A stretch of DNA of 64,000 nucleotides from Myxococcaceae bacterium (GTDB lineage Bacteria; Myxococcota; Myxococcia; Myxococcales; Myxococcaceae): positions 1-64,000 of the forward strand of contig JAEUJQ010000058.1 of NCBI GenBank assembly GCA_016793095.1, given 5' to 3'. Of the stretch, positions 1 through 64,000 are shown piece by piece. The position numbers were made by a program, and so were the translations under genes. Under the pieces are notes generated by a model that made no database searches, was not told the DNA's origin, and saw only the letters and a program-made list of their open reading frames with translations. Position 1 is the first letter of the stretch; every line of letters starts with the position of its first letter.

Positions 1-470
1 CCCAACGCCCGGCGGCGACCCGACACCTCGCGCGACCAGGAGGGCTCGCCGCGAGAACGAGCTCAACCACCGTCCGCGTGGTCAACGTTGTTCTCGCGGT
101 TCGGATGTCCCCCGACGACATCGCTCCCAACGCCCGGCGGCGACCCGACACCTCGCGCGACCAGGAGGGCTCGCCGCGAGAACGAGCTCAACCACCGTCC
201 GCGAGGTCAACGTTGTTCTCGCGGTTCGGATGTCCCCCGACGACATCGCCCCAAACGCCCGGCGGCGACCCCACACCTCGCGCGACCAGGAGGCTCGCCG
301 CGAGAACGAGTTCAACCACCGTCCGCGTGGTCAACGTTGTTCTCGCGGTTCGGATGTCCTCCGACGACATCGCCCCAAACGCCCGGCGGCGACCCCACAC
401 CTCGCGCGACCCGGAGGCTCGCTGCGAGAACAAGCTCAACCACCGTCCCTGGGGTCAACGACGTTCTCGG
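1..470. repeat. Tandem 124-125 bp repeat array with hairpin cores (array 1)
   Basis: Four successive units are spaced 125, 124 and 124 bp apart; the window begins inside a unit. Each unit carries an imperfect inverted repeat of about 47 nt at 51-98, 176-223, 300-347 and 424-470. The left end is GCGAGAAC and the right end GTTCTCGC, with a second short pairing (ACCAC/GTGGT) near the loop. The DNA between hairpins is also conserved from unit to unit, so this is a tandem repeat and not a CRISPR. It lies downstream of the minus-strand DUF1552 gene. No credible gene is seen here; the open frames on both strands are a by-product of a GC-rich repeat lacking stops. Confidence 0.9.
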
Positions 471-719
471 GTGCGCAGACCTCGTCCAGTCCGCGCCACC
501 CGGCGCCCCAGACGCCACCCGGAGCCCACGAGAACAAGTTCAACCACCGTCCGCGGCGTATACGTAGTTCTAGCGGTTCGGATGTCCCCAGACGACTTCG
601 CTCCCAACGCCCGGCGGCGACCCGACACCTCGCGCGACCAGGAGGGCTCGCCGCGAGAACAAGCTCAACCACCGTGGCGCGGACTGGACGAGGTCTGCGC
701 ACCCGAGAACAACGTTGAC
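454..719. repeat. 46-bp inverted duplication inside array 1
   Basis: Positions 454-499 and 674-719 are reverse complements with only two mismatches in 46 bases. The copy contains the right half of a hairpin (the GTTCTC end) plus its downstream flank. In the second copy that flank is joined, flipped, to the left half of another hairpin at 652-673. The arrangement looks like an inversion with an endpoint in the hairpin core. Confidence 0.85.
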
Positions 720-905
720 GCCACGGACCCGGCGCCCCCGCAGACGCCACCCGGAGCCCCACGAGAACGAGTTCAACCACCGTCCGCGTGGTCAACGTTG
801 TTCTCGCGTCGGTTGGCCCAGCCGGCACGCAACGCCCCGCAGCCACGCAACGCCCGGTGATCGCCACCGAACCAGCCGCCCGCGTGGTCATCGTCGTTCT
901 CGCGG
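500..905. repeat. Rearranged end of array 1
   Basis: This is a composite of direct and inverted pieces of the array-1 unit. It holds a degenerate hairpin at 528-574 (the right arm reads GTTCTAG), an unpaired left half at 652-674, an intact hairpin at 761-808, and an isolated right half near 880-903. The segment around 500-550 recurs in direct orientation around 731-782. No gene is seen between here and the DUF1552 stop at 936. Confidence 0.75.
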
Positions 906-935
906 TTCGGATGCCCGACCCGGATGACCGGAGGG

Positions 936-2240
936 TCAGAGCTGGGTCAGCGGCCCGCAGCCGGGGTCGTCGCCGATACCCGCGATGGGCACCCCCATCA
1001 GGTTCGCGACCGACGTCAGCAGCTTGTCGTTGTGCGTGCCCGCGGGCACCCGCACGAGCCGCCCGGTCCTCAGCTGCCCTTGTGCGCTCCCGAACAGCAC
1101 CACCGGAATGCGCTCGATGTCGTGGTGCTCGCCGAAGTGCGAGATGCCCACGACGAGCGTGTTGTCCAGCATGGTGCCGCTCCCCTCCGGCGTCTGCTTC
1201 AGGCGCTGCACGAACGCCCCGAGCTGCGCCCAGTCCCATTGGTGCGCGCGGATGTAGTCCGTGCGCCGCTGCCCAGCGAGGTGGTGCACCTCATCGTGAA
1301 TCGAGCTGTCCACCTGCACCCCCGCCCACTGGTACGGCCAGTGGTAGCCCGACGAGCCCCAGCACAGCCCAGCGACCTGAACCCGGTCACAGGCGAAGCC
1401 CGCGAAGACGAGGTCCAGGTGCGCCGCCGCCCGGCCGGGCATCGAGGCGTCACCGTACGCGTTCGTGGGAACGCGGCAGCTGCTCGGCGGGGGCGTCGAG
1501 TCGAGGTCCGCCTGTACGCTGCGCTCGGCCCGTCGAATCGAGTCCTCGTGAACGTCCAGCTTCAGCCGCTCGATGCCCACCAGCTCCCGCCTCAACCTCC
1601 CCAGATCCGCCGTCACTCCGTCGAGCAGCGATTTCCGAAGCGCGAGCCTCCTGAGCCGGTTCGCGCGCACCGCCGGATCCTCTCCGGCTGGCGGCGTGAA
1701 GCCACCGAACAGCCGCGACCAGGCCTGGTCGGGGTACACCGTCGGCGCCTTGAAGCGGTTGGGGCCCAACGCGAAGGGCTGCTCGCGCATGCTGTCGCGA
1801 AAACGGTCCGCCACGAGCAGCTCGATGCTGTTCCGCCCAAGTTGCTGGGCGATCAGCTGATCGACCGAGATGCCGCCAGCCTCTCCCTCGTTGTCCGGGT
1901 CCGACGCCGACGGGTTGATGTCCCTGGCGGTGAGCACCTTGCCCATCGAGCGCAGATGGTCGGCGCCACGCGGGTTCAGCCCCGAGCGCCGAATGCTCAC
2001 GCCATCGACGATGACGAGGTCGTTCTTCACCGCCGCCAGCCCGGTGAGCATCGGGGACAACTGGAAGTCGTTCTCGGTGCCCGTCGGGAAGAAGGCGTCT
2101 GCCGAGGGGTACCCACCGCAGTTGACCCAGAACAGCACCCGGCGGGGCCGCACCGGGTCGGCCCGCCCACGCTGAGCGAGCAACGGCGAGAGGAGCGTCG
2201 CCGCCGACAGACTCGAGAACAGGAAGTCACGGCGTCTCAT
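936..2240 (-). CDS. DUF1552 family exported protein
   Basis: This 434-residue protein belongs to the DUF1552 family, whose biochemical role is not established. It opens with a Tat-like twin-arginine signal (RRRDFLF followed by a hydrophobic stretch to about residue 26), so it is probably exported folded. The rest of the chain is the DUF1552 domain, including the conserved HFGEHHD and PAGTHNDKLL stretches near the C terminus. The ATG at 2240 overlaps the stop of the upstream DUF1592 gene by 4 bp, so the two are translationally coupled. DUF1552 genes normally sit next to DUF1592 genes in Planctomycetes and Myxococcota, which supports a joint envelope function. A longer open frame upstream of the ATG is only a shadow of the DUF1592 gene. 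Confidence 0.9.
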   Translation of the reverse strand: MRRRDFLFSSLSAATLLSPLLAQRGRADPVRPRRVLFWVNCGGYPSADAFFPTGTENDFQLSPMLTGLAAVKNDLVIVDGVSIRRSGLNPRGADHLRSMGKVLTARDINPSASDPDNEGEAGGISVDQLIAQQLGRNSIELLVADRFRDSMREQPFALGPNRFKAPTVYPDQAWSRLFGGFTPPAGEDPAVRANRLRRLALRKSLLDGVTADLGRLRRELVGIERLKLDVHEDSIRRAERSVQADLDSTPPPSSCRVPTNAYGDASMPGRAAAHLDLVFAGFACDRVQVAGLCWGSSGYHWPYQWAGVQVDSSIHDEVHHLAGQRRTDYIRAHQWDWAQLGAFVQRLKQTPEGSGTMLDNTLVVGISHFGEHHDIERIPVVLFGSAQGQLRTGRLVRVPAGTHNDKLLTSVANLMGVPIAGIGDDPGCGPLTQL

Positions 2241-4336
2241 CGGGTGGCTCCCTGGGGAACGGGGGTGGAGAACAGCTCGCGGCCATCGGTGGCGCGAATG
2301 ACGAGCCGCCCGGTGGACTCCACGAACAGCCTCGCGCCGGGGTTGCCGCTGGTCCCGCTCGCGAAGGCGGGAGCCCCCGGCCGGGCGTAGACGACGAGGT
2401 TGCCGTCGCCCTGCATCGCGACGAGGTGCGCGGACTGGCCGTTGGTCCGCGACGACCAGAGGGCCGTGCCGCCGCGGTAGAGCACGAGGTTGCCATCGCC
2501 CTGGTACACGAACGTGAAGGTGCGATTGAAGGCGGTGCGCGACTCGTTGGGTCGCAGCTCGGCGCCGCCGGCCAGCAACACCTCCGAGGTGACCACCACT
2601 CCGGCGTCGACGCCCGCATCGGCGGGCCCCACGCCCGCATCGACTCCCGCATCGGCCGGACCCGGGGCGCCTCCCCCCGCGCTGGGCGCCTCGGCCACCA
2701 CCAGGCGCTCCGTGGCGGCCGGGTGCACCAGCACGTCCTCGACGGTGCGCTCGAACCCGAGCGGAGCCTCTCCCCGCGCCCAGGACACCGAGGTCGCGAG
2801 CGAAACCGCCGGCTCGGCGCTGCCCAGCCCGGTGGCCCAGGCAACGAGGTGACGGGTGAAGCAGTCTGCGACGGCCTCGTGACCGGCCAGCGCGTCGCTC
2901 ACCTCGAGCCCGTCTGCGAAGTCGCGCGTGACGCCGAGGAACGGGACGCCCCGCGCAGAGGCGTCGACCATGCGGGTGCGCTGGGTGGTGCGGAAGCGGC
3001 CCAGGGCGTCGTAGCGGCCGAAGGCGAAGCCCAGCGGCATGAACTGCGCGTGGCAGGCGCTGCACGCCGCGCCCTGCTCCATCATCGCCTCGTACTGCTG
3101 GCGCGTCGTCATCTGCGCGAAGCCCGGGACCGTCGCCGCCGAGCTCGCCGCGACCGCGGTGTTGAGCCCGGACGGAGGACCGATCGGCTCGCAGAGCAGC
3201 TGCGTCTTGAGCATGTACCCGCGGAGCACCGGGCGATCACGATCCGCGTCCCCGCTCGCGCCCAGCGCAGCCAGCAGCGCCGGCTGGGTCAACACACCCC
3301 GGCGCGACGAGGGCGGCAGCGACACGCGGACCAGGGCGTCACCGGTCGCCGTCTCGCCGACCAGCGGCGCGGTGTGCTGATTCACCATGGCGAAGGGCTC
3401 CGACAGCAGCCCAGCCAGCGTGCCGGTGCCGTCGAAGGCGATCGCGGTGACGTAGGCGTCGAAGCCATCACGCAACGCGACGCCCTGCGCCGCGCTCGCG
3501 AGCTTGGGGAAGTCCTGCGGGCGGCTGACCATGTCGTCGAGGGCCGTCGCCTTGAGCCACTGGCGGAGCATCGTGGCGATGCGGGCACGAGCTCGGGGCG
3601 TCTTCCACAAGCGCTTCACGTGTGCGCGCGCGGTGGCGTCGTCGAGCGCGTCGCGCTCCGCGTCGGCGAGGAGCGCGTCGTCTGGCATCGACCCGGTCAG
3701 CGTGTAGCTGATGAAGCTCGCCCGCTCGAAGGCGTCGAGCCGCCGCCGGCCGTTGCCAACCGGGAGACCGACCTCTGAACGGTACAGGAACTCGGGAGCG
3801 AGGAGCACGCGGGCCAGCGTCAGCTCGAGTCCGCTGGCCCGGCTCCCTGCCAGCGCGGACGACGCCTCGAAGAACGAGAACAGCTCGTCGACACGTGCTG
3901 GATCGGCGGGACGGCGGAACGCCCTTCGAACGACCTCGGCGAGGACCGTGCGGACACAGGCGTCAGGCATGGAGCCGGTGAGACAAGGGAAGCGGGTGGG
4001 CAACGTCGTGGCCACCGCACGCTGCGCCAGCGCGCTCGCTTCGTCCGCGAGCGTGAGGAAGAGCGCCTCCTGGAGCTGGCCGTGCGCGCCGGTGTCGAAG
4101 CCACCCGACCAGTCCGCGTGGGCGAGCGCGGGCGAGGCGTCGAGATCGAGCAGGTCCTTGATGGTGTTGCGGTACTCGAGCCCGCTGAGCAGCCGCAGCT
4201 GGGCAGGCGACGGCGCCACCGGAGGCGCCGGCACCCGAGGGGCGTCGGAGCCTTCGCCAGCGGGTCGCGTCATGATGGCGCCGTCGCACGCAGCGAGCAG
4301 GGCCAGACCGGAGAGGAGCGCGCGGGGGTGAATCAC
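2237..4336 (-). CDS. DUF1592-type haem-motif lipoprotein with C-terminal bulb lectin
   Basis: This 699-residue protein starts at a GTG and has a lipoprotein signal ending LLAAC (Cys 17). The body matches the DUF1587/1595/1592/1588/1585 architecture: YRNTIKDLL at about residues 55-63 is the first signature, and C425-S-A-C428-H429 is a c-type haem-binding motif. After a Pro/Ala/Gly/Asp-Ala linker, residues about 585-699 form a bulb-type (B-lectin) module with two QGDGNLVxY repeats, as in mannose-binding monocot-type lectins. The lectin on this family is unusual. Overlap of 4 bp with the DUF1552 gene makes a two-gene operon. The inferred role is a cell-surface redox or polysaccharide-binding protein; no substrate can be read from the sequence. 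Confidence 0.88.
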   Translation of the reverse strand: MIHPRALLSGLALLAACDGAIMTRPAGEGSDAPRVPAPPVAPSPAQLRLLSGLEYRNTIKDLLDLDASPALAHADWSGGFDTGAHGQLQEALFLTLADEASALAQRAVATTLPTRFPCLTGSMPDACVRTVLAEVVRRAFRRPADPARVDELFSFFEASSALAGSRASGLELTLARVLLAPEFLYRSEVGLPVGNGRRRLDAFERASFISYTLTGSMPDDALLADAERDALDDATARAHVKRLWKTPRARARIATMLRQWLKATALDDMVSRPQDFPKLASAAQGVALRDGFDAYVTAIAFDGTGTLAGLLSEPFAMVNQHTAPLVGETATGDALVRVSLPPSSRRGVLTQPALLAALGASGDADRDRPVLRGYMLKTQLLCEPIGPPSGLNTAVAASSAATVPGFAQMTTRQQYEAMMEQGAACSACHAQFMPLGFAFGRYDALGRFRTTQRTRMVDASARGVPFLGVTRDFADGLEVSDALAGHEAVADCFTRHLVAWATGLGSAEPAVSLATSVSWARGEAPLGFERTVEDVLVHPAATERLVVAEAPSAGGGAPGPADAGVDAGVGPADAGVDAGVVVTSEVLLAGGAELRPNESRTAFNRTFTFVYQGDGNLVLYRGGTALWSSRTNGQSAHLVAMQGDGNLVVYARPGAPAFASGTSGNPGARLFVESTGRLVIRATDGRELFSTPVPQGATR

Positions 4337-4480
4337 GCGCGTGACGGCTTCACGAGACGTGCCACACTCCAGTCATGCCAAGAGGCTTGACGCGACCCTC
4401 TGAGCGCTCACGATCCCGAGGCGTTCGCGGCGAACAACGACGGGCCTGGTGTCACCTCGCGTGAACACTGGACCGCGCCC

Positions 4481-4875
4481 GCGAGAACAAGTCCGTCCCC
4501 CGTCAGCCGGGCTCGGGTTGTTCTCGGCGTTGTCGAAGGTCGAAGTTCGCTGACTCGGACCGGGGCCGCGAGAACAAGTCCGTCGCCCGCCAGCGTGGCT
4601 CAGGTTGTTCTCGGCGTTGTCGAAGGTCGAAGCTCGCTGACTCGGACCGGGGCCACGAGAACAAGTCCGTCGCCCGCCATGGTGGCTCAGGTTGTTCTCG
4701 GCGTTGTCGAAGGTCGGTGCTTCCTCGCTCGGACCGGAGCCGCGAGAACAAGTCCGTCACCCGTCAGCGTAGCTCAGCCTGTTCTCGGCGGTGTCGAAGG
4801 TCGGTGCTTCCTCGCTCGGACCGGAGCCGCGAGAACAAGTCCGTCACCCGTCAGCGTGGCTCAGGGTGTTCTCGG
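4481..4875. repeat. Tandem 87-bp repeat, five hairpins (array 2)
   Basis: Five hairpin cores of 47 nt begin at 4481, 4568, 4655, 4742 and 4829, an exact 87-bp period. Each begins GCGAGAACAAG or a close variant and ends TTGTTCTCGG or a close variant. The arms CGAGAACAA/TTGTTCTCG enclose about 29 nt of mostly unpaired sequence. The roughly 40-bp connectors are also conserved, and the last two differ together from the first two, which suggests recent unit duplication. The ends match arrays 1 and 3 but the interior does not. Confidence 0.9.
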
Positions 4876-4967
4876 CGTTGTCGTAGGTCGCTCCTCGCTG
4901 GGACTGGAGTCGTGAGCGTCGCGTTCTGGGGCAAGCGGGCGCGCCACTGATGCGCGACCTGAGGCCC

Positions 4968-5014
4968 GCGAGAACAACTTCGGTCCCCCAGCCCCGTGGT
5001 TGGAGGTGTTCTCG
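4968..5014. repeat. Single GAGAAC/GTTCTC hairpin upstream of the AbiEi/DUF559 gene
   Basis: One further copy of the hairpin family, with arms starting CGAGAACAAC and ending TGTTCTCG, lies 64 bp before the start of the plus-strand AbiEi/DUF559 gene. It stands apart from the 87-bp array and has a different interior. Confidence 0.75.
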
Positions 5015-5078
5015 AGCACGCCGGCCGGAATGTCAGACCGGCCTGCTATGCCCCACTCCGTCTTCAGGGGGTTGGGCG

Positions 5079-5999
5079 ATGGGCGAGCAGGAAAGACGGG
5101 TGTTGCGCCTCGCGGGCTGCCAGCAGGGGGTCGTCGGTCGAGAGCAGGTTCTGAGCGAGGGGATGAGTGCCCGGGCGATTGACGGGCGCCGAGCGGGCGG
5201 CCGCTGGTCGTCCATTCTACCGGGTGTGTACCGCATCGAGGGCAGTCCGCAGGGCTGGCGGCAGCAGGTGACGGCAACGACGCTCTGGGCGGGACCCGGT
5301 GGAGTGCTCTCGCACCGCACCGCAGCTGCGCTCTGGGGCCTCAATCGGTTCCCGCAGTCGGGGCGCATCCACATCACGGTCGGCGTCTTTCTGCCGGCAC
5401 CCCGATGGGTGGCGACGCACCAGTCGACCCTGCGCGAACGCGATGTCGTCACGCACGGGGGGCTCCGCGTCACCTCGGTTCCTCGTACCTTGTTGGACCT
5501 GGCGGCGAACGAACGACCAGCCGATGTCGAGGCTGCGGCGGACTCCGCGCTTGCGAAGAAGGTGACCAGCGTGCCTGAGCTCCGGCGCTTCGTGAACAGG
5601 CACCGTGGGCATCGGGGCATTCGGCTGCTTCGACGCCTCGTCGAGGGCTACGAGGGCGGAAACGGGCCGGTCGAGAGTGAGCTCGAGTCTCGTGTCGTCG
5701 AGCTCATCGACGATGCTGGGCTTCCGAGGCCACGACGGCAGCAGCGCCTGGTGGTGGGCGGACGACGCCGACGACTCGACTTCCACTTTCCCGGCACCAA
5801 CGTGGTGCTCGAAGCAGATGGGTACTCCAGCCATGCGAGCCCCACGTCTTTCGAAGACGACCGGGTACGAGCCAACGCGCTCGCGGTTCGGGGCTACGTG
5901 GTGCTCCACTGGACGTGGCAGGCCCTCGTAGACCGGCCCGAGACCCTGGTGGCGGAGCTCGCGCGCGCGCTCGAAGCGAGCCCTCGTCGAGCAGCCTAG
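5079..5999 (+). CDS. AbiEi-like N-terminal domain with DUF559 endonuclease-like domain
   Basis: This 306-residue protein starts at the ATG preceded by AGGGGG; the open frame extends further upstream only into repeat DNA. Residues about 5-55 look like the winged-helix of AbiEi-type type IV antitoxins. A middle part contains LSHRTAAALWGL and VTSVPRTLLDLA, typical of the same family. Residues about 210-300 resemble DUF559, a Vsr-like PD-(D/E)xK fold, with RRRLDFHFP, VLEADG and a DDxR region giving a plausible D...E-A-D active site. Such proteins are common as single genes in actinobacteria. No AbiEii toxin partner lies nearby. Hairpin repeats flank it on both sides, which hints at an inserted unit. 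A DNA-cleaving defence role is inference only. Confidence 0.8.
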   Translation: MGEQERRVLRLAGCQQGVVGREQVLSEGMSARAIDGRRAGGRWSSILPGVYRIEGSPQGWRQQVTATTLWAGPGGVLSHRTAAALWGLNRFPQSGRIHITVGVFLPAPRWVATHQSTLRERDVVTHGGLRVTSVPRTLLDLAANERPADVEAAADSALAKKVTSVPELRRFVNRHRGHRGIRLLRRLVEGYEGGNGPVESELESRVVELIDDAGLPRPRRQQRLVVGGRRRRLDFHFPGTNVVLEADGYSSHASPTSFEDDRVRANALAVRGYVVLHWTWQALVDRPETLVAELARALEASPRRAA

Positions 6000-6191
6000 C
6001 GGACGCCGTCGTCGCACGGATGGCTCGGAGCGACTGTCGCCGCTCAACCACTCACAACGCTCGACCGCAACAACGGTCACGGGCCTCGCGCGCAGCCTGC
6101 ATTCGCCGCACGGACTCCATCGTCTTCCGGCCGCTCGCTCACGTGGTCGTCCGCGAGCGCGGAGGAGATGCTTGCCGACGCGTCCAGGTGC
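6000..6191. other. Gene-free stretch between the AbiEi/DUF559 gene and hairpin array 3
   Basis: This is part of the 500-bp gap between the AbiEi/DUF559 gene and the convergent DUF1501 operon. I see no gene and no clear terminator with a T-run here. Confidence 0.6.
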
Positions 6192-6480
6192 GTCGAGAAC
6201 AACTTCGACCAGCGCCCGCGGAGGCGGAGTTGTTCTCGCGCTCGCGCTGATGCTCTCACGCCCCCGGCGCACTGCGACGTGGCTCCCGGGGGAGAGACTC
6301 GCTCGGCCCCGACGCATCCAGTTGCGCCGAGAACAACTTCGACCACCACCCGCGGACGCGGAGTTGTTCTCGCGCTCGCACCCACGAGTCACCCCACCGA
6401 CGGGCCGGGGACGCAGCGACGCGTCCCAATGCGCCGAGAACAACCTCAGCCACCGGCCAGGTGGTCAGCGTTGTTCTCGG
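6192..6480. repeat. Three GAGAAC/GTTCTC hairpins (array 3)
   Basis: Hairpins occur at 6192-6240, 6326-6374 and 6433-6480. The first two share the arm CGAGAACAACT paired with AGTTGTTCTCG and are about 134 bp apart; the third has a shorter outer arm plus an inner CCACC/GGTGG pairing. The array lies between convergent genes, 19 bp from the DUF1501 stop, so it could act as a transcription boundary. The same ends appear in arrays 1 and 2, which are not convergent, so termination cannot be the common role. Confidence 0.85.
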
Positions 6481-6499
6481 CGCCTCCCACGACCCACCG

Positions 6500-7687
6500 T
6501 CAGAGGACCAGGCCGGTGTGCGGGTTGGCGCCGAACGGCGCGTTCGGAGAGTTGAGCACCCGCGCGAGGTAGGACCAGAGCCCGGGAGCCGACGGCGTAC
6601 CCGCGGGCAGCTGCACGCGATCGCTCATTCGCCCCGTCGTACCCACCTTCACGTACTTGCCGATGACGGTCGCCGACAGCGCCGACGCGTGGTCGGACCC
6701 CGGCAGGCTGCGCGCGAAGTCGCCGATGATGGCCACCACCACGTTGCGCCCCTGCGCGTTCACCATGCGGTTGGTGAAGGTCCGCAGCCCCGGGAGGATG
6801 CGGCTCGTCATCATGTTGCGCACGTTCGCGCCGGTCCGGTCGCCATGGGTGTCCCACCCGCCGTCCATCGCGATGACGACGTTGGTGCCCGCGGTGATCA
6901 TCAGCTCGGCCGCCGCCATCTGCGACGAGAACGAGTTCACCGTCGTCGCGTTGTTCGCCAGCCCGTACGCCGTGGCGAGGTCGGCGAAGCTGAACTGCCG
7001 CACCGGCTTCTGCAGGGTCTCGATGGCGGCCTCGTACCCCTCGCCGAGCTCCTTCGTCAGCACGGGGCTCTTGAAGAGCGTCTGGGCGCTCATCGTGTAC
7101 GAGGCGCCGAGGGCCTTCTCGGCGACCGCGCGATCGGGCCGGGTGGTGTCCGTCGAGCCGCCGAGCGCCTCGATGGTGCTGCGCATGTCGGTGATGACCT
7201 GCAGCGAGACGCCATTCTCCATCGGCCTGGGCCCGGGCACCCCGCGGGTGCCGAGCTGGGCGCACTTGATGCTCGCGTCGCCGCCGAGCTCAGCCGCGAG
7301 GCGCAAGGCGTAGCTGCGCGTTCCATCGGACATGCACGCGTTCTGGGCAGCGCCGTGGTTGCTGATGCCGTGCCGCACGCCCACGGTCGCCATGTGCGAG
7401 AGCGCGAAGGCCGGCAGCGTGCCGAAGGTGGGGGCGTCGACGACGAGGCCGTTGCCGAGGTCGCGCTGGTTGCTGCCGGTGACGCCGAAGGTGCCGGCGG
7501 TCGCGAAGCTGTTCGCGCTCGAGAACAGCGCGTTGTAGCCGCCCTGGAGGAAGACGACGAGCAGCGCCGGCTTCTCTCCGGTCTGCGCCCACGCGCGTGA
7601 CGGCCACAAGCCAGCCTTCGCGGCGAGCGCTCCGCCAGCGACGCCTGCGAGACCCTGGAACAGCGAACGTCGGGAGAAACGAGACAT
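6500..7687 (-). CDS. DUF1501 family exported protein
   Basis: This 395-residue DUF1501 protein (alkaline-phosphatase-like superfamily by family knowledge) has a Tat signal: SRRSLFQGLAG, then an Ala/Gly-rich hydrophobic stretch ending near AWA at residue 34. The LVVFLQGGYNALF segment after the signal and the GGWDTHG motif around residues 270-280 are diagnostic. It is the last gene of a three-gene minus-strand operon with a small lipoprotein and a CxxCH protein upstream. DUF1501 proteins usually pair with DUF1800 or with haem-bearing DUF154x/158x proteins in Planctomycetes and myxobacteria. The molecular function is unknown; the convergent 3' end abuts hairpin array 3. Confidence 0.88.
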   Translation of the reverse strand: MSRFSRRSLFQGLAGVAGGALAAKAGLWPSRAWAQTGEKPALLVVFLQGGYNALFSSANSFATAGTFGVTGSNQRDLGNGLVVDAPTFGTLPAFALSHMATVGVRHGISNHGAAQNACMSDGTRSYALRLAAELGGDASIKCAQLGTRGVPGPRPMENGVSLQVITDMRSTIEALGGSTDTTRPDRAVAEKALGASYTMSAQTLFKSPVLTKELGEGYEAAIETLQKPVRQFSFADLATAYGLANNATTVNSFSSQMAAAELMITAGTNVVIAMDGGWDTHGDRTGANVRNMMTSRILPGLRTFTNRMVNAQGRNVVVAIIGDFARSLPGSDHASALSATVIGKYVKVGTTGRMSDRVQLPAGTPSAPGLWSYLARVLNSPNAPFGANPHTGLVL

Positions 7688-7702
7688 GGTGGCTCCTGGG
7701 AA

Positions 7703-8362
7703 TCAGAAGGTGAGGAAGTCAGACGCGACCAACGTGGACGCGCAGCCGTAGGCCCAGCGCCGCCGCGCGTTGGTCTCGGTGACGGAGTCACGCACCGTCA
7801 CCTGCACGCACGCGTCCACTTCTGGGTCGAGGGGCTTGCGGCTCCAGAACTTCTCCGCCCAGGCGATGCACTCGGCCCGCGCGGTGGTGTCGGTCGGCGC
7901 CACGTTGTACTTCGCGGGCATCTGGGTCACCGTCAGGCAGCCCTGGTACGCGATGCGGAACGCCGTGTAGATGCTGACGGCGCTCATCGTGGGCTCGGTG
8001 TGCCAGCGGTTGGGCACCAGGCCGAAGGTGGACTCCGAGGTCGCCAGCATCGCGGGGGTCGAGCCCAGCACGCGGGGGAACTCGGTCGAGAGCGCCGAGA
8101 ACGGCTTCGGGCGACGGCCCTCTTCGCCCACCTCGCCCTGGTCGCGGTCCGCGGCGAGGTCGGTGCCGCCGAAGCCCTGGTACTGGCGGCCGGTGTCGCA
8201 GGTGGGGGTGGGCGCGGCGGGACCGGTCTGCTCAGGCTCGACCATCGGCGTCGAGGGTTCGGCGTCGGTGTCCACCACCTTGACGGTGCCGTCCTTCGGG
8301 TTGAAGGCGCCCTCGCAGCCGAGCACCGCGAGCGTGGAGAAGAAGATGATGGTTCGGGTCAT
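7703..8362 (-). CDS. Hypothetical lipoprotein of the DUF1501 operon
   Basis: This 219-residue protein has a lipobox AVLGC near residue 16 and an acidic, Pro/Thr-rich segment to about residue 60. I chose the second of two close ATGs because AAGGAG lies 8 nt before it; starting at 8368 would add two residues. The mature part contains several Cys residues (CDTG, YQGC, ECIAW, DACVQV, YGCAS) but no haem motif. I recognise no family. It lies 15 bp before the DUF1501 gene and 13 bp after the CxxCH gene, so it is almost certainly co-transcribed and its product probably works in the same envelope complex. Confidence 0.75.
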   Translation of the reverse strand: MTRTIIFFSTLAVLGCEGAFNPKDGTVKVVDTDAEPSTPMVEPEQTGPAAPTPTCDTGRQYQGFGGTDLAADRDQGEVGEEGRRPKPFSALSTEFPRVLGSTPAMLATSESTFGLVPNRWHTEPTMSAVSIYTAFRIAYQGCLTVTQMPAKYNVAPTDTTARAECIAWAEKFWSRKPLDPEVDACVQVTVRDSVTETNARRRWAYGCASTLVASDFLTF

Positions 8363-8375
8363 GGCCATGGCTCCT

Positions 8376-9308
8376 TCAGCGGCAGAACGACGGGTCCTTC
8401 GTGAGGGTGGCGATCGCGGCCTGCATGGTGCGCTGGGCGCGGAAGGCGTCGATGCACTTGTCGAAGAGGGGCCCTTCGCACGCGAGCTCCTTGCGGCCGT
8501 GCACGAAGCCGAAGGCGATGCGACAGGCGTTGAACTCGAACTCAGTGCTGTTCACGAGCGCGGTGACGAGGCCCTTGTCGTCCGAGATGGTCTGACCGTT
8601 GAGCAGCTGCTGCGGGCCGGCGGTGGGGGGCTCGAAGCGCATCTGGTCGCCGGTGCCGACGCGCTTCGTCAGCACCGAGGACAGCTTGTCGAGCGCGAAC
8701 CAGGCGTCGTAGTGGCAGCCGGAGCAGGCGGCGTTGCGGCGGCCAGCGGCGCTCACGTCGAGGCCAGGCACCTGCACGGCGGCAGTCAGCGTCACGCCGG
8801 TGATGTTGTTCAGCATGCGGTACGCGGTGGACAGCTTGACGCCGGTCTCCTCGTTGCCGGCGTAGCGGCGGAGCCACGCGGGCGAGCGCAGGTAGCCGAG
8901 GCCGTTGGTGTCGTTCACCACGCTCACCGCGTTGTTGACGGTGTCGACGCGGAACGAGCCGAGGAACATGTCGCTCCAGGGCAGACGGTTCGTCATCACG
9001 TGGCGGGCCATGTGGTAGGCCGCGTCCTCGGCGGAGTTGGCGCCGGGCTCGTCGTTGAAGCGCGCGTTCACGTACCGCGAGAAGCGCTCGATGAAGGCCG
9101 TGCTGCCGAGCATCGCGTCGATCTGTGACTGGGGGTTGGGGTTCGCGAGCAGCGCGGCGTCGGGGCTCCGGCCCGTGAAGGTGACGGCCAGCTTCACCGC
9201 GCAGCGGTTGGTGTCGAGGGTGGGCGAGGTCGGCGGCGTCGGGTTCGTCGCCTGGGCCAGCCCCATCAGCGGGACCAGCACTGCGAGGGTGGCGATGAGT
9301 CGGTGCAT
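8376..9308 (-). CDS. Exported CxxCH (cytochrome-like) protein of the DUF1501 operon
   Basis: This 310-residue protein starts at an ATG preceded by AAGGAG and has a Sec signal ending LMGLAQA. It carries one c-haem motif, CSGCH, in the middle. The segment starting RCAVKLAVTFTGRSPD resembles the N-terminal parts of DUF1549/DUF1592-type planctomycete cytochromes, and the end (FNACRIAFGFVHGRKE) resembles their C-terminal cytochrome-like domain. It is the first gene of the operon leading to the DUF1501 gene. An envelope electron-transfer role is inferred from the haem motif. No distal Met ligand can be assigned with confidence. Confidence 0.8.
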   Translation of the reverse strand: MHRLIATLAVLVPLMGLAQATNPTPPTSPTLDTNRCAVKLAVTFTGRSPDAALLANPNPQSQIDAMLGSTAFIERFSRYVNARFNDEPGANSAEDAAYHMARHVMTNRLPWSDMFLGSFRVDTVNNAVSVVNDTNGLGYLRSPAWLRRYAGNEETGVKLSTAYRMLNNITGVTLTAAVQVPGLDVSAAGRRNAACSGCHYDAWFALDKLSSVLTKRVGTGDQMRFEPPTAGPQQLLNGQTISDDKGLVTALVNSTEFEFNACRIAFGFVHGRKELACEGPLFDKCIDAFRAQRTMQAAIATLTKDPSFCR

Positions 9309-9698
9309 GCGCGGCTCCTTGCGAGGGCGAGTTGACCCTGAGCAACTCGTATGCCTCGCCATGCGCCCATCCTTCCCCGCGCAATGACTCGAAATGCCGA
9401 CGGCGACGGCTTGACGTGGAGCACGCAGGCTCCGATCGCGGTGATCCCTCCTCTTGTCAGGTGCACACCGCCCTACGAAGCCGAACGCTCGCGAGGTTTC
9501 TCACGAGGTGGAAAAGCGTGTCGCCAACGCTGCACAGGCCCCGGGGAAGGCGCGCGTCCGCACCAGGTGTCTGGACTGGAGGCCACAGCCTGGCTCGACG
9601 ACCGGGCGAATCAGAGGGTTGGGGCCGCGACGGGAGGGCTCCTGGTGCGGCATCGGCGCTGCACTGGAGGCGGGCACCTCGCTGTTCCCGGAGAGCCC
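9309..9698. other. 390-bp divergent intergenic region
   Basis: This region separates the DUF1501 operon (minus) from the glycosidase-like gene (plus). It must hold both promoters, but I find no convincing -35/-10 pair; TTGACC at 9332-9337 lacks a good -10 at the right distance. No gene or repeat is seen. The frame of the plus-strand gene stays open through it but has no protein-like character. Confidence 0.5.
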
Positions 9699-11687
9699 AT
9701 GTCCGCCCTGTCGAAGATCCTCAAGCGCGTCGCCACGCAGGCCCGAACGGAGTTGAGAGCACCGCCGAAGCCTCCCCCGCCCGCGCGCTCGGCGCCTGGC
9801 GATGCCTTCGAGGCGCCGGTCCGACGGCCTACCGCGCTCAGCGCCGAGCCCGCGGCCATGGAGGTGAACACGCTGCGGGCTGCCCGTGCTCAGAGCGTCG
9901 CCAGCCGTGCGCCGGTGCCTGACGCGGCGGCCTACCAGCGCTTCCTCGAGGGCGCCGATCAGGTCTACCGCGAAGAGCTGAAGCGCCCGCTCCTCGGAGA
10001 GAACGTCGACGTCGCCGGGGTCGCGGCGTACGGCTCGCGCTTCCTCAACGAGGGGTGGAGCCTCGATCAGGTCCGCGCGTCGGTGCGTCAGTCTCCAGAG
10101 TGGAAGGAGAAGCACCCCGGTGAGGCCCCTGGCGCCGGGCCAGCGCCAGGCGGACCGGGCCGCAACGCCGTCACCGCCCCTCAGCTCGCCTCGGCCACCG
10201 AGTCGCTCAAGCAGCTCTACCGCGAGGAGCTCGGGCGCGAGATCGACCCCTCGGGCCTCGCGCACTCGACGCACGACCTCCTCACCAACCGCACCCCGGT
10301 GGACGCCGTGCGCGAAGGCCTCCGCGCCTCGGACGAGTACAAGGCGCGCACCACCCCGACGGAGCCGACGCCCACGCCGACGCCTGGCCCGGGCCCCGTC
10401 GACCCGAACCCGAACCCGAACCTCGTCAAGCGGACCGGCCGCGTGCGGCTCGACGGCAACTCGTTCGCGGACGATCAGGGCAGGTTCAACGCCCTGGGCA
10501 CGACGTACATGAGCGCGCTGTGGCAGTACCAGAACGACCGGCCGCGCCTCGAGCGCACGCTGGGCGAGCTCAAGGCCAACGGCGTCGACTACATCCGCGC
10601 GCTGGGCGTGGTGGGCGACGTGAACAACCCCGACTACTGGGACGGCAGGGAGATCGACTGGAAGGCGCCCGGGTACAAGGACGCGGTCGCCGGCCTGACG
10701 GACCTCGCGTACGACAAGTTCGGCCTGCGCGTGGAGTGGACGCTCATCGGCGACGGGCAGAAGAACATCCCCAACGAGCGCGACCGGTTCGGCCTCGTCG
10801 ATACCTTCCTCGAGATGTCGAAGGGCCGCGAAGAGAAGATCATGCACTTCGAGGTCGCGAACGAGGCCTGGCAGAACGGCTTCTCGGGTGACGACGGGGC
10901 CGAGCAGCTGCGGCGCCTGACGAAGTACATGAACGACCGCACCGACGTGCTGGTCGCGTCGAGCGCGCCCGATGGGTGGGAGGCGACCGACGTCGAGAAG
11001 ATCTACCGCGGAGGGGTGGCCGATCTGGCGACGTACCACTTCGACCGTGACACCTCGAAGACGGAGGGCAACTGGCGGCCCGTGCGGCAGCCCTGGGAGT
11101 GGCAGTACCTCGGTGGGAACAACGGGGTGCCGCGCGTGGCGACCAACAACGAGCCGATCGGCCCGGGCGCGTCGGTGGCGTCGGAGAACGACCCGATGAA
11201 GCTGGTGAGCGGCGCCATCGTCTCGCACCTCTCCGGCCTGCCGGGCTACGTGTACCACACGAACGCCGGGGTCCGTGGCGACCAGGAGTTCTCGAGCATG
11301 GCCGGCCTCGACGCCTTCAAGGCGATGAAGAGCTACCTGCCCGCCGATCTCTCGAGCTGGTCGCGCAAGAACGCGCACTGGAGCGACTCGCCGTTCAAGG
11401 TCTACGCGAAGGACGATCGCGGCCGGCTGGAGGCCGACAAGATGTGGCCCGACCTTCCCGGCGCGACAGGGGTGGTGCGCTCCTACGGCGCGGTGAACGG
11501 CAACGAGTTCTTCGTCTACCCGATGGGCATCAAGGGGAGCGTGACGATGGAGCCTCGCCGGAACGTCGAGTTCGACGTCATTCACCCGCTGACCGGGCAG
11601 GTCGTGGACCGCAAGCAGGTGCGCGCGGGTGAGCAGTTCTCGCTGACCGGGGCTGACGCGTACGTGCTGAAGGGCCGGTACGTGTGA
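9699..11687 (+). CDS. Clan GH-A-like glycoside hydrolase with two DUF4214-like repeats
   Basis: This 662-residue protein has three parts. Residues about 70-130 and 155-215 are two related segments around YREEL-x-R and a downstream S-x-E-[WY]K motif, resembling DUF4214 repeats found in surface and haemolysin-type proteins. A (TP)n/GPGP linker follows at about 220-235. The rest looks like a TIM-barrel glycosidase: GTTYMSALWQY early, HFEVANEAWQNG near residue 389 (the Asn-Glu acid/base pair of clan GH-A), and a second Glu in NNEPIG near residue 485 as possible nucleophile. There is no signal peptide; the N terminus is basic and then Pro-rich, so export, if any, is non-classical. The start was chosen where protein-like composition begins. 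Substrate unknown. Confidence 0.75.
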   Translation: MSALSKILKRVATQARTELRAPPKPPPPARSAPGDAFEAPVRRPTALSAEPAAMEVNTLRAARAQSVASRAPVPDAAAYQRFLEGADQVYREELKRPLLGENVDVAGVAAYGSRFLNEGWSLDQVRASVRQSPEWKEKHPGEAPGAGPAPGGPGRNAVTAPQLASATESLKQLYREELGREIDPSGLAHSTHDLLTNRTPVDAVREGLRASDEYKARTTPTEPTPTPTPGPGPVDPNPNPNLVKRTGRVRLDGNSFADDQGRFNALGTTYMSALWQYQNDRPRLERTLGELKANGVDYIRALGVVGDVNNPDYWDGREIDWKAPGYKDAVAGLTDLAYDKFGLRVEWTLIGDGQKNIPNERDRFGLVDTFLEMSKGREEKIMHFEVANEAWQNGFSGDDGAEQLRRLTKYMNDRTDVLVASSAPDGWEATDVEKIYRGGVADLATYHFDRDTSKTEGNWRPVRQPWEWQYLGGNNGVPRVATNNEPIGPGASVASENDPMKLVSGAIVSHLSGLPGYVYHTNAGVRGDQEFSSMAGLDAFKAMKSYLPADLSSWSRKNAHWSDSPFKVYAKDDRGRLEADKMWPDLPGATGVVRSYGAVNGNEFFVYPMGIKGSVTMEPRRNVEFDVIHPLTGQVVDRKQVRAGEQFSLTGADAYVLKGRYV

Positions 11688-11745
11688 TCGCTCGGGTGGG
11701 GTCGCGGCAACCAACAGGCATGGCCGGCAGTCATCGACGTGCACC

Positions 11746-12498
11746 ATGCGCCTGTTCCTCGTCCTCACCTTCGCTGTCCTCGCCGCGTGCCACCCTGCGG
11801 AGCCGCTCGCCGGCGACGGCGTGCTGGTCGAGCGAAGCTGGCCGCTCGATGGGGTGAGCGTCGTCCGCGCGTCGGGGCCGATGAGCGTGCAGGTGCTCGT
11901 CGGCTCCGGCTTCACGGCCGGGCTCCGGGCCGAGGGTGACGCGAACGTGGTCGGGGCGCTGCGACGAAGGACGGAAGGCCGGGCCCTGGTGCTCGACGCG
12001 AGCGCCCTGGCGCCGTCGCAGCCGCTGCAGCTCACGGTGACGCTGCCTGCGCTGCTCGGGCTGCACGCGAGCGACGGAACGGTGGCGACGGCGAACGCGA
12101 TGCGCGGCGGCCGGCTCGACCTCTCGGCGCAGGACTCGGGCCGGGTGCTGGTGAACGGCGTGGACGCGGACTCGCTCCAGGTGACGGTCTCTCGTGCCTC
12201 GACGGTGGACGCGGCGGGCGTGACCCGGCTGGTGACCGTCACCGCGAGGGACGTCGGCACGGCGGCGCTTGGCTCGCTGCGCTCCCGGGTCGCGCTCATC
12301 GAGGCCAGCGAGCTGTCCTCGGTGCGGGTCCACGCGCTCGAGGCAGTACGAGGAGCCGCCAGCCGCGCGAGCCGGGTGGACGTGGCCGGCGAACCAGTGC
12401 TCCGGTCGCTCTCGGCCGACGAGGGCTCGTTCGTGCGCCAGCAGCCGGGCTCGGCGCCGAGGGCAGTCGGTGAGCAGCGCTCAGCCGGAGAGGGTTGA
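11746..12498 (+). CDS. DUF2807-like (GIN domain) lipoprotein
   Basis: This 250-residue protein has a lipoprotein signal ending VLAAC (Cys 15). The body is a repetitive all-beta sequence resembling DUF2807, the GIN-domain head of putative adhesins: a VxGxxxVxVxxG opening, then short strands rich in Ser, Val and Leu (LTVTLPALLGLHASDGT, LDLSAQDSGRVLV). It is probably anchored in the outer membrane. The last 36 or so codons are repeated in decayed form just downstream at 12511-12602, so the annotated C terminus may itself derive from a duplication. It may be transcribed on its own; the preceding gene ends 58 bp upstream. Confidence 0.75.
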   Translation: MRLFLVLTFAVLAACHPAEPLAGDGVLVERSWPLDGVSVVRASGPMSVQVLVGSGFTAGLRAEGDANVVGALRRRTEGRALVLDASALAPSQPLQLTVTLPALLGLHASDGTVATANAMRGGRLDLSAQDSGRVLVNGVDADSLQVTVSRASTVDAAGVTRLVTVTARDVGTAALGSLRSRVALIEASELSSVRVHALEAVRGAASRASRVDVAGEPVLRSLSADEGSFVRQQPGSAPRAVGEQRSAGEG

Positions 12499-12510
12499 GC
12501 GTCGATCTCG

Positions 12511-12602
12511 CGAGCCAGCGCCCCGGTCGCTCGGCTCGTTCTTGCGCCGCACGCGGGCTCGGCATCGGTGAGCAGCCCTCAGCCGGAGAGGGCTGAGCGT
12601 CG
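12511..12602 (+). repeat. Decayed duplicate of the preceding gene's 3' end
   Basis: This segment repeats 12390-12505 (the end of the DUF2807-like gene) with two internal deletions and scattered substitutions. Shared blocks include CCGGTCGCTC, GGCTCGTTC and GGTGAGCAGC followed by CTCAGCCGGAGAGGG. It includes the stop-codon region of the original. It no longer forms a reading frame that continues the protein. Confidence 0.75.
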
Positions 12603-12617
12603 GGCTGCTATTCACCG

Positions 12618-12702
12618 CCCACTTGATTCGATCTCCGTCGCCGCCGCGACCGGCATGAAGCTCCTGCGCCCGCCGCGGCTCGACGGCATCGAATCAAGTG
12701 GG
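12618..12702. repeat. Perfect 15-bp inverted repeat around a 55-bp loop
   Basis: CCCACTTGATTCGAT at 12618-12632 is matched by its exact reverse complement at 12688-12702. Pairing nearly continues inward (CCGTCG with CGACGG). It lies between the converging DUF2807-like and ElaA genes. There is no T-run as in a standard terminator and no flanking target duplication as expected for a MITE, so its role is open. Confidence 0.8.
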
Positions 12703-12728
12703 CTCGGCGCGAGCGACGTGGCGCGCCG

Positions 12729-13178
12729 TCACCACGCGCGCAGCATGTGGACGTGGGGAATACCGTCTTCGTCGTACGGCTCTCCCACCGCGACGAACCC
12801 GAGGCTGCCGTAGAAGCGCTCGAGGTAGCGCTGCGCGCCGATGCGAATGCCCTGCCCCGGGTACAGGCGGCGCGTCTCGCGAATCGCCTCCTCTATCAAC
12901 TGCCGGCCGAAGCCGGCGCGGCGGTGGTCGGGAGACGAGACCACGCGGCCGATGGCGGGCTCCTCGTACGCGAGCCCCGGCGGCACGATGCGCGCGGTCG
13001 CCACCAGCGCGCCGTTGGCCGTCCCCAGGCCCTGCCAACACTGCGGATCGAGCCCGTCGGCGTCGAGGTAGGCGCAGCGCTGCTCGACGATGAAGACGCG
13101 CTGGCGCAGCTGCAGCACGTCGTGGACCTGCCGCGGCGAGAGCCGGTCGAACGGCAGCCAGAGGAAGCTGGCGCTCAT
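12729..13178 (-). CDS. elaA: ElaA-type GNAT acetyltransferase
   Basis: This 149-residue protein matches ElaA, a small GNAT-fold N-acyltransferase family of unclear substrate. The N-terminal FDRLSPRQVHDVLQLRQRVF and VEQRCAYLDADGLD segments are family hallmarks. The acetyl-CoA site is IGRVVSSPDHRRAGFGRQL, with the R-x-x-G-x-G pyrophosphate loop, followed by the IGAQRYLERFYGSLGF helix. The ATG overlaps the stop of the upstream secreted-protein gene by 4 bp, so it is translationally coupled to it. Usual family length is about 150 residues, so it is complete. Confidence 0.9.
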   Translation of the reverse strand: MSASFLWLPFDRLSPRQVHDVLQLRQRVFIVEQRCAYLDADGLDPQCWQGLGTANGALVATARIVPPGLAYEEPAIGRVVSSPDHRRAGFGRQLIEEAIRETRRLYPGQGIRIGAQRYLERFYGSLGFVAVGEPYDEDGIPHVHMLRAW

Positions 13179-14404
13179 TTCCTGGGCACGATCGGGTCCC
13201 ACCCGGTCTCGGCCTTGCGGAAGTACTTCGACGCCTTGCCGAGGGTGATGCGCGCGACGGTGTCGTAGCGCTTGAACTCGCCGGCACCGCCCAGCTTGAT
13301 GAGCGTCGTCTTGTCCTCTTCAGAGAGCACCTCGGCGCTCGCGTCGAGCCGCTTGTTGAGGATCAGCAGGGCCTCTGCCTGAACACGCGCCTGCTTCACC
13401 TTCGTGACGATCTCGATGAGCTCGTCCACCGTGACCTCGCCGCCCAGCGCAGCGACGCGCAACACGCCGACCGCGCGTACGAGCGGGTCCTCGCTCATGC
13501 GCAGCACGTCGAGCCACCCCTGGGTCTTCGTGTCCACCACCGAGCCCGACAGCCCGTTGAGCGAGGTCCACTTCACCTCGTGCTCGTTCACCGTGGCGCG
13601 GTTCGGGTTGAGGTACGCGAGGTCACCGACGCGAATCGCGAAGATGTGCTCCTTCATCGCGGGCGTCAGCTTCTCGTTGGGGCCTGGCGGCACCAGCGTC
13701 GTCTCCTGCTCGCGCTGCAGCTTCGAGGCGGCCACGTCGAAGATGAGCGGCGTCCACGGCGCGCCGTCGGTCCCCTGCTTCCAGAAGCTGACCCAGACCG
13801 GGCGCTCGTGGCGCGCAGAGGGGGGCTCGGTGCCCGCCTTCGAGAGGAACCGCAGCACGATGCGCGCGACGCCGTCGGTCGTGCGGATCGGATCGACCGC
13901 GATGCCCCAGCCCTTCGTGTCCACGTGGGTGAACCAGTCGGCGGGGCTCTTCGCCACCGAGACCTTCACCGTGCAGTCGGTGTTCCGGTAGGCGCCGTCG
14001 ATGCGCTTGCCCATCGGCCGCACGGTGTACTTCTTCGAGAAGGCGGTGCTCGTGCGGCCGGGCAGTAGCAGCACCGGGTCGCGAATCAGCACGTCGCCGC
14101 GCGGCGCGTCGTCGCTGTCCCACCGGTAGATGTCGGTGGGCGCCGCCATGTCTTCGAAGACCCTCTTGAGCACCTCATCCACGAGCGCGTCGATCGCGTC
14201 CGCATCGGTCAGCTCATCGCCCTTCTCGCGCAGCTTCCCCTCGAGCGCCCAGATGGCCTGCTTGCGGAAGTCGCCGGGCTTCTCCTTCTCGATGACGCCG
14301 GCGAGGCCCTTCACGGTGGTGGGCAGGTTCTTGATTTCGATGAACGCGGGGCGAGCGCTGGCGACGAGCGCGCTGCAGAGCGAGAGCAGAACGATGGTGC
14401 GCAT
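13175..14404 (-). CDS. Hypothetical secreted protein, helical C-terminal half
   Basis: This 409-residue protein begins at ATG 14404 with a clear signal peptide (RTIVLLSLCSALVASA). A GTG at 14416, overlapping the upstream stop, is an alternative start adding four residues; GAGG lies at better spacing before the ATG. The central part is rich in beta-type segments, including KPVWVSFWKQ-like and YLNPNRATVNEHEVKW stretches. The last 110 residues are helical and may be HEAT-like (WLDVLRMSEDPLVRAVGVLRVAALGG). I recognise no named family. It lies between a sigma-54 activator upstream and elaA downstream on one strand, with 4-bp overlap to elaA. Confidence 0.7.
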   Translation of the reverse strand: MRTIVLLSLCSALVASARPAFIEIKNLPTTVKGLAGVIEKEKPGDFRKQAIWALEGKLREKGDELTDADAIDALVDEVLKRVFEDMAAPTDIYRWDSDDAPRGDVLIRDPVLLLPGRTSTAFSKKYTVRPMGKRIDGAYRNTDCTVKVSVAKSPADWFTHVDTKGWGIAVDPIRTTDGVARIVLRFLSKAGTEPPSARHERPVWVSFWKQGTDGAPWTPLIFDVAASKLQREQETTLVPPGPNEKLTPAMKEHIFAIRVGDLAYLNPNRATVNEHEVKWTSLNGLSGSVVDTKTQGWLDVLRMSEDPLVRAVGVLRVAALGGEVTVDELIEIVTKVKQARVQAEALLILNKRLDASAEVLSEEDKTTLIKLGGAGEFKRYDTVARITLGKASKYFRKAETGWDPIVPRK

Positions 14405-14412
14405 GCGAAGCC

Positions 14413-15831
<1,419 letters not shown>

Positions 15832-15839
15832 GGCGAGGC

Positions 15840-15845
15840 ACCATA
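15840..15845 (-). promoter_or_regulatory. Candidate -10 box of the sigma-54 activator gene
   Basis: On the minus strand TATGGT lies 8 bp before the ATG at 15831 and no ribosome-binding site intervenes. Transcription would start at or next to the start codon. No clear -35 is visible. Confidence 0.35.
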
Positions 15846-15879
15846 TTCCAACGCTCAGTCGAGTCGATCACCGTCGCGG

Positions 15880-15924
15880 CCGGGCCGCTGCCCGAGACGC
15901 CGGCGCCAGCGGGCGACGGCCCGG
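15880..15924. promoter_or_regulatory. Strong 15-bp-arm hairpin in divergent promoter region
   Basis: CCGGGCCGCTGCCCG at 15880-15894 pairs with CGGGCGACGGCCCGG at 15910-15924, 13 of 15 positions matching, around a 15-nt loop. It lies between the divergent sigma-54 activator (start 15831) and Nudix (start 15977) genes. The position suits an operator or a roadblock; it could also be an incidental GC-rich palindrome. Confidence 0.45.
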
Positions 15925-15963
15925 GGCTCACCTGATGTGAAGGCGCTCGGGCCCGGCCTCGGG

Positions 15964-15969
15964 TACACG
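15964..15969 (+). promoter_or_regulatory. Candidate -10 box of the Nudix gene
   Basis: TACACG lies 7 bp before the ATG at 15977, with no ribosome-binding site between. This is the arrangement of a leaderless transcript. No good -35 is visible. Confidence 0.35.
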
Positions 15970-15976
15970 CGGGGCG

Positions 15977-16525
15977 ATGACGCTCACGACCGTGCTCGCT
16001 GCTCACGAGCCCACCGACGACAAGGAGCGCGCCGACCTCGCCGCGATGAGCTCGTTCGCTTCCTCGCTCGCGCGGCCGTTCTCCCGCGAGCAACAGCCGG
16101 CGCACTTCACCGGCAGCGCGGTGGTGGTGACGCCCGACGGCGCGCGGGTCTGCCTCGTGCTGCACGCGAAGCTGGGCCGCTGGCTGCAGCCGGGAGGGCA
16201 CGCCGACGCGGCCGACGGCGGACTGATGGAGAACACGGCGCTCCGCGAGGCGCGCGAGGAGACGGGCTGTGAGGTGGTGCTGCACGCGACCGCACCGCGG
16301 CCCCTCGACGTGGACGTGCATGTCATTCCGAAGCGGAAGACGGAGCCCGAGCACCGCCACCTCGACGTGCGCTACCTCGTCGTCGCGAAGGACCCGGCGG
16401 CGCTGCTTCACGACCCGGACGAGTCGCACGGCGCGCAGTGGCTGAGCTGGGATGAGGCCCTCGCGCGGGCCGATGAGGGGCCGCTGCGCCGCCTGCTCGA
16501 GAAGGCCCGCCGCTGGTGTCGATGA
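15977..16525 (+). CDS. Nudix hydrolase
   Basis: This 182-residue protein has a Nudix fold that cleaves a nucleoside diphosphate linked to another moiety; the substrate cannot be told. The Nudix box runs from GGHADAADGG to REAREETG (around residues 73-97) and has the R-E-x-x-E-E metal-binding core. The segment KLGRWLQPGGH just before it is typical of a subgroup of general-type Nudix proteins. The N-terminal 40 residues are helical. It is divergent from the sigma-54 activator and 143 bp before the pseudokinase gene. Confidence 0.92.
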   Translation: MTLTTVLAAHEPTDDKERADLAAMSSFASSLARPFSREQQPAHFTGSAVVVTPDGARVCLVLHAKLGRWLQPGGHADAADGGLMENTALREAREETGCEVVLHATAPRPLDVDVHVIPKRKTEPEHRHLDVRYLVVAKDPAALLHDPDESHGAQWLSWDEALARADEGPLRRLLEKARRWCR

Positions 16526-16668
16526 GAAGACCCTTGCTGTGAACTCGAGTGGGCAGCGGAGCGCCCGCACACCCGGATCCGTGGTCGCTCAGGTATCAGG
16601 TCGTGCGCTCGAAGCCGCGAACTCCGCGGAATCGCGCGCTGGCGAGCCCCTTGCTCAGGGACGAGCGC

Positions 16669-17601
16669 ATGAACGCTCGCAACCACCTGCCGAACGTCGC
16701 CCGTCACTCCCTCGAAGCGCTGCTCATCGAAGGCCGGGTGCCGCTCGACGCGGCGCTGCAGCTGGCCCAGGCCGTCATCCGCGCGCTCGAGGCAGAGCAC
16801 GCGACCAACCAGCCGGTGGGGCCCTTCGACGCGGGCTCCGTCACCGTTGACGTGTTGGGCCAGGTCGTCGTGAAGCCAGCGGCGGACCCTGAAGGCGCGG
16901 CGCCCGAGCTGGCCGCCGGGAGCGTGCCCGACCTGCTGTCCGACGTGTACAGCCTCGGAGCCGTCTTCTACCGCCTGTTCGCGGGCGTCTCGCACGTGGA
17001 GGCGACGAAGCGCGCGGGAGGGCACCTGCCGCCGCCCTCGCGCTTCAACCCGACCATCGACGACACGCTCGACGCGTTGGTGTTGACGTTGCTCGACAGC
17101 GACCCGATGGAGCGCCCCTACCGCCTGTCGGCCATCAGCGCGCAGCTCGCCGCCATCTGCAGCGAGATGGGGCTCGAGGCCAACACCGAGGCCATCAGCA
17201 GCTGGGTGGCGACACACCGGCCCGCCGCCGCCTCGGCCCTCGCCGAGCCCGTCACGATTCCGCTCGTCGTCACGGTGCCGCCCGCCATCGAGGCTCCTGT
17301 CGCGCCTGCGCCGGTGGTCGCCCACGCCTCCATCCCCGCCGTCGCGGCGCCGCCCGTCGTCGTGGCCGTGGCTCCTGCCCCGGTGGTCACCCGCCCCTCC
17401 GTGCCCACCGTCGCGGCGCCTCGCCCGTCGCCGGCACGTCAGGCCGCGCCGCGGATCCAGTGGGTCCTCGAGGCGGACGAGGAGGAGGCACACGATGAGT
17501 CGAGCGACGCGGCCTGGGAGGGACCGGTGCGCTTCGACCTGTGGGCAGCGGCGAGTGCCGGTGTGGTGGCGCTGGGCGTGGTGATCATCGCGCTGCTCTG
17601 A
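16669..17601 (+). CDS. Membrane-anchored Ser/Thr pseudokinase
   Basis: This 310-residue protein carries only a degenerate C-lobe of a Hanks-type kinase. LDAALQLAQAVIRALEAEHA corresponds to the helix before the catalytic loop, LSDVYSLGAVFYRLFAG to the F-helix region, and DSDPMERPYRLSA to the end of the domain. The P-loop, the catalytic Lys, HRD and DFG are all absent, so it cannot phosphorylate. Residues about 190-270 are a Pro/Ala/Val-rich repeat (APAPVV, VAAPPVV), followed by an acidic stretch and a C-terminal membrane helix (AAASAGVVALGVVIIALL). Start chosen at the ATG behind AGGGACGAG. It may act as a scaffold or regulator, by inference. Confidence 0.7.
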   Translation: MNARNHLPNVARHSLEALLIEGRVPLDAALQLAQAVIRALEAEHATNQPVGPFDAGSVTVDVLGQVVVKPAADPEGAAPELAAGSVPDLLSDVYSLGAVFYRLFAGVSHVEATKRAGGHLPPPSRFNPTIDDTLDALVLTLLDSDPMERPYRLSAISAQLAAICSEMGLEANTEAISSWVATHRPAAASALAEPVTIPLVVTVPPAIEAPVAPAPVVAHASIPAVAAPPVVVAVAPAPVVTRPSVPTVAAPRPSPARQAAPRIQWVLEADEEEAHDESSDAAWEGPVRFDLWAAASAGVVALGVVIIALL

Positions 17602-17659
17602 CCTCCGGGCTGTCCCGGCGGCGGCGTGGCGGGTGCGGCGTGAGCCCGTGAGTCTGGCG

Positions 17660-17957
17660 ACGAGACCGCTGCGCCTGCGGGCGAGAGGCCGAGCAGCACG
17701 CGCCCCGAAAGAGCACGAGTCCAGCCTGACGGCTTCGGGAGCGCAGGCGAGCTGGAGCTGACCGCCGGCACTGCTGCGCCTGCGGGCGCGAGGCCGAGCA
17801 GCCCCGAAAGAGCACGAGTCCACCTTGACGGCTCGGGGAGCCCGGGCGAGCTGGAGCTGACCGCCGGCACTGCTGCACCTGCGGGCGCGAGGCCGAGCAG
17901 CACGCGCCCCGAAAGAGCACGAGTCCACCTTGACGGCTCCGGGAGCCCGGGCGAGCG
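17660..17957. repeat. Three tandem copies of a 99-105 bp repeat
   Basis: The block CTGCGCCTGCGGGCG begins at 17669 and 17774 and recurs as CTGCACCTGCGGGCG at 17873. Each is followed by GAGGCCGAGCAGC, CCCGAAAGAGCACGAGTCC and a TGACGGCT core. Copies 2 and 3 differ mainly by a small indel (CACGCG). It fills the 367-bp gap between the pseudokinase and the Cys-rich lipoprotein gene; copy 3 ends 12 bp before that start codon, so the lipoprotein's promoter must lie in the repeat. No gene is seen inside. Confidence 0.85.
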
Positions 17958-17968
17958 TCTCAGCGTCG

Positions 17969-19201
17969 ATGCGCTGCCTCGCTGCCCTGCTCGTGCTGGT
18001 GCTCTCGCCGGGCTGTGGCTGCGGCGGCGGCTCCGCTGGCCCTCGCGACGCGGGCTCGGGATCGGGGGCCGGACTGGGAGGTGTCTGGCCGCTGTGCCTC
18101 TTCACCAGGACGTGCGTGCCTGACGCAGGGCCTCCGCGCCCCAACTGCAGCGGCGCGACCTGCATGGGCTGCTGTGACACGAACGGCCTCTGCCAGACAG
18201 GCGACTCGTCCTTCCTCTGCGGCTCGTTCGGCAACGCGTGCATCGTCTGCCCCCAGTCCTTCGCCTGCGCGGGCGGGCTCTGCCAGCCGCTCAACCGGTG
18301 CGACGCGAGGTCGTGCTCGGGCTGCTGCGCGCTCGACGGGCGGTGCGTGGGGGGCCTCGATCAAAACGCCTGTGGCCTCGGCGGCGTGCCGTGCTCGACA
18401 TGCGGAGGTGGCAGCACCTGCTCCGGCGGCCAGTGCCGGACCCGCTGCGACGGAAGGACGTGCCCGGGCTGCTGCACCGGCGCCGGGCAATGCGTGAGCG
18501 GCTTCAGCGACGAGGCCTGCGGACGAGGCGGTAGCGTGTGCGGCGCCTGTCCGGAGAGTCTCCAGTGCAACAGCGCGGGCGTCTGTGAGGTGCGCTCGTG
18601 CGACGGGTGTCGTCCAGGCCAGTGCTGTCTCGGCGGCCAGTGTGTCGACACCTCGACCCAGCGCTGCGCGGTGGTTGGGCTGCCGAACGCCGCGTGCCGC
18701 GAGTGTGGCCCGGGGGAAGCGTGCGGCGATGGCACCGAGCTGGGGTTCTGCGTGCGGCCGGGCCAGCGGCCATTGGGCGACGCCTGCGTGTGGGACGGCG
18801 ACTGCGCGGCGGGGACGTCAGGCCGACCGGCCTGTCTGACCGGGCTGAGCTGGCCGCAGGGCTACTGCTCCGAGCGCTGCGACGCCGGGAGCTGCGGCCC
18901 GGGCGCGGTCTGCCAGCAGCGGCTCACGGGAGACGTGTGCCTCAAGGGCTGCGCGACAGCGGGGCTCGGCTGCTCGAGCCCGCAGACCGTCTGCGACGTC
19001 GTCGACGCCGGCCTCACCGGGTGCGTCCCGAAGTGCACCGCGAGCACGGCCTCTCTGCTGTGCGCCAGCGGGCGCTGCCACTCGGACGGGCGCTGTTGCG
19101 GCGTCAGCGGCCGGCCGTGCTGCGACACGGGCCTGGCCTGCGCCAGCTTGGGGCGGGATGGCGGCGCCTCGGCCTGCCTGGCTGACGGGACGTGCTCGTG
19201 A
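17969..19201 (+). CDS. Cys-rich secreted lipoprotein
   Basis: This 410-residue protein starts at the ATG before a signal ending LSPGC, a typical lipobox. After a Gly/Ser-rich linker, the whole mature chain is a series of Cys-rich modules such as CSGCC, CPGCCTGAGQCVSG and GQCCLGGQCVD, each 35-50 residues, with many CC pairs. This is a common type of large disulfide-rich surface protein in myxobacteria, of unknown function. The related Cys-rich part of the protein at 51147 shares the CPTGCC/GLCESG style. Its upstream region is formed by the last copy of a tandem repeat. Confidence 0.8.
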   Translation: MRCLAALLVLVLSPGCGCGGGSAGPRDAGSGSGAGLGGVWPLCLFTRTCVPDAGPPRPNCSGATCMGCCDTNGLCQTGDSSFLCGSFGNACIVCPQSFACAGGLCQPLNRCDARSCSGCCALDGRCVGGLDQNACGLGGVPCSTCGGGSTCSGGQCRTRCDGRTCPGCCTGAGQCVSGFSDEACGRGGSVCGACPESLQCNSAGVCEVRSCDGCRPGQCCLGGQCVDTSTQRCAVVGLPNAACRECGPGEACGDGTELGFCVRPGQRPLGDACVWDGDCAAGTSGRPACLTGLSWPQGYCSERCDAGSCGPGAVCQQRLTGDVCLKGCATAGLGCSSPQTVCDVVDAGLTGCVPKCTASTASLLCASGRCHSDGRCCGVSGRPCCDTGLACASLGRDGGASACLADGTCS

Positions 19202-19357
19202 GCGCCGCGCTTCGAGCTGTGATGTGACGCGCCAGAGCGTGCCGGGCAGGTCCTAGCGACTCCTGTCGACGCAGACTCCGCGGTCTGGCCCCCAGCCGCG
19301 AAGCGCACGGAGCGAATCCCGCTGGGCGTCAGCTTCGCCGGCGCGGAGAATCGCGAC

Positions 19358-20940
19358 ATGCTCCTGCTCACGGCCATGATCCTCGCAACTCCAGCGGACG
19401 GTGGAGTCGATCCGCAGCAGCTCGCCACCGCGCTCGCGCTCGACCTGACGAACGAGCGCTTCGAGGCGGCCGTCCGGCGCTTCGGTGACGGGCTCGCGAC
19501 CTCGCTCCCGCCCACGAGGATGGCGGCGGAGTGGCGAGGCCTCACCGCAGGGCTCGGGCCCTTCCAGCGCATCGGGACGGTCCAGCCGGCCCGGGAGCCC
19601 GGCGCCGTCATCGTCGAGTGCCTCTATGAGAAGGCGCCGCTGCACCTGCGCGTCAGCGTCGACGCCTCGGGGAAGGTGACCGGGCTGCGGCCGGGGTCGG
19701 GACGCCCGGACGCCGAGTTCGATGCGGCGGGGCGGGCGTTCGTGACGGCGCTCGTCGCGCGCAGTGGGCGAAGGCCGTGCAGGGCTTCTCCGCGACGATG
19801 GCGAAGGCGCTGCCAGAAGCGGCGCTCGAGCAGACGTGGGTCCAGACGACCGCGGCGGCGGGCGACTTCGAGAAGCTCGAAGACGTACGGCTCGACTCGA
19901 GCCCGCCGTTCACCATCGCCGAGGTCACCTGCGCGTTCTCGAAGCAGTCGCTGGTGACGAGGGTCGTCTTCGACGGCAACCTGCGCGTGAGCGGGCTCTT
20001 CTTCAAGCCTGCGTGGAGCCGGCCGGACTACGCCGACAGTTCCCGTTTCTCTGAGCGCTCAGTCACCGTCGGAACGAAGGCGCTGCCTCTGCCGGGCACG
20101 CTGACGCTTCCGCGCACCAGGGCGAAGGCGAAGGTGCCAGCCGTCGTGCTGGTCCACGGCTCAGGGCCCAACGACGCCGACGAGAGCGCCGGCCCCAACA
20201 AGCCCTTTCGTGATCTCGCCTGGGGCCTCGCGGCGAAGGGCATCGCGGTGCTGCGCTACCCGAAGCGGACCTACCACCATCGGGGCAAGCTCTCGGACGC
20301 CGACCTGCGGACGGTGAAGGAGGAGACGCTCGACGACGCGGTCACCGCGCTCGACGCCCTCAGCCGCCAGGCAGAGGTGGATCCGAAGCGCCTCTTCGTC
20401 CTCGGCCACAGCATGGGCGCCGGCCTCGGCCCGCGGCTGGCGACGATGGAGCCGCGCGTTCACGGGCTCGTCCTGCTCGCCGGTGCGACGCGCAAGCAGT
20501 GGCACCTCGTCGTCGAGCAGCGAAAGTACCTCGCGAGCCTGCGACCGGGCGCGCGCATGGACGAGGCCATTCGCCAGGCGGAGGAGGTGGCGAAGCGCCT
20601 CGACGCCCCCACGCTCCGACCGGACGAGCGCATCGACGGCGCGCCCGGCGAGTACTGGCTCGACCTGCGCAAAGACGATCCACCCGCTACCGCGGCGACG
20701 TTGTCCATCCCGCTCCTCGTGCTGCAGGGAGAGCGGGACTACCAGGTGACGATGACGGACTTCGCCGGCTGGAAGAGGGCGCTCGAGGGCAAGCGCAACG
20801 TCACGCTCAAGAGCTACCCGGCGCTCAACCACCTCTTCCTGCCAGGCGTCGGCCAGTCGTCACCTGATGAGTACGACCAGCCGGGCCACATTCCGGCCGA
20901 GGTGATCGACGACATCGCGAGGTGGCTGCTCAGCCACTGA
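19358..20940 (+). pseudogene. DUF3887 / alpha-beta hydrolase gene with an apparent frameshift
   Basis: A signal-bearing first part (19358 to about 19757) contains a DUF3887-type module and ends in AAGRAFVTALVAR. The continuation QWAKAVQGFSATMAKALPE, which begins a second DUF3887 repeat, lies in another frame. One missing base within 19755-19762 restores a single chain of about 527 residues. After the second repeat comes a serine hydrolase: VLVHGSGPND oxyanion loop, nucleophile LGHSMGAG, Asp in GERDYQV and His in ALNHLF. All catalytic residues are intact, so a sequencing error or recent inactivation are both possible. The downstream frame has a possible GTG/ATG restart near 19777 but would lack the signal peptide. 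Confidence 0.8.
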
Positions 20941-20954
20941 CCAATCGCCGTCCC

Positions 20955-23243
20955 TCAGCGCACGCGCCGGCGGAGGAGGCCCAGGGCGAGCAACAGCAGC
21001 GGCGAGAGCTCGGCCGACGAGCACCCGAGGCAACCGCTCGCCGGCGGCTTCGCGACGCACTGGCCCATGCTGCACGTCTGCGTCGTCGCGCAGGAGCGGC
21101 ACTCGGCGCCACCCATGCCGCAACGCTCGCTCGACGCGAACGTCACGCAGACGCCGCTCATGCAGCAGCCAGAGCAGTTCGTCGCACCGCAGGTGAGGGA
21201 GGCGCCCGCGCCGGTGCCTCCTCCTGTGACCGAGCCTCCGCCAACGGCCGAGCCGCCCGCCGCCGAGCCGCCTCCCGCTGAGCCGCCTGCCGCCGACCCA
21301 CCTCCCGCTGAGCCACCTCCCGCTGAGCCACCTCCCGCTGAGCCGCCTGCCGCCGAGCCACCTCCCGCCGAGCCGCCTCCCGCCGAGCCACCTCCCGCCG
21401 AACCACCTCCCGCCGAGCCACCTCCCGCCGAACCACCTGCCGCCGAGCCACCTCCCGCGGCGCCCCCGCCAGCCGCCCCACCGCCCGCCGACCCACCGCC
21501 CGTCCCACCGCCGGGGAGACAGACATTGGTGCCGCTCAGGTTCGTGCAGGTGAAGCCGCTCGCGCACGGCACTGGCGCGGTCGGCGTGCAGAGGGTGCGG
21601 CAGGTTCCGGACACGCAGCGCAGGCCGTTCGCGCAGATGGCGATGGGCGGGGTCACCGGACAGGCCTGGCCTTCCTGGGCGATCTCGGCCGCGCCGCACG
21701 CGCAGACGCCACCGCCGCCAGAGAGCGGTCCGCATGCCGGGCAGGTGCCGGGGCTCGACGGGTTACAGGGCGCGCGACACAGGCCGGCGACGCAGAGGAG
21801 GCCCGACTGGCAGGGCGTCGTCCCACTGCAGGCCTGGCACAACGCTGCGCCCGACGCGGGCACGCACACGCGCGCGGTGTCACTCGACAGCCCGACGCAC
21901 TGGGTGCCGGAGCCGCACGTCGTCGCGGTGCACCCCATGCACGAGCCCATGCCGTTGCAGCACGCCCGGCAGAACGCCAGGTTCGCGTCCATCGCGTCGG
22001 TGATGCACATGCCGCACATGTTGCAGACGCCCGACACGTCGCAGCGGTCTCCGACGTTGCCCGTCGGCGTGCAGGTGCCGTTGGTGCAGCCGTAGCCCGG
22101 CGCGCAGTCGGTCGCGACCGTCGCCGGCGTGCACTGGTTGGTGCAGGCGTTCATCGGCACGCAGTACGACGAGCTGCCAGCCGTGGAGCACTGGTACCCC
22201 GGGCCGCAGGCGTTGGTGACGGACGGGTTGCAGGTCGAGGAGCACCAGTTGAACCCGTTGCCGTCGGTGAGGCAGTGGCCCGTCGAGCAGTCGGCGCCCG
22301 ACGCGCAGAACCGGCACAGATCCGACGCCCCCAGCTGCGGCAGGCACGCAAAGCCGGCCGTCGAGGCCTGACACGTGAAGCCCGTCGGGCACGGCGCCCC
22401 GGCGGCGGCGCAGTCCTGCGTGCAGATGAGGTTGGTCGAGCCGGTCGGCCCCTCACACACCCGGCCCCCCGTGCACTGAGACGGCAGCGAACAGGCCGCG
22501 CCCTGACCGCCTGACGCGCCCGGGTACATGGTGCACAGATCGCTGATGTCCGGCGCGAGCAGGTTGCGCTTGATGGTGCCGGCGCCGACCGACGGGTTCA
22601 TCACCGCGTTGCCCGACGTCGTGTGATCGAGCCCGATGAAGTGGCCCGCCTCGTGGGTGACGACCGACTCGTAGTCGATGGCCGACGAGCGCCCATCGCT
22701 GGCCCAGGCGGTGTTGTTGTTCAGCTCCATGTCGGCGTCGGTGATCTCACCCGGGAAGAACGAGGTGATGGTGACGCCCAGGGTGCCGCTGCCGTGCCGC
22801 CAGAAGTTCCCTCCGAGCCAGATGACGTTGTTGTTGCCGTCGTTCCCGTTGATGGCCGTGGTGCCGGTCGGCGAGGCGTAGGTGCCCTGGTACTCGAAGT
22901 TCATCGAGGTGCCGCAGGTGAGCGAGGTGTTCGCGACCGACCAGCGGGCGAAAGACGCCTGCATGCCGGTCAGCACCGCCGAGTAGGGCACCTGCTGCGC
23001 GCCGTTGAGCACCGTGGCGCTCGTGCCTGAGCCGGTCGAGGTGGTGCGGTTCCAGACGGCCGTGGCGAAGCGCACCTCGGGGTAGCACCTGCCGGTGAGG
23101 CAGGTGAGGTTCTGGCTCGTCTGGTTGGTGGCGCGGACGCGGCACGTGGTGCTGCACGGGTCGAGGGGCCAGCGCTGCGAGCTGGGGTTCGCCAGGGCCG
23201 AGGCGCCGGCCAGCAGCGCGAAGGCGAGGACGACGCGGCTCAT
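20955..23243 (-). CDS. Matrixin-like metalloprotease with Cys-rich region and MYXO-CTERM tail
   Basis: This 762-residue secreted protein has a signal peptide ending ASALA. A metzincin domain follows with the zinc site HEAGHFIGLDH at 197-207 and a Met-turn NAVMNPS. A long region of Cys-rich modules (about 230-560) follows. Then comes a Gly/Ala/Ser tandem linker made of GGGSAGGGSA-type units, another Cys-rich module, and the C-terminal GCLGCSS motif, hydrophobic helix and RRRVR. That tail is the MYXO-CTERM signal for surface anchoring. The start overlaps the stop of the upstream gene by 4 bp (ATGA), so the two are coupled. Likely role: surface protease for predation or matrix turnover, by inference. 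Confidence 0.9.
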   Translation of the reverse strand: MSRVVLAFALLAGASALANPSSQRWPLDPCSTTCRVRATNQTSQNLTCLTGRCYPEVRFATAVWNRTTSTGSGTSATVLNGAQQVPYSAVLTGMQASFARWSVANTSLTCGTSMNFEYQGTYASPTGTTAINGNDGNNNVIWLGGNFWRHGSGTLGVTITSFFPGEITDADMELNNNTAWASDGRSSAIDYESVVTHEAGHFIGLDHTTSGNAVMNPSVGAGTIKRNLLAPDISDLCTMYPGASGGQGAACSLPSQCTGGRVCEGPTGSTNLICTQDCAAAGAPCPTGFTCQASTAGFACLPQLGASDLCRFCASGADCSTGHCLTDGNGFNWCSSTCNPSVTNACGPGYQCSTAGSSSYCVPMNACTNQCTPATVATDCAPGYGCTNGTCTPTGNVGDRCDVSGVCNMCGMCITDAMDANLAFCRACCNGMGSCMGCTATTCGSGTQCVGLSSDTARVCVPASGAALCQACSGTTPCQSGLLCVAGLCRAPCNPSSPGTCPACGPLSGGGGVCACGAAEIAQEGQACPVTPPIAICANGLRCVSGTCRTLCTPTAPVPCASGFTCTNLSGTNVCLPGGGTGGGSAGGGAAGGGAAGGGSAAGGSAGGGSAGGGSAGGGSAGGGSAGGGSAAGGSAGGGSAGGGSAGGGSAAGGSAGGGSAAGGSAVGGGSVTGGGTGAGASLTCGATNCSGCCMSGVCVTFASSERCGMGGAECRSCATTQTCSMGQCVAKPPASGCLGCSSAELSPLLLLALGLLRRRVR

Positions 23244-23797
23244 CGCGCGCCGCCCTTCACGGCCGCCCGCAGGCGCGCGAGGAAGGCGTCAGCGAAGCCG
23301 AGCACCTCGTGGGCATCGACGGGGCGAATGAGCCCCCGCTGGCCCGGCGAGGCGAACGTGAGGCCCGAGAGGTCTCGCGTGGCGATGGTCTGACCGCCCT
23401 TCTGCACCAGCGACACCCTGGCAGCGCTCATCGCGACGGGCACGAAGGCGTCGGGCGCGTCCACGGCTGGCTCGAGGAACAGCACCACGTCTTCCCCGGG
23501 CGTGAAGGAGGCGACGCCGGAGACGCGCTGGCTGAACCCGTTGAGGGTGCCGCCCGGCTGTTTGACGAGCACCGTCGTGCGCGCCGGCCCCTTGAGCACC
23601 TCGCGGACGACGACCTCGGAGGTCGTCCAGAGACCCGCGTGCGCCTCGTCCCACTGGGTGTCCACGCGGTGGACCGTGCCGCGAAGGACGAGCGGCGCGC
23701 GGGTCGCCATCTCTTCCATCGACATCGACAGCACGACGGTGGCGAGCGCGGACAACGGCGCGAGCAGCGCCAGCACGAGCAGGGATCGTCGGGACAT
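23240..23797 (-). CDS. Hypothetical secreted protein coupled to the matrixin
   Basis: This 185-residue protein has a signal peptide (LLVLALLAPLSALA) and a mature part opening SMSMEEMATRAPLVLRGTV, followed by a beta-rich core (TSEVVVREVLKG, VLVKQPGG, FTPGEDVVLFLEP). No enzyme motif is visible and I do not recognise a named family. Its ATGA overlap with the matrixin gene implies coordinated production; a chaperone or inhibitor for the protease is a guess. A GGAGGACAGGAG stretch precedes the ATG. Confidence 0.75.
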   Translation of the reverse strand: MSRRSLLVLALLAPLSALATVVLSMSMEEMATRAPLVLRGTVHRVDTQWDEAHAGLWTTSEVVVREVLKGPARTTVLVKQPGGTLNGFSQRVSGVASFTPGEDVVLFLEPAVDAPDAFVPVAMSAARVSLVQKGGQTIATRDLSGLTFASPGQRGLIRPVDAHEVLGFADAFLARLRAAVKGGAR

Positions 23798-23925
23798 TGC
23801 GTGACTCCTGTCCTCCCCGGCCGGGAGAACGCGCTCCCTGTGTAGCGGGGCGCGGGCGGCTTGCCAACACGAGCGCCGCAGCGCGTGGTTGCCGGGGGCT
23901 TGCGTGCGAGCGAGAACCGCGCTCC

Positions 23926-24606
23926 ATGGCTCGGCGCTTCTTCGTCACCGGCACGGACACGGGGGTCGGCAAGACACAGGTGAGCTGCGCGCTCCTGCGG
24001 GCGCTGGCCAGGCAGGGCGCGAGCCCGTTCGCCTTCAAGCCCTTCGAGAGCGGCATGAGCTCGCTCGACGCGCCCGGTGACTCGCTGGCGCTCCAGGCGG
24101 CGGCGGGCGGCTGGCAGTCCCTCGACACCATCAGCCTGTTCCGCTTCCGTGCGCCGCTGGCCCCCGGCATCGCCGCGAAGGTGGAGCGGCGCCCCACCTC
24201 GTGGGCGCGCCTGCTGAAGAGGTTCTCGGCTTTTGGGCGGCGGCCGGGCGTGGTGGAGGGCGCGGGCGGGCTCCACGTGCCCCTCGACGCGCGGCACGAC
24301 GTCATCGACCTGATGGAGGCGCTGCGCCTGCCGGTGGTGGTGGTGGCGCGCGCGGGCCTGGGCACGGTGAACCACACGACGCTGACGCTCGACGCGCTGG
24401 CGGCGCACAGGCTGGGCGTGGCGGCCGTGGTCCTGGTGCACACGCAGCCGGCCGACGAGGCGTCCCGGTACAACCCGGCCGAGCTGCAGCGGCGGTTCCC
24501 TCGGGTACGCTTCCTCGGGCCGGTGCCGTTCGAGCGCGACGGGGCGAAGCGCGCGCGGGCCTTCGACCGCGTCACGGCCGGTCTCGTGCGCCTCCCTCAG
24601 TCATGA
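23926..24606 (+). CDS. bioD: Dethiobiotin synthetase
   Basis: This 226-residue protein converts 7,8-diaminopelargonate, CO2 and ATP to dethiobiotin, the penultimate step of biotin synthesis. The P-loop is GTDTGVGKT (9-17), and FKPFESG and VVEGAGGLHVPL are the family's substrate and Mg/ATP motifs. The length is normal. No other bio genes are near, so the pathway is scattered or this copy stands alone. It lies divergent from the secreted-protein/matrixin pair. Confidence 0.93.
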   Translation: MARRFFVTGTDTGVGKTQVSCALLRALARQGASPFAFKPFESGMSSLDAPGDSLALQAAAGGWQSLDTISLFRFRAPLAPGIAAKVERRPTSWARLLKRFSAFGRRPGVVEGAGGLHVPLDARHDVIDLMEALRLPVVVVARAGLGTVNHTTLTLDALAAHRLGVAAVVLVHTQPADEASRYNPAELQRRFPRVRFLGPVPFERDGAKRARAFDRVTAGLVRLPQS

Positions 24607-24730
24607 AGCGCGCGGTCGTCGGCCTGGCGGAAGCGCTGCGGCGGGGCTCGACGTCGTGACTCCACGCCCCTCATCGGCGAGGAGAGCAGCGCCATGCGCG
24701 CTCCGCTCGAGGAGGACGTGCTCGGGCGCG

Positions 24731-26314
24731 CTACGGGCAGCCGACGTACGCGAAGTACAGCTCGGTGTTGCCGGCGCCGTGGCGGTCGTCGCGCCAGCAG
24801 AACGCGAACGTCGAGCCGTTCCACAGCGCGGTGGTGAACGTCGACGAGCCCGAGCCGCTCGACAGCTTCAGGTCGTTCCCGTTCTTCACGCCGACGCCAG
24901 AGAGCTGCATGAAGTAGATGGCCGGCCGGCCGGTGGTGAGCCGCTCGTCCTGCCATGAGACGCCGTACTCGAAGCCGTTCCAGTCGATGCTGGGGTAGCC
25001 CGAGAAACCCGACGCGGAGGTGAGGCGCACCTCGCCGCCCAGCTTCCCGCCCTGCTCGTCGAGCCGCTGGAAGTAGACCTCGGCGTTCCCGTCGCGCGTG
25101 TCGTGCCAGACGAGCGCCCACTCGCGGCGATCGGGGTTCCAGGCGAGGTCGGCCCAGGCGGAGTCCGCCGGGTTGCTGGTGACGCGCACCTCGTTGCCGA
25201 TGAGCTGGCCGTTGGGGTCGAGGCGGCGGAAGTAGATCTCCCGGTTCCCGTCGCGCCAGTCGGTCCACGCGAGGCCAAAGGCCTGGCCGCCCCACTTGAG
25301 AATGGGGTACCCCTGTCGCTGCGGATCCGTCGTGACGCGCACCTCGTTGCCGAGGCGGGTGCCGCTGGCGTCGAAGCGCATGAAGAAGAGGTCGTGCCGG
25401 TTCGCGCCGGCGCGCTCGTCTTCCCACGCCACCGCGAACTCGGAGCCCGTCCACACGACGTCGGGCCAGTCGGAGTCGAGCGGCGCGGAGGTGAGGCGCA
25501 CGGGCGCCCCCAGCGGCTGACCGGTGTTCGAGACGGCGCGGAAGTAGAGCTCGAGGTTGTCCACGGAGTCGTCGGCGTAGACGAGCCCCCAGCGCGCGCC
25601 GTTGAAGGCCATGGCCGGGTGCGTGGAGGCGCCGGGCGTGGTGCTGATGCGCACGTCGCCGCCCTGCCGCCGGCCCTGCTTGTCGAGGGTGGCGAAGTAG
25701 ATGTCTCCGCGCTGCGAGGCGCCGTCGCGCAGGTCCTGCCACGCGAGGCCGAAGCCGGTGGTCGAGCTGGCGATGTAGACGAAGTCGCTCGACGCCGGGT
25801 CGTTCGTGAGGCGCAGATCGCCAGACGCGTTCGTCAGCAGCCCCTCATCGACAGTGCCGTCGCAGTCGTCGTCCTTCCCGTTGCACGTCTCGGTGCCGGG
25901 GGCGCCGGGCCTGCACTGCTGCACCTGCCCCATCACGCAGGTGGACTGCACCGAGGCGCACTCGCCGACCCCGCACATCGCGGGCATGAGGTTCTCGTCC
26001 ACGCCGCCGTTGCAGTCATCGTCGAGGCCGTTGCACGTCTCAGCCACCGGAGCGCCCGGCGTGCAGGTGTTGGGCGCTCCCTCGAGACAGCCGGGCACGC
26101 TGCGCCGGCAGGCCCCGATGCCGCACTCGAGCTCGGGCAGGGCCTCGTCGATGAGCGTGTCGCAGTCGTCGTCGCGGCCGTTGCAGACCTCGACCGAGGG
26201 GAAGCACTCGGGCGGCAGGCCGGCGTCCTCTTCCTTCACGAGCTGAACACGGGGGCCCGAGCAGGTGCAGCCCGCGAGGAGGGAGAGGACGAGGAGGAGA
26301 CCGGCTCCGCGCAT
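24731..26314 (-). CDS. MopE-repeat lipoprotein with beta-propeller-like region
   Basis: This 527-residue lipoprotein has a signal ending LLAGC (Cys 16). Residues about 40-170 hold three MopE-type units, each with CNGxDDDCD or CNGxDDDCN followed by VDE/IDE, a predicted Ca/metal-binding motif common in myxobacteria. The remaining 350 residues are seven or so repeats of about 48 residues with a W-x-D-x-R-DG and [ED][IV]YF[RQ]RLD pattern, typical of a beta-propeller. The start was chosen at the ATG before the signal; the frame is open further upstream. No enzymatic motif is visible; it is probably a surface binding protein. Confidence 0.85.
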   Translation of the reverse strand: MRGAGLLLVLSLLAGCTCSGPRVQLVKEEDAGLPPECFPSVEVCNGRDDDCDTLIDEALPELECGIGACRRSVPGCLEGAPNTCTPGAPVAETCNGLDDDCNGGVDENLMPAMCGVGECASVQSTCVMGQVQQCRPGAPGTETCNGKDDDCDGTVDEGLLTNASGDLRLTNDPASSDFVYIASSTTGFGLAWQDLRDGASQRGDIYFATLDKQGRRQGGDVRISTTPGASTHPAMAFNGARWGLVYADDSVDNLELYFRAVSNTGQPLGAPVRLTSAPLDSDWPDVVWTGSEFAVAWEDERAGANRHDLFFMRFDASGTRLGNEVRVTTDPQRQGYPILKWGGQAFGLAWTDWRDGNREIYFRRLDPNGQLIGNEVRVTSNPADSAWADLAWNPDRREWALVWHDTRDGNAEVYFQRLDEQGGKLGGEVRLTSASGFSGYPSIDWNGFEYGVSWQDERLTTGRPAIYFMQLSGVGVKNGNDLKLSSGSGSSTFTTALWNGSTFAFCWRDDRHGAGNTELYFAYVGCP

Positions 26315-26390
26315 GAGGGCCCTGTGGCACAGATCGGCCCCTCGAGTCACCCCACCCCCGGAGATGTCATTTCGATGTGACGAGAACGCG

Positions 26391-29300
26391 TCACGGCTCG
26401 AGCTGCCAGCGCAGCTCGTCGAGGGCGGACTCCGGGCCGGCGACCGGGCTGATCCACGCCTGCCAGAACGCCGCGCCGCTCGGGGCGAGCACGAGCTGCC
26501 GAACGCCGGGCGTGTCGTTGGCGAGGGCGGCAGGCGAGAAGACGCCCAGGGTGTCGACTGCGAACGTCCACACGCCAGTCCCCGTCCGCGGGGTGGCGCT
26601 GAGGTAGCCGGCCCTCGTCGAGGTCGCGGTCGCGGCGAGCTGGAGCCCGGTGGCGGCGAGGGGTGCGTTGTCGAAGACGGTGGGCGTGGCCCACCCGGTC
26701 GGCGTCGAGCGCAGGCTGACCACCCGCGTGCCGGGCGCGCTCGCGAGGAGGAACTCGGCGCCGCTCGGGGCGAGCACCGGGGCGGCGAAGCTTCCGGTGA
26801 CGGTCGCTTCGGGCGCCCAGGCGGTGCTCGTCGACCGGCGCGTGCCGAGCGAGGACGTCTGCGTCCAGGCGGCCATGAAGCCCGTCGCGTTCGAGGCGAG
26901 CCCGACGTCGGGCGCGGTGAACGCGCTCGTCGTGCTCAGCTGCAGCGGCGTGCCGACCGCGAACGACGCCCCCGTGCCGGTGTAGGGCGTAGCCCAGGCG
27001 TGCGAGCCGGCCCCGAAGGCGACGCGGAACCCCAGCGTCGGGTGCGCTGCCACCAGGGGCCGTGAGGTGGGCGTGGCGAAGGCCTCGAACGTGAGCCGCG
27101 GCGTCCACGAGCCCTGGTACAGCGAGCGCCCGTAGATGGAGAAGTTGCTGCCGTCGCGCTCTCCCCAGACCGCGAGCGTGCGGGTGCCGGCGCCGGTGCC
27201 GATGGTGGCGGTCGAGACGGTCGCCGTCGGCTCGTTCGTCGAGAGCTGCAGCTCGCCGCCGAGCGTGGCCGGAGGCGTGAGCACCCGCACGAAGAGGTGC
27301 CGGGGCGTCGGGAGCGCGTTGGTGATGAAGACGAAGTCGGTGTCGTGCGCCGAGACCTTCACGCCCGTTCGATTGGTGCCGACGATGAACGGCGCGCCGA
27401 AGGAGCCGGCGGTCGTGCCCACCGACGCGAGCACCACGGGCGTGCGCTGCTGCCAGGTGGCCCACGCGATGACCGCCGTGCCGTTGGCCGCGGCCGCGAA
27501 GTCGGCGCCCAGGACCGAGGCGGGGTGGGTGGACTGCACGAGCCCGACAGGCGCCGACAGCGACGCGCCGTCGTCGCGCACGGCGAAGATCTGGACGGCG
27601 GTCGGGGTGAGGGCGTCGAAGGTGATGGTGGCCGAGGTGGCGCCCGAGGCGAGGGAAGGCCGCAGCGGCGAGCCGGCGCCGGCGGTGAGCTGCTGGGGCG
27701 TGCTCCACGCGGTCGTGTAGCGCGACGTCCAGCTCGTGCCGTTGACGAGTTCCCAGACCGCGACCGGCGTGCTGCCTGCGAAGCCGAGGAGCAGCCGCCG
27801 GCCCGTCGCCGCGCCGGGGAAGATGGGCGAGAGCGTCGAGAAGCCGGCGCCGGTGTCGAGGGCGGCCGCCACCATGCCGGAGATGTCGAGCCGCAGCGCG
27901 ACGTAGCGGCCTCCTCCGAAGCCCACGCGCAGCCCATAGATCGCGCTGCCGCCGGTGCCGAAGCTCACCGGTGCCGACCAGGCCCCGCCGCTGAAGGTGC
28001 GCGACAGCGTCGTGCCCGCGGAGTCGAAGACGAGGCGGAAGTCCACACCGTTGGAGGCCACCGAGGCGGCGGTGGCGGTTGTCATGCCCTGCGTCACCGT
28101 CGGCTCCCACGCCGTGCCGTTGAAGAAGGCCGTGCGCACCGTGCCTGAGGCCGACGCGGTCGCGACCATGAAGCGATCCGTGCTCGCGGCGATCTCGACG
28201 GTGTCGGCGAAGCCCTGCGCGAGGGTGGCAGGCGCGCTCCAGGTCGCGCCATCGAAGGACGCAGCGCGGGTGAACCAGAAGCTGCTGGTGGTGTCGAACA
28301 CCTGCCAGACCGCCATGAAGCCGGTCGCGCTGGCGGCGATGTCCCACCGGTCGGGCACGAAGGGCAGCGCGATGGCAGGGCCGGGGACGCCACCGACCAC
28401 CACCCGGACGGTCGCCTGAGAGAAGAGGAGCAGGCGGCCGGCGCCGCTCACCACGCGCGGGGCGGAGACACAGGCGAGCAGGTTCGTCCGGCTGGTCGAG
28501 CCCGGGAGGACGGTCTCGGCGGACCAGAGGCCGGTGGCCGCCGAGTACGTCGAGTACAGCGTGCGGCAGTGGCTGCCGGTGAACTCGGTCCACGCGGCGA
28601 AGCCGTCACCGTTCGGCAGGAAGGCCGCGCTGCTGGCCTCCATGCTCGCTGCGCCCATCGCCGCCACGGGCGTCGAAGGGGGCCGGGTACTGAACGACGA
28701 GGTGAAGTTGGCGGCGAGGGGGTTGCCGACGAGGTCCCGCACGCCGGTGGTCACCGTCACCGTGAAGCCCGTGCCCGACGGGAACGGGGCCAGCGGCGTG
28801 AAGATCGCGGCCAGCGTCGGCGCGTCCCACCAGACCGTGCCCATGACTCCGCTCACCGTGATGGTGCTCGGGTTCACCGTCGCCGGGTCGAGCGCCTCGC
28901 TGAAGCGGAGCACCACGTCGGCCAGCGGAGAGGTGACCACGCCGTTGGCCGGCGAGACGCTCACCACGGTCGGGGCGGTGGTGTCGTTGATGACGTAGGT
29001 GCTGGCGAAGGGGATCTCGGCGTTGCCGGCGTTGTCCGTCGAGAAGTACCGCACCGTGGTGGACCGGGTGAGGGCGACCGGGCCCGAGTAGAGGAGCGAC
29101 GAGGCCGAGGGGACTCCGCCGTCGAGCGTGTAGCGGGTCTCGGCGCAGCCCGACTGGAAGTCGAGGCAGCTCAAGGTGAGCAGAACGGCCGACGTGTACG
29201 TGCCGGCGTCGGGGAGCGCTCGTGTCACGGGTGGGAAGGTGTCGATCACGAAGGTGACGGTGTTGATGCCCTCGAAGTTGCCGGCGGCGTCGATCGAGAA

Positions 29301-30293
29301 GAACCGCACGGTCGCGCTGCTCGTGATGGAGAACGGGCCCAGGTACCTGGGCGACGCGGTGGTGGGGGTGGAGCCGTCGGTCGTGTAGTGGGTGTTCGCG
29401 CAGCCCGAGCCGCCGGTGTCCGTGCAGGTGAGCACCACCGACTGGGCCGTGCGGAAGGTGCCGCCCGCGGGGCTCGCGGTGGTGACGGGCTGCTGGGTGT
29501 CGAAGAGGAACGACGCCGAGCCGGACACCTCTGGGTTGCCAGCCACGTCGACAGAGAAGTACCGGACGGTCAGCGACGTCGAGACGGTGAAGGGCCCGGT
29601 GTACCGGGTGGACAGCGTCGTGGGCGGGCTCCCGTCGGTCGTGTACCAGGTCGCCGCGCAGCCGCTGCCGACGTCTGAGCACGAGAGCGTCACCTGCCTC
29701 GGGTTGTTGAAGGCGCCGCCGGGCGGCGTGATGGTCGTCACCGGCGGAGTGACGTCGACGGATCCGCCCGCGCTGCCGCCTGCAGTCCCGCCCGCGCTGC
29801 CGCCTGCATTCCCGCCTGCGCTTCCGCCCGCGCTGCCGCCTGCGCTTCCGCCCGCGCTGCCGCCTGAGCTCCCGCCCGCGCTGCCGCCTGAGCTCCCGCC
29901 CGCGCTGCCGCCAGCAGTCCCGCCCGCGCTGCCGCCAGCAGTCCCGCCTGCGTTCCCCCCGCCTGCGTTTCCGCCCGCACTGCCGCCGCCAGCACCTCCT
30001 GCGGCACCGCCAGCGTCACCTCCCGCGGCTCCGCCGGCGCTCGCACCACCAGATGCGCCACCACCGACGCCACCACCCATCGCCGAGCCACCGGCGACAC
30101 CGCCTGCCGATCCTCCGGCGGTGCCGCCACCCGACCCGCCGGCTTGCGCCGTTCCACCAGCAGAGCCGCCAGCCGCTCCGCCGGCAGCGCTCGTCCCTCC
30201 GCCGGTCACGCCACCATCGCCGGCGTTCGACTCACCACACGAGCAACCGGCGACAAACACCACCGCCGCGAGGGCGCCGATTCGGAAGTACAT
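26391..30293 (-). CDS. Giant surface lipoprotein: Gly linker, chitobiase-C-like modules, SbsA-Ig, propeller
   Basis: This 1300-residue protein starts at ATG 30293, before a signal ending FVAGC. A linker of about 150 residues made of GGSAGG-type repeats follows. Three modules of about 90 residues then show YTTDGSxPTT followed by RYFSxDxAGN, the CHB_HEX_C_1 (chitobiase/beta-hexosaminidase C-terminal) signature. Next is one SbsA-type Ig-like domain (TAPTVVSVSPANG ... VVLRFSEALD). The last 700 residues are repeats with V-x-[AV]W and FDG-x-W motifs, probably beta-propellers. A TACGAT box lies 6 bp before the ATG with no clear SD. Probably a surface adhesin or glycan-binding protein. Confidence 0.82.
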   Translation of the reverse strand: MYFRIGALAAVVFVAGCSCGESNAGDGGVTGGGTSAAGGAAGGSAGGTAQAGGSGGGTAGGSAGGVAGGSAMGGGVGGGASGGASAGGAAGGDAGGAAGGAGGGSAGGNAGGGNAGGTAGGSAGGTAGGSAGGSSGGSAGGSSGGSAGGSAGGSAGGSAGGNAGGSAGGTAGGSAGGSVDVTPPVTTITPPGGAFNNPRQVTLSCSDVGSGCAATWYTTDGSPPTTLSTRYTGPFTVSTSLTVRYFSVDVAGNPEVSGSASFLFDTQQPVTTASPAGGTFRTAQSVVLTCTDTGGSGCANTHYTTDGSTPTTASPRYLGPFSITSSATVRFFSIDAAGNFEGINTVTFVIDTFPPVTRALPDAGTYTSAVLLTLSCLDFQSGCAETRYTLDGGVPSASSLLYSGPVALTRSTTVRYFSTDNAGNAEIPFASTYVINDTTAPTVVSVSPANGVVTSPLADVVLRFSEALDPATVNPSTITVSGVMGTVWWDAPTLAAIFTPLAPFPSGTGFTVTVTTGVRDLVGNPLAANFTSSFSTRPPSTPVAAMGAASMEASSAAFLPNGDGFAAWTEFTGSHCRTLYSTYSAATGLWSAETVLPGSTSRTNLLACVSAPRVVSGAGRLLLFSQATVRVVVGGVPGPAIALPFVPDRWDIAASATGFMAVWQVFDTTSSFWFTRAASFDGATWSAPATLAQGFADTVEIAASTDRFMVATASASGTVRTAFFNGTAWEPTVTQGMTTATAASVASNGVDFRLVFDSAGTTLSRTFSGGAWSAPVSFGTGGSAIYGLRVGFGGGRYVALRLDISGMVAAALDTGAGFSTLSPIFPGAATGRRLLLGFAGSTPVAVWELVNGTSWTSRYTTAWSTPQQLTAGAGSPLRPSLASGATSATITFDALTPTAVQIFAVRDDGASLSAPVGLVQSTHPASVLGADFAAAANGTAVIAWATWQQRTPVVLASVGTTAGSFGAPFIVGTNRTGVKVSAHDTDFVFITNALPTPRHLFVRVLTPPATLGGELQLSTNEPTATVSTATIGTGAGTRTLAVWGERDGSNFSIYGRSLYQGSWTPRLTFEAFATPTSRPLVAAHPTLGFRVAFGAGSHAWATPYTGTGASFAVGTPLQLSTTSAFTAPDVGLASNATGFMAAWTQTSSLGTRRSTSTAWAPEATVTGSFAAPVLAPSGAEFLLASAPGTRVVSLRSTPTGWATPTVFDNAPLAATGLQLAATATSTRAGYLSATPRTGTGVWTFAVDTLGVFSPAALANDTPGVRQLVLAPSGAAFWQAWISPVAGPESALDELRWQLEP

Positions 30294-30377
30294 CACCGCA
30301 TCGTACTCGAACAGCCCGTGGGGCCTGCACGAGCCGCCTCCGTTGAACGTGCGCCGGTCCTGCGGTCTGTTCTCTCC

Positions 30378-30845
30378 ATGTCCCTGTTCGACGCCATTGA
30401 GACCGAGAACCTCGACGCGATTCAGAAGGCGCTCACCGCCACGAAGGACGTCAACGAGCTGGGGCCGGGGCGCACGACGCCGCTCATCGAGGCGGCGCGG
30501 CGGGGGCTGACGCACGCGGTGAAGCTGCTGCTCGCGAAGGGCGCTGAGCCGACCTGGCGCGACGACGAGCAGGAGACGGCCATCTTGAAGGCCGGCGCGA
30601 ACGGGCACCCCGAGGTGGTGGCGCTGCTCGAGCCGGTGTCGAGCGAAGACGACCGCGACCTCGCGCGCAGCTTCCTGGCGGCCTTCGGGGCCTCGCACGC
30701 GCCGGAGTACCAGTACGACGCGTCACGGCTGCACAAGAAGGCGGTCGAGGTGGCCGCCCGCGCCGCGAACTTCGTCGGGCATGACGACCCGATGAAGCGC
30801 CTCGAGCGCAACGAGCGCGCGCAGGACCTCAAGAAGAAGAAGTGA
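30378..30845 (+). CDS. Small ankyrin-repeat protein
   Basis: This 155-residue cytoplasmic protein has about two ankyrin repeats in its first 90 residues: ELGPGRTTPLIEAARRGLTHAVKLLLAKGAEP fits the ANK consensus. The C-terminal part is a charged helix ending in Lys residues. It is divergent from the giant lipoprotein gene (84 bp between starts). Its stop is separated by one base from the stop of the converging lipoprotein gene at 30847. The target is unknown. Confidence 0.85.
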   Translation: MSLFDAIETENLDAIQKALTATKDVNELGPGRTTPLIEAARRGLTHAVKLLLAKGAEPTWRDDEQETAILKAGANGHPEVVALLEPVSSEDDRDLARSFLAAFGASHAPEYQYDASRLHKKAVEVAARAANFVGHDDPMKRLERNERAQDLKKKK

Positions 30846-30846
30846 G

Positions 30847-31848
30847 TCAGTTGCAGTTCCCGCCGGGCTCAGTGCACGTGAAGGTGTCGCAGCAGCCCGA
30901 GCAGCAGTCGGTGGAGAGCGTGCACGGCTCGTGAAGCTGCCTTCCACACGAGACGCCCCCATCGGCCGAACAGCAGGTGGAGCCGCTGACCGGGCCCATC
31001 TGCGAGCAGATCATCACCACCGTCGAGGAGCACACCGGCGGGGCCGCCACACAGAACATGCCGATGCAACGGCCCGAGCAGCAGGTCGCGCCGGACGAAC
31101 ACCCGGTCCCATCCAGCGCGCACGCGCTGCCGCCCGCCGCGCCGCCGGCCCCCGGCCCTCCAGCCATCACGAGGCCACCGCCCGTGGCCAGGCCTCCCGC
31201 AGCTCCACCTCCCGTCACGGGACCACCGCCCATACCGCCGGCCGTCAGTCCCCCGCCACCGGAGGTCCCACCCGCGGCGCCCGCGCTCGTTCCGCCGCCA
31301 GCGGCGTTCCCTCCAGCGAACATGCCCCCTGCGGCGCCCGCGCTCGTTCCGCCGCCAGCAGCGCTCCCTCCAGCGAACATGCCCCCTGCCTGTCCACCGG
31401 CGACGCCCGCGCTCGTCCCGCCAGCGGAGCTCCCTCCGCCGAACATGCCTCCCGACTGCCCACCGGCGCCGCCCGCGCTCGTCCCGCCAGCGGAGCTCCC
31501 TCCCCCGAACATGCCTCCCGACTGCCCACCGGCGGCGCCGGCGCTCGTCCCGCCAGCGGAGCCTCCCCCGCCGAGCATGCCTCCCGACTGCCCACCTGCG
31601 GCGCCCGCGCTCGTCCCGCCCGCGGAGTTCCCTCCGCCGAACACACCTGCTGCCTGCCCGCCGCCGGCCCCGCTCGTCCCAGCGTCGCTTCCGCCCTTCC
31701 CGCCTGCCAGGGCCGCGGAGCCCCCGTCGACCCAGGGACACAGCGCGTCGCACAGCTCGTCGTAGCGCGCATCGTAGCGCCCGCAGTTGCAGCCCTGGCC
31801 GGCCACCACGACCGACCACGCCACCAGGAAGGGGCCCGCGAACCGCAT
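30847..31848 (-). CDS. Lipoprotein with 22-residue Gly-rich repeats and Cys-rich end
   Basis: This 333-residue protein has an N-terminal signal ending AGQGC. Residues about 50-190 are tandem repeats of roughly 22 residues, with core AGGTSAG-x-AGGQSGGMFGGG, encoded by 66-bp DNA repeats. The last 90 residues form a Cys-rich module with TCCSGRC, STCCSADGG and TDCCSGCCD motifs, resembling the Cys modules of the proteins at 17969 and 51147. A TATCCT box lies 7 bp before the ATG and no ribosome-binding site is seen. Function unknown; likely a surface protein. Confidence 0.8.
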   Translation of the reverse strand: MRFAGPFLVAWSVVVAGQGCNCGRYDARYDELCDALCPWVDGGSAALAGGKGGSDAGTSGAGGGQAAGVFGGGNSAGGTSAGAAGGQSGGMLGGGGSAGGTSAGAAGGQSGGMFGGGSSAGGTSAGGAGGQSGGMFGGGSSAGGTSAGVAGGQAGGMFAGGSAAGGGTSAGAAGGMFAGGNAAGGGTSAGAAGGTSGGGGLTAGGMGGGPVTGGGAAGGLATGGGLVMAGGPGAGGAAGGSACALDGTGCSSGATCCSGRCIGMFCVAAPPVCSSTVVMICSQMGPVSGSTCCSADGGVSCGRQLHEPCTLSTDCCSGCCDTFTCTEPGGNCN

Positions 31849-31887
31849 CAGCTCGAGGATACCCCGTGCTCGAGCCGCCGCGCAGCC

Positions 31888-32850
31888 TCAGCCCGGCAGC
31901 GAGAGCTCAGCCACCACCGGCGCATGGAACGAGCCCGCCGTCACCTCGCCCTTCATCGCGGCGGCCCACTCGTCCTTCAAACCCCGGTTCACGATGTGCG
32001 CACGCGCCAGGGTGCGCGCCAGCGCCTGCGACGCGAGCAGGTGGTCCACCAGCTGCGGGCTGCCCTCGTGGAAGATGGAGAACCGCTCCTCAGGAGCGAT
32101 GCGGTCCGTGAGCGGCGTCAGGACGCGCGACGCGAGGGCCTCGTTGCCCGTGTCTTCGACCCGCGCGCGAAGGATGCGCAGCGGCGTCTGATCGAGCTCG
32201 GCGTTGAGATCGCCCATCACCAGCACCAGCGCCGACGGGTCTGCGTCGAGGAGCTCATCGACCAGCAGCCGCGCCTCGAGTGCCTGCCCCATGCGCTTGA
32301 GGCCCGCCGCGAAGAAGCCCTCGGCCCATGCGCCCGACCGCCGCCAGGAGAATGACGACAGCTTCTCACCTTCGAGCGGCGCCGCGAGAGGCGCGCGCAG
32401 GTGGGCCGCGATGACGTGCAGCACCCGACCGCCCTCGAGCGCGAGGGACACCTGGAGCAGCGGCCGATCCCACGTGAGCTCGAGGCGGGCCCCGGGCGCG
32501 GTCGCCCGCTCGAGCGACGGCCTGGCCACCAGCGCGTGAGCGACGACCCGCGAGGAGAGGAACGGCAGCCGGCTCAACACCACCAGGTTGTGCACGTCGT
32601 TGAGGGCGCCCGACGGCAGGCCGGCGCCGAACCGGTGAAAGCCGGCGTACCGGGTCCCTTCGAGCAGCTCGTCGAGCAACGACAACCTCCGCGCGCCACC
32701 CGCCTTCGGAGCCCCGACCTCCTGAAGGCACAGCACGTCCGCGGCCAGCCGCTCGAGCACGGGGCGCAGCGCCTCCACCCGCTCCTCGACCGGGATCGGC
32801 CCACGCTCGTCGAAGCTCTCGAGGTTCCACGTCGCGACATGAAGTCTCAC
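31888..32850 (-). CDS. Endonuclease/exonuclease/phosphatase family protein
   Basis: This 320-residue protein has the EEP (DNase I-like) fold. It starts HVATWNLESF and has LCLQEVGAPK (Mg-binding Glu), VVLSRLPF, VMGDLNAELD and a late VDHLL, giving the Asn, Glu, Asp-Leu-Asn and Asp-His catalytic set. It has no signal peptide. The start is a GTG at 32850, where the family normally begins; TACGGT sits 6 bp upstream and there is no separate SD. The nucleic acid, lipid or sugar phosphate substrate cannot be told. It is divergent from the cold-shock-like gene. Confidence 0.87.
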   Translation of the reverse strand: MRLHVATWNLESFDERGPIPVEERVEALRPVLERLAADVLCLQEVGAPKAGGARRLSLLDELLEGTRYAGFHRFGAGLPSGALNDVHNLVVLSRLPFLSSRVVAHALVARPSLERATAPGARLELTWDRPLLQVSLALEGGRVLHVIAAHLRAPLAAPLEGEKLSSFSWRRSGAWAEGFFAAGLKRMGQALEARLLVDELLDADPSALVLVMGDLNAELDQTPLRILRARVEDTGNEALASRVLTPLTDRIAPEERFSIFHEGSPQLVDHLLASQALARTLARAHIVNRGLKDEWAAAMKGEVTAGSFHAPVVAELSLPG

Positions 32851-32931
32851 CTCCTCACCGTACGCCCACCCGCTCCCGGCGGCAGCAGATCCTCTTCGGG
32901 AATGCGACGTGTGTCGGCTACCGTCGTTGGC

Positions 32932-33609
32932 ATGCCCAGAGGCACCATCACCAGTTGGGACACCAGCCGTGGCCGCGGCGCCGTTCAGCTCGAGGACGGC
33001 ACCGAGCTGCCCTTCGATGCGTCCATCGTCACCACCGGCGCGCTCACGCCCGGCCTCGAGGCCGAGGTCGTCACCGCCATCGGCGTGTCGGGCCAGCTCA
33101 AGGCGAGGCTGGTGCTGGTGGACGAGTTCGCGGTCGAGGAGCGCCCCTTCGAGGACGGCTTCGACGATCTCCAGCTCCTCGGCCTGCTGAGCGGCTGGTC
33201 GCTGCATGACGCGCGCGCGGCAGTCGCCGACGGGGCGGTGATGAGCCGCGAGTCTGCCGCGGCCCTGCTCCTCACCTACTACGGCGAGGGGTCGGTGAAC
33301 GTCCGCGCCGCCTCCGACCGGGTGCTCGTGCTCGACGAACACCTGGGCGACGCTCCGAAGATCCCGCTCGACGCGCTGGCCTCGCTCGCGGCCGAAGCGC
33401 TGCGCCCGAAGCTGCTCGGCAGCGTCACGGGCACCGGTCAGTCGCTGGGCGCCGTGCTGAACGCCTTCAACGCGGTGCTGCAGCACGCCGGCGTGGGCCA
33501 GCACTTCTTCCTCGTGGACCTCGACTCCGACCGGTACGTGATGGTGGTGGCGCGCAACGACGCCTTCGCGCGCGCGGCCCACAGCTCGGTGCTGCGCATC
33601 GTGAGCTGA
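32932..33609 (+). CDS. Protein with cold-shock-like N-terminal domain
   Basis: This 225-residue protein begins RGTITSWDTSRGRGAVQLEDG, which resembles the first strands of a cold-shock/S1-type OB fold, though the RNP motifs are degenerate. The rest is an alpha/beta domain with no recognised family; VDLDSDRYVMVVAR near the end suggests a buried strand. A TACCGT box lies 7 bp before the ATG and no SD is visible. Its stop is 3 bp from the stop of the hydroxylase gene that converges on it. Nucleic-acid binding is only inferred. Confidence 0.65.
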   Translation: MPRGTITSWDTSRGRGAVQLEDGTELPFDASIVTTGALTPGLEAEVVTAIGVSGQLKARLVLVDEFAVEERPFEDGFDDLQLLGLLSGWSLHDARAAVADGAVMSRESAAALLLTYYGEGSVNVRAASDRVLVLDEHLGDAPKIPLDALASLAAEALRPKLLGSVTGTGQSLGAVLNAFNAVLQHAGVGQHFFLVDLDSDRYVMVVARNDAFARAAHSSVLRIVS

Positions 33610-33612
33610 CGC

Positions 33613-34221
33613 TCAGGCCGCGACGCGCAAGTGGGCCCGCTTCGGGCTCGCGACCCGGCCCCGCTTCACGTCCCAGGCCTCTTTGAGCCCATGCCAGGCG
33701 CGGCCGAGCAGCGACTTCGACCGCGACACCGGCGCGCGCTCTTCGGACGGACCGCGCGCGCCGAAGTCGTACAGCTTCCGGGTGGCCATCACGTGATCGA
33801 ACCACGGGTGGGTGACGCACCAGTTCGCGTTCTGATCGCGCCCCATGTGGTGGTCGTAGTGCCAGGGCAGGTTCGCCTTCGCCCAGTGCGGGTCGAGGTG
33901 CGAGCGCTTGTGCACGACGTAGTACCGGGCCATGCAGTACCAGAGCGTGCCGGTGAAGAAGGGCGCCAGCGGGAACAGCGGTGTCACGGCGAGCGCGCCC
34001 AGCGACAACGCGAGCGCCTCCTTCCCCTGCGGCGACCAGCTGAAGACCGGGCGCAGGTACTGCCCGTCGACCATGTCGTTCTTCCGCGACTCGCGGTGGT
34101 GCTCGTGCCAGTGGAAGGCCCAGAAGCTCTTCTTGTTCCTGCCGAGGCCATGCAGCCAGTGCTTGTGAATCAGCCACTCTCCGATGTTGCCCGCCGCGAG
34201 GCCCAGGGGGATGCCGATCAT
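33613..34221 (-). CDS. Fatty acid hydroxylase-family membrane protein
   Basis: This 202-residue protein has the His clusters of the di-iron fatty acid hydroxylase / carotene hydroxylase superfamily: HKHWLH, HWHEHH, HKRSHLD and HYDHHMG. Two or three hydrophobic stretches surround them (IGIPLGLAAGNIGEWLI, ALSLGALAVTPLFPLAPFF). It probably hydroxylates a lipid or carotenoid in the inner membrane. AAGGAG precedes the ATG. It is divergent from a TetR regulator 86 bp away, which is a likely controller. Confidence 0.82.
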   Translation of the reverse strand: MIGIPLGLAAGNIGEWLIHKHWLHGLGRNKKSFWAFHWHEHHRESRKNDMVDGQYLRPVFSWSPQGKEALALSLGALAVTPLFPLAPFFTGTLWYCMARYYVVHKRSHLDPHWAKANLPWHYDHHMGRDQNANWCVTHPWFDHVMATRKLYDFGARGPSEERAPVSRSKSLLGRAWHGLKEAWDVKRGRVASPKRAHLRVAA

Positions 34222-34281
34222 GCCGTGCTCCTTCTCGCTGCCTCGCTCGCCCGTTCCCGCACCACCGGGGGTGAGCTCGGC

Positions 34282-34287
34282 TACACT
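34282..34287 (+). promoter_or_regulatory. Candidate -10 box of the TetR gene
   Basis: TACACT lies 20 bp before the ATG, leaving room for the AGGA ribosome-binding site before it. No clear -35 is seen. The region is shared with the divergent hydroxylase gene. Confidence 0.35.
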
Positions 34288-34307
34288 CCGGCCAGCCGCG
34301 AGGAATC

Positions 34308-34994
34308 ATGACCAATCGGTCACGACAGAGCAAGCCCCCGATGAAGCCCAGGCGCGCGAAGCAGGCGCGGCGCCCCGGACCACCGGGCGGCGTGCGCGAC
34401 ACCAACCGGCAGAAGAAGGCGGCCACCATCAAGGACGCGGCGCTGAACCTCTTCCTCGAGCGCGGCATCGACGCGGTCAGCGTGGACGACATCATGAAGC
34501 GCGCCGGAATGGCGAAGGGCGGCTTCTACCGGTACTTCGAGTCGCAGACGGCCCTGGTGGACGAGCTCATCTCGCCACTGCGGACGTTGACACTGAGCGC
34601 GCTCGAGACGTGCCGCGCCGACCTTCGCACCGCGTCGACGCGTGACGCGCAGTTCGCGGCCTACCGCAAGGTCGGGGCCGCGGTGGCGACGCTGCTGATG
34701 GAGTACCCGGGGGAGGTGCGCCTGTACCTCCAGGAGTGCCGCGCGCCCGCCAACGGCCCTCGCGTTCCCATCGTCGAGCTGTCGCGGTCGATTCAGACGT
34801 ACGCCATCGGCCTCACCGAGACGGCGCAGGCCCATCACATCCTCAAGGCCATTCCCGTCGGCGTGAGCGCGCTCACGGTGGTCGGCGCCTCGGAGCAGTT
34901 GCTGCTGGCCGTGCTGCAGGACCGGTACACCGGAAACCCGCTCGACGTGCCCGAGGCGCTGACGACGTTGATCCTCGACGGCCTGCGGCGGTGA
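34308..34994 (+). CDS. TetR family transcriptional regulator
   Basis: This 228-residue protein has a basic 35-residue N-terminal tail and then a TetR helix-turn-helix: IKDAALNLFLERGIDAVSVDDIMKRAG followed by GGFYRYFESQTALVDEL. The C-terminal 130 residues are helical and would bind ligand and dimerise. It is divergent from the hydroxylase gene and probably represses it, its own gene, or both. The ligand may be a fatty acid or related lipid, by inference from the neighbour. Confidence 0.9.
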   Translation: MTNRSRQSKPPMKPRRAKQARRPGPPGGVRDTNRQKKAATIKDAALNLFLERGIDAVSVDDIMKRAGMAKGGFYRYFESQTALVDELISPLRTLTLSALETCRADLRTASTRDAQFAAYRKVGAAVATLLMEYPGEVRLYLQECRAPANGPRVPIVELSRSIQTYAIGLTETAQAHHILKAIPVGVSALTVVGASEQLLLAVLQDRYTGNPLDVPEALTTLILDGLRR

Positions 34995-35065
34995 CCGTCC
35001 GTCTCCCCAATCGAGCAGGGTTCGGGCGGTGACGCCCGGGCAGCGGTAGTGTTGACGCACCAACC

Positions 35066-36208
35066 GTGACGGGCCGCGACGACAGACTCACCCTGTGGGG
35101 GCTCGTGCTCAGCCTGGGGCTGCACGCCGCGGTGTTCGTCGGCGTCGCGCTCGCTCCCGAGCGTGACTCGCCCGGCAAGGCGAGCCGCATCACCCTGGTG
35201 GAGATCGAGCTGCCAGAAGAGGCGCCGCCTCCGCCTCCCCAGCCCCGCGAGCCCGAGTCGGCCCCGCTGAAGACGGTGCGTCCCGACCGCAAGCGTCCAC
35301 CGAGCCGCGTCGAGGTCGAGCCCGTCGAGCCCCGCCTCGCCAACGACCGGCCCTCCGCCGATGCCCCGACCACGGAGCAGCCGCTCCGACCGCCGGCCCT
35401 CGAGCGCCCGTCGCTCATCCCCGGCGGCGCCTTCGCGCTGTCCCTCGACGCGGGCGTCTTCGAGGAGCCCCTCGAGCCTGGCGGACTCAGGGCGCCCAGC
35501 ATCTCGAAGGACCTGGTGGGCGACCTCACCCGCGAGACCATCGGCCGCGGCAAGGTCGATCGCGGGCTCGTGCACCCCTACTACGTGCAGCTCGGCAAGG
35601 CGCTCATCAAGCACTGGGACGCCGACCGCGCCGTCTCGAAGAAGGGCCTCGCCGGCTTCGGCGAGCAGTTCGTGCAGAACTCGAAGGTGTTCAACGAGAT
35701 CTGGCTCGACAAGGCCGCGCAGTTCGGCGCGACGGGCGCGCCCATCGACGCGCCGGTGTCGAACGACAACGCCAGCCGGCGAACGGCGACCGTCACCAAC
35801 AACATTCAGGGCATCGGCGGCGTCGACCTCGAGGCGCGCAAGGAGGTCTCGCGGCAGATGCGGGAGCAGTTCAAGGCGACCCGCCGCGCCACCATTCGCG
35901 TCACCCAGGACCTGAGCGGCAAGCTGATGAAGGTCGAGCTGGTCTCGCCCTCCAACGACGCTGCGGTGGACAAGGAGGCGCTCGCCGACGTGCGCGCCGC
36001 GGCCGAGCAACTGCCGCCGCCGCCTGAGGAGGTGCTCGACGGGAAGAAGGAGCTCATCAGCACCTGGGCCTTCGAGCTGGTCGTCAGCATCACCCCGCCG
36101 GTGCCCACCTTCACGTTCGAGTTCGACGAGGCGCTGGGCTTCATCGACGCGCGGCTGCCGCTGGACCGCCGCATCTACAAGAAGGTCCGCCTCGTCTCGG
36201 TGGATTGA
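35066..36208 (+). CDS. TonB-like energy-transducer family protein
   Basis: This 380-residue protein begins at a GTG with one N-terminal membrane helix (LWGLVLSLGLHAAVFVGVAL), then a Pro-rich stretch (EEAPPPPPQPREPE). The C-terminal part, around VTQDLSGKLMKVELVSPSNDAAVDKEALADVR, matches TonB C-terminal domains. It probably spans the periplasm and couples the proton-motive force to an outer-membrane receptor, but no ExbB/ExbD or receptor is adjacent. The next gene starts on the base after its stop. A TAGTGT box lies 13 bp before the GTG. Confidence 0.8.
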   Translation: MTGRDDRLTLWGLVLSLGLHAAVFVGVALAPERDSPGKASRITLVEIELPEEAPPPPPQPREPESAPLKTVRPDRKRPPSRVEVEPVEPRLANDRPSADAPTTEQPLRPPALERPSLIPGGAFALSLDAGVFEEPLEPGGLRAPSISKDLVGDLTRETIGRGKVDRGLVHPYYVQLGKALIKHWDADRAVSKKGLAGFGEQFVQNSKVFNEIWLDKAAQFGATGAPIDAPVSNDNASRRTATVTNNIQGIGGVDLEARKEVSRQMREQFKATRRATIRVTQDLSGKLMKVELVSPSNDAAVDKEALADVRAAAEQLPPPPEEVLDGKKELISTWAFELVVSITPPVPTFTFEFDEALGFIDARLPLDRRIYKKVRLVSVD

Positions 36209-36676
36209 ATGGCCGACAAGCGCCGCTTCGAGCTCTTCGCCGACCTGCTGCTGCAGCGCTTCCCGGCGACGCGGCGGGTCTTCGACGTCGCGGGCGGCAT
36301 GGGGCGGCTCAACGAGGCCCTCGTCGCCCGGGGCCCGAGCTGCCTCACCTTCGACCGGCGCCACAAGCACCTGCCCGTCGAGTACGCGCAGCGCGACTTC
36401 ACCCTCGACGAGCCGTGCACCGCCGACCTCGTGGTGGGCCTGCACGCCGATGGGGCCACCCGGGTCATCATCGAATATTCTGCGAAGCATCAGGTGCCCT
36501 TCGCCGTGGTGCCCTGCTGCTCAGACAACTCCATGCCGTACAAGCCGTGGATGCGGCACCTCGCCGACCTGGCCATTTCCCTCGGGCTCACGGTTCACGA
36601 GCTGACCCTGCCGATGGAGGGGCGCGCGCGCGTCCTGGTCGGAGAACCGGCCCCCGGACGCCGTCTATCGAGTTGA
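36209..36676 (+). CDS. SAM-dependent methyltransferase-like protein
   Basis: This 155-residue protein has a degenerate class I methyltransferase N-terminal motif (VFDVAGGMGRLNEAL) and a later acidic strand (ADLVVGLHADGATRVI). AVVPCCSDNSMPY could be an active-site loop. It is shorter than a full methyltransferase domain. The ATG immediately follows the TonB-like stop, so it is probably co-translated. Substrate unknown; it might be a nucleic-acid or small-molecule enzyme. Confidence 0.65.
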   Translation: MADKRRFELFADLLLQRFPATRRVFDVAGGMGRLNEALVARGPSCLTFDRRHKHLPVEYAQRDFTLDEPCTADLVVGLHADGATRVIIEYSAKHQVPFAVVPCCSDNSMPYKPWMRHLADLAISLGLTVHELTLPMEGRARVLVGEPAPGRRLSS

Positions 36677-36710
36677 TCTCGCTCAAGAGCGGTGGTTCGG
36701 TCCCGGCCCC

Positions 36711-37343
36711 ATGAACACGCTCCTCCGCGCTTCGGTCGTCATCCTCTTCACGCTGTCTGGCTGCGGTGCCATGGACATGACGCCGGACGGGGGCGCATCG
36801 GGCGGTGGCTCAGCAGCGGGCGGCTCGGCGGCGGGCGGCTCGGCGGCGGGCGGCTCAGCGGCGGGCGGCTCAGCGGCGGGCGGCTCGGCGGCAGGCGGCT
36901 CGGCGGCGGGTGGCTCGGCGGCGGGTGGCTCGGCCGGCGGCGGCTCGGCGGCGGGTGGCTCGGCCGGCGGCGGCTCGGCGGCGGGTGGCTCGGCCGGCGG
37001 CGGCTCGGCGGGTGGCGGCTCAGGGGGAGGCAGCGCGCAGGTGAGCTTCATGACCCAGGTCGCGCCCATCCTCACCGCCCGCTGTGGCTCCTGCCACGGC
37101 TTCGTAGACACCGCGGGCGCGAACACGTTCGTCCGCGGAAACGCGAGCCGCCCCTCGTGCAGCAGCGTCGGCGCGCGCATCGTCGCGAGCAACGCGACCG
37201 GCAGCCTCCTCTACCAGAAGGTCGCGGGAACTCAGACGTGCGGCGGGCGCATGCCGCCAAACTGCACCGGCAACAACTGCGTGCCGCAGAATCAGATCGA
37301 CCTGATCCGCGACTGGATCAACGCCGGCGCGCCGAACAACTGA
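36711..37343 (+). CDS. Cytochrome-c-like lipoprotein with Gly/Ala/Ser linker
   Basis: This 210-residue lipoprotein has a signal ending TLSGC (Cys 18). Residues about 27-105 are tandem GGSAAGGSA units encoded by 18-30 bp DNA repeats. The mature domain opens VSFMTQVAPILTARCGSCHG, the usual start of planctomycete-type cytochrome C domains, with the haem motif CGSCH. RMPPNC and LIRDWINAGAP near the end are also typical. It probably carries haem at the outer surface or periplasm. It lies 127 bp before the HhH/barrel operon and may or may not be part of it. Confidence 0.85.
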   Translation: MNTLLRASVVILFTLSGCGAMDMTPDGGASGGGSAAGGSAAGGSAAGGSAAGGSAAGGSAAGGSAAGGSAAGGSAGGGSAAGGSAGGGSAAGGSAGGGSAGGGSGGGSAQVSFMTQVAPILTARCGSCHGFVDTAGANTFVRGNASRPSCSSVGARIVASNATGSLLYQKVAGTQTCGGRMPPNCTGNNCVPQNQIDLIRDWINAGAPNN

Positions 37344-37470
37344 CGCCGAGCACAACCACGGCTCAAGGCAAGCACTGGTTTCACGCCTGCCACCTCGCGT
37401 TGACACCGCCAACGCAGCGCACAGAGCGGTGGAGCCGAACGAGCGCTTTGCAGCTAGGGTTGGGCGCTCG

Positions 37471-39723
37471 ATGCGCCCGGTCATCGCCTCCGCGATCCTC
37501 CTGCTGTCGCTGACCGCGCGCGCTGCCATCTACGAGACGGTCGTCAACGCCGACGACGAAGACGACGTCTTCAACATGTACCAGCGCGGCGACATCTCGA
37601 CCGAGACCGCCGACACGCTGCTCGAGCTCATCCGCGAGGGCGTGGACCTCAACTCGGGCAGCCGGGAGCGCCTGTACGATCTGCCCGGCCTCACCTACGC
37701 CGATGTCGATCGCATCATCGCGTACCGCACGCAGAAGGGGCGCATCGAGGACCCGGCGGAGCTCGTCGGCGCCGAGGCCATCACGGCCGAACAGCTCATC
37801 CAGATCGCCCCCTTCATCCGCCTCGACGCCGCGCAGCCGAAGTGGCCGGTGAGCGGGAAGGTGCGCGCCGTCAGCCAGTACACGGCCGGCGACACGGTCG
37901 CGCCACCGGCGATGCTCTCGGGCACCTTCAAGGGCCCGTGGGACCTCTCGGCGGGCTTCATGGCGATGACGTCGCGCCGCATCCCCGCGCCCGTGAAGTA
38001 CGACCCGGTGCTCGACGCGCTCGTCACCGACGGCTTCAGGTACATGCCGCACCTGCCGCGCTTCTTCCTGCAGTGGCAGAACTCGAACCGGAAGGTGATC
38101 GTCGGCACCTTCACCCTGGGCTTCGCCGAGCGCCTCACCCTCGACAACACGCGGCGACTGACTCCGAAGGGCATCTACCTCACCAACGACTTCCGCCGGC
38201 CCATCGACTTGACGCGCACGTGCCGCGTCTCCGGCGACCCCATCGTGGGCGAGTGCGAAGGCGGTGAGACGAACCGGTACATCACGGCCGACTACGACTG
38301 GCGCGAGGTGTTCCGGGGCATCGCTGCCAGCCTCGAGAACCTGGACCTCGGCGACCAGCGCTCGTTGTCGATGTACGGGTTCCTCTCGTTCCAGAGCCGC
38401 AGCCTGTACCAGTACGAGCTGTTCGACCGGCGGTACTGTGACGACCCGAACAGCACCGACGAGTCGTGCAAGTCGCCCACCGTGTACTTCAACGCAGGCG
38501 CGAACACCGGCGCCTCGCGGCTCACCTTCTCGACCCTGCCGTACCTCTTCAACGAGCTCGCCGGCGGCGGGCACGTGGACTTCAAGCCGAACTACCGCTT
38601 CCGCTTCGGGCTCACCGGCTACGCGGCCGCGCCGCTCTTCGACGTCGTCGCGCCAGGCACCGCCGCGCCCTTCAACGGCTATCCCCAGCTCGACTTCCAG
38701 GAGTGGAGCCGGTACCCGAACGGCGGCCCCTTCGGCGCCATCGGCCTCGACGGGCAGGCCGTGTGGAACGAGCTCAACTTCCACCTCGAGGTGGCCCGCA
38801 GCTTCGATCGCTCCGTGGGCAACCAGGGCGGCGGCTTCGCGGCGCTGCAGCGCACCACCTGGGCGCCGAAGGGCCACGAGGTCGAGCTCAGCTTCCGCTA
38901 CTACGACAACCACTTCCTGAACCCGTACGCGCGCCCCTTCTCCGGCCCGGACGAGGAGTCGGGCCAGCGCGCCCGCAACGAGCTCGGCGCGCGCCTGCGC
39001 TATTTCGGCCGCTGGAGCCGCGACTGGGAGTTCAAGTCGCGCGTCGACTTCTGGATGCTGCCCTTCGACAGCCCGCGCGTCGGCCCCGCGGGCATGACGA
39101 ACCTCTTCGCCGTCGCGCGCCTCGACTTCACCGGCTGGAAGTTCTTCGAGCCGGCCGTCTGGGTGGACCTGCGCAACCGCAACCTCGCCTCCAGCACCCA
39201 CGGCAAGTGCGCGCCGGGCACCATCGTCATCCCCATTCGCGTCAACTCGACCGAGGGCGGTGACATTCTGCTGAACCCCGATCAGCCGTTCGACTGCTCC
39301 GGTGACTTCTACCGCGTCGCTGAGCGCCTCGAGTTCCGTCCGCTGCCCAACCGCCTGCTCACCATCATTCAGCAGGGCTGGCTCACCTGGAAGGACGACA
39401 TCCGCTACAAGGATCGCTTCCGGCTCGACGTGCAGACCTGGGTCGAGGTGCGGAGCGAGCCGGTGGACTGGCTCGACCTGCGCCTGCGCAGCCGCTACCT
39501 CTTCCAGGACGTCAACGACAACACCTACCTCGAGCAGTCACTGTGGACGACGGCCGAGGCGGTCTGGACTCCCCGGAAAGGCACCCGCCTGGGCTTCCGC
39601 TACGACCTCTATGTGTGGCTGGATAGACGCCGGACCACCTGGAACGAACTCGACGGGGTGCCGGCCCGTTCGCCCTTCCCCGAACATCGCCTCCTCGTCG
39701 ACCTGCGCGCGAGCTTCCCATGA
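37471..39723 (+). CDS. Exported ComEA-type HhH protein with outer-membrane beta-barrel
   Basis: This 750-residue protein has a signal peptide cleaved near residue 18. Residues about 58-117 form a tandem helix-hairpin-helix like ComEA, the DNA receptor of natural transformation: VDLNSGSRERLYDLPGLTYADVDRIIAYR with the LPGL hairpin. The remaining 630 residues alternate short amphipathic strands rich in Tyr, Trp, Phe and Arg with turns, and end in Phe-Pro, as in an outer-membrane beta-barrel of about 20 strands. It could bind DNA in the periplasm or pass it through the barrel. Its stop overlaps the next ATG by 4 bp. A TAGGGT box lies 10 bp before the ATG. Confidence 0.82.
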   Translation: MRPVIASAILLLSLTARAAIYETVVNADDEDDVFNMYQRGDISTETADTLLELIREGVDLNSGSRERLYDLPGLTYADVDRIIAYRTQKGRIEDPAELVGAEAITAEQLIQIAPFIRLDAAQPKWPVSGKVRAVSQYTAGDTVAPPAMLSGTFKGPWDLSAGFMAMTSRRIPAPVKYDPVLDALVTDGFRYMPHLPRFFLQWQNSNRKVIVGTFTLGFAERLTLDNTRRLTPKGIYLTNDFRRPIDLTRTCRVSGDPIVGECEGGETNRYITADYDWREVFRGIAASLENLDLGDQRSLSMYGFLSFQSRSLYQYELFDRRYCDDPNSTDESCKSPTVYFNAGANTGASRLTFSTLPYLFNELAGGGHVDFKPNYRFRFGLTGYAAAPLFDVVAPGTAAPFNGYPQLDFQEWSRYPNGGPFGAIGLDGQAVWNELNFHLEVARSFDRSVGNQGGGFAALQRTTWAPKGHEVELSFRYYDNHFLNPYARPFSGPDEESGQRARNELGARLRYFGRWSRDWEFKSRVDFWMLPFDSPRVGPAGMTNLFAVARLDFTGWKFFEPAVWVDLRNRNLASSTHGKCAPGTIVIPIRVNSTEGGDILLNPDQPFDCSGDFYRVAERLEFRPLPNRLLTIIQQGWLTWKDDIRYKDRFRLDVQTWVEVRSEPVDWLDLRLRSRYLFQDVNDNTYLEQSLWTTAEAVWTPRKGTRLGFRYDLYVWLDRRRTTWNELDGVPARSPFPEHRLLVDLRASFP

Positions 39724-40841
39724 CGACGCCCCTCCGCACCGCCCTGCTGGCCACCCTGCTCCTCTGCGGCTGCGCCACCACCGAGCAGACGAAGCGCTAC
39801 ACGCAGGACGAAGCGCGCTCCCTGCTCAAGCGGCTCGAGGTGGTGAGCCTCGAGCTGGGCGAGTTCCCCATCGACGGCGCGTCTTCGGTGCTCGACGGCG
39901 ACACCATCAAGGTGAAGGGCCTGCCCGCCTCTCTCCGCCTGCTCGGCATCGACACCGAGGAGACCTTCAAGAAGGACAAGGAGCGCGCCGCCTTCGCCGC
40001 CGGCTGGGAGCAGTACATGAAGAAGATGCGCGGCGACTCGCCCCGGCCGACGAAGTACGCCACCCCGCTGGGCGAAGACGCCAAACACTTCGCGCAGGCC
40101 TTCTTCGAAGACGTGCGCACCGTGCGGCTCGAGCGCGACCACCCCGGCGAGGTGCGCGACTTCTACAACCGCTACCTCGCCTACGTCTTCGCGAAGAAGA
40201 ACGACCAGTGGGTGAACTACAACCTCGAGTGCGTACGCGCGGGCTTCACGCCCTACTTCATGAAGTACGGGCGCAGCCGCCGCTTCCACAAAGAGTTCGT
40301 CGAGGCAGAGCGGGAGGCCCGCGAGGCGCAGCGCGGCATCTGGAAGCCCGGCGCCATGGCGTACCCCGACTACGACGAGCGACTGAAGTGGTGGGGTGAA
40401 CGCGAGGCCGTCATCACGCGCTTCGAGAAGGCCGCCCAGGAGCGCCCCGAGGACTTCGTCGCGCTCACCCGGTGGGACTCCATGCTCAAGCTCGAGGGCA
40501 AGGTCGGCCAGGAGGTCACCATTCTCGGCTCGGTGAGCGACGTGAAGTACAGCCAGGGCAACGGCCCCTCGGTGGTGAAGCTCTCGCGCACCCGCACCAG
40601 CGACTTCGACGTCGTCTTCTTCGATCGCGACGTCATGCTGTCCACCGGCATCCAGTTCAAGAAGAGTGAATATGTGCAGGTGCGCGGTACCGTGCAGAAG
40701 TACAAGAACGAGAAGGGCTGGGAGAAGCTGCAGGTGGTGGTGAACCTGCCGGGGCAGGTGCTGGCGCCCTCCAGCCAGCTCGAGCAGTTGTTGACCGACG
40801 AGAACAAGCAGCGGGCCGAGCGTGACGAAGAGGACGACTGA
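39720..40841 (+). CDS. Thermonuclease (SNase-fold) lipoprotein
   Basis: This 373-residue lipoprotein has a signal ending LLCGC (Cys 18). Residues about 45-210 are a staphylococcal-nuclease fold: DGDT at 59-62, then R73-LLGI-D78-TE-E81 and a later NRYLAYVF, corresponding to Asp 21, Arg 35, Asp 40, Glu 43 and Arg 87 of the staphylococcal enzyme. The active site therefore looks complete. A C-terminal part (about 250-350) resembles an OB-fold (VTILGSVSDVKYS, YVQVRGTVQKY). It would cut DNA or RNA at the cell surface. It is coupled upstream to the HhH/barrel gene and downstream to the lamin-tail gene. Confidence 0.88.
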   Translation: MTTPLRTALLATLLLCGCATTEQTKRYTQDEARSLLKRLEVVSLELGEFPIDGASSVLDGDTIKVKGLPASLRLLGIDTEETFKKDKERAAFAAGWEQYMKKMRGDSPRPTKYATPLGEDAKHFAQAFFEDVRTVRLERDHPGEVRDFYNRYLAYVFAKKNDQWVNYNLECVRAGFTPYFMKYGRSRRFHKEFVEAEREAREAQRGIWKPGAMAYPDYDERLKWWGEREAVITRFEKAAQERPEDFVALTRWDSMLKLEGKVGQEVTILGSVSDVKYSQGNGPSVVKLSRTRTSDFDVVFFDRDVMLSTGIQFKKSEYVQVRGTVQKYKNEKGWEKLQVVVNLPGQVLAPSSQLEQLLTDENKQRAERDEEDD

Positions 40842-42677
40842 GTGAACGCCTTGTTTCGAGTGACGATGCCCCTCGGGGCGCTGGTGCTGGTCGCCTCCTG
40901 CGGGCCTCCGACGCCGATGCCGACGGACGCCTGCAAGGGCCGCGTGGCCGGCGACCTGGTGATCTCCGAGCTGATGCTCGACCCCGATGGCACCGACACC
41001 GGCGGCGAGTGGGTCGAGCTCTTCAACACCCTCGGCACCCCCATCGACCTGCGCGGCTACACCATCACCTACCGGCAGGGGACCTCGACCGCGAAGTCCC
41101 ACACCGTTCGCGCCTCGGTGACGATCCCCTCGCGCGGGTACCTCGCGCTCGGAGACGTGCGCTCGGGGCCGAACCCCTCATGGGTGGGCTACAGCTACGG
41201 TGACGACCTCGGCAGCTTCAGCCAGTCGAGCGGCACCGTCGGCGTCCGCTGCGGCATGACGGTGCTGAACGAGTACACGTACACCCGCAGCGCGCGCTCG
41301 GGCCGTTCACGCATGCTGGGCGGCAACGCCGACCCCGACGCGAGCCGCGTGGCCAACGAGACGAACTGGTGCGACACGCCGACCTCGACCGAGTACGCGC
41401 CCCGCAACTACGGCACGCCCGGCGGCCCCAACCCCCAGTGCGCGCCCGAGGCCATGCTGGGCACCTGCCTGCAGAACGGCGTGCCCCGGCCCATCGTCGC
41501 CGCCGAGGCGGGCGATCTGATCATCTCGGAGGTGATGGCGAGCCCAGGCGTGGCGAGCGACACCGTCGGCGAGTGGTTCGAGGTCTACGCCACCACCGAC
41601 GTCGACCTGAACGGCGTGTCCATCGGCACCAGCACGAGCCGCACCACGCTCAACTCGATGGACTGCATCACCGCGCAGGCGAACTCGTACAACCTGCTCG
41701 CGCGGTCGGCGGACTCGTTCGTGAACGGCCTGCTGCCGGCGCCGCTGGTCACTTTCTCGCTCGGCCTGTCGGGCACCAACGAGCGCCTGCGCCTGTTCCG
41801 CGGCGACGCGGGCATCGACGAGGCGGCCTTCTTCGCGTCATCGAGCGGGGTGTCGTGGCAGCTCAGCCCCAACCTCCTCATCGACCCGGTGCGTCCCGAG
41901 GTGAACGACCAGCCGCAGGCCTTCTGCAAGGCGACCGGCCCATGGCCCGACGGCGGTGGCGACTGGGGGACTCCGGGGGCGCCCAACACGACGTGCCCGC
42001 CGGACAGCGGCGTCTTCCCGGATCCCGACGCGGGCATGCCCGACGCGGGCCCGATGCCGGGGCCGAACGAGTGCATCGACGGCACGACGATGATGATCCG
42101 GGCGCTCGACCGGCCAGCGATGGGTGACCTCGTGCTGACCGAGGTGATGCCCGACCCGCAGGCCGTCGATGACACCGTCGGCGAGTACTTCGAGGTGCTC
42201 GTGAAGCGGGACGTGGACCTGAAGGGCGTGTCGTTCGGCAGCGAGGCGTGGGTGCTCCCGGCGGCGCACACTGCGTCGAACGGCATCACGCTCGGGGGCA
42301 ACGCCTGCCGCCGCGTCACCGCGGGCACGTACCTCGTCTTCGCGCGCAACAACCAGGCGAGCGTCAACGGGGGCCTCTCGACGGTCTACGAGACCTTCAG
42401 CTTCGGGCTGTCGAACTCCGGCGCGCTGTCGCGGCACGTGAAGGCAGTCAGCCAGGGCGTCGAGCTCGACCGGCTCGCCTTCCCGCTCACGGCGACCGCG
42501 ACGCCCGGCGCCTCGATTCAGCTCAACGCTGGCCTGACCGACGTCACCGACAACGACAACGCCGCGAACCTGTCGCTGACGCCCACCACCTCGCGCTACG
42601 GCGGCACCGCCCTCCCTGATGGTGGGGTGACGGGCGGCGACCGCGGCACGCCAGGCCTCGCCAACGTCCCCCCGTGA
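40842..42677 (+). CDS. Lipoprotein with three lamin-tail domains
   Basis: This 611-residue lipoprotein starts at a GTG directly after the preceding stop and has a signal ending LVASC (Cys 20). Three lamin-tail (LTD) domains begin near residues 37, 224 and 427, each with GDLVISE or GDLIISEVM, then GEWVELFN or GEWFEVYA or GEYFEVLV. LTDs are Ig-like folds often found in secreted bacterial nucleases and surface proteins and may bind DNA or anchor enzymes. A Gly/Pro/Asp linker (PDPDAGMPDAGPMPG) separates the second and third. It lies between the two nuclease genes. Confidence 0.88.
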   Translation: MNALFRVTMPLGALVLVASCGPPTPMPTDACKGRVAGDLVISELMLDPDGTDTGGEWVELFNTLGTPIDLRGYTITYRQGTSTAKSHTVRASVTIPSRGYLALGDVRSGPNPSWVGYSYGDDLGSFSQSSGTVGVRCGMTVLNEYTYTRSARSGRSRMLGGNADPDASRVANETNWCDTPTSTEYAPRNYGTPGGPNPQCAPEAMLGTCLQNGVPRPIVAAEAGDLIISEVMASPGVASDTVGEWFEVYATTDVDLNGVSIGTSTSRTTLNSMDCITAQANSYNLLARSADSFVNGLLPAPLVTFSLGLSGTNERLRLFRGDAGIDEAAFFASSSGVSWQLSPNLLIDPVRPEVNDQPQAFCKATGPWPDGGGDWGTPGAPNTTCPPDSGVFPDPDAGMPDAGPMPGPNECIDGTTMMIRALDRPAMGDLVLTEVMPDPQAVDDTVGEYFEVLVKRDVDLKGVSFGSEAWVLPAAHTASNGITLGGNACRRVTAGTYLVFARNNQASVNGGLSTVYETFSFGLSNSGALSRHVKAVSQGVELDRLAFPLTATATPGASIQLNAGLTDVTDNDNAANLSLTPTTSRYGGTALPDGGVTGGDRGTPGLANVPP

Positions 42678-43474
42678 AGCGCGGAGCTGCTTCAGGCGAG
42701 GTGAGGCACACCTTGCGCGCGGAGCACGGCGCCCCTCGCGCGCGGCAGGTGACGCCCAGCGCGAGGCAGGAGGCTCCCAAAGCGAGGCAGGAGGCTCCCA
42801 AAGCGAGGCAGGTGACTCCCAGCGCGAGGCAGGTGACTCCCAGCGCGAGGCAGGAGCCTCCCAGCGCGAGGCAGGAGCCTCCCAGCGCGAGGCAGATGAC
42901 TCCCAGCGCGAGGCAGGTGACTCCCAGGGCGAGGCAGGTGACTCCCAGCGCGAGGCAGGAGCCTCCCAGCGCGAGGCAGGAGCCTCCTCCTGGCACGCGG
43001 CTCGCGCTCGCCTCGGCGCTGGCGCTGCTCGCCGTCGCGTGCGCCCCGCCGAGCGTGTGCGGGGCGACGACGGCGACGGTCGACCGTGCCGTAGACGGCG
43101 ACACGCTGGAGCTGTCGGACGGCAAGAAGGTGCGCCTGCTGCTGGTGGACGCGCCCGAGACGACGAGCGGGAAGAACGACTGCTTCGGGCAACAGGCCGC
43201 GCAGTTCACCGCCGACCGCGTCACGGGGCGAGCAGTGCAGCTCACCTACGACGAGGCCTCGTGTCAGGACCGCTTCGGCCGGCTGCTCGCCTACGTGAAG
43301 GCCGACGGCGTCGAGCTCAACAAGGCGCTCGTCGAGCAGGGCCTCGCGTGTGTGCTGTACGTCGCGCCCGCCGGCCAGAGTCGTCGCGAGGAGTTCGAGA
43401 CCCTGGTGTCTCAGGCGAAGACGAGCCGCGTCGGCATGTGGGGGCAGTGCGCGAGTGTGCCGTGTGACAAGTGA
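42674..43474 (+). CDS. Second SNase-fold nuclease with N-terminal heptad minisatellite
   Basis: This 266-residue frame starts at a GTG that overlaps the previous stop (GTGA). Residues about 22-105 are twelve heptads of the type PSARQVT or PSARQEP, and residues 109-123 are a lipoprotein-like signal ending LLAVAC. If the first GTG is used, the repeats precede the membrane segment and stay cytoplasmic; any of several in-frame GTGs in the repeats (last near 42938) would give a more normal lipoprotein. Residues about 134-262 are a full SNase domain with DGDT, VRLLLVDAPET and DRFGRLLAYV, all catalytic residues present. It is the last gene of the coupled operon. Confidence 0.8.
   Translation: MKRGAASGEVRHTLRAEHGAPRARQVTPSARQEAPKARQEAPKARQVTPSARQVTPSARQEPPSARQEPPSARQMTPSARQVTPRARQVTPSARQEPPSARQEPPPGTRLALASALALLAVACAPPSVCGATTATVDRAVDGDTLELSDGKKVRLLLVDAPETTSGKNDCFGQQAAQFTADRVTGRAVQLTYDEASCQDRFGRLLAYVKADGVELNKALVEQGLACVLYVAPAGQSRREEFETLVSQAKTSRVGMWGQCASVPCDK
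42740..42985 (+). repeat. 21-bp minisatellite in the second nuclease gene
   Basis: About twelve copies of a 21-bp unit (core GCGAGGCAGGTGACTCCCA and variants with GAGCCTCCC or GAGGCTCCC) run in frame as a heptapeptide repeat. Variants are grouped (pairs of identical units adjacent), as expected from slippage or unequal exchange. Each GTGACTCCC unit carries an in-frame GTG. Confidence 0.88.
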
Positions 43475-43600
43475 CCCACGACGGGGCGGGGAGCTCGTCG
43501 GTCGATGACTCGTCTTCGTCACCCGGCGGCGGCGGGGCCCGGGCGGAACGCCTTCACCGCGGTCCGGCGCGTACGAGCCCGGTCTGGAGCGTGACTGCCC

Positions 43601-44692
43601 GTGAGCCTGCGTGCGGACGAGATCGGCCGGCTCCGGCTGGAGGCCCAGCGGATCGGCGGACCGGCGTCGAGCCCGGCGGCCGTGGTGAAGTGGCTGGTGG
43701 CGGTGCAGGCGCAAGACCCGCTCGCCGCGCGCTGGGCTCTGGGCGCACGCCACGCGGCCGACTCGGAGGACGACGTCATCGCGGCGCTCGACTCGGGCCG
43801 CCTCCTCCGCACGCACCTGATGCGGGGCACCTGGCAATACGTGACGCCGGGCGACCTGCACTGGCTGCTCGAGCTGCTCGCGCCGCGCGTCCGAGGCTAT
43901 GCCGAGAGACGTCATCACCAGCTCGGGCTGTCGCCGCGAGCGCGCTCACGCTGTGAGGCCGTGCTCGCGCGCGAGCTCGAACAGGCGGGCGCGCTCACCC
44001 GGGTCGAGGCGCGCGAGGTGCTCCGCCGCGCCGGTCTCCCGACGCACGAGCAGCGGCTGTCGCACCTGCTGATCGACGCCGAGCTGTCGGGGCTGCTCTG
44101 CAGCGGGCCGATGAAGCGCGGTCAATCGACCTGGGCCCTCGTGGACGCGCGCGTTCCACGACGAGGCCGCGCCCGCTCGAGGGACGCCGCGCTCGCCGAG
44201 CTCGCGCACCGGTACTTCGCGAGCCGGGGCCCCGCCACCCTCGCCGACTTCCGCTGGTGGACAGGCCTCACCACCGCCGACGCGAAGGACGCGCACGGCG
44301 CCATCTGCTCCGGGCTCGAGTCGGCCACCGTCGATGGGCGCACGCTGTGGTGGGCGCCGACCACGACGCGCGGCCCCGGGGACGCCTTGTTGCCGCCCTT
44401 CGACGAGTTCCTCATCGCCTACCAGGACCGCCGCGACGTGCTCGATCCGCGGCACGTCTCCCGTGTCAACGCCGGCGGGGGACTGCTCGCGCCCATCATC
44501 GTCGCCGAGGGGCGCGTGGTGGGCACGTGGCGCCGCACGCTCGCTGCCCGCCACGTCGAGGTCTCGCTGTCGTTGTTTGGCGCGGCCAGGCGCGACGCGA
44601 AGGCACTCGCACGCCACGTCGAGGCCTACGCACGCTTCCTCGGCGTCGACGCCCGCCAGGGCCGCACGTCGCGAGGGCGTGCGCGCCGGTGA
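43601..44692 (+). CDS. AlkZ/YcaQ-like winged-helix DNA glycosylase family protein
   Basis: This 363-residue protein belongs to the HTH_42 (AlkZ/YcaQ) superfamily, which includes DNA glycosylases that unhook crosslinked or alkylated bases. VAVQAQDPLAARWALG carries a QxQ-type motif (QAQ) used by AlkZ-like enzymes, and TWQYVTPGDLHWLLELLAPR follows. LLPPFDEFLIAYQDR near residue 265 is another family hallmark. Start is a GTG. It lies 126 bp after the envelope nuclease operon; a functional link to DNA handling is possible but not shown. Confidence 0.85.
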   Translation: MSLRADEIGRLRLEAQRIGGPASSPAAVVKWLVAVQAQDPLAARWALGARHAADSEDDVIAALDSGRLLRTHLMRGTWQYVTPGDLHWLLELLAPRVRGYAERRHHQLGLSPRARSRCEAVLARELEQAGALTRVEAREVLRRAGLPTHEQRLSHLLIDAELSGLLCSGPMKRGQSTWALVDARVPRRGRARSRDAALAELAHRYFASRGPATLADFRWWTGLTTADAKDAHGAICSGLESATVDGRTLWWAPTTTRGPGDALLPPFDEFLIAYQDRRDVLDPRHVSRVNAGGGLLAPIIVAEGRVVGTWRRTLAARHVEVSLSLFGAARRDAKALARHVEAYARFLGVDARQGRTSRGRARR

Positions 44693-44758
44693 TGGACCCG
44701 CACGCTGACCGGCCTCGCCGACGACGCGAGAAGACCCGTGCGCGCCGCAGGTGCAGCG

Positions 44759-46309
44759 TCAGAAGACGCCGAGGCGCCAGAGAATCGCGAGGAGCAACAA
44801 CAGCGCGCCTGCGCCGATGGCCGCCACGCGCACCATCGGGTTCACCGGCTGGGGCACGAGCTTCTCGGTGACGATGGGCTGCGGCTTCGCCGGGCGCATG
44901 GGGGCGTCGGGGTCCGTCGGCTCGAGGGACGGCTCGCTCGGCGCCCCGATGGACGCGAGGCGCGACAGCGGCGCCTCGGGATGGGTGTCGACCGCTCCGC
45001 CAGCATGGGCGTCGTGCTTCGGAGACGCGCGCAGCTTCCGTGACTCGGGCTCGCCGCGACGACGCTCCTCTGCCTCCGGGTTGCGCTGGCGTCCCGAGTG
45101 CTCGGCGAGCTCGGGGTTGCGCTGACGACTCGAGTGCTCGCCGTGCTCAGGGTTTCGCCGACGTCCCGACTCCTCGCCGAGCTCGGGGTTTCGCCGGCGC
45201 CCAGACTCCTCGCCGCGCTCGCGATCGAGGCGACCACGAACCTGGAGCCGTCGACTGGGGCGCTCGTCCTCGTCCACGTTCGTCTGTGAGGGCGCCTTCT
45301 CCACGATGGGAGCTTCGAGAGTCTCTCTGCGGCCCATGGGCTCGGGGGCCGCTGCGGGCACCTTCCGGCTCGGGCGTTCGTCATCCCCCGGCGCACGCCG
45401 CTTCGAGAGTCGCTCGTCGTCGCCCACCCTCGCCACCTTCGGCTCGGAGCGGTGGGTCGGCGCAGGGCTGCCGTGACGAGCGGCCAGGGCCAACGGCTCC
45501 GTCTTCGGCGCGAGGCCGCGCGCCGCGGCCGGGAGATCGAACGCGCCCTCGGTCTTCTCGTTGTCGTCGAACGCACCCGCCGGCCTCAGCTTCGGCTTGC
45601 CCTCGGAGTGCACGCGCGTCGGGGCGAAGTCGCCGAAGGGGTTCGCCTCGGGCCGCGTGTTCTCCCCTACCTTCGCGTCCGACAGGTCCTGGAACGTCGC
45701 GCCCGTGTGGACGACGTCGGCGGGCTCGGCCGGGGCGAGCGGGTCGAAGCGGAGCGCCATGGCGCACGTCTCGGCCCGCGCGAGCGCCCGCGACGGCTCA
45801 CCCGACATGTCCCAGACGTAGGCGGCGCCCACGAGTGACTGTGCCGGCGCGAGCGAATCGCCGAGGCCACGCTCGAGCGTCACGCGCAGTTGGGTGGGCT
45901 CGAGGCCCAGCACCTCGACCTGCTCGGGGCCGCCGATGCCCTCGACGAGCCGCCAGATCACGGGCTCTCTGACGTCCTCGGGCAGGCTGCGAACCCGTTC
46001 GAGCCACTGCCGACCGTCGGCCACGGTGCTGTCGGGGCTCGGGCGCTCCTGCATCGAGGCCACCTTCGTCTGGCGGGCGAGCCGGCGGGCCACCGCGACC
46101 GCATGGGCGATGAACGCCGGGTCGCGCGTCACCTGCTCCGGGCTCGCGAGCACCGTGGCGAGCGCGTCGGCCATCAGGGCGTTGGCGGCGTGGTGCGGCA
46201 GATGCGCGAGCAGCACGCCGTGGACGAAGGGCGTCGCATACTCCCGCAGCCGCTCGGCTGCCGCAGCGTCACCACCTCGCCACTTCCTGACGTCGTCATG
46301 CCACTCCAC
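44759..46309 (-). CDS. Sigma-70-like protein with charged repeats and C-terminal membrane anchor
   Basis: This 516-residue protein starts at a GTG with a TACACT box 10 bp upstream. Residues about 1-65 (WHDDVRKWRGGDAAAAERLREYATPFV) resemble sigma region 2, and about 103-150 (LERVRSLPEDVREPVIWRLVEGIGGPEQVEVLGL) resemble region 4 of ECF sigma factors. A long Arg/Glu/Pro-rich linker includes four 12-residue repeats around GEESGRRRNPEL. The chain ends with one membrane helix (VAAIGAGALLLLLAILW), which would place the sigma-like part on the cytoplasmic face. A membrane-tethered sigma-like protein is unusual; DNA binding has not been shown and the similarity is weak. Confidence 0.6.
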   Translation of the reverse strand: MEWHDDVRKWRGGDAAAAERLREYATPFVHGVLLAHLPHHAANALMADALATVLASPEQVTRDPAFIAHAVAVARRLARQTKVASMQERPSPDSTVADGRQWLERVRSLPEDVREPVIWRLVEGIGGPEQVEVLGLEPTQLRVTLERGLGDSLAPAQSLVGAAYVWDMSGEPSRALARAETCAMALRFDPLAPAEPADVVHTGATFQDLSDAKVGENTRPEANPFGDFAPTRVHSEGKPKLRPAGAFDDNEKTEGAFDLPAAARGLAPKTEPLALAARHGSPAPTHRSEPKVARVGDDERLSKRRAPGDDERPSRKVPAAAPEPMGRRETLEAPIVEKAPSQTNVDEDERPSRRLQVRGRLDRERGEESGRRRNPELGEESGRRRNPEHGEHSSRQRNPELAEHSGRQRNPEAEERRRGEPESRKLRASPKHDAHAGGAVDTHPEAPLSRLASIGAPSEPSLEPTDPDAPMRPAKPQPIVTEKLVPQPVNPMVRVAAIGAGALLLLLAILWRLGVF

Positions 46310-46319
46310 GAGGCCGCGG

Positions 46320-46325
46320 AGTGTA
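46320..46325 (-). promoter_or_regulatory. Candidate -10 box of the sigma-like gene
   Basis: On the minus strand TACACT lies 10 bp before the GTG start at 46309. There is no ribosome-binding site between, so the transcript would be leaderless or nearly so. Confidence 0.35.
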
Positions 46326-46467
46326 ACCCGAAGGACGCGGCGCGGGTCGCGCTGTCCCGTGTCGGTGACTCGCGCGTCGATCCCCGGCGGCCGCGCGCGC
46401 GCAAGTTTCCACGCGAAACGAAGACGAATTTGCCGCTGCGCGCGAATCGAAGGACAACTCGCCGCAC

Positions 46468-46743
46468 ATGGCGGACATCATCGACCTGTCCCTCGTCGCT
46501 GCTTCCCGGAAGACGCTGCAGAAGCTGCTCGACGCTCGCGGCATCAACTACTTCCTCAAGGCCGACGCCCGGCAACCCTTCCGGCTCGATCCCACGCGGG
46601 TCGATCTCGTCATCCGCACGGCGGCGAAGCTGGGCAAGTCCACACACAAGCCCGCACCGCACGCCTGGGAGCACGCTCGCAAGCTGATCCGTCGTGAGCT
46701 GATCCGCCGCGTCGTGGGCGAGATGCTGCAGGTCGGGCTCTGA
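46468..46743 (+). CDS. Small hypothetical protein
   Basis: This 91-residue protein is soluble, helical and basic near its C terminus (HARKLIRRELIRRVVGEM). AAGGAC lies before the ATG. I do not recognise it. It is convergent with the YbaK gene, three bases apart, and divergent from the sigma-like gene. It is short but has the codon character of its neighbours. Confidence 0.65.
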   Translation: MADIIDLSLVAASRKTLQKLLDARGINYFLKADARQPFRLDPTRVDLVIRTAAKLGKSTHKPAPHAWEHARKLIRRELIRRVVGEMLQVGL

Positions 46744-46746
46744 CGC

Positions 46747-47214
46747 TCACTCGGCGGCGCAGTCCACCAACGTCGGCGAGAGCGCGCGCACCAGCTCGTC
46801 GGGCGTCATCGAGACGAGGAACCCACGCCCACCCCCGTTGATGAACAGCCGGTCGAGCGTGGTGATGGAGCGCTCGCAGGCGACCACGAGCGGCTTCTTC
46901 GTCCCGAACGGCGACGTGCCGCCGACCTGATAGCCGGTGTGCCGCTGGGCGACCTCGGGCGCACACGCCGCGACCGTCTTCCGGCCGAGCTGGCGGGCGA
47001 GCGCCTTCGTCGAGACGCGGCGATCGCCGTGCATCAGCACCAGCACCGGCTGCTTGCCTTCATCTTCGAAGACCAGCGTCTTCACGACGTGGTGCTCATC
47101 GACGCCCAGCGTCTGGCTCGAGTGGCGGGTGCCTCCGCCCTCGACGTAGTCGAAGCGGTGCGCCTCGTAGCGCACGCCGAGGCCGTCGAGGAAGGCGGTC
47201 GCCGGGGTCTTCAC
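46747..47214 (-). CDS. ybaK: YbaK/EbsC-type aminoacyl-tRNA deacylase
   Basis: This 155-residue protein is a complete YbaK: it hydrolyses Cys-tRNA(Pro) or similar mischarged tRNAs. HHVVKTLVFED carries the conserved catalytic Lys (K in VVKTL), and GYQVGGTSPFGTKK is the family's GxxSPxG loop. FINGGGRGFLVSM matches the C-terminal signature. It starts at a GTG that overlaps the stop of the phosphatase-like gene upstream by 4 bp, so it is translationally coupled to a functionally unrelated gene. Confidence 0.93.
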   Translation of the reverse strand: MKTPATAFLDGLGVRYEAHRFDYVEGGGTRHSSQTLGVDEHHVVKTLVFEDEGKQPVLVLMHGDRRVSTKALARQLGRKTVAACAPEVAQRHTGYQVGGTSPFGTKKPLVVACERSITTLDRLFINGGGRGFLVSMTPDELVRALSPTLVDCAAE

Positions 47215-48473
47215 TTCGTGAAGCTGCGCGTGAACATCACGTTGCCCGTCTCACCGTAGAACGTGCCCGTGAAGGTGCGGCCGTTGAGCTCGACGTAGAG
47301 GAAGCCCAGGTTCGTCGTCTGGAAGTGCACCGGGTTCTTCATGTCCACCGTCGTCGCCGAGGCGCCGCCGCCCGAGACGAGCAGGTGCGTTCCGTTGCAG
47401 GTCGGCGTGAGCCACTGGAGCGAGTGGTCGTGCCCCGAGAGGTAGACGTCTGCGCGGCCGCAGACGATGGTCTCCATGAAGTTCTTGATGTGTCGGCCAT
47501 CGGTGAACAGGGGCAGCGACACGCACTGGCCCAGCACCTCGCGGCAGTCGTAGTTCCCCGCGTTCCCGTGGGGACCGTTCGAGCGATAGGGGTGGTGGCC
47601 GAGGGCGATCTTCCACGTCGCGGTGGAGGCGCCGAGCCACGCGTTGATGTCGGCGCGCGTCTGCGTGTCACCAGAGCCGTTGGGGCCCCAGAAGCTGCGG
47701 TTGGTGTCGAGCGCGAAGAACTCGGCGTGGCCCTGGGTGAAGCGGTAGTGGACCGCCGGCATCCGCCACTTCGGGTTGGTCTGGCTGTAGGCGACCTGCA
47801 CGTCGGCCTTCTGCGCCTCGTAGCCCGCGCCGTCGCCGCCGTAGTCGTGGTTCCCCAGCACCGGGTAGAACGGCACACTCACCGTCGCGTAGGGCTGCAC
47901 GAAGGCCGTCTGCCACAGCGGGTCCGTCGCCGAGGAGACGCCCGAGGGGTAGAAGTTGTCCCCCAGCATCACCACGAAGTCGCAGCCCCGCTGCGCGCAG
48001 ATGGAGCCGATGGCCTGCCCGACGGCGTTCTGACCGGTGTTCGCCTTGCCGGTGTCTCCGATGGCGACGAAGCGGACGATGGAGGCGCCACCCGCGGCAC
48101 CACCCGCCGTCGCGGAGCCGCCCGCCGTCGCCGAGCCGCCCGCCGTCGCGGAGCCGCCTGCCGTCGCGGAGCCGCCCGCCGTCGCCGAGCCGCCCGCCGT
48201 CGCCGAGCCGCCCGCCGTCGCGGAGCCGCCAGCCACCGACCCACCTGCCGTCGCAGACCCACCTGCCGTCGCGGACCCACCCGCCGCCGTGGACCCGCCC
48301 GCCGTCGCAGATCCCCCAGCTGCAGCGCCGCCCGCCGTCGCGGAGCCGCCCGCCGCCGCCCCGCCGGCTGTCGAAGCTCCACCGGCCGCACCGCCGCCAG
48401 TGCCGGACGTGGAAGACGACCCCGCGCAACCGACGAGGGTGAGGAACAACACGATCAGCAACGCACGGGTCAT
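47211..48473 (-). CDS. Metallophosphoesterase lipoprotein with Gly/Ala/Ser linker
   Basis: This 420-residue lipoprotein has a signal ending TLVGC. Residues about 25-130 are GGSATAGGSA-type tandem repeats. The rest is a purple-acid-phosphatase-like metallophosphoesterase with all five motifs: IGDTG, LGDNFY, LGNHDYG, GHHPY and SGHDHSL. It probably removes phosphate from organic esters outside the cell. It is coupled to ybaK downstream. The DNA of the linker is a set of short tandem repeats. Confidence 0.9.
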   Translation of the reverse strand: MTRALLIVLFLTLVGCAGSSSTSGTGGGAAGGASTAGGAAAGGSATAGGAAAGGSATAGGSTAAGGSATAGGSATAGGSVAGGSATAGGSATAGGSATAGGSATAGGSATAGGSATAGGSATAGGAAGGASIVRFVAIGDTGKANTGQNAVGQAIGSICAQRGCDFVVMLGDNFYPSGVSSATDPLWQTAFVQPYATVSVPFYPVLGNHDYGGDGAGYEAQKADVQVAYSQTNPKWRMPAVHYRFTQGHAEFFALDTNRSFWGPNGSGDTQTRADINAWLGASTATWKIALGHHPYRSNGPHGNAGNYDCREVLGQCVSLPLFTDGRHIKNFMETIVCGRADVYLSGHDHSLQWLTPTCNGTHLLVSGGGASATTVDMKNPVHFQTTNLGFLYVELNGRTFTGTFYGETGNVMFTRSFTK

Positions 48474-48525
48474 GGACGCTCCGGGGGAGAGGCGGAGGGT
48501 TAGCGAAGGAGGCGGCCGCCGGTCA

Positions 48526-49938
48526 ATGGACCGCGCGCGGCTCGCCGCGGTTTGTCAGACTCCCACCGTGTTCCACCCGCTCCACCAGAGCCCGCTCTTC
48601 CTGGCGCAAGCCGATCGGTATGAGGAGCTGGGCCCGCGGGCGTGGAGCGAAGGCATCGTGCCCTGGCGCGTCACCACCTGCCCGCTGCTGGCCGACGTGG
48701 AGGCCCACCTCATCGCCGCCTTCGCCCGCGCCTGCACGGCCGCCGGAGCGCTGGGCCGCGACGAGCAGCTCACCGTCATCGACGTGGGGGCGGGCACGGG
48801 GCGCATGGGCTTTCACCTCGCCCCGAGGCTCGCGGCGCTCGGCGTGCGGGCTGAGGTGGTGCTGACGGACGTCGCGAGCTCGAACCTCGAGGCGCTCGGC
48901 TCGCAACCGCAGCTTGCCGAGCTGGCGCGCGGTGGCCTCGTGAGCGTCGAGCACTTCGACGCGCTGACGCCGCGCAGGCTGCGACCTGGAGGCGCGACGG
49001 TGCTGCTCGCGCACTACCTCTTCGACACCCTGCCCCACCGCGTCTTCCGCCGCGCGGCGGACGGCGCGACGTTCGAGGGCCTCATCGACGACGCCGTCGA
49101 GCCGTGGGCCTGGCGCTACGAGCCCGCCAGCCTGCCTCCCGGCCTCGGGTCGCGGCCGCCCGGGACCTGGCTCATACCCGTGGGCGCCGCGGCGGCGCTC
49201 GAGGCATGGCGGCGCACGTTCCCCGGCGCCCTGCTCGTGCTCGCCGCTGACAAGGGCGTCTCGCCCCGGGGGCCGCACGATGATCCGCTCCTCGCGCGGC
49301 ACGGGTCCGTCTCCGCTGGCGTGGACTTCGACGTGCTCGCGCAGCTCGCCGCGCCTGCGTGGCGCCACCTGGGTCCACGCGACCCGAGCGACGTGTTCGC
49401 CCTGCACGCCTTCACCACGAGCGGGTCCACCACCATCGACGACGCCTGGCGCGACCGCGGGAGCGGGAACGAGGTGCTGCGTCTGCACGAGCGCTTCGAG
49501 GCGTGCGGCGACCCGACCACCGGCATCGACGCGCTGCTCGACTTCCTCGAGAGCACCGGGAACGACCCGGACCTGCTCGCGCAGCGCTGTGACCGGCTGA
49601 GGGAGACGCCGCTCACGGAAGCCCAGGCGCACCGGGCGGTGCAGCTCCTCGCCAGCGCGGCGCCACGGCACTTCGTCTTCCGCCAGCACTTCGACGTGCC
49701 GTTCAACCTCGCCGTCACCGCCCATCACCTCGGGGCGCTCCGCCTCGCGGTCGCCCTGTACCTGCGGTCTCTGGAGGAGAGCGGCGCGCACCCGGCGACG
49801 CTCCTCAACCTCGCGCTGGCGCAGCACGCACTCGGAGACGTCGAGCGCGCCTGCGAGTGTCTCGACGTGCTGCTCGAGCACGAACCAGCTCACCCACGCG
49901 CCGTCGAGCTGCTGGCCAGCTGGCGCCGAGGGTCGTGA
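48526..49938 (+). CDS. SAM-dependent methyltransferase fused to a TPR tail
   Basis: This 470-residue protein has a class I methyltransferase domain near residues 70-320, with VIDVGAGTGRMGFHLAPRL as motif I and VVLTDV as motif II. VLLAHYLFDTLPHRVFRR recalls the SAM-MTases of the MidA type. Residues about 350-470 are helical TPR-like repeats (HFDVPFNLAVTAHHLGALRLAVALYLRSLEESG, NLALAQHALGDVERACECLDVLLE). Start uncertain: this ATG has AAGGAGG 14 nt upstream, and a GTG 14 codons downstream is an alternative. The target may be a protein or polysaccharide; unknown. Confidence 0.75.
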   Translation: MDRARLAAVCQTPTVFHPLHQSPLFLAQADRYEELGPRAWSEGIVPWRVTTCPLLADVEAHLIAAFARACTAAGALGRDEQLTVIDVGAGTGRMGFHLAPRLAALGVRAEVVLTDVASSNLEALGSQPQLAELARGGLVSVEHFDALTPRRLRPGGATVLLAHYLFDTLPHRVFRRAADGATFEGLIDDAVEPWAWRYEPASLPPGLGSRPPGTWLIPVGAAAALEAWRRTFPGALLVLAADKGVSPRGPHDDPLLARHGSVSAGVDFDVLAQLAAPAWRHLGPRDPSDVFALHAFTTSGSTTIDDAWRDRGSGNEVLRLHERFEACGDPTTGIDALLDFLESTGNDPDLLAQRCDRLRETPLTEAQAHRAVQLLASAAPRHFVFRQHFDVPFNLAVTAHHLGALRLAVALYLRSLEESGAHPATLLNLALAQHALGDVERACECLDVLLEHEPAHPRAVELLASWRRGS

Positions 49939-49951
49939 CACGAGCGGGGCC

Positions 49952-49968
49952 AGCCGTCGGCGACGGCT
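49952..49968 (+). terminator. Hairpin downstream of the methyltransferase gene
   Basis: AGCCGTC and GACGGCT form a perfect 7-bp stem around a 3-nt loop, 14 bp after the stop at 49938. There is no T-run, so it may be a terminator only in a GC-rich sense. Confidence 0.35.
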
Positions 49969-50105
49969 CGGCAGGCGGTCTTCCGCCGACTCGCCCCCTG
50001 CCCCACCCGCGAGGACGCGCCACGAATCACGGCGAGCCGGACTCGCGCGACCTTCGTCGCCTCGCGCGCTCCGTTGATTGGGCGAGGTGTGGTACCTCGT
50101 GCAGC

Positions 50106-51095
50106 ATGGTTCGGCTGCGCGCTGTCGTGCTCCTCCTTCCGCTCCTCGCCTGCTCGAAGCCTTCAGGCACCACCGTGGACTTCAGGCGGGCCGCTCCGCC
50201 AGGCGTCGCACAGGGGCCGGCCGTCGCGACGTACGCTCAGGACACCATCACCGTGGCCGAGCTCAACCAGCGGTTCGCCGAGATGAACCCCTATGCGCGG
50301 GCGCGCTACCAGACGCTCGAGCAGCGGCGCGACTACGTCGAGGGCCTGGTGCGCTTCGAGCTGCTCTCACGCGAGGCCATCAAGCGCGGCCTGCACAACG
50401 ATCCCGACGTCGTCGAGGCCGCGAAACGCGTGATGGTGCAGGAGCTGCTCAAGCAGGAGCTCGACGAGCAGGCCGATGCCATCACCGACGCTCAGGTGAA
50501 GGCCTATTACGAGAGCCACAAGGACGACTACGTGAAGCCGGCGATGACCCGCCTCGCGCACGTGGCGTTCTCGAAGGAGCACCGCGCGAAGGCGAGTGAC
50601 GTGCTCGCCCAGGCGAGGGCCCTCGCGCCCATGGACTACGCGGCCTTCGGGAAGCTCGCGCGGGAGCACTCCGAGGACGCGGCGTCGAAGGTGCTCGATG
50701 GAGACCTGCGCTTCCTCTCGGATGAGGAGCTCACCGCCCGCTTCGGCCCTGAGCTCCTGGCCGCCTCGCAGAAGCTCGAGCGCATCGGCGATGTCGCGCC
50801 AGAGCTGGTGGAGACCGCCCAGGCCCTCCACGTCATCAAGCTCGAGGGCCGTCAGCAGGCGCTCAACCTCTCCCTCGAGCAGGCCTCGACCTCGATCCGC
50901 CAGATTCTGCTGAACGAGACGCGGCAGGAGCGCTACCGCGCGCTGCTCGAGCGCCTCAAGGCCGAGGCCCGGTTCGAGCTGAGCGACGACGGGCTCGCGA
51001 AGGTGGTGGTGGACCCGAAGGCGCCGACCCTCGAGGCGAAAGGTCCACAGCCAGGCTTCGTCCCCGGGCCCCAGTCGCCGCCGCCAGCGCGCTGA
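50106..51095 (+). CDS. SurA/PrsA-type peptidylprolyl isomerase lipoprotein
   Basis: This 329-residue lipoprotein has a signal ending LLAC. The N-terminal half is helical (AVATYAQDTITVAELNQRFAEM), a SurA-like segment. About residues 140-250 are a parvulin-type domain with VKPAMTRLAHVAFSK, FGKLAREHSEDAASK and DGDLRFLS (the LHIxxS and GGxLG-type positions are partly altered). The C terminus is Pro-rich. It would help outer-membrane or secreted proteins fold in the periplasm. Confidence 0.85.
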   Translation: MVRLRAVVLLLPLLACSKPSGTTVDFRRAAPPGVAQGPAVATYAQDTITVAELNQRFAEMNPYARARYQTLEQRRDYVEGLVRFELLSREAIKRGLHNDPDVVEAAKRVMVQELLKQELDEQADAITDAQVKAYYESHKDDYVKPAMTRLAHVAFSKEHRAKASDVLAQARALAPMDYAAFGKLAREHSEDAASKVLDGDLRFLSDEELTARFGPELLAASQKLERIGDVAPELVETAQALHVIKLEGRQQALNLSLEQASTSIRQILLNETRQERYRALLERLKAEARFELSDDGLAKVVVDPKAPTLEAKGPQPGFVPGPQSPPPAR

Positions 51096-51110
51096 CCCGG
51101 CCCCCCCGTT

Positions 51111-51127
51111 GATCGCTGACGGCGATC
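51111..51127. terminator. Short hairpin after the PPIase gene
   Basis: GATCGC and GCGATC form a 6-bp stem around a 5-nt loop, 15 bp after the stop at 51095. No T-run follows. Weak candidate. Confidence 0.25.
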
Positions 51128-51146
51128 CCCGTAGAGGGGCGCGACC

Positions 51147-51887
51147 ATGAAGACCTCTCACGCGCTGCTCCTCGGACTCACCTTCGGTCTTTTCGCCGCG
51201 ACCGCCGTCTCGTGTGGCGGCTCCCGCGCCTGCTCGCCAACGACGTGCCCGACCGGGTGCTGCAGCACGTCGGGGCTGTGTGAGTCGGGAAGCTCCGGCA
51301 CGGCCTGTGGGTCACGCGGGGCAGCCTGCACGAGCTGCGGCGTCACCGCGACCTGCATCGCGGGCGCCTGCATGCAGGGCGGTCTCGGCAGCACGGGCGG
51401 CGGTTCATCGGCTACGGGAGGCGGCAGCGCAGCGGGCGGCAGCGCAGCGGGCGGCAGCGCAGCGGGCGGCAGCGCGGCGGGCGGCAGCGCAGCGGGGGGC
51501 AGCGCGGCGGGCGGCAGCGCGGCTGGTGGGAGCGCGGCTGGTGGGAGCGCAGGCGGCAGCGCAGGCGGCGGCAGCGCGGGCGGGGCGACGGCCTTCTGTG
51601 CACGTCTCGAGGCGGCGATGACGCGGTTCTTCGCTGGCCGGAGCTCGTGTGGCGCGATGGGTGTCACGCTCACCAACAGCTTCAACGCGAGCGCATGCCG
51701 TGAGGGCTACCCGTCCTGCTCGAGCTTCGACATCCAGGCGCTCACCGCGGGCACCATGTGCATCGAGACCACGACGGTCTGCAGCACCGGCAACGACAGC
51801 GCCGCGATCCAGTCCATCTCGCCGTGCCTCGCGACCATCAGCGACATCTCGCCGACCTGCGCGGGGGCGATGGGCTTCGGGCCCTGA
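51147..51887 (+). CDS. Lipoprotein with Cys-rich head and Gly/Ala/Ser linker
   Basis: This 246-residue lipoprotein has a signal ending AVSC. Residues about 25-75 are a Cys-rich module (CSPTTCPTGCCSTSGLC) like those of the protein at 17969. Residues about 80-145 are GGSAAGGSA repeats, and the C-terminal 100 residues contain four or five more Cys but no recognised fold. Ten bp after its stop the convergent trxB gene ends. Function unknown. Confidence 0.82.
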   Translation: MKTSHALLLGLTFGLFAATAVSCGGSRACSPTTCPTGCCSTSGLCESGSSGTACGSRGAACTSCGVTATCIAGACMQGGLGSTGGGSSATGGGSAAGGSAAGGSAAGGSAAGGSAAGGSAAGGSAAGGSAAGGSAGGSAGGGSAGGATAFCARLEAAMTRFFAGRSSCGAMGVTLTNSFNASACREGYPSCSSFDIQALTAGTMCIETTTVCSTGNDSAAIQSISPCLATISDISPTCAGAMGFGP

Positions 51888-51897
51888 GCAGGCAGCG

Positions 51898-52851
51898 TCA
51901 GAGCCCCTTCTCGATCATCCAGCGCTCGGCCTCGATGGCCGCCATGCACCCGGTGCCGGCCGCGGTGATGGCCTGGCGGAAGGTCGCGTCCATCACGTCG
52001 CCGCAGGCGAACACCCCCTCGACGCTCGTCTTCGCGGTGCCTGGCTGCACCCAGAGGTAGCCGTTGTCCTGAAGCTTCAGGGTCTTCTCGAAGAGCTCGG
52101 TCGCCGGCTTGTGGCCGATGGCGACGAACACGCCCTTCGCCGGCACCTGCTTCATGTCGCCGGTCTTCAGGTTCTTGACCACCGCGCCCGTCACGCCCTT
52201 CGCGTCGCCGACGACCTCCTCGATGGCCGAGTCCCAGATGAACTTCAGCTTCGGGTTCTTGAGGGCGCGCTCCTGCATGATCTTCGAGGCGCGCAGCGAG
52301 TCGCGCCGGTGGATGACGGTGACGCTGTTGCAGAGCTTGGCGAGGTAGGTCGCCTCCTCCATCGCGGTGTCGCCGCCTCCGACCACCAGCACGTCGTGGT
52401 TCTTGAAGAAGAAGCCGTCGCAGGTCGCGCAAGCCGACACGCCGCGGTTCATGAACTCGCTCTCGCCCTTCACGTTGAGCCACTTCGCGGAGGCGCCGGT
52501 CGCGATGACGACGGTCTCCGACAGGCACTCCTTCGACTCGCTCTTGATGTGGAAGGGCCGCTTGGACCAGTCAACCGAGACGACGTTCTCGAAGTGAATG
52601 ACGGTGCCGAAGCGCTCGGCCTGCTTCTGGAAGCGCTCCATCAGCTCGGGCCCGGTCACGCCCTCGGGGAACCCGGGGTAGTTCTCGACCTCGGTCGTGA
52701 TCATGAGCTGGCCGCCGGGGACTCGGCGGGTGTCGTGCTCCGAGGGCCCGCCCGCGAACATCACGGGCTTGAGACCAGCGCGCGCGGCGTAGATGGCTGC
52801 GGTGTAGCCGGCCGGGCCGGAGCCGATGATGGTGATCTTGTTGGTATCCAC
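51898..52851 (-). CDS. trxB: Thioredoxin reductase
   Basis: This 317-residue flavoenzyme transfers electrons from NADPH via FAD to thioredoxin. FAD-binding GSGPAGYTAAIYAARAGL is at 11-27, redox-active C141-A-T-C144-D-G at 141-146, the NADPH-binding GGGDTAMEEATYLA near 157-171, and GDVMDATFRQAITAAGTGC near the C terminus. The start is a GTG preceded by AGGGAG; the frame runs further upstream without protein character. It is divergent from the cyclic-nucleotide-binding gene. Confidence 0.96.
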   Translation of the reverse strand: MDTNKITIIGSGPAGYTAAIYAARAGLKPVMFAGGPSEHDTRRVPGGQLMITTEVENYPGFPEGVTGPELMERFQKQAERFGTVIHFENVVSVDWSKRPFHIKSESKECLSETVVIATGASAKWLNVKGESEFMNRGVSACATCDGFFFKNHDVLVVGGGDTAMEEATYLAKLCNSVTVIHRRDSLRASKIMQERALKNPKLKFIWDSAIEEVVGDAKGVTGAVVKNLKTGDMKQVPAKGVFVAIGHKPATELFEKTLKLQDNGYLWVQPGTAKTSVEGVFACGDVMDATFRQAITAAGTGCMAAIEAERWMIEKGL

Positions 52852-52935
52852 GTGTAGCTCCCTGAAGGACGGCGTTGCGCGGGTGAGATGCGCAAATGCG
52901 GACAACGGTTTCAAGTCTGCTACGAACCGTGGCTG

Positions 52936-53403
52936 ATGGACGTCGAATTCCTCCGGAAGGTGCCGCTCTTCGAGGGGCTGACCTCGGCGCAGCTGCGCAA
53001 GCTGATGGGCGCGCTCAAGAAGGTCACCTTCCCGGGCTCGTCGCACATCTTCAAAGAGGGTGAAGCCGGCACCTCGATGTTCCTCATCACCGAAGGCAAG
53101 GTGCGCATCTCGAAGATGGTGCCTGGCATCGGGGAAGAGGCGCTCGCGATCCTCGAGAAGGGCCAGTACTTCGGCGAGATGTCGCTCATCGAAGACGGCC
53201 CGCGCAGCGCCGACGCCATCGCCCACACCTCGTGCGAGCTGTACGAGCTGTCTCGCGAGAAGCTCGACCAGGTGATGTTCACCGACAAGGAGCTGGCCAG
53301 CGTGCTGCTCTGGACCTTCGTGCGCACCCTGTCGGCGCGCCTGCGCGAGACGAACGACAAGATCCGGGCCTTCTTCGCCCTGTCGTCCTTCGGGCCGCGC
53401 TGA
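52936..53403 (+). CDS. Cyclic-nucleotide-binding domain protein
   Basis: This 155-residue protein is essentially a CNB domain (cAMP receptor-type): FLRKVPLFEGLTSAQL, FKEGEAGTSMFLITEGKVRIS, and the phosphate-binding cassette GQYFGEMSLIEDGPRSADAIA. It has no DNA-binding HTH of CRP type; it ends in a short helix. An ATG at 52888 is an alternative start, but a TACGAA box lies 9 bp before the chosen one. It could be a cyclic-di-GMP or cAMP adaptor. It is divergent from trxB with 84 bp between starts. Confidence 0.85.
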   Translation: MDVEFLRKVPLFEGLTSAQLRKLMGALKKVTFPGSSHIFKEGEAGTSMFLITEGKVRISKMVPGIGEEALAILEKGQYFGEMSLIEDGPRSADAIAHTSCELYELSREKLDQVMFTDKELASVLLWTFVRTLSARLRETNDKIRAFFALSSFGPR

Positions 53404-53459
53404 GCCTCGACTCCGGTCTCCACTCCGAGCTGGCGCCTCGCGAACCGCGCCGCGCTCGG

Positions 53460-54014
53460 TCAGCCTGGCCGCGGACTGATCCGCGCGAGCACGACCCGCG
53501 CCGGCCCGGGCGCCGGAGTCACCGTGTGCGAGGCGTCGAGGACCAGCGTGTCGCCCGGCGTCGCGCCGTTGAGCGCGCCTTCGAGCACGTGCACGACGAC
53601 CGTCTCGCCCGGTGCGCACGCGAGCCAGAGCGGCGCGGCGAGCTGCGTCACCACGAGCGTGGCCGTCGCGCGCGTTCGATCGACGATGACGTTGAAGTCG
53701 CGCACGGGGCCGTCGACGAGCGCTCCGCTCGCCGCGTCGTCACCGGAGAAGAACACGGGCTGAAACGGCTCGAGCGCGAGCTGACGGCCGCCGACCGAGA
53801 GCCGCAGCCCGGTACCCGAGACGATGACGAGGTGCCGATCGCAGCCCTCGAACGTCGAGAACGGTCCGCTCGACGCGACGTCGGCCAGGCTCACGCGGAA
53901 GAGGAACCGCTCCGACAGGCTGAACCCCTCGGGCCGGATGAGCAGCTCGGTGGTCGAGCCACCGCCGTTCTTCCACGGCATGACGCGACAGTCGCGAGGC
54001 GTGAGGCGCAGCAT
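53460..54014 (-). CDS. HutD family protein
   Basis: This 184-residue protein matches HutD, a small beta-barrel/cupin-like protein linked to histidine utilisation in other bacteria. Signatures are DCRVMPWKNGGGSTTELL near the N terminus and SSGPFSTFEGCDRHLVIVSG. No hut genes are adjacent. A TACACC box lies 7 bp before the ATG without a ribosome-binding site. Confidence 0.88.
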   Translation of the reverse strand: MLRLTPRDCRVMPWKNGGGSTTELLIRPEGFSLSERFLFRVSLADVASSGPFSTFEGCDRHLVIVSGTGLRLSVGGRQLALEPFQPVFFSGDDAASGALVDGPVRDFNVIVDRTRATATLVVTQLAAPLWLACAPGETVVVHVLEGALNGATPGDTLVLDASHTVTPAPGPARVVLARISPRPG

Positions 54015-54111
54015 CGACTCAGGTGTAGCGCGGCGCCCCGGGCCAGGCTCGAAGGGAGTGTTGGATGCGATGCGCCATCGCATCCTTCGCGGGCGGCCCG
54101 ACGAGACTGCT

Positions 54112-55779
54112 TCAGAAGGGCGCCGGGGCTTCGACCACGACCAACGCTCCGCTGGTCGGCTCACGGAACACCAGCCGCTCCGCGTGCAGGAGCAGCCGCC
54201 GGTCTGGCCGCCCGTAGAGCCGGTCGCCCACGATGGGCAGGCCGAGCCCGTCACGATGCGCCGCGTGCACGCGCAGCTGGTGCGTGCGGCCCGTCTTCGG
54301 AAAGAAGGCCACCCGGGTGCGCCCGTTCGCGCGCGCGAGCACCTGAAAGTGCGTCTCGGCCGGCTTGCCGTGCACGAAGTCGACGAGCTGGCGGGGCCGC
54401 TGCTCGAGATCGACCCGCAGCGGCAGCGAGATGACGCCGGCGTCCCGCTCGAGCACGCCGTCGAGCACCGCCACGTAGCGCTTGTCCACGGCGCGCTCGA
54501 TGAACTGCGCCTGCAGCGCCACGTAGGCCTCGTCGTCGAGCGCCACCAGCAAGAGCCCGGACGTCTCGACGTCGAGCCGGTGCACGAGCAGCGGTCCACT
54601 GGCGTGCGGGTACCGTGCCTTGAGGCGCGCGAGCACCGAGTCGGTCACCGCCTCGTCCGTGCCGGGCACCGAGAGCAGTCCCTCAGGCTTGTTCACCACG
54701 ACGAAGCGCGCGCCCTCGTGCAGCGTCTCGAGCGGATGCGACGGCAGCGCGGTGGGCTGGAACCGGCGCGAGGGCGCCACGTCGAGCCCCTCGAGCAGGA
54801 ACGGCAGCAGCGGGCCGCACTTGTCCTTGCACGCCGGGTAGACCGCGCCCTCCACCCGTCCCCCTCCCGGCGGCGCCGCGCCCCACCAGAACTCCACGAG
54901 CCCCAGCGGCGTGAGGCCGTTCCGGAGCGCGAAGGTGATGAGCTTCGGCGCGGCGCAGTCGCCCGTGCCCGACGACGGCACCCGGGGCTCGAACAGGGCG
55001 CGCAGCGAACGCTGCTGTCCACGACCGTTGACGAAGAGATACGAGTCGTAGAGCTGCCAGGACACCACCTGCGAGACGAGGCGCCGCAGCCGCTCGAGCG
55101 CGCCCAGCCGCCGGGCGTCACGCCTGAGCGCCACCTCGAGCCCTTCCCGCTCCGTCTGCCACGCGCGCTTCGCCTGCCGCAGCTCGACGTCGTCGGCCTG
55201 GCTCTGGCGGTCGAGCGCGCGCATCGCCTCAGGCGTGTCCCTCCCCTCTGCGCGCAGGTCGTCACGCTGGCGTCGGCGGTCGAGCCTGCGCTCCTCGTGC
55301 AGGCGCTTCAACGACGCTCTGGCCTCGGAGTGCGCCTGGGCGAGGTGGGCCCGCTGCTGCTGCAACGCCACGCGCTCGGGCGCCTGACGGAACGCGTCCA
55401 CCTTCGCGGTGAGCACCTTCACGGCGCGCTCGCCGGGCGGCTCCACCTCGGCGCGCGCAGCGCGATCGAACACCGGCGGCACCCAACCCTCGACGTCCCA
55501 GGCCTGCTGGAGCTGCCCCGAGAACGCCTTGAGGAAGCCCAGCCGTCCGTCCGGCCCGGCCACCACCAGCACGCCGAACATCTTCCCGCCGTCTGCACCA
55601 GCCAGCACCGAGGTCGGCAGGCCCGGACCGATGAAGCCCGCGCGCAGCTGCGCCATCACCTGCTCCATCGCGCGTCGGACGAGCAGCGCCGGCTCACCGA
55701 CGTCGAACGGGCTGTTGAGCCGTCGGGGGCGCTCTTCGGGCGCAGGCTGCGGGTCGAACCAGGTGATCAACGGCTGCAC
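54112..55779 (-). CDS. RluA-family pseudouridine synthase with long N-terminal extension
   Basis: This 555-residue protein makes pseudouridine in RNA. The catalytic domain is in the C-terminal 210 residues: VVVNKPEGLLSVPG, HRLDVETSGLLLVA (catalytic Asp in HRLD) and FFPKTGRTHQLRVH. Residues about 105-230 are a highly charged, Arg/Glu-rich probable coiled coil. Residues about 240-335 contain DSYLFVNGRGQ and ACKDKCGPLLPFLLEGL. Long RluA homologues with such an N-terminal part exist; its role is unknown. The start is taken as GTG at 55779 and is uncertain; a TTG nine bases on is possible. Confidence 0.87.
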   Translation of the reverse strand: MQPLITWFDPQPAPEERPRRLNSPFDVGEPALLVRRAMEQVMAQLRAGFIGPGLPTSVLAGADGGKMFGVLVVAGPDGRLGFLKAFSGQLQQAWDVEGWVPPVFDRAARAEVEPPGERAVKVLTAKVDAFRQAPERVALQQQRAHLAQAHSEARASLKRLHEERRLDRRRQRDDLRAEGRDTPEAMRALDRQSQADDVELRQAKRAWQTEREGLEVALRRDARRLGALERLRRLVSQVVSWQLYDSYLFVNGRGQQRSLRALFEPRVPSSGTGDCAAPKLITFALRNGLTPLGLVEFWWGAAPPGGGRVEGAVYPACKDKCGPLLPFLLEGLDVAPSRRFQPTALPSHPLETLHEGARFVVVNKPEGLLSVPGTDEAVTDSVLARLKARYPHASGPLLVHRLDVETSGLLLVALDDEAYVALQAQFIERAVDKRYVAVLDGVLERDAGVISLPLRVDLEQRPRQLVDFVHGKPAETHFQVLARANGRTRVAFFPKTGRTHQLRVHAAHRDGLGLPIVGDRLYGRPDRRLLLHAERLVFREPTSGALVVVEAPAPF

Positions 55780-55808
55780 CGTACTCGCGGCCGCGACGTC
55801 AGCGCACG

Positions 55809-56366
55809 TCACACGCGCAGCGTGCCGCGGAAGCCGCGCGCCGCGTAATAGGACTCGGCGCCGTTGTGGTACGTGAAGACCTGCCCGTAGCGGAAGTCGC
55901 AGAAGAGCGCGCCGCCCAGCGCCCGCACCGACGCCGGCGTCTTCACCCAGCTCGACGTCTTCGTGTCGAACGGCCCCAGCTTCTGCAGCTCGCGGTAGCC
56001 GGCCTCGTCCAGCAGCTCGATGCCGATGGCCGCGGCGAGGTCGAGGGCGCTCGTCTTCGGCTTGTTCTCCTTGCGCCCATCGAGCGCCGCGCGGTCGTAG
56101 CAGACGCTCCGGCGGCCGGCCGGGCTCTCGGGCGCGCAGTCGCAGAAGACGAGCTCGCCGGTCTTCTTGTCCCACGCGATGACGTCGGGCTCGCCGCCGG
56201 TGCGCTCCATCTCCGCGAGGGCCTTCAGCGCGCCGGCGTTGGCCTGGAGGCGCTTCCGCACGGCGTCCCACGCCAGGCCACGGTGCCACTCGGCACGCCG
56301 CTCGAACCGCGCCCGCAGCACCCCGAGCAGGTCCTCGTGCTGCGCCTTGCCGCTCGCCTTCTTCAT
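55809..56366 (-). CDS. DUF4256 family protein
   Basis: This 185-residue protein matches DUF4256: LGVLRARFERRAEWHRGLAWDAVRKRL, EMERTGGEPDVIAWDKKTGELVFCDCAPESPAGRRSVCYDRAAL and TYHNGAESYYAARGFRG are its strongly conserved segments. The family has no known function; the two Cys residues in FCDC are notable. GGGGAG precedes the ATG. It is divergent from the ExbB-like gene. Confidence 0.9.
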   Translation of the reverse strand: MKKASGKAQHEDLLGVLRARFERRAEWHRGLAWDAVRKRLQANAGALKALAEMERTGGEPDVIAWDKKTGELVFCDCAPESPAGRRSVCYDRAALDGRKENKPKTSALDLAAAIGIELLDEAGYRELQKLGPFDTKTSSWVKTPASVRALGGALFCDFRYGQVFTYHNGAESYYAARGFRGTLRV

Positions 56367-56402
56367 GGTCGCTCCCCGGGAACTCTCACTCGCAACCCTA
56401 CG

Positions 56403-56418
56403 AGAACCGGGCGGTTCT
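56403..56418. promoter_or_regulatory. 16-bp palindrome in a divergent promoter region
   Basis: AGAACCG and CGGTTCT flank a two-base centre, a near-perfect palindrome. It lies 37 bp upstream of the DUF4256 start and 89 bp upstream of the ExbB-like start. Its size suits a dimeric repressor. The outer bases GAGAAC resemble the ends of the hairpin arrays, but the short spacing makes it a different element. Confidence 0.4.
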
Positions 56419-56506
56419 GAGAAACCCGACGTCCATTTCGAACAGTGCGCGCGGTGCGGTTCCTCTCCACTGCGGTTCGACACTCACGACGCGCTGGAGG
56501 CGGCAC

Positions 56507-56860
56507 ATGGGCATGTTCTTCGAAGAGGGTGGCTGGGGGATGTACCCGACGTTGATCTTCGGCTTCGCGCTGGTCGCGGCCGCGGTGCTGTCCATCTTCC
56601 AGGCGGAGCGGCGGTGGCTCACCTTCGTCTTCGGCGCGCTCACGTTCTGCGCGGGCGTGCTGGGCACCTCGATGGGACTCATCAACACCATGCGCTACGT
56701 CGCGAAGACGACGCCCGCCGAGATGCTGCCCATCGGCGCCACCGGCATCGCGGAGTCGCTCAACAACCTCGTGCTCGCGAACATCCTCATCGTCATCGCG
56801 GCGCTCATCTCGGCGGTGGCGGCGTTCAAACACTCCAAGCCGGTGGCGCGCGCTTCGTGA
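56507..56860 (+). CDS. Small ExbB/TolQ/MotA-like membrane protein
   Basis: This 117-residue protein has three hydrophobic helices. Its opening (FFEEGGWGMYPTLIFGFALVAAAVLSIF) resembles the first helix of ExbB/TolQ/MotA subunits, and GVLGTSMGLINTMRYV resembles their conserved second-helix motif. It is shorter than these subunits and lies next to no ExbD/TolR gene, so it is a candidate stand-alone or reduced homologue. GGAGG precedes the ATG. Confidence 0.7.
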   Translation: MGMFFEEGGWGMYPTLIFGFALVAAAVLSIFQAERRWLTFVFGALTFCAGVLGTSMGLINTMRYVAKTTPAEMLPIGATGIAESLNNLVLANILIVIAALISAVAAFKHSKPVARAS

Positions 56861-56993
56861 GCGGCCGGGAGCCGACCGAGTCGAGGCGGTCGAGCCGTGA
56901 CGGGCGCCGTGGTTGGCTCATGGCGTTCGCGAGGGACGACTCGACGGAGCCGTGGCGTCGGCCCACGATGCAGGGCAGAGAGGAGCGGTGACG

Positions 56994-57536
56994 ATGTTCG
57001 GGCGCTCCGACGAGTCGCTGTACCGCGCGCTGATCGACGGCGAGCTGTCGGCCTTCGACACGCTGTACGAGCGCTACGAGCGGCCGCTGTTCGGCTTCCT
57101 CCGCCGGCAGCTGGGCGACGCGGCAGAGGCCGAGGACGTACTGCACGAGACGTTCATGGCCGTGCTCAAGGAGCGGGAGAAGGGCCGCGGCGCGCGCAGC
57201 TTCAAGGCGTGGCTGTTCGCGGTCGCGCGGCACCTGTGCCTCAACCGGGTGCGCGCGAGGCAGCGCTCGGCGAAGGCGAACGACGGCGTCGCGCAGGTCA
57301 TCGAGCTGACCGGCCCCGCGCCGAACCCCGACGAGGTGCTCGCGCACCGACAGACGGCTGACTCCCTGAAGGCCGCGGTGACGAAGCTGCCGCCGCCGCT
57401 GTCCGAGCTGTACCACCTGCGCGCCGGCGGCCTGTCGTACGAGGAGCTGGCGGAGGTCCTGGGCGTGCCCATCGGCACGGTGAAGTCGAGGCTGCACGAG
57501 CTGGTGAAGCGGCTGAAGGAGGAGGTGGCGTCATGA
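56994..57536 (+). CDS. ECF-type sigma factor
   Basis: This 180-residue protein is a two-domain ECF sigma factor. Region 2 is DTLYERYERPLFGFLRRQLGDAAEAEDVLHETFM and region 4 is LPPPLSELYHLRAGGLSYEELAEVLGVPIGTVKSRLHEL. GAGGAG lies 8 nt before the ATG. Its stop overlaps the next ATG by 4 bp (ATGA), and the next gene is a zinc-finger anti-sigma factor, the classic arrangement. The regulon cannot be told from the window. Confidence 0.94.
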   Translation: MFGRSDESLYRALIDGELSAFDTLYERYERPLFGFLRRQLGDAAEAEDVLHETFMAVLKEREKGRGARSFKAWLFAVARHLCLNRVRARQRSAKANDGVAQVIELTGPAPNPDEVLAHRQTADSLKAAVTKLPPPLSELYHLRAGGLSYEELAEVLGVPIGTVKSRLHELVKRLKEEVAS

Positions 57537-57898
57537 CGTGCGAAGCGACGCGCGGCGAGCTGGTGGGCTTTCACTTCGGGGTGCTCGAGGAGCAGCCCCG
57601 CGCACAGGTCGAGCGTCACCTCGCGACGTGCCCGGTGTGCCTGGGCGAGTTCCTCTCGGTGAAGCGCGACGTCGAGCTCTCGGCCGTGGTGGAGGAGCGC
57701 CCCCGCGCGCAGGTGAAGTCGAGGCTGCGCAGCGCGGTCGCGCAGGAGCTGGGGCTGGTGGCAGGCCCGCCGGCCTGGTGGCAGCGCCCGCTCGCGTTCG
57801 GCCTCGCCGCGGCCGCCGTCATCGTCGCCATGGTGTCCGTCCAGGCGGTGGCGACGTCGACGCCGTCAGCGCCGGTCAGCGTCAACCGCGCGAGGTAG
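57533..57898 (+). CDS. Membrane anti-sigma factor with zinc-finger
   Basis: This 121-residue protein has an N-terminal ZAS-type zinc-finger (HLATCPVC, the HxxxCxxC motif) for binding the sigma factor, and one membrane helix (LAFGLAAAAVIVAMVSVQAVA) near the C terminus, leaving about 20 residues outside. It is translationally coupled to the sigma gene. Its last 33 bp overlap, tail to tail, the gene on the other strand. Confidence 0.9.
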   Translation: MTCEATRGELVGFHFGVLEEQPRAQVERHLATCPVCLGEFLSVKRDVELSAVVEERPRAQVKSRLRSAVAQELGLVAGPPAWWQRPLAFGLAAAAVIVAMVSVQAVATSTPSAPVSVNRAR

Positions 57899-58978
57899 CG
57901 GAGCGGGCCACGCCGTCGCGGTGCGCGTCGCGAGCACGATGGCGTCGCCGACGAGGGGCGCCAGCAGGTACCGCCGTTCGGCGCCGCCTCCTGAAGTCCC
58001 CACCGCCTCGGCGGTACGGAGCATCGCGCGCAGCCGCGCCGGGTCCCCGGTGAACGCAGGCCCTGCGAGCGCGAAGCCCGTGCCCGACGGCGACAGCCCC
58101 AACACCAGCGGCCCCGAGTCCACGTCGCCCGGTCGGTCGACGCCCCTGGGCCACTCGCGAACGGCAAAGGCTCCGAGGGGCACGTCCACGCCGAACGCGC
58201 GGAACAGCGCCTCGAACTGCGCGCGGGCAAAGGCCTCGTCGATGAAGGTGAAGAAGTACGCCATCCACGCCGCGCCGCTGCCCCGTCCCGGTTGCCCGGG
58301 CGCGAAGACCAGCACGCCGGTGTCTGCGTCCAGCCGCTCGCGCCGCAGCGCCTCGACGAACCGGTGGATAGTGGGCTCGTGCCGGGTGTCTCCATGGCAG
58401 CGCTGGTCGAGCGCGAGGCCGGCGACGGCGACGAGGTTGTCCGGCACGTAGGTCTCGCCCGGGTAGGTCTCGAGGAGCGCCGACGGCGAGGCGTCGAAGC
58501 GGCGGGCGAGCGAGGCGGCGAGCTCGCCAGCGCGTTGGTGCGCGCCATTGCCGATGAGACACGAGGCTCCCAGCGCCCAGGCCAGGTGGCCGAGGAAGCC
58601 GACGTGTCCATTCGACCCCTCGAGCGTCCGCAGCGCGTCTTCCCCCCACTTCGCCGTGTCGAAGGCGCGCACCTCGTCGGCGAACATCGCGTCGACCCAC
58701 CGCTTCACCTGCGCGCGGCGGACCTGGGCCTGCGAAGGATCGCGGAACGCGAGGTTGGTGGCCGCCGCGATGGTGAAGGAGTGCTCGACGAGCAACCACT
58801 CGCCGTCGAACGGTGGGCCGGGCGCGACGCCGGGCAGCTCGCCCCGGTCGAGTCTGCGCGCCAGGTACGCGAGCCGCTCGGCTTCGTCAGGCGCCGCCGC
58901 CGTGACGCCACAGTGAACGCCCTTCGCGAACCCCAACGCGAGCGCGAGCACGGACAGGCGGCGGAGCCATCGACGCAT
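57866..58978 (-). CDS. Hypothetical secreted protein, mostly helical
   Basis: This 370-residue protein has a short hydrophobic N terminus ending near HCG and a helical body: FDGEWLLVEHSFTIAAATNLAF, GHVGFLGHLAWALGASCLIGNG and YPGETYVPDNLVAVAGLALDQR. These conserved-looking stretches suggest an alpha/alpha toroid but I recognise no certain family. A TAACGT box lies 9 bp before the ATG, within reach of a GGAGG site. Its 3' end overlaps the anti-sigma gene by 33 bp. Confidence 0.7.
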   Translation of the reverse strand: MRRWLRRLSVLALALGFAKGVHCGVTAAAPDEAERLAYLARRLDRGELPGVAPGPPFDGEWLLVEHSFTIAAATNLAFRDPSQAQVRRAQVKRWVDAMFADEVRAFDTAKWGEDALRTLEGSNGHVGFLGHLAWALGASCLIGNGAHQRAGELAASLARRFDASPSALLETYPGETYVPDNLVAVAGLALDQRCHGDTRHEPTIHRFVEALRRERLDADTGVLVFAPGQPGRGSGAAWMAYFFTFIDEAFARAQFEALFRAFGVDVPLGAFAVREWPRGVDRPGDVDSGPLVLGLSPSGTGFALAGPAFTGDPARLRAMLRTAEAVGTSGGGAERRYLLAPLVGDAIVLATRTATAWPAPLPRAVDADRR

Positions 58979-59061
58979 CCACCTCCGACGTTACCCGGCT
59001 GAGCGTCACGACGCAGATCGCCCGGCCTGAGCGGTCGGCAGGCGCCGTCGAGCGGTCGCCG

Positions 59062-59091
59062 GTGACAGCACGCCGCGCCGTCGGCTAAGCG
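59062..59091 (+). promoter_or_regulatory. Promoter of the thymidylate kinase gene
   Basis: GTGACA at 59062-59067 and TAAGCG at 59086-59091, 18 bp apart, fit a sigma-70-type -35/-10 pair. Transcription would begin at the GTG start (59098) itself, so the mRNA would be leaderless. No ribosome-binding site lies between. Confidence 0.5.
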
Positions 59092-59097
59092 GGCCCC

Positions 59098-59766
59098 GTG
59101 CCGAAAGCCCTGCCCCGCGGAGTCCTCGTCGCCTTCGAAGGCATCGACGGCTCTGGCAAGTCCACCCAGGCGACGCTGCTCGCCGACTGGGCGACGCAGC
59201 ACGGGCTCGACGTCGTGCGCACGCGCGAGCCGACCAACGGCCCGTGGGGCATGAAGGTGCGCGAGTCGAAGGTGAGCGGCCGGCTCTCAGCCGACGAAGA
59301 GCTGCAGTGCTTCCTCGAGGACCGCCGGGAGCACGTCGCCACGCTCATCGGCCCGGCGCTCGCCCGCGGCGCCATCGTCATCATCGACCGCTACTACTAC
59401 TCGACCGCCGCCTACCAGGGCGCCCGTGGCCACGACCCGAAGGCCCTCATCGCGAAGAACCGCGAGTTCGCGCCGAAGCCCGACGTCGTCTTCCTCATGG
59501 ACTTCGACCCGACCCTCGGCGTCGAGCGCATCACCGCCCGCGGCGCCGGCCAGGACAGCTTCGAGTCGCTGCCCGCCCTCACCCGCTCGCGGGAGATCTT
59601 CCTCTCGCTCGACGAGCCGCACATCGTGAAGCTCGACGCGCGCAAGCCGCCGGACGAGCTGCACGCCCTGGTGCTGTTCCACCTGCTGCACGGGCCGCTC
59701 AAGGACTCCGTGAAGGCGCTCCGCCTCGACGAGGTTCCAGAAGACGCCTCACTCGTTCCGCGATGA
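59098..59766 (+). CDS. tmk: Thymidylate kinase
   Basis: This 222-residue protein phosphorylates dTMP to dTDP. The P-loop is FEGIDGSGKST near residues 13-23, the DRYYYST motif near residue 100 and VREPTNGPWG-like TREPTNGPWG near residue 42 are all family hallmarks. Length is normal. Start is a GTG with a likely promoter immediately upstream. Its 3' end overlaps the VanX-like gene on the other strand by 18 bp. Confidence 0.95.
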   Translation: MPKALPRGVLVAFEGIDGSGKSTQATLLADWATQHGLDVVRTREPTNGPWGMKVRESKVSGRLSADEELQCFLEDRREHVATLIGPALARGAIVIIDRYYYSTAAYQGARGHDPKALIAKNREFAPKPDVVFLMDFDPTLGVERITARGAGQDSFESLPALTRSREIFLSLDEPHIVKLDARKPPDELHALVLFHLLHGPLKDSVKALRLDEVPEDASLVPR

Positions 59767-60357
59767 CACGAAGGGCTCGTCCCGCAGCGGGAAGCGCTTC
59801 GCGTTCGGCAGATCGTAGTGCCACCACTCCATGGGGTTGATGGTGAAGCCTGCGCCCGTCATGGCGGCCTTCAGCGCCTGCCGGTTCCGACGCGCCTCCG
59901 CCGTTCCGCCGTCGAAGGCGTGGTGCGCGGCCTTGCCGAAGAAGTCATACGGCGACGGCATCTCCACCACGCCGCCATCGAGCCGGACGAGGGACAGGTC
60001 GACGGCCCCGCCGCGGTTGTGGTTCGAGCCCGTCTTCGGGTCCGCCACGTAGCCGGGCTTCGGCAGCACCTTCCACAGCTCGTCCTGCACGTGGTGAGGC
60101 CGATAGCAGTCGTACAGCAGAAGGCGGAAGCCCTGCTCGCGCAGCACCTTCGCCGCGACCTCGAGGCGCTTCAGTGACGGCTCGAGCAGCAGGCAGCGCG
60201 CGTCAGGAGGGTAGACCGCCTTGCCCATGAAGTTGTCGGCCGTCGCGTAACGAAGATCGACGACCGCGTCGGGGATCCGCGCTGCGACCTCGACGAGCGG
60301 CTCGCGAACGCCGCCGTCTGGCGCGACGAGCAACACAGAGAGCAGGACGACGTGCAC
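59749..60357 (-). CDS. VanX/DdpX-type D-alanyl-D-alanine dipeptidase
   Basis: This 202-residue exported protein has a short signal (VVLLSVLLVAPDG). Residues about 30-195 match VanX/DdpX: VVDLRYATADNFMGKAVY, LLLYDCYRPHHVQ, and the zinc/active site SNHNRGGAVDLSL plus EWWHYD. It hydrolyses D-Ala-D-Ala. No vanA/vanH or ddp transport genes are adjacent, so peptidoglycan recycling is more likely than resistance. Start is a GTG with TAGCCT 9 bp upstream. Confidence 0.9.
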   Translation of the reverse strand: MHVVLLSVLLVAPDGGVREPLVEVAARIPDAVVDLRYATADNFMGKAVYPPDARCLLLEPSLKRLEVAAKVLREQGFRLLLYDCYRPHHVQDELWKVLPKPGYVADPKTGSNHNRGGAVDLSLVRLDGGVVEMPSPYDFFGKAAHHAFDGGTAEARRNRQALKAAMTGAGFTINPMEWWHYDLPNAKRFPLRDEPFVSSRNE

Positions 60358-60444
60358 GCAGCGCGAAGGCTACCACCGAGCCCACCACGAGTGAGCGGGA
60401 GGAAAGCGTGCAGCGCTGGAGCAAACCCAAACCCAACTCCCGCC

Positions 60445-62559
60445 TCAGGATGCGTGGGGCTGCCCGCGCCTGCTCCCCACCAGCAACCGCTCGACGGCGC
60501 TCAGCAGCTCCGACGGCTGGAACGGCTTGGCGAGGAAGGCTTCGCCCGGGAGCTGGTCGGCCACGAAGCCGCTGATGAAGAGCACCGGCCAGGCGTGGCC
60601 AGCCTCGGCGAGCCGCTGCGCGAGCACGGTACCGCTCATGCCCGGCATCACCAGGTCGGTGATGACGAGGGCGAAGCCGGCTGCCGCGGTCGAGAGCTCG
60701 AGCGCGCGCTCCGCGGACGGCACGTCGATGACCTCGTAGCCGGCGCCCTCCAGCACCCGTCTGGTCGTCGCACGCACGGCCTCGTCATCATCGACCAGCA
60801 GCAACCGGCCGCTGCCCGTCGCCGCCCGCTGAGGCGGAGACGACGCGGGCTGCACGTCGGGGCCGCGCGGAAAGGTGAGCGTGAAGGTCGTGCCCTCGCC
60901 CGGCGCGCTCTGCACCGCGATGCGCCCATGGGTGCGCTCGACGATGCCGCGGACGGTGGGCAGGCCCAGGCCCGTTCCGTCGGCCTTGGTGGTGAAGAAG
61001 GGCTCGAAGAGGTGCGCTCGAGTCGCGTCCGACATGCCCTCGCCGGTGTCGCACACCTCGAGCACCACCTCGTTGGCCTCGACGCGGGTCCGCACCGTCA
61101 TGCGCCCGCCCTTCGGCATCGCGTCGCGCGCGTTGACGACGAGGTTGAGCAGCACCTGCTCGAGGCTGGCCCGGTCTGCGACGAGGACGGCGGGACCCGG
61201 GCTGAGGTCGAGGGCGACCGTCACGTCCGAGCGCACCAGGCGCTGCAGCACGCGGTCGAACTCGCGCACGGCGACGTTGAGGTCGACGGGCTGAGGGCGG
61301 AAGACCTGCTTGCGGCTGAAGGCGAGGAGCTGGCGGGTCATCAGGGCGGCGCGCTCCGAGGCCTCTTTGATGTCGCGCACCAGGCTCGCGTCTTCGCCCT
61401 TCGCGCTGAGCTCGAGCAGCGACGTGCACCCGAGGATGGTGGTGAGCAGGTTGTTGAAGTCGTGCGCGACGCCGCCGGCCAGCCGGCCCACCACTTCCAT
61501 CTTCTGCGCCTGCCGCAGCAGCCCGTGGTCTTCGTCGCGCGCCAGGCGGGTCCCCAGGAGCGAGGCCGCGGACGCGAGGAAGGCCAACAGTGCCTCATCG
61601 TCGCTCGGCGCGTCGGGGGCGCGGGACACGAGGATCCCCCGCGGGCTGCCGTCTCCCGGAACCGGGGCGAGGGCCACGCGAACGCCCGAGAGCTCCGGTG
61701 CGATGCGGCCGCCGTCTCGGATCTCGGGGCCGGTGACGACCGGGGCTGCGGCGAACAGCCGGGCGCCTTCACCGAGCCCCGCGATCACCCGCGGACGCTC
61801 GGACCACTCGACGACCGCGATGTCCCCCACGCTCAGGGTGTCGCGCACGGTGGCGACGAGCCCTTGCGCGAACGCTTCTCCGCTCGGGGCTGCCAGCACA
61901 AGCCGGCCCAACGACGCGAGCGCCGCGTCCTGGCGGGCACGCACCTGCATCAACGCCGTGGCGGCCCTCGACCGCGCGAGCGCCTCACGCAGCCCGCGCA
62001 TCGAGATGGACACGAAGACGGCCGCGAAGACGAGGTTGGCGAGGTTGGACGTCACGTCCTCGACGAGGCCATTGGGCTGAAAGGCGGCTGGCAGGTGCCC
62101 GGCGCGCTCGGCCCACGCGATGAAGACCGTCACGAGGCCGGCGACCGTCGCCGTGATGACGCCCGCCGTGGGCGAGACCGTGAGCCCCGCCAGCAGCGTG
62201 ATGGTGACGTACGCCGCGCTGAGGTTCGCCTGAACGCCGCCGCCGAACCACGTGAGGAGCGTCATGACGGCGAAGTAGATGGCGACGTACGTCGTGCCGA
62301 CCGCGGCAACCCAGCCCCGCGACAGGGCGACGAGCAGCCCGACGTGGAGCGCCGCGAAGCCGCTGTAGAAGACCAGCGCGAACAGCGGGCGGGGCCCGAG
62401 CGCGTACCCGGCGATGGCGAACGGCACGATGATGACCAGCACCGAAGACACGACCCGATGCAGCAACCGGGCGCGCTGCGTGAGCACCTCGTCGTCGAAC
62501 TGCGGTGGTGTCAACCACCGTCGCCAGGGTCCCCCCATCATCCACCGCAGCCTACTCAC
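60445..62559 (-). CDS. Hybrid sensor histidine kinase with receiver domain
   Basis: This 704-residue protein has six or so N-terminal membrane helices (residues about 35-185), then a GAF-like region (about 215-330) and a kinase core. The H-box is VAHDFNNLLTTIL. The ATP-binding N, G1 and G2 boxes are NLVVNARDAM, DTGEGM and GTGLGLPTV. The C terminus is a receiver with phospho-acceptor Asp in VITDLVMPGMSG and Lys in FLAKPFQP. No independent regulator is adjacent. It starts at a GTG overlapping the upstream stop (GTGA). Confidence 0.93.
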   Translation of the reverse strand: MSRLRWMMGGPWRRWLTPPQFDDEVLTQRARLLHRVVSSVLVIIVPFAIAGYALGPRPLFALVFYSGFAALHVGLLVALSRGWVAAVGTTYVAIYFAVMTLLTWFGGGVQANLSAAYVTITLLAGLTVSPTAGVITATVAGLVTVFIAWAERAGHLPAAFQPNGLVEDVTSNLANLVFAAVFVSISMRGLREALARSRAATALMQVRARQDAALASLGRLVLAAPSGEAFAQGLVATVRDTLSVGDIAVVEWSERPRVIAGLGEGARLFAAAPVVTGPEIRDGGRIAPELSGVRVALAPVPGDGSPRGILVSRAPDAPSDDEALLAFLASAASLLGTRLARDEDHGLLRQAQKMEVVGRLAGGVAHDFNNLLTTILGCTSLLELSAKGEDASLVRDIKEASERAALMTRQLLAFSRKQVFRPQPVDLNVAVREFDRVLQRLVRSDVTVALDLSPGPAVLVADRASLEQVLLNLVVNARDAMPKGGRMTVRTRVEANEVVLEVCDTGEGMSDATRAHLFEPFFTTKADGTGLGLPTVRGIVERTHGRIAVQSAPGEGTTFTLTFPRGPDVQPASSPPQRAATGSGRLLLVDDDEAVRATTRRVLEGAGYEVIDVPSAERALELSTAAAGFALVITDLVMPGMSGTVLAQRLAEAGHAWPVLFISGFVADQLPGEAFLAKPFQPSELLSAVERLLVGSRRGQPHAS

Positions 62560-63242
62560 TCCGGCTCCGATGAAGCAGTGGGGTCAGTCCGACCCGCGCG
62601 AGTGAGGGCGCCGAGCTCCCGCTCGAGCTGAAAGCGCCGGGCGACCGGCCAGAACGCGACCAGCATGACGAGAAGGCCCAGGACGAGCCGGCCCAGCGTC
62701 TCCAGGCGCGCGCGCCGACCGTCGTCGAGCACCATGACGCCGTCCTCTGAAGTGGGGCTGGAGCGCGCCCCCTCGAGTCGAGTCACCCGGCCGCGGAGCG
62801 CCTTCGGCGTCAGCAGCGGCGCCACCTCAGCCGCGCGCGCAGCGAGCGTGGCGTCCACCGCGTCTGGAGCGACCGCGTCGAGGGACGAGCCGAGCGCCAG
62901 CAGGGCTGCCTCGCTCGTCGCGAGCACCAGCCGCACGGGACCGCCGGCGCCCGCGGTGACGGGGACGAGCAGCTCAGACGGCGCAGCCGGCGCGCCCCGG
63001 TGGCTCCACCATGCGGCAGAGGCGCTCGAGAACTCGAGCCGGCAGCCCTCGAGCACGACCCACTGCCCGGGCTGTGGGTCCTCGAGGAGCGTCGCGCAGG
63101 CGAGCGGAGCCGGCGACACCGCCGCGCGGATGTCACGCACCGCCGACCAGGTGACGACGAGGCCGACGCCCAGCACGAGGAGCGTGCCCACGAGGGCACC
63201 AGCTCCGCCTTCACCCAGCAGCACCCGACGCGTACGGCTCAC
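62556..63242 (-). CDS. Two-helix membrane protein coupled to the hybrid kinase
   Basis: This 228-residue protein starts at a GTG with TACCCT 6 bp upstream and no ribosome-binding site. It has an N-terminal helix (GALVGTLLVLGVGLVVTWSAV), an extracytoplasmic region of about 150 residues with GQWVVLEGCRLEFSSA and PVRLVLATSE, and a C-terminal helix (LGRLVLGLLVMLVAFWPVA). I do not recognise the loop; GIDE-like outer-membrane proteins have similar topology. Its overlap with the kinase gene suggests it may sense a signal for it. Confidence 0.7.
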   Translation of the reverse strand: MSRTRRVLLGEGGAGALVGTLLVLGVGLVVTWSAVRDIRAAVSPAPLACATLLEDPQPGQWVVLEGCRLEFSSASAAWWSHRGAPAAPSELLVPVTAGAGGPVRLVLATSEAALLALGSSLDAVAPDAVDATLAARAAEVAPLLTPKALRGRVTRLEGARSSPTSEDGVMVLDDGRRARLETLGRLVLGLLVMLVAFWPVARRFQLERELGALTRAGRTDPTASSEPE

Positions 63243-63462
63243 GGCGCGAGGGTAGCGCGAGACGTCGCTGCAGCGTGGGGATTCACGGCGGCGCGTCGTT
63301 TGACGTGAGGCGCAGCGCCGGCAGCGCCTGGCTGACAGGCTGTCACACGGGACGCGAGCGGCCTGCCGTGCTCCCGGAGCGTTCCGAACGCCGAGCCCGG
63401 CACGCGCGTTGCGATGGCGCGGGAACGCCGGCCGGGGCCACTCACCGAAGGAGCTCACCATC

Positions 63463-64000
63463 GTGCTGCGACTCATCTCCAGTCTCGCCGTCATCCTCTC
63501 GCCCGCCGCGTTCGCTCAACCCTCCGAAGCGACCGAGCCGAACAACGTCCTCTCCGTGAGGCTCGCCTCGACGGCGGGCGCGCCGGCGCTCGGTCTCGGC
63601 GGCCTGGGCGGGCTGGGCCTCTTGTCCGTGGCTCCACCGGGAGCCGGCCTGTCGTACGAGCGCGCCTTCGGCCACCTGTCGGCGGTCGTCGCGCTCGACG
63701 CGAGCGGTGCGTTCGCCACCCAGTTCGAGTCCCTCTCCGCCAGCCTCGAGCCCGGGCTGCGCTGGACGTTCGGCGACCGCCGCCTCTCGGGCCCATGGGT
63801 GGGGGTGGCCGTTCCGCTGTCGGTCAGGCGAACGTCTTTCCGCGCGAACACGCTGAACGAGCTGGGTGAGAACGTCTCGACGCGGCTGACCTCGACCAGC
63901 TTCGGCCTCGGGCTGGAGGCGCTCGCGGGCTGGTCGTTCCGCTTCGACAACGGCTTCTTCGCCCAGGTGGCGGCTGGCCCCCGGCTCGCACAGCAGTGGG
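63463..64000 (+). CDS. Outer-membrane beta-barrel-like protein (3' end outside window)
   Basis: This partial gene starts at a GTG preceded by GAAGGAG and runs off the window without a stop; 179 codons are visible. It has a signal peptide cleaved near AFAQ, then an N-terminal stretch typical of small porin-like or OmpA-type barrels: alternating strands with Gly, Tyr and aromatic residues (GLSYERAFGHLSAVVALDASG, LEPGLRWTFGDRRLSGPWVGVAVPL). No terminal motif can be checked. Upstream, 63243-63462 holds no other gene. Confidence 0.7.
   Translation, partial: MLRLISSLAVILSPAAFAQPSEATEPNNVLSVRLASTAGAPALGLGGLGGLGLLSVAPPGAGLSYERAFGHLSAVVALDASGAFATQFESLSASLEPGLRWTFGDRRLSGPWVGVAVPLSVRRTSFRANTLNELGENVSTRLTSTSFGLGLEALAGWSFRFDNGFFAQVAAGPRLAQQW

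Follow-up and report, generated by a model that had tools for sequence, protein, structure and literature searches.

What does a large exported protein that joins an HhH-type domain to a predicted outer-membrane barrel do beside two nuclease lipoproteins and a lamin-tail lipoprotein? The question is raised by genes A, B, C and D, which follow one another in close succession on the plus strand (from A at 37471-39723 to the end of the D frame at 43474) in the window, i.e., the whole 64,000-nucleotide stretch of Myxococcaceae DNA that was analysed. A preliminary description had proposed a coupled envelope operon that captures, trims and possibly imports DNA, or feeds on DNA from lysed prey. The features of the locus are the following:

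37471..39723, plus strand: gene A, exported 750-residue protein with an HhH-type domain and a predicted outer-membrane beta-barrel
37636..37821, plus strand: HHH_3 domain of A (Pfam), with a degenerate hairpin (PGLT)
37843..39720, plus strand: barrel-like region of A (residues 125-750), with a C-terminal beta-signal at its end
39720..40841, plus strand: gene B, lipoprotein with an SNase domain and a probable OB fold; accessory member
40515..40745, plus strand: probable OB fold of B (residues 266-342; PF01336, below the cut-off)
40842..42677, plus strand: gene C, lipoprotein with three lamin-tail domains; closest companion of A
42674..43474, plus strand: gene D, SNase lipoprotein; start uncertain, either 42674 or a GTG in the array such as 42938
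42738..42987, plus strand: 21-bp tandem array where C and D meet, about 12 units long and in the reading frame of D
43127..43444, plus strand: SNase domain of D (Pfam, alignment)

Operon Layout and the C/D Junction

The arrangement first described, with four plus-strand genes linked by an ATGA overlap and a TGA-GTG junction, is confirmed in the sequence, where A and B overlap at 39720-39723 and B and C adjoin at 40839-40844. Each product also carries the kind of signal that had been claimed for it, as judged by eye: an export signal in A and lipobox cysteines in B (LLCGC), C (LVASC) and D (LAVAC). The view of the locus as a coupled envelope operon is supported. The GTGA overlap reported for C and D is likewise present in the DNA (42674-42677), but its use as the start of D is doubtful in view of the array and of the relatives of D.

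The array comprises 11.9 copies of a 21-bp unit, and a probe pattern of two units finds seven matches in this genome, all of them within the array. If D started at 42674, about 105 residues, mostly coded by the array, would precede its signal peptide, which together with the lipobox lies approximately 300 bp past this putative start, behind the array. No such N-terminal extension is seen in the aligned relatives. The distance between C and D was compared in 49 pairs, and the supposed D genes of L058 and L078, being matches to B, were left out; homologue start codons are heuristic and the distances therefore approximate. The median is -4 bp and 47 of the 49 pairs fall within -20 to +60 bp, the window alone exceeding 150 bp (+260 bp with D started inside the array). 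Since C and D abut in the relatives, and the aligned relatives lack the extension, translation of D in the window may begin at a GTG within the array (e.g., 42938). The simplest view is an in-frame minisatellite expansion at a C/D junction that was originally coupled.

Nucleases and Lipoproteins

Pfam searches with the four proteins, one of the checks proposed for this locus, returned HHH_3 in A, SNase in B (2.8e-14) and D (4.6e-22), and LTD in C (5.3e-23), the latter in three stretches that bear out the three lamin-tail domains described. An OB fold in B scores 24.2 bits with PF01336, under the cut-off of 27, and is found at E<=0.05 in 16 of 19 relatives of B. The SNase catalytic positions (D21, R35, D40, E43 and R87) are all present in B and D, and the alignments uphold the earlier claim that the five are kept: none of them varies among 19 aligned B sequences, and in an alignment of 26 D sequences only the D40 position does, being conserved to at least 90%. 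Judged from their sequences, B and D are active-looking lipoprotein nucleases.

A strict lipobox pattern matches 17 of 22 sequences for B, 39 of 56 for C and 40 of 51 for D, and the non-matches are near variants among the misses listed. Lipoproteins B, C and D lack both Lys at +2 and Ala at +7. According to the available part of a study of Myxococcus xanthus, Lys at +2 marks eight of 12 inner-membrane lipoproteins and Ala at +7 marks those of the matrix (PMC3222651); by these rules, the sequences of B, C and D are consistent with a location in the outer membrane.

The Predicted Barrel of Protein A

The C-terminal beta-signal of outer-membrane barrels is the signal read by the BAM machinery. 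Among 57 relatives of A, 52 end in Phe, positions -5, -7 and -9 are hydrophobic in 98-100% of 53 relatives, and the residues at the very end are by turns hydrophobic and polar. Moreover, the 626-residue region of A contains 18 strongly beta-amphipathic segments versus 4.9 +/- 2.0 in local shuffles, in a count for which the hydropathy of W and Y was raised by hand so that aromatics counted as membrane-facing; no excess is found in C (four versus 3.6 expected) or B (five versus 6.4 expected). A thus has the marks of an outer-membrane beta-barrel protein: a signal peptide, a beta-signal at the C-terminus and numerous amphipathic strands. The beta-signal and the amphipathic strands indirectly support the barrel-like region proposed initially, making A very probably an outer-membrane barrel, and one that may form a pore.

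The family to which this barrel belongs is possibly new. Known barrel families give chance-level matches only in the 57 relatives, which also contain no match to DUF560 or TPR families at E<=0.05. Plug and TonB-dependent receptor domains have no match in A, and SusD has none in C. AlphaFold2 runs on two-sequence alignments reached a pLDDT of 30 for A and 37 for B, values too low for these models to be used.

The HhH Domain and Natural Transformation

Both ends of a barrel are normally periplasmic, so that a domain N-terminal to it faces the periplasm, and the HhH domain of A should therefore be periplasmic. This domain (residues 56-117; Pfam 1.1e-10) had been described as ComEA-type, which stands as far as the fold family is concerned: a search of the PDB with its profile finds ComE operon protein 1 (1.2e-07), although the TIGR01259 score of A is far under the cut-off of that model. 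The description does not hold for the hairpin that contacts DNA, which reads PGLT instead of GhG. Of 57 relatives, 51 have Thr where the GhG motif has its second Gly, and a single one keeps Gly. The region carries a net charge of -4 in the window; among the 57 relatives, its charge is positive in 14 and at or below zero in the other 43, and residues 20-118 are negatively charged in 56. The combination expected of a DNA-binding HhH domain, i.e., GhG hairpins and a basic surface, is absent from A. UvrC-type hairpins read PGIS, which cautions against certainty on this point. As far as residues and charge can tell, the domain seems unlike the usual DNA binders of its kind, and a role in docking or gating fits better. 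The capture of DNA at the surface that had been ascribed to this domain is unsupported, given its PGLT hairpin, its mostly acidic character and its expected periplasmic position.

These data bear on whether the locus encodes a transformation device, in which A would be an outer-membrane DNA gate with a ComEA-like ratchet, the nucleases would trim incoming DNA and ComEC would complete uptake. The HHH_3 and ComEA matches of A agree with this, as does the periplasm being the right side for a ratchet. Furthermore, an envelope HhH protein of another diderm bacterium, RA0C_RS02645 of Riemerella anatipestifer, is essential for transformation (PMC8459023); unlike A, it is predicted to be periplasmic and has three HhH motifs, and the available part of that paper names no fused barrel. 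Against a transformation device, the hairpin and charge of A point away from DNA, HHH_3 is reached at E<=0.05 by only 33 of 57 relatives, and a canonical, basic ComEA (+7) with PGVG and KGFG hairpins is encoded elsewhere in the same genome; A was rejected as the ComEA of this organism. ComEC is also encoded in this genome and occurs in 83 of 86 A-positive genomes, but it is equally common without A (51/59); with 134 of 145 genomes carrying it overall, its presence is uninformative as evidence for transformation. ComEC is retained by every one of the seven g8 genomes without A and D, and five of the seven have a small ComEA-like HhH frame. The retention of ComEC in these genomes argues against a core role in transformation and, together with the separate ComEA and ComEC, weakens the link to natural transformation drawn at the outset.

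Conservation across the Order and the Phylum

Of 145 genomes from the order, 86 carry gene A; they are spread over 23 of 46 genera and include all 27 sampled genomes of genus g20. There is one match in 81 of the 86 genomes and two in five (G050, G054, G060, G068 and G089), the second match in G054 being a distinct copy that is 41% identical. Gene C matches 95 genomes at E<=1e-5, of which 86 were kept after leaving out nine as paralogues (the seven g8 genomes, G084 and G040; best E-values 1e-8 to 5e-6). Gene D is present in 81 and gene B in 25 of the 145 genomes, B being a frequent accessory of the set formed by A, C and D. Occurrence is closely matched: A and C are found together in 85 genomes, the only exceptions being G116, which has A at the end of a contig and no C, and G051, which has C but neither A nor D. 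Similarly, A and D coincide in 80 genomes, with D alone in G142 and A without D in G054, G116, G126, G127, G128 and G130. Both A and D are absent from the seven g8 genomes and from six genomes of g2, g9, g12, g15 and g22.

Gene order was compared in 61 loci, namely the window and L032-L091. The arrangement A-(B)-C-D on a single strand is found in 49 of them; contig ends truncate another nine, and the remaining three (L047, L048 and L070) carry A and C without D. Across the phylum, the A profile matches 111 of 195 genomes (E<=1e-5), or 104 once seven genomes with HhH-only matches (five of g8, G156 and G175) are removed. In 18 loci from nine further families, C is beside A in 15 and D in 13, with the genes rearranged as C'-B-C-D-A in f11 (in full in four of seven loci), A-C'-B-C-D in f16, B-C-D-A in f10, and C-D-A without B in f26, f28 and f31. 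The exceptions are two loci cut by contig ends (L104 and L112), L110 with A but neither C nor D, and L117 and L118 with C but no D.

Clustering of the reading frames in 31 representative loci gave the same picture, C being represented by 30 labels, A by 29, D by 28 (including f27 and f30, which the D profile did not confirm) and B by 15. The other widespread clusters are shadow frames over A-D, and beyond these the most widespread neighbours extend to about six labels; in these 31 loci, there is no other neighbour of comparable conservation, and the conserved set includes no nucleotide-uptake gene. Searches of plasmids and, using the A1 profile, of viral contigs gave no match to A. A single-sequence scan of genome contigs with A, which reaches close relatives only, found one relative. 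As a side observation, distance correlations among A, C and D were 0.87-0.93 over 42 loci; these were computed without a control gene and are not used as evidence.

Thus, A, C and D form a same-strand module across Myxococcota. In the co-conservation check, run as set beforehand, the association came out far beyond chance, and the objection that the genes might simply not be co-conserved fails. The survival of this linkage through rearrangement is the strongest evidence that A, C and D work together. Within the module, the tie between A and C is closer than that between A and the nuclease, and it resembles the pairing of barrels with lipoproteins in nutrient uptake or lipoprotein export.

Comparison with Described Systems

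Several described systems share parts of this composition. ExeM of Shewanella oneidensis combines an LTD, an OB-type region and a nuclease, the first two aiding the nuclease at the envelope (PMC6085458). This joint presence at the cell envelope recalls the present set; as the available part of that report has it, ExeM differs in being a single polypeptide with an EEP nuclease and in having no barrel, HhH or SNase domain. Secreted DNases of halotolerant bacteria (e.g., Thioalkalivibrio; PMC4486849) likewise carry an HhH pair or an LTD, but these are alternatives within DNase I-type fusions, and the portion of the paper at hand mentions neither a barrel nor an operon. In marine degraders of eDNA, a figure of their nucleases names LTD (PMC8289736), to go by the part of the source available.

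A parallel to the A-C pair is offered by SusCD-type systems, in which a barrel and a lipoprotein are tightly paired and degradative lipoproteins are encoded in the same operon. The pairing is alike, but the present set has no match to a TonB-dependent receptor, a plug or SusD.

None of these systems, as far as the accessible parts of the sources describe them, places an HhH-barrel fusion next to lipoproteins with SNase and lamin-tail domains. A literature search, with subscription papers mostly outside its scope, turned up no description of the set and no single paper combining 'lamin tail domain', 'nuclease' and 'Myxococcus', in agreement with the earlier statement that no system of this composition is known. 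The parts are known; the assembly is apparently new.

Proposed Function and Its Alternatives

The reading that we put first, tentatively and at close to an even chance, is that A, C and D, often accompanied by the accessory B, constitute an undescribed outer-membrane complex of Myxococcota that would degrade nucleic acid at the envelope and use the products. A would provide the platform in the membrane and probably form a pore, its HhH-type domain, acidic for the most part, would serve in docking or gating in the periplasm, and C would be a binding or scaffold lipoprotein seated on A. D (and B) would cut DNA or RNA from lysed prey or matrix into short products, the OB fold of B holding the substrate, and the barrel of A would be the likely entry route for these products; the purpose would be scavenging and not genetic transformation. 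Nucleic acid is named as the substrate because of the nucleases in the set. Co-occurrence, adjacency through rearrangement, the barrel evidence, the kept catalytic residues and the outer-membrane type of the lipoproteins speak for such a complex, as does the example of ExeM, whose LTD and OB-type regions assist an envelope nuclease. On the other side, D is missing beside A and C in five loci (three within the order and two beyond it), which implies that the nuclease is not indispensable and is not what a purely nucleolytic complex would predict. Further points against it are the genome with C but neither A nor D, the locus with A alone, the lack of a nucleotide-uptake gene in the conserved set and the lack of a barrel-family match in A.

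Alternatively, A could be a Slam-like exporter that moves C, D and B to the cell surface, so that the nucleases would be its cargo and A itself would handle no nucleic acid. We regard this as unlikely, albeit deserving of attention. NilB and Slam, in the part of the type 11 secretion literature available (PMC8406197), share the plan of A, i.e., a helical N-terminal domain in the periplasm that precedes an outer-membrane barrel, with lipoprotein genes alongside. All three partners of A are predicted lipoproteins, its HhH domain looks unsuited to DNA, and C stays with A where D is missing, as a preferred cargo might. However, none of the 57 relatives of A matches DUF560, the barrel domain of these exporters, or TPR families, and LTD and SNase domains differ from the C-terminal eight-stranded barrels typical of Slam cargo in the same source. 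In addition, the HhH fold has been kept despite its altered hairpin, a state that does not call for a role in cargo binding.

It is more doubtful that B, C and D act as a surface nuclease shield or in matrix remodelling, trimming biofilm eDNA or destroying phage or plasmid DNA, with A only anchoring or organising them. The biofilm matrix of M. xanthus includes eDNA, according to the part of the source available (PMC9073016), and the PADLOC candidate model 'SNc+LTD' matches B (5.3e-16) and D (1.7e-17). Nevertheless, it is the SNase domain that accounts for these matches, PADLOC has no match to A or C, and no known anti-phage system in that collection corresponds to the set. A conserved 750-residue barrel would also be an odd anchor for proteins that are already lipid-anchored, and a single A match in most A-positive genomes, along with the phylum-wide spread, is unlike mobile defence genes. 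Finally, the transformation device discussed above seems very improbable in view of the hairpin and charge of A and of the distribution of ComEC.

Returning to the nucleic-acid-degrading complex, a broader interpretation is possible, although we would lean somewhat against it: A would be the founder of a new outer-membrane translocon family, consisting of a barrel, a periplasmic HhH-derived domain and a lamin-tail lipoprotein partner, and dedicated in Myxococcota to nucleic-acid utilisation, either through the import of short products or through the surface display of nucleases. If this is true, the logic of polysaccharide-utilisation loci would be applied here to DNA and RNA. The HhH domain of A, for its part, is apparently drifting from DNA binding while remaining beside nucleases. 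Myxobacteria are predators that lyse other cells, and the processing and uptake of nucleic acid as food at the outer membrane of diderm bacteria are poorly known. A phylum-wide module that stays together through changes in gene order points to one shared function.

Variant loci in relatives

The exported protein A (an HhH-type domain joined to a predicted outer-membrane beta-barrel) and the lamin-tail lipoprotein C are both retained at loci L047 and L048, which lie in small genomes (2.1-2.7 Mb) of genus g24, and D, the SNase lipoprotein gene with an uncertain start, was not found there. The persistence of A and C without a detected D in these small genomes hints that the two constitute the core. 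An orthologue of C without A or D lies at L092 (8768-10436) in genome G051, which is 98% complete. Families f11 and f16 carry an additional lamin-tail lipoprotein gene, C', ahead of the accessory SNase lipoprotein gene B.

Loci with C' ahead of B
Families f11 and f16: L101, L103, L105, L106, L107, L108

Segments and repeats within and around the genes

Directly ahead of the HhH domain of A lie residues 30-55 (window 37558-37635); among the 57 relatives compared with domain families, five show similarity to a SHOCT motif in this segment (best 9.5e-05). At the C/D junction, some units of a tandem array sharing the frame of D contain GTG codons, which could serve as candidate start codons.

Repeat arrays in the window
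42738-42987: 21-bp array, about 12 units, C/D junction
4-469: period 124 bp
4466-4890: period 87 bp
21247-21502, 29764-30143, 36807-37021, 48103-48398, 51420-51577: among many GC-rich 12-18 bp arrays inside genes

The units of arrays 4-469 and 4466-4890 have in common a CGAGAAC...GTTGTTCTCG-like inverted element, and both arrays possibly belong to a single palindromic repeat family. The in-gene GC-rich arrays are exemplified by GGSAA repeats in the cytochrome-like lipoprotein immediately upstream of A.

Gene upstream of A

Also upstream of A is a gene for a TonB_2/TolA-like protein (35066-36205), and relatives of this protein are likewise encoded upstream of A under five genus labels (g1, g4, g13, g17 and g26). 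It is conceivable that the TonB_2/TolA-like protein provides putative energy coupling to A.
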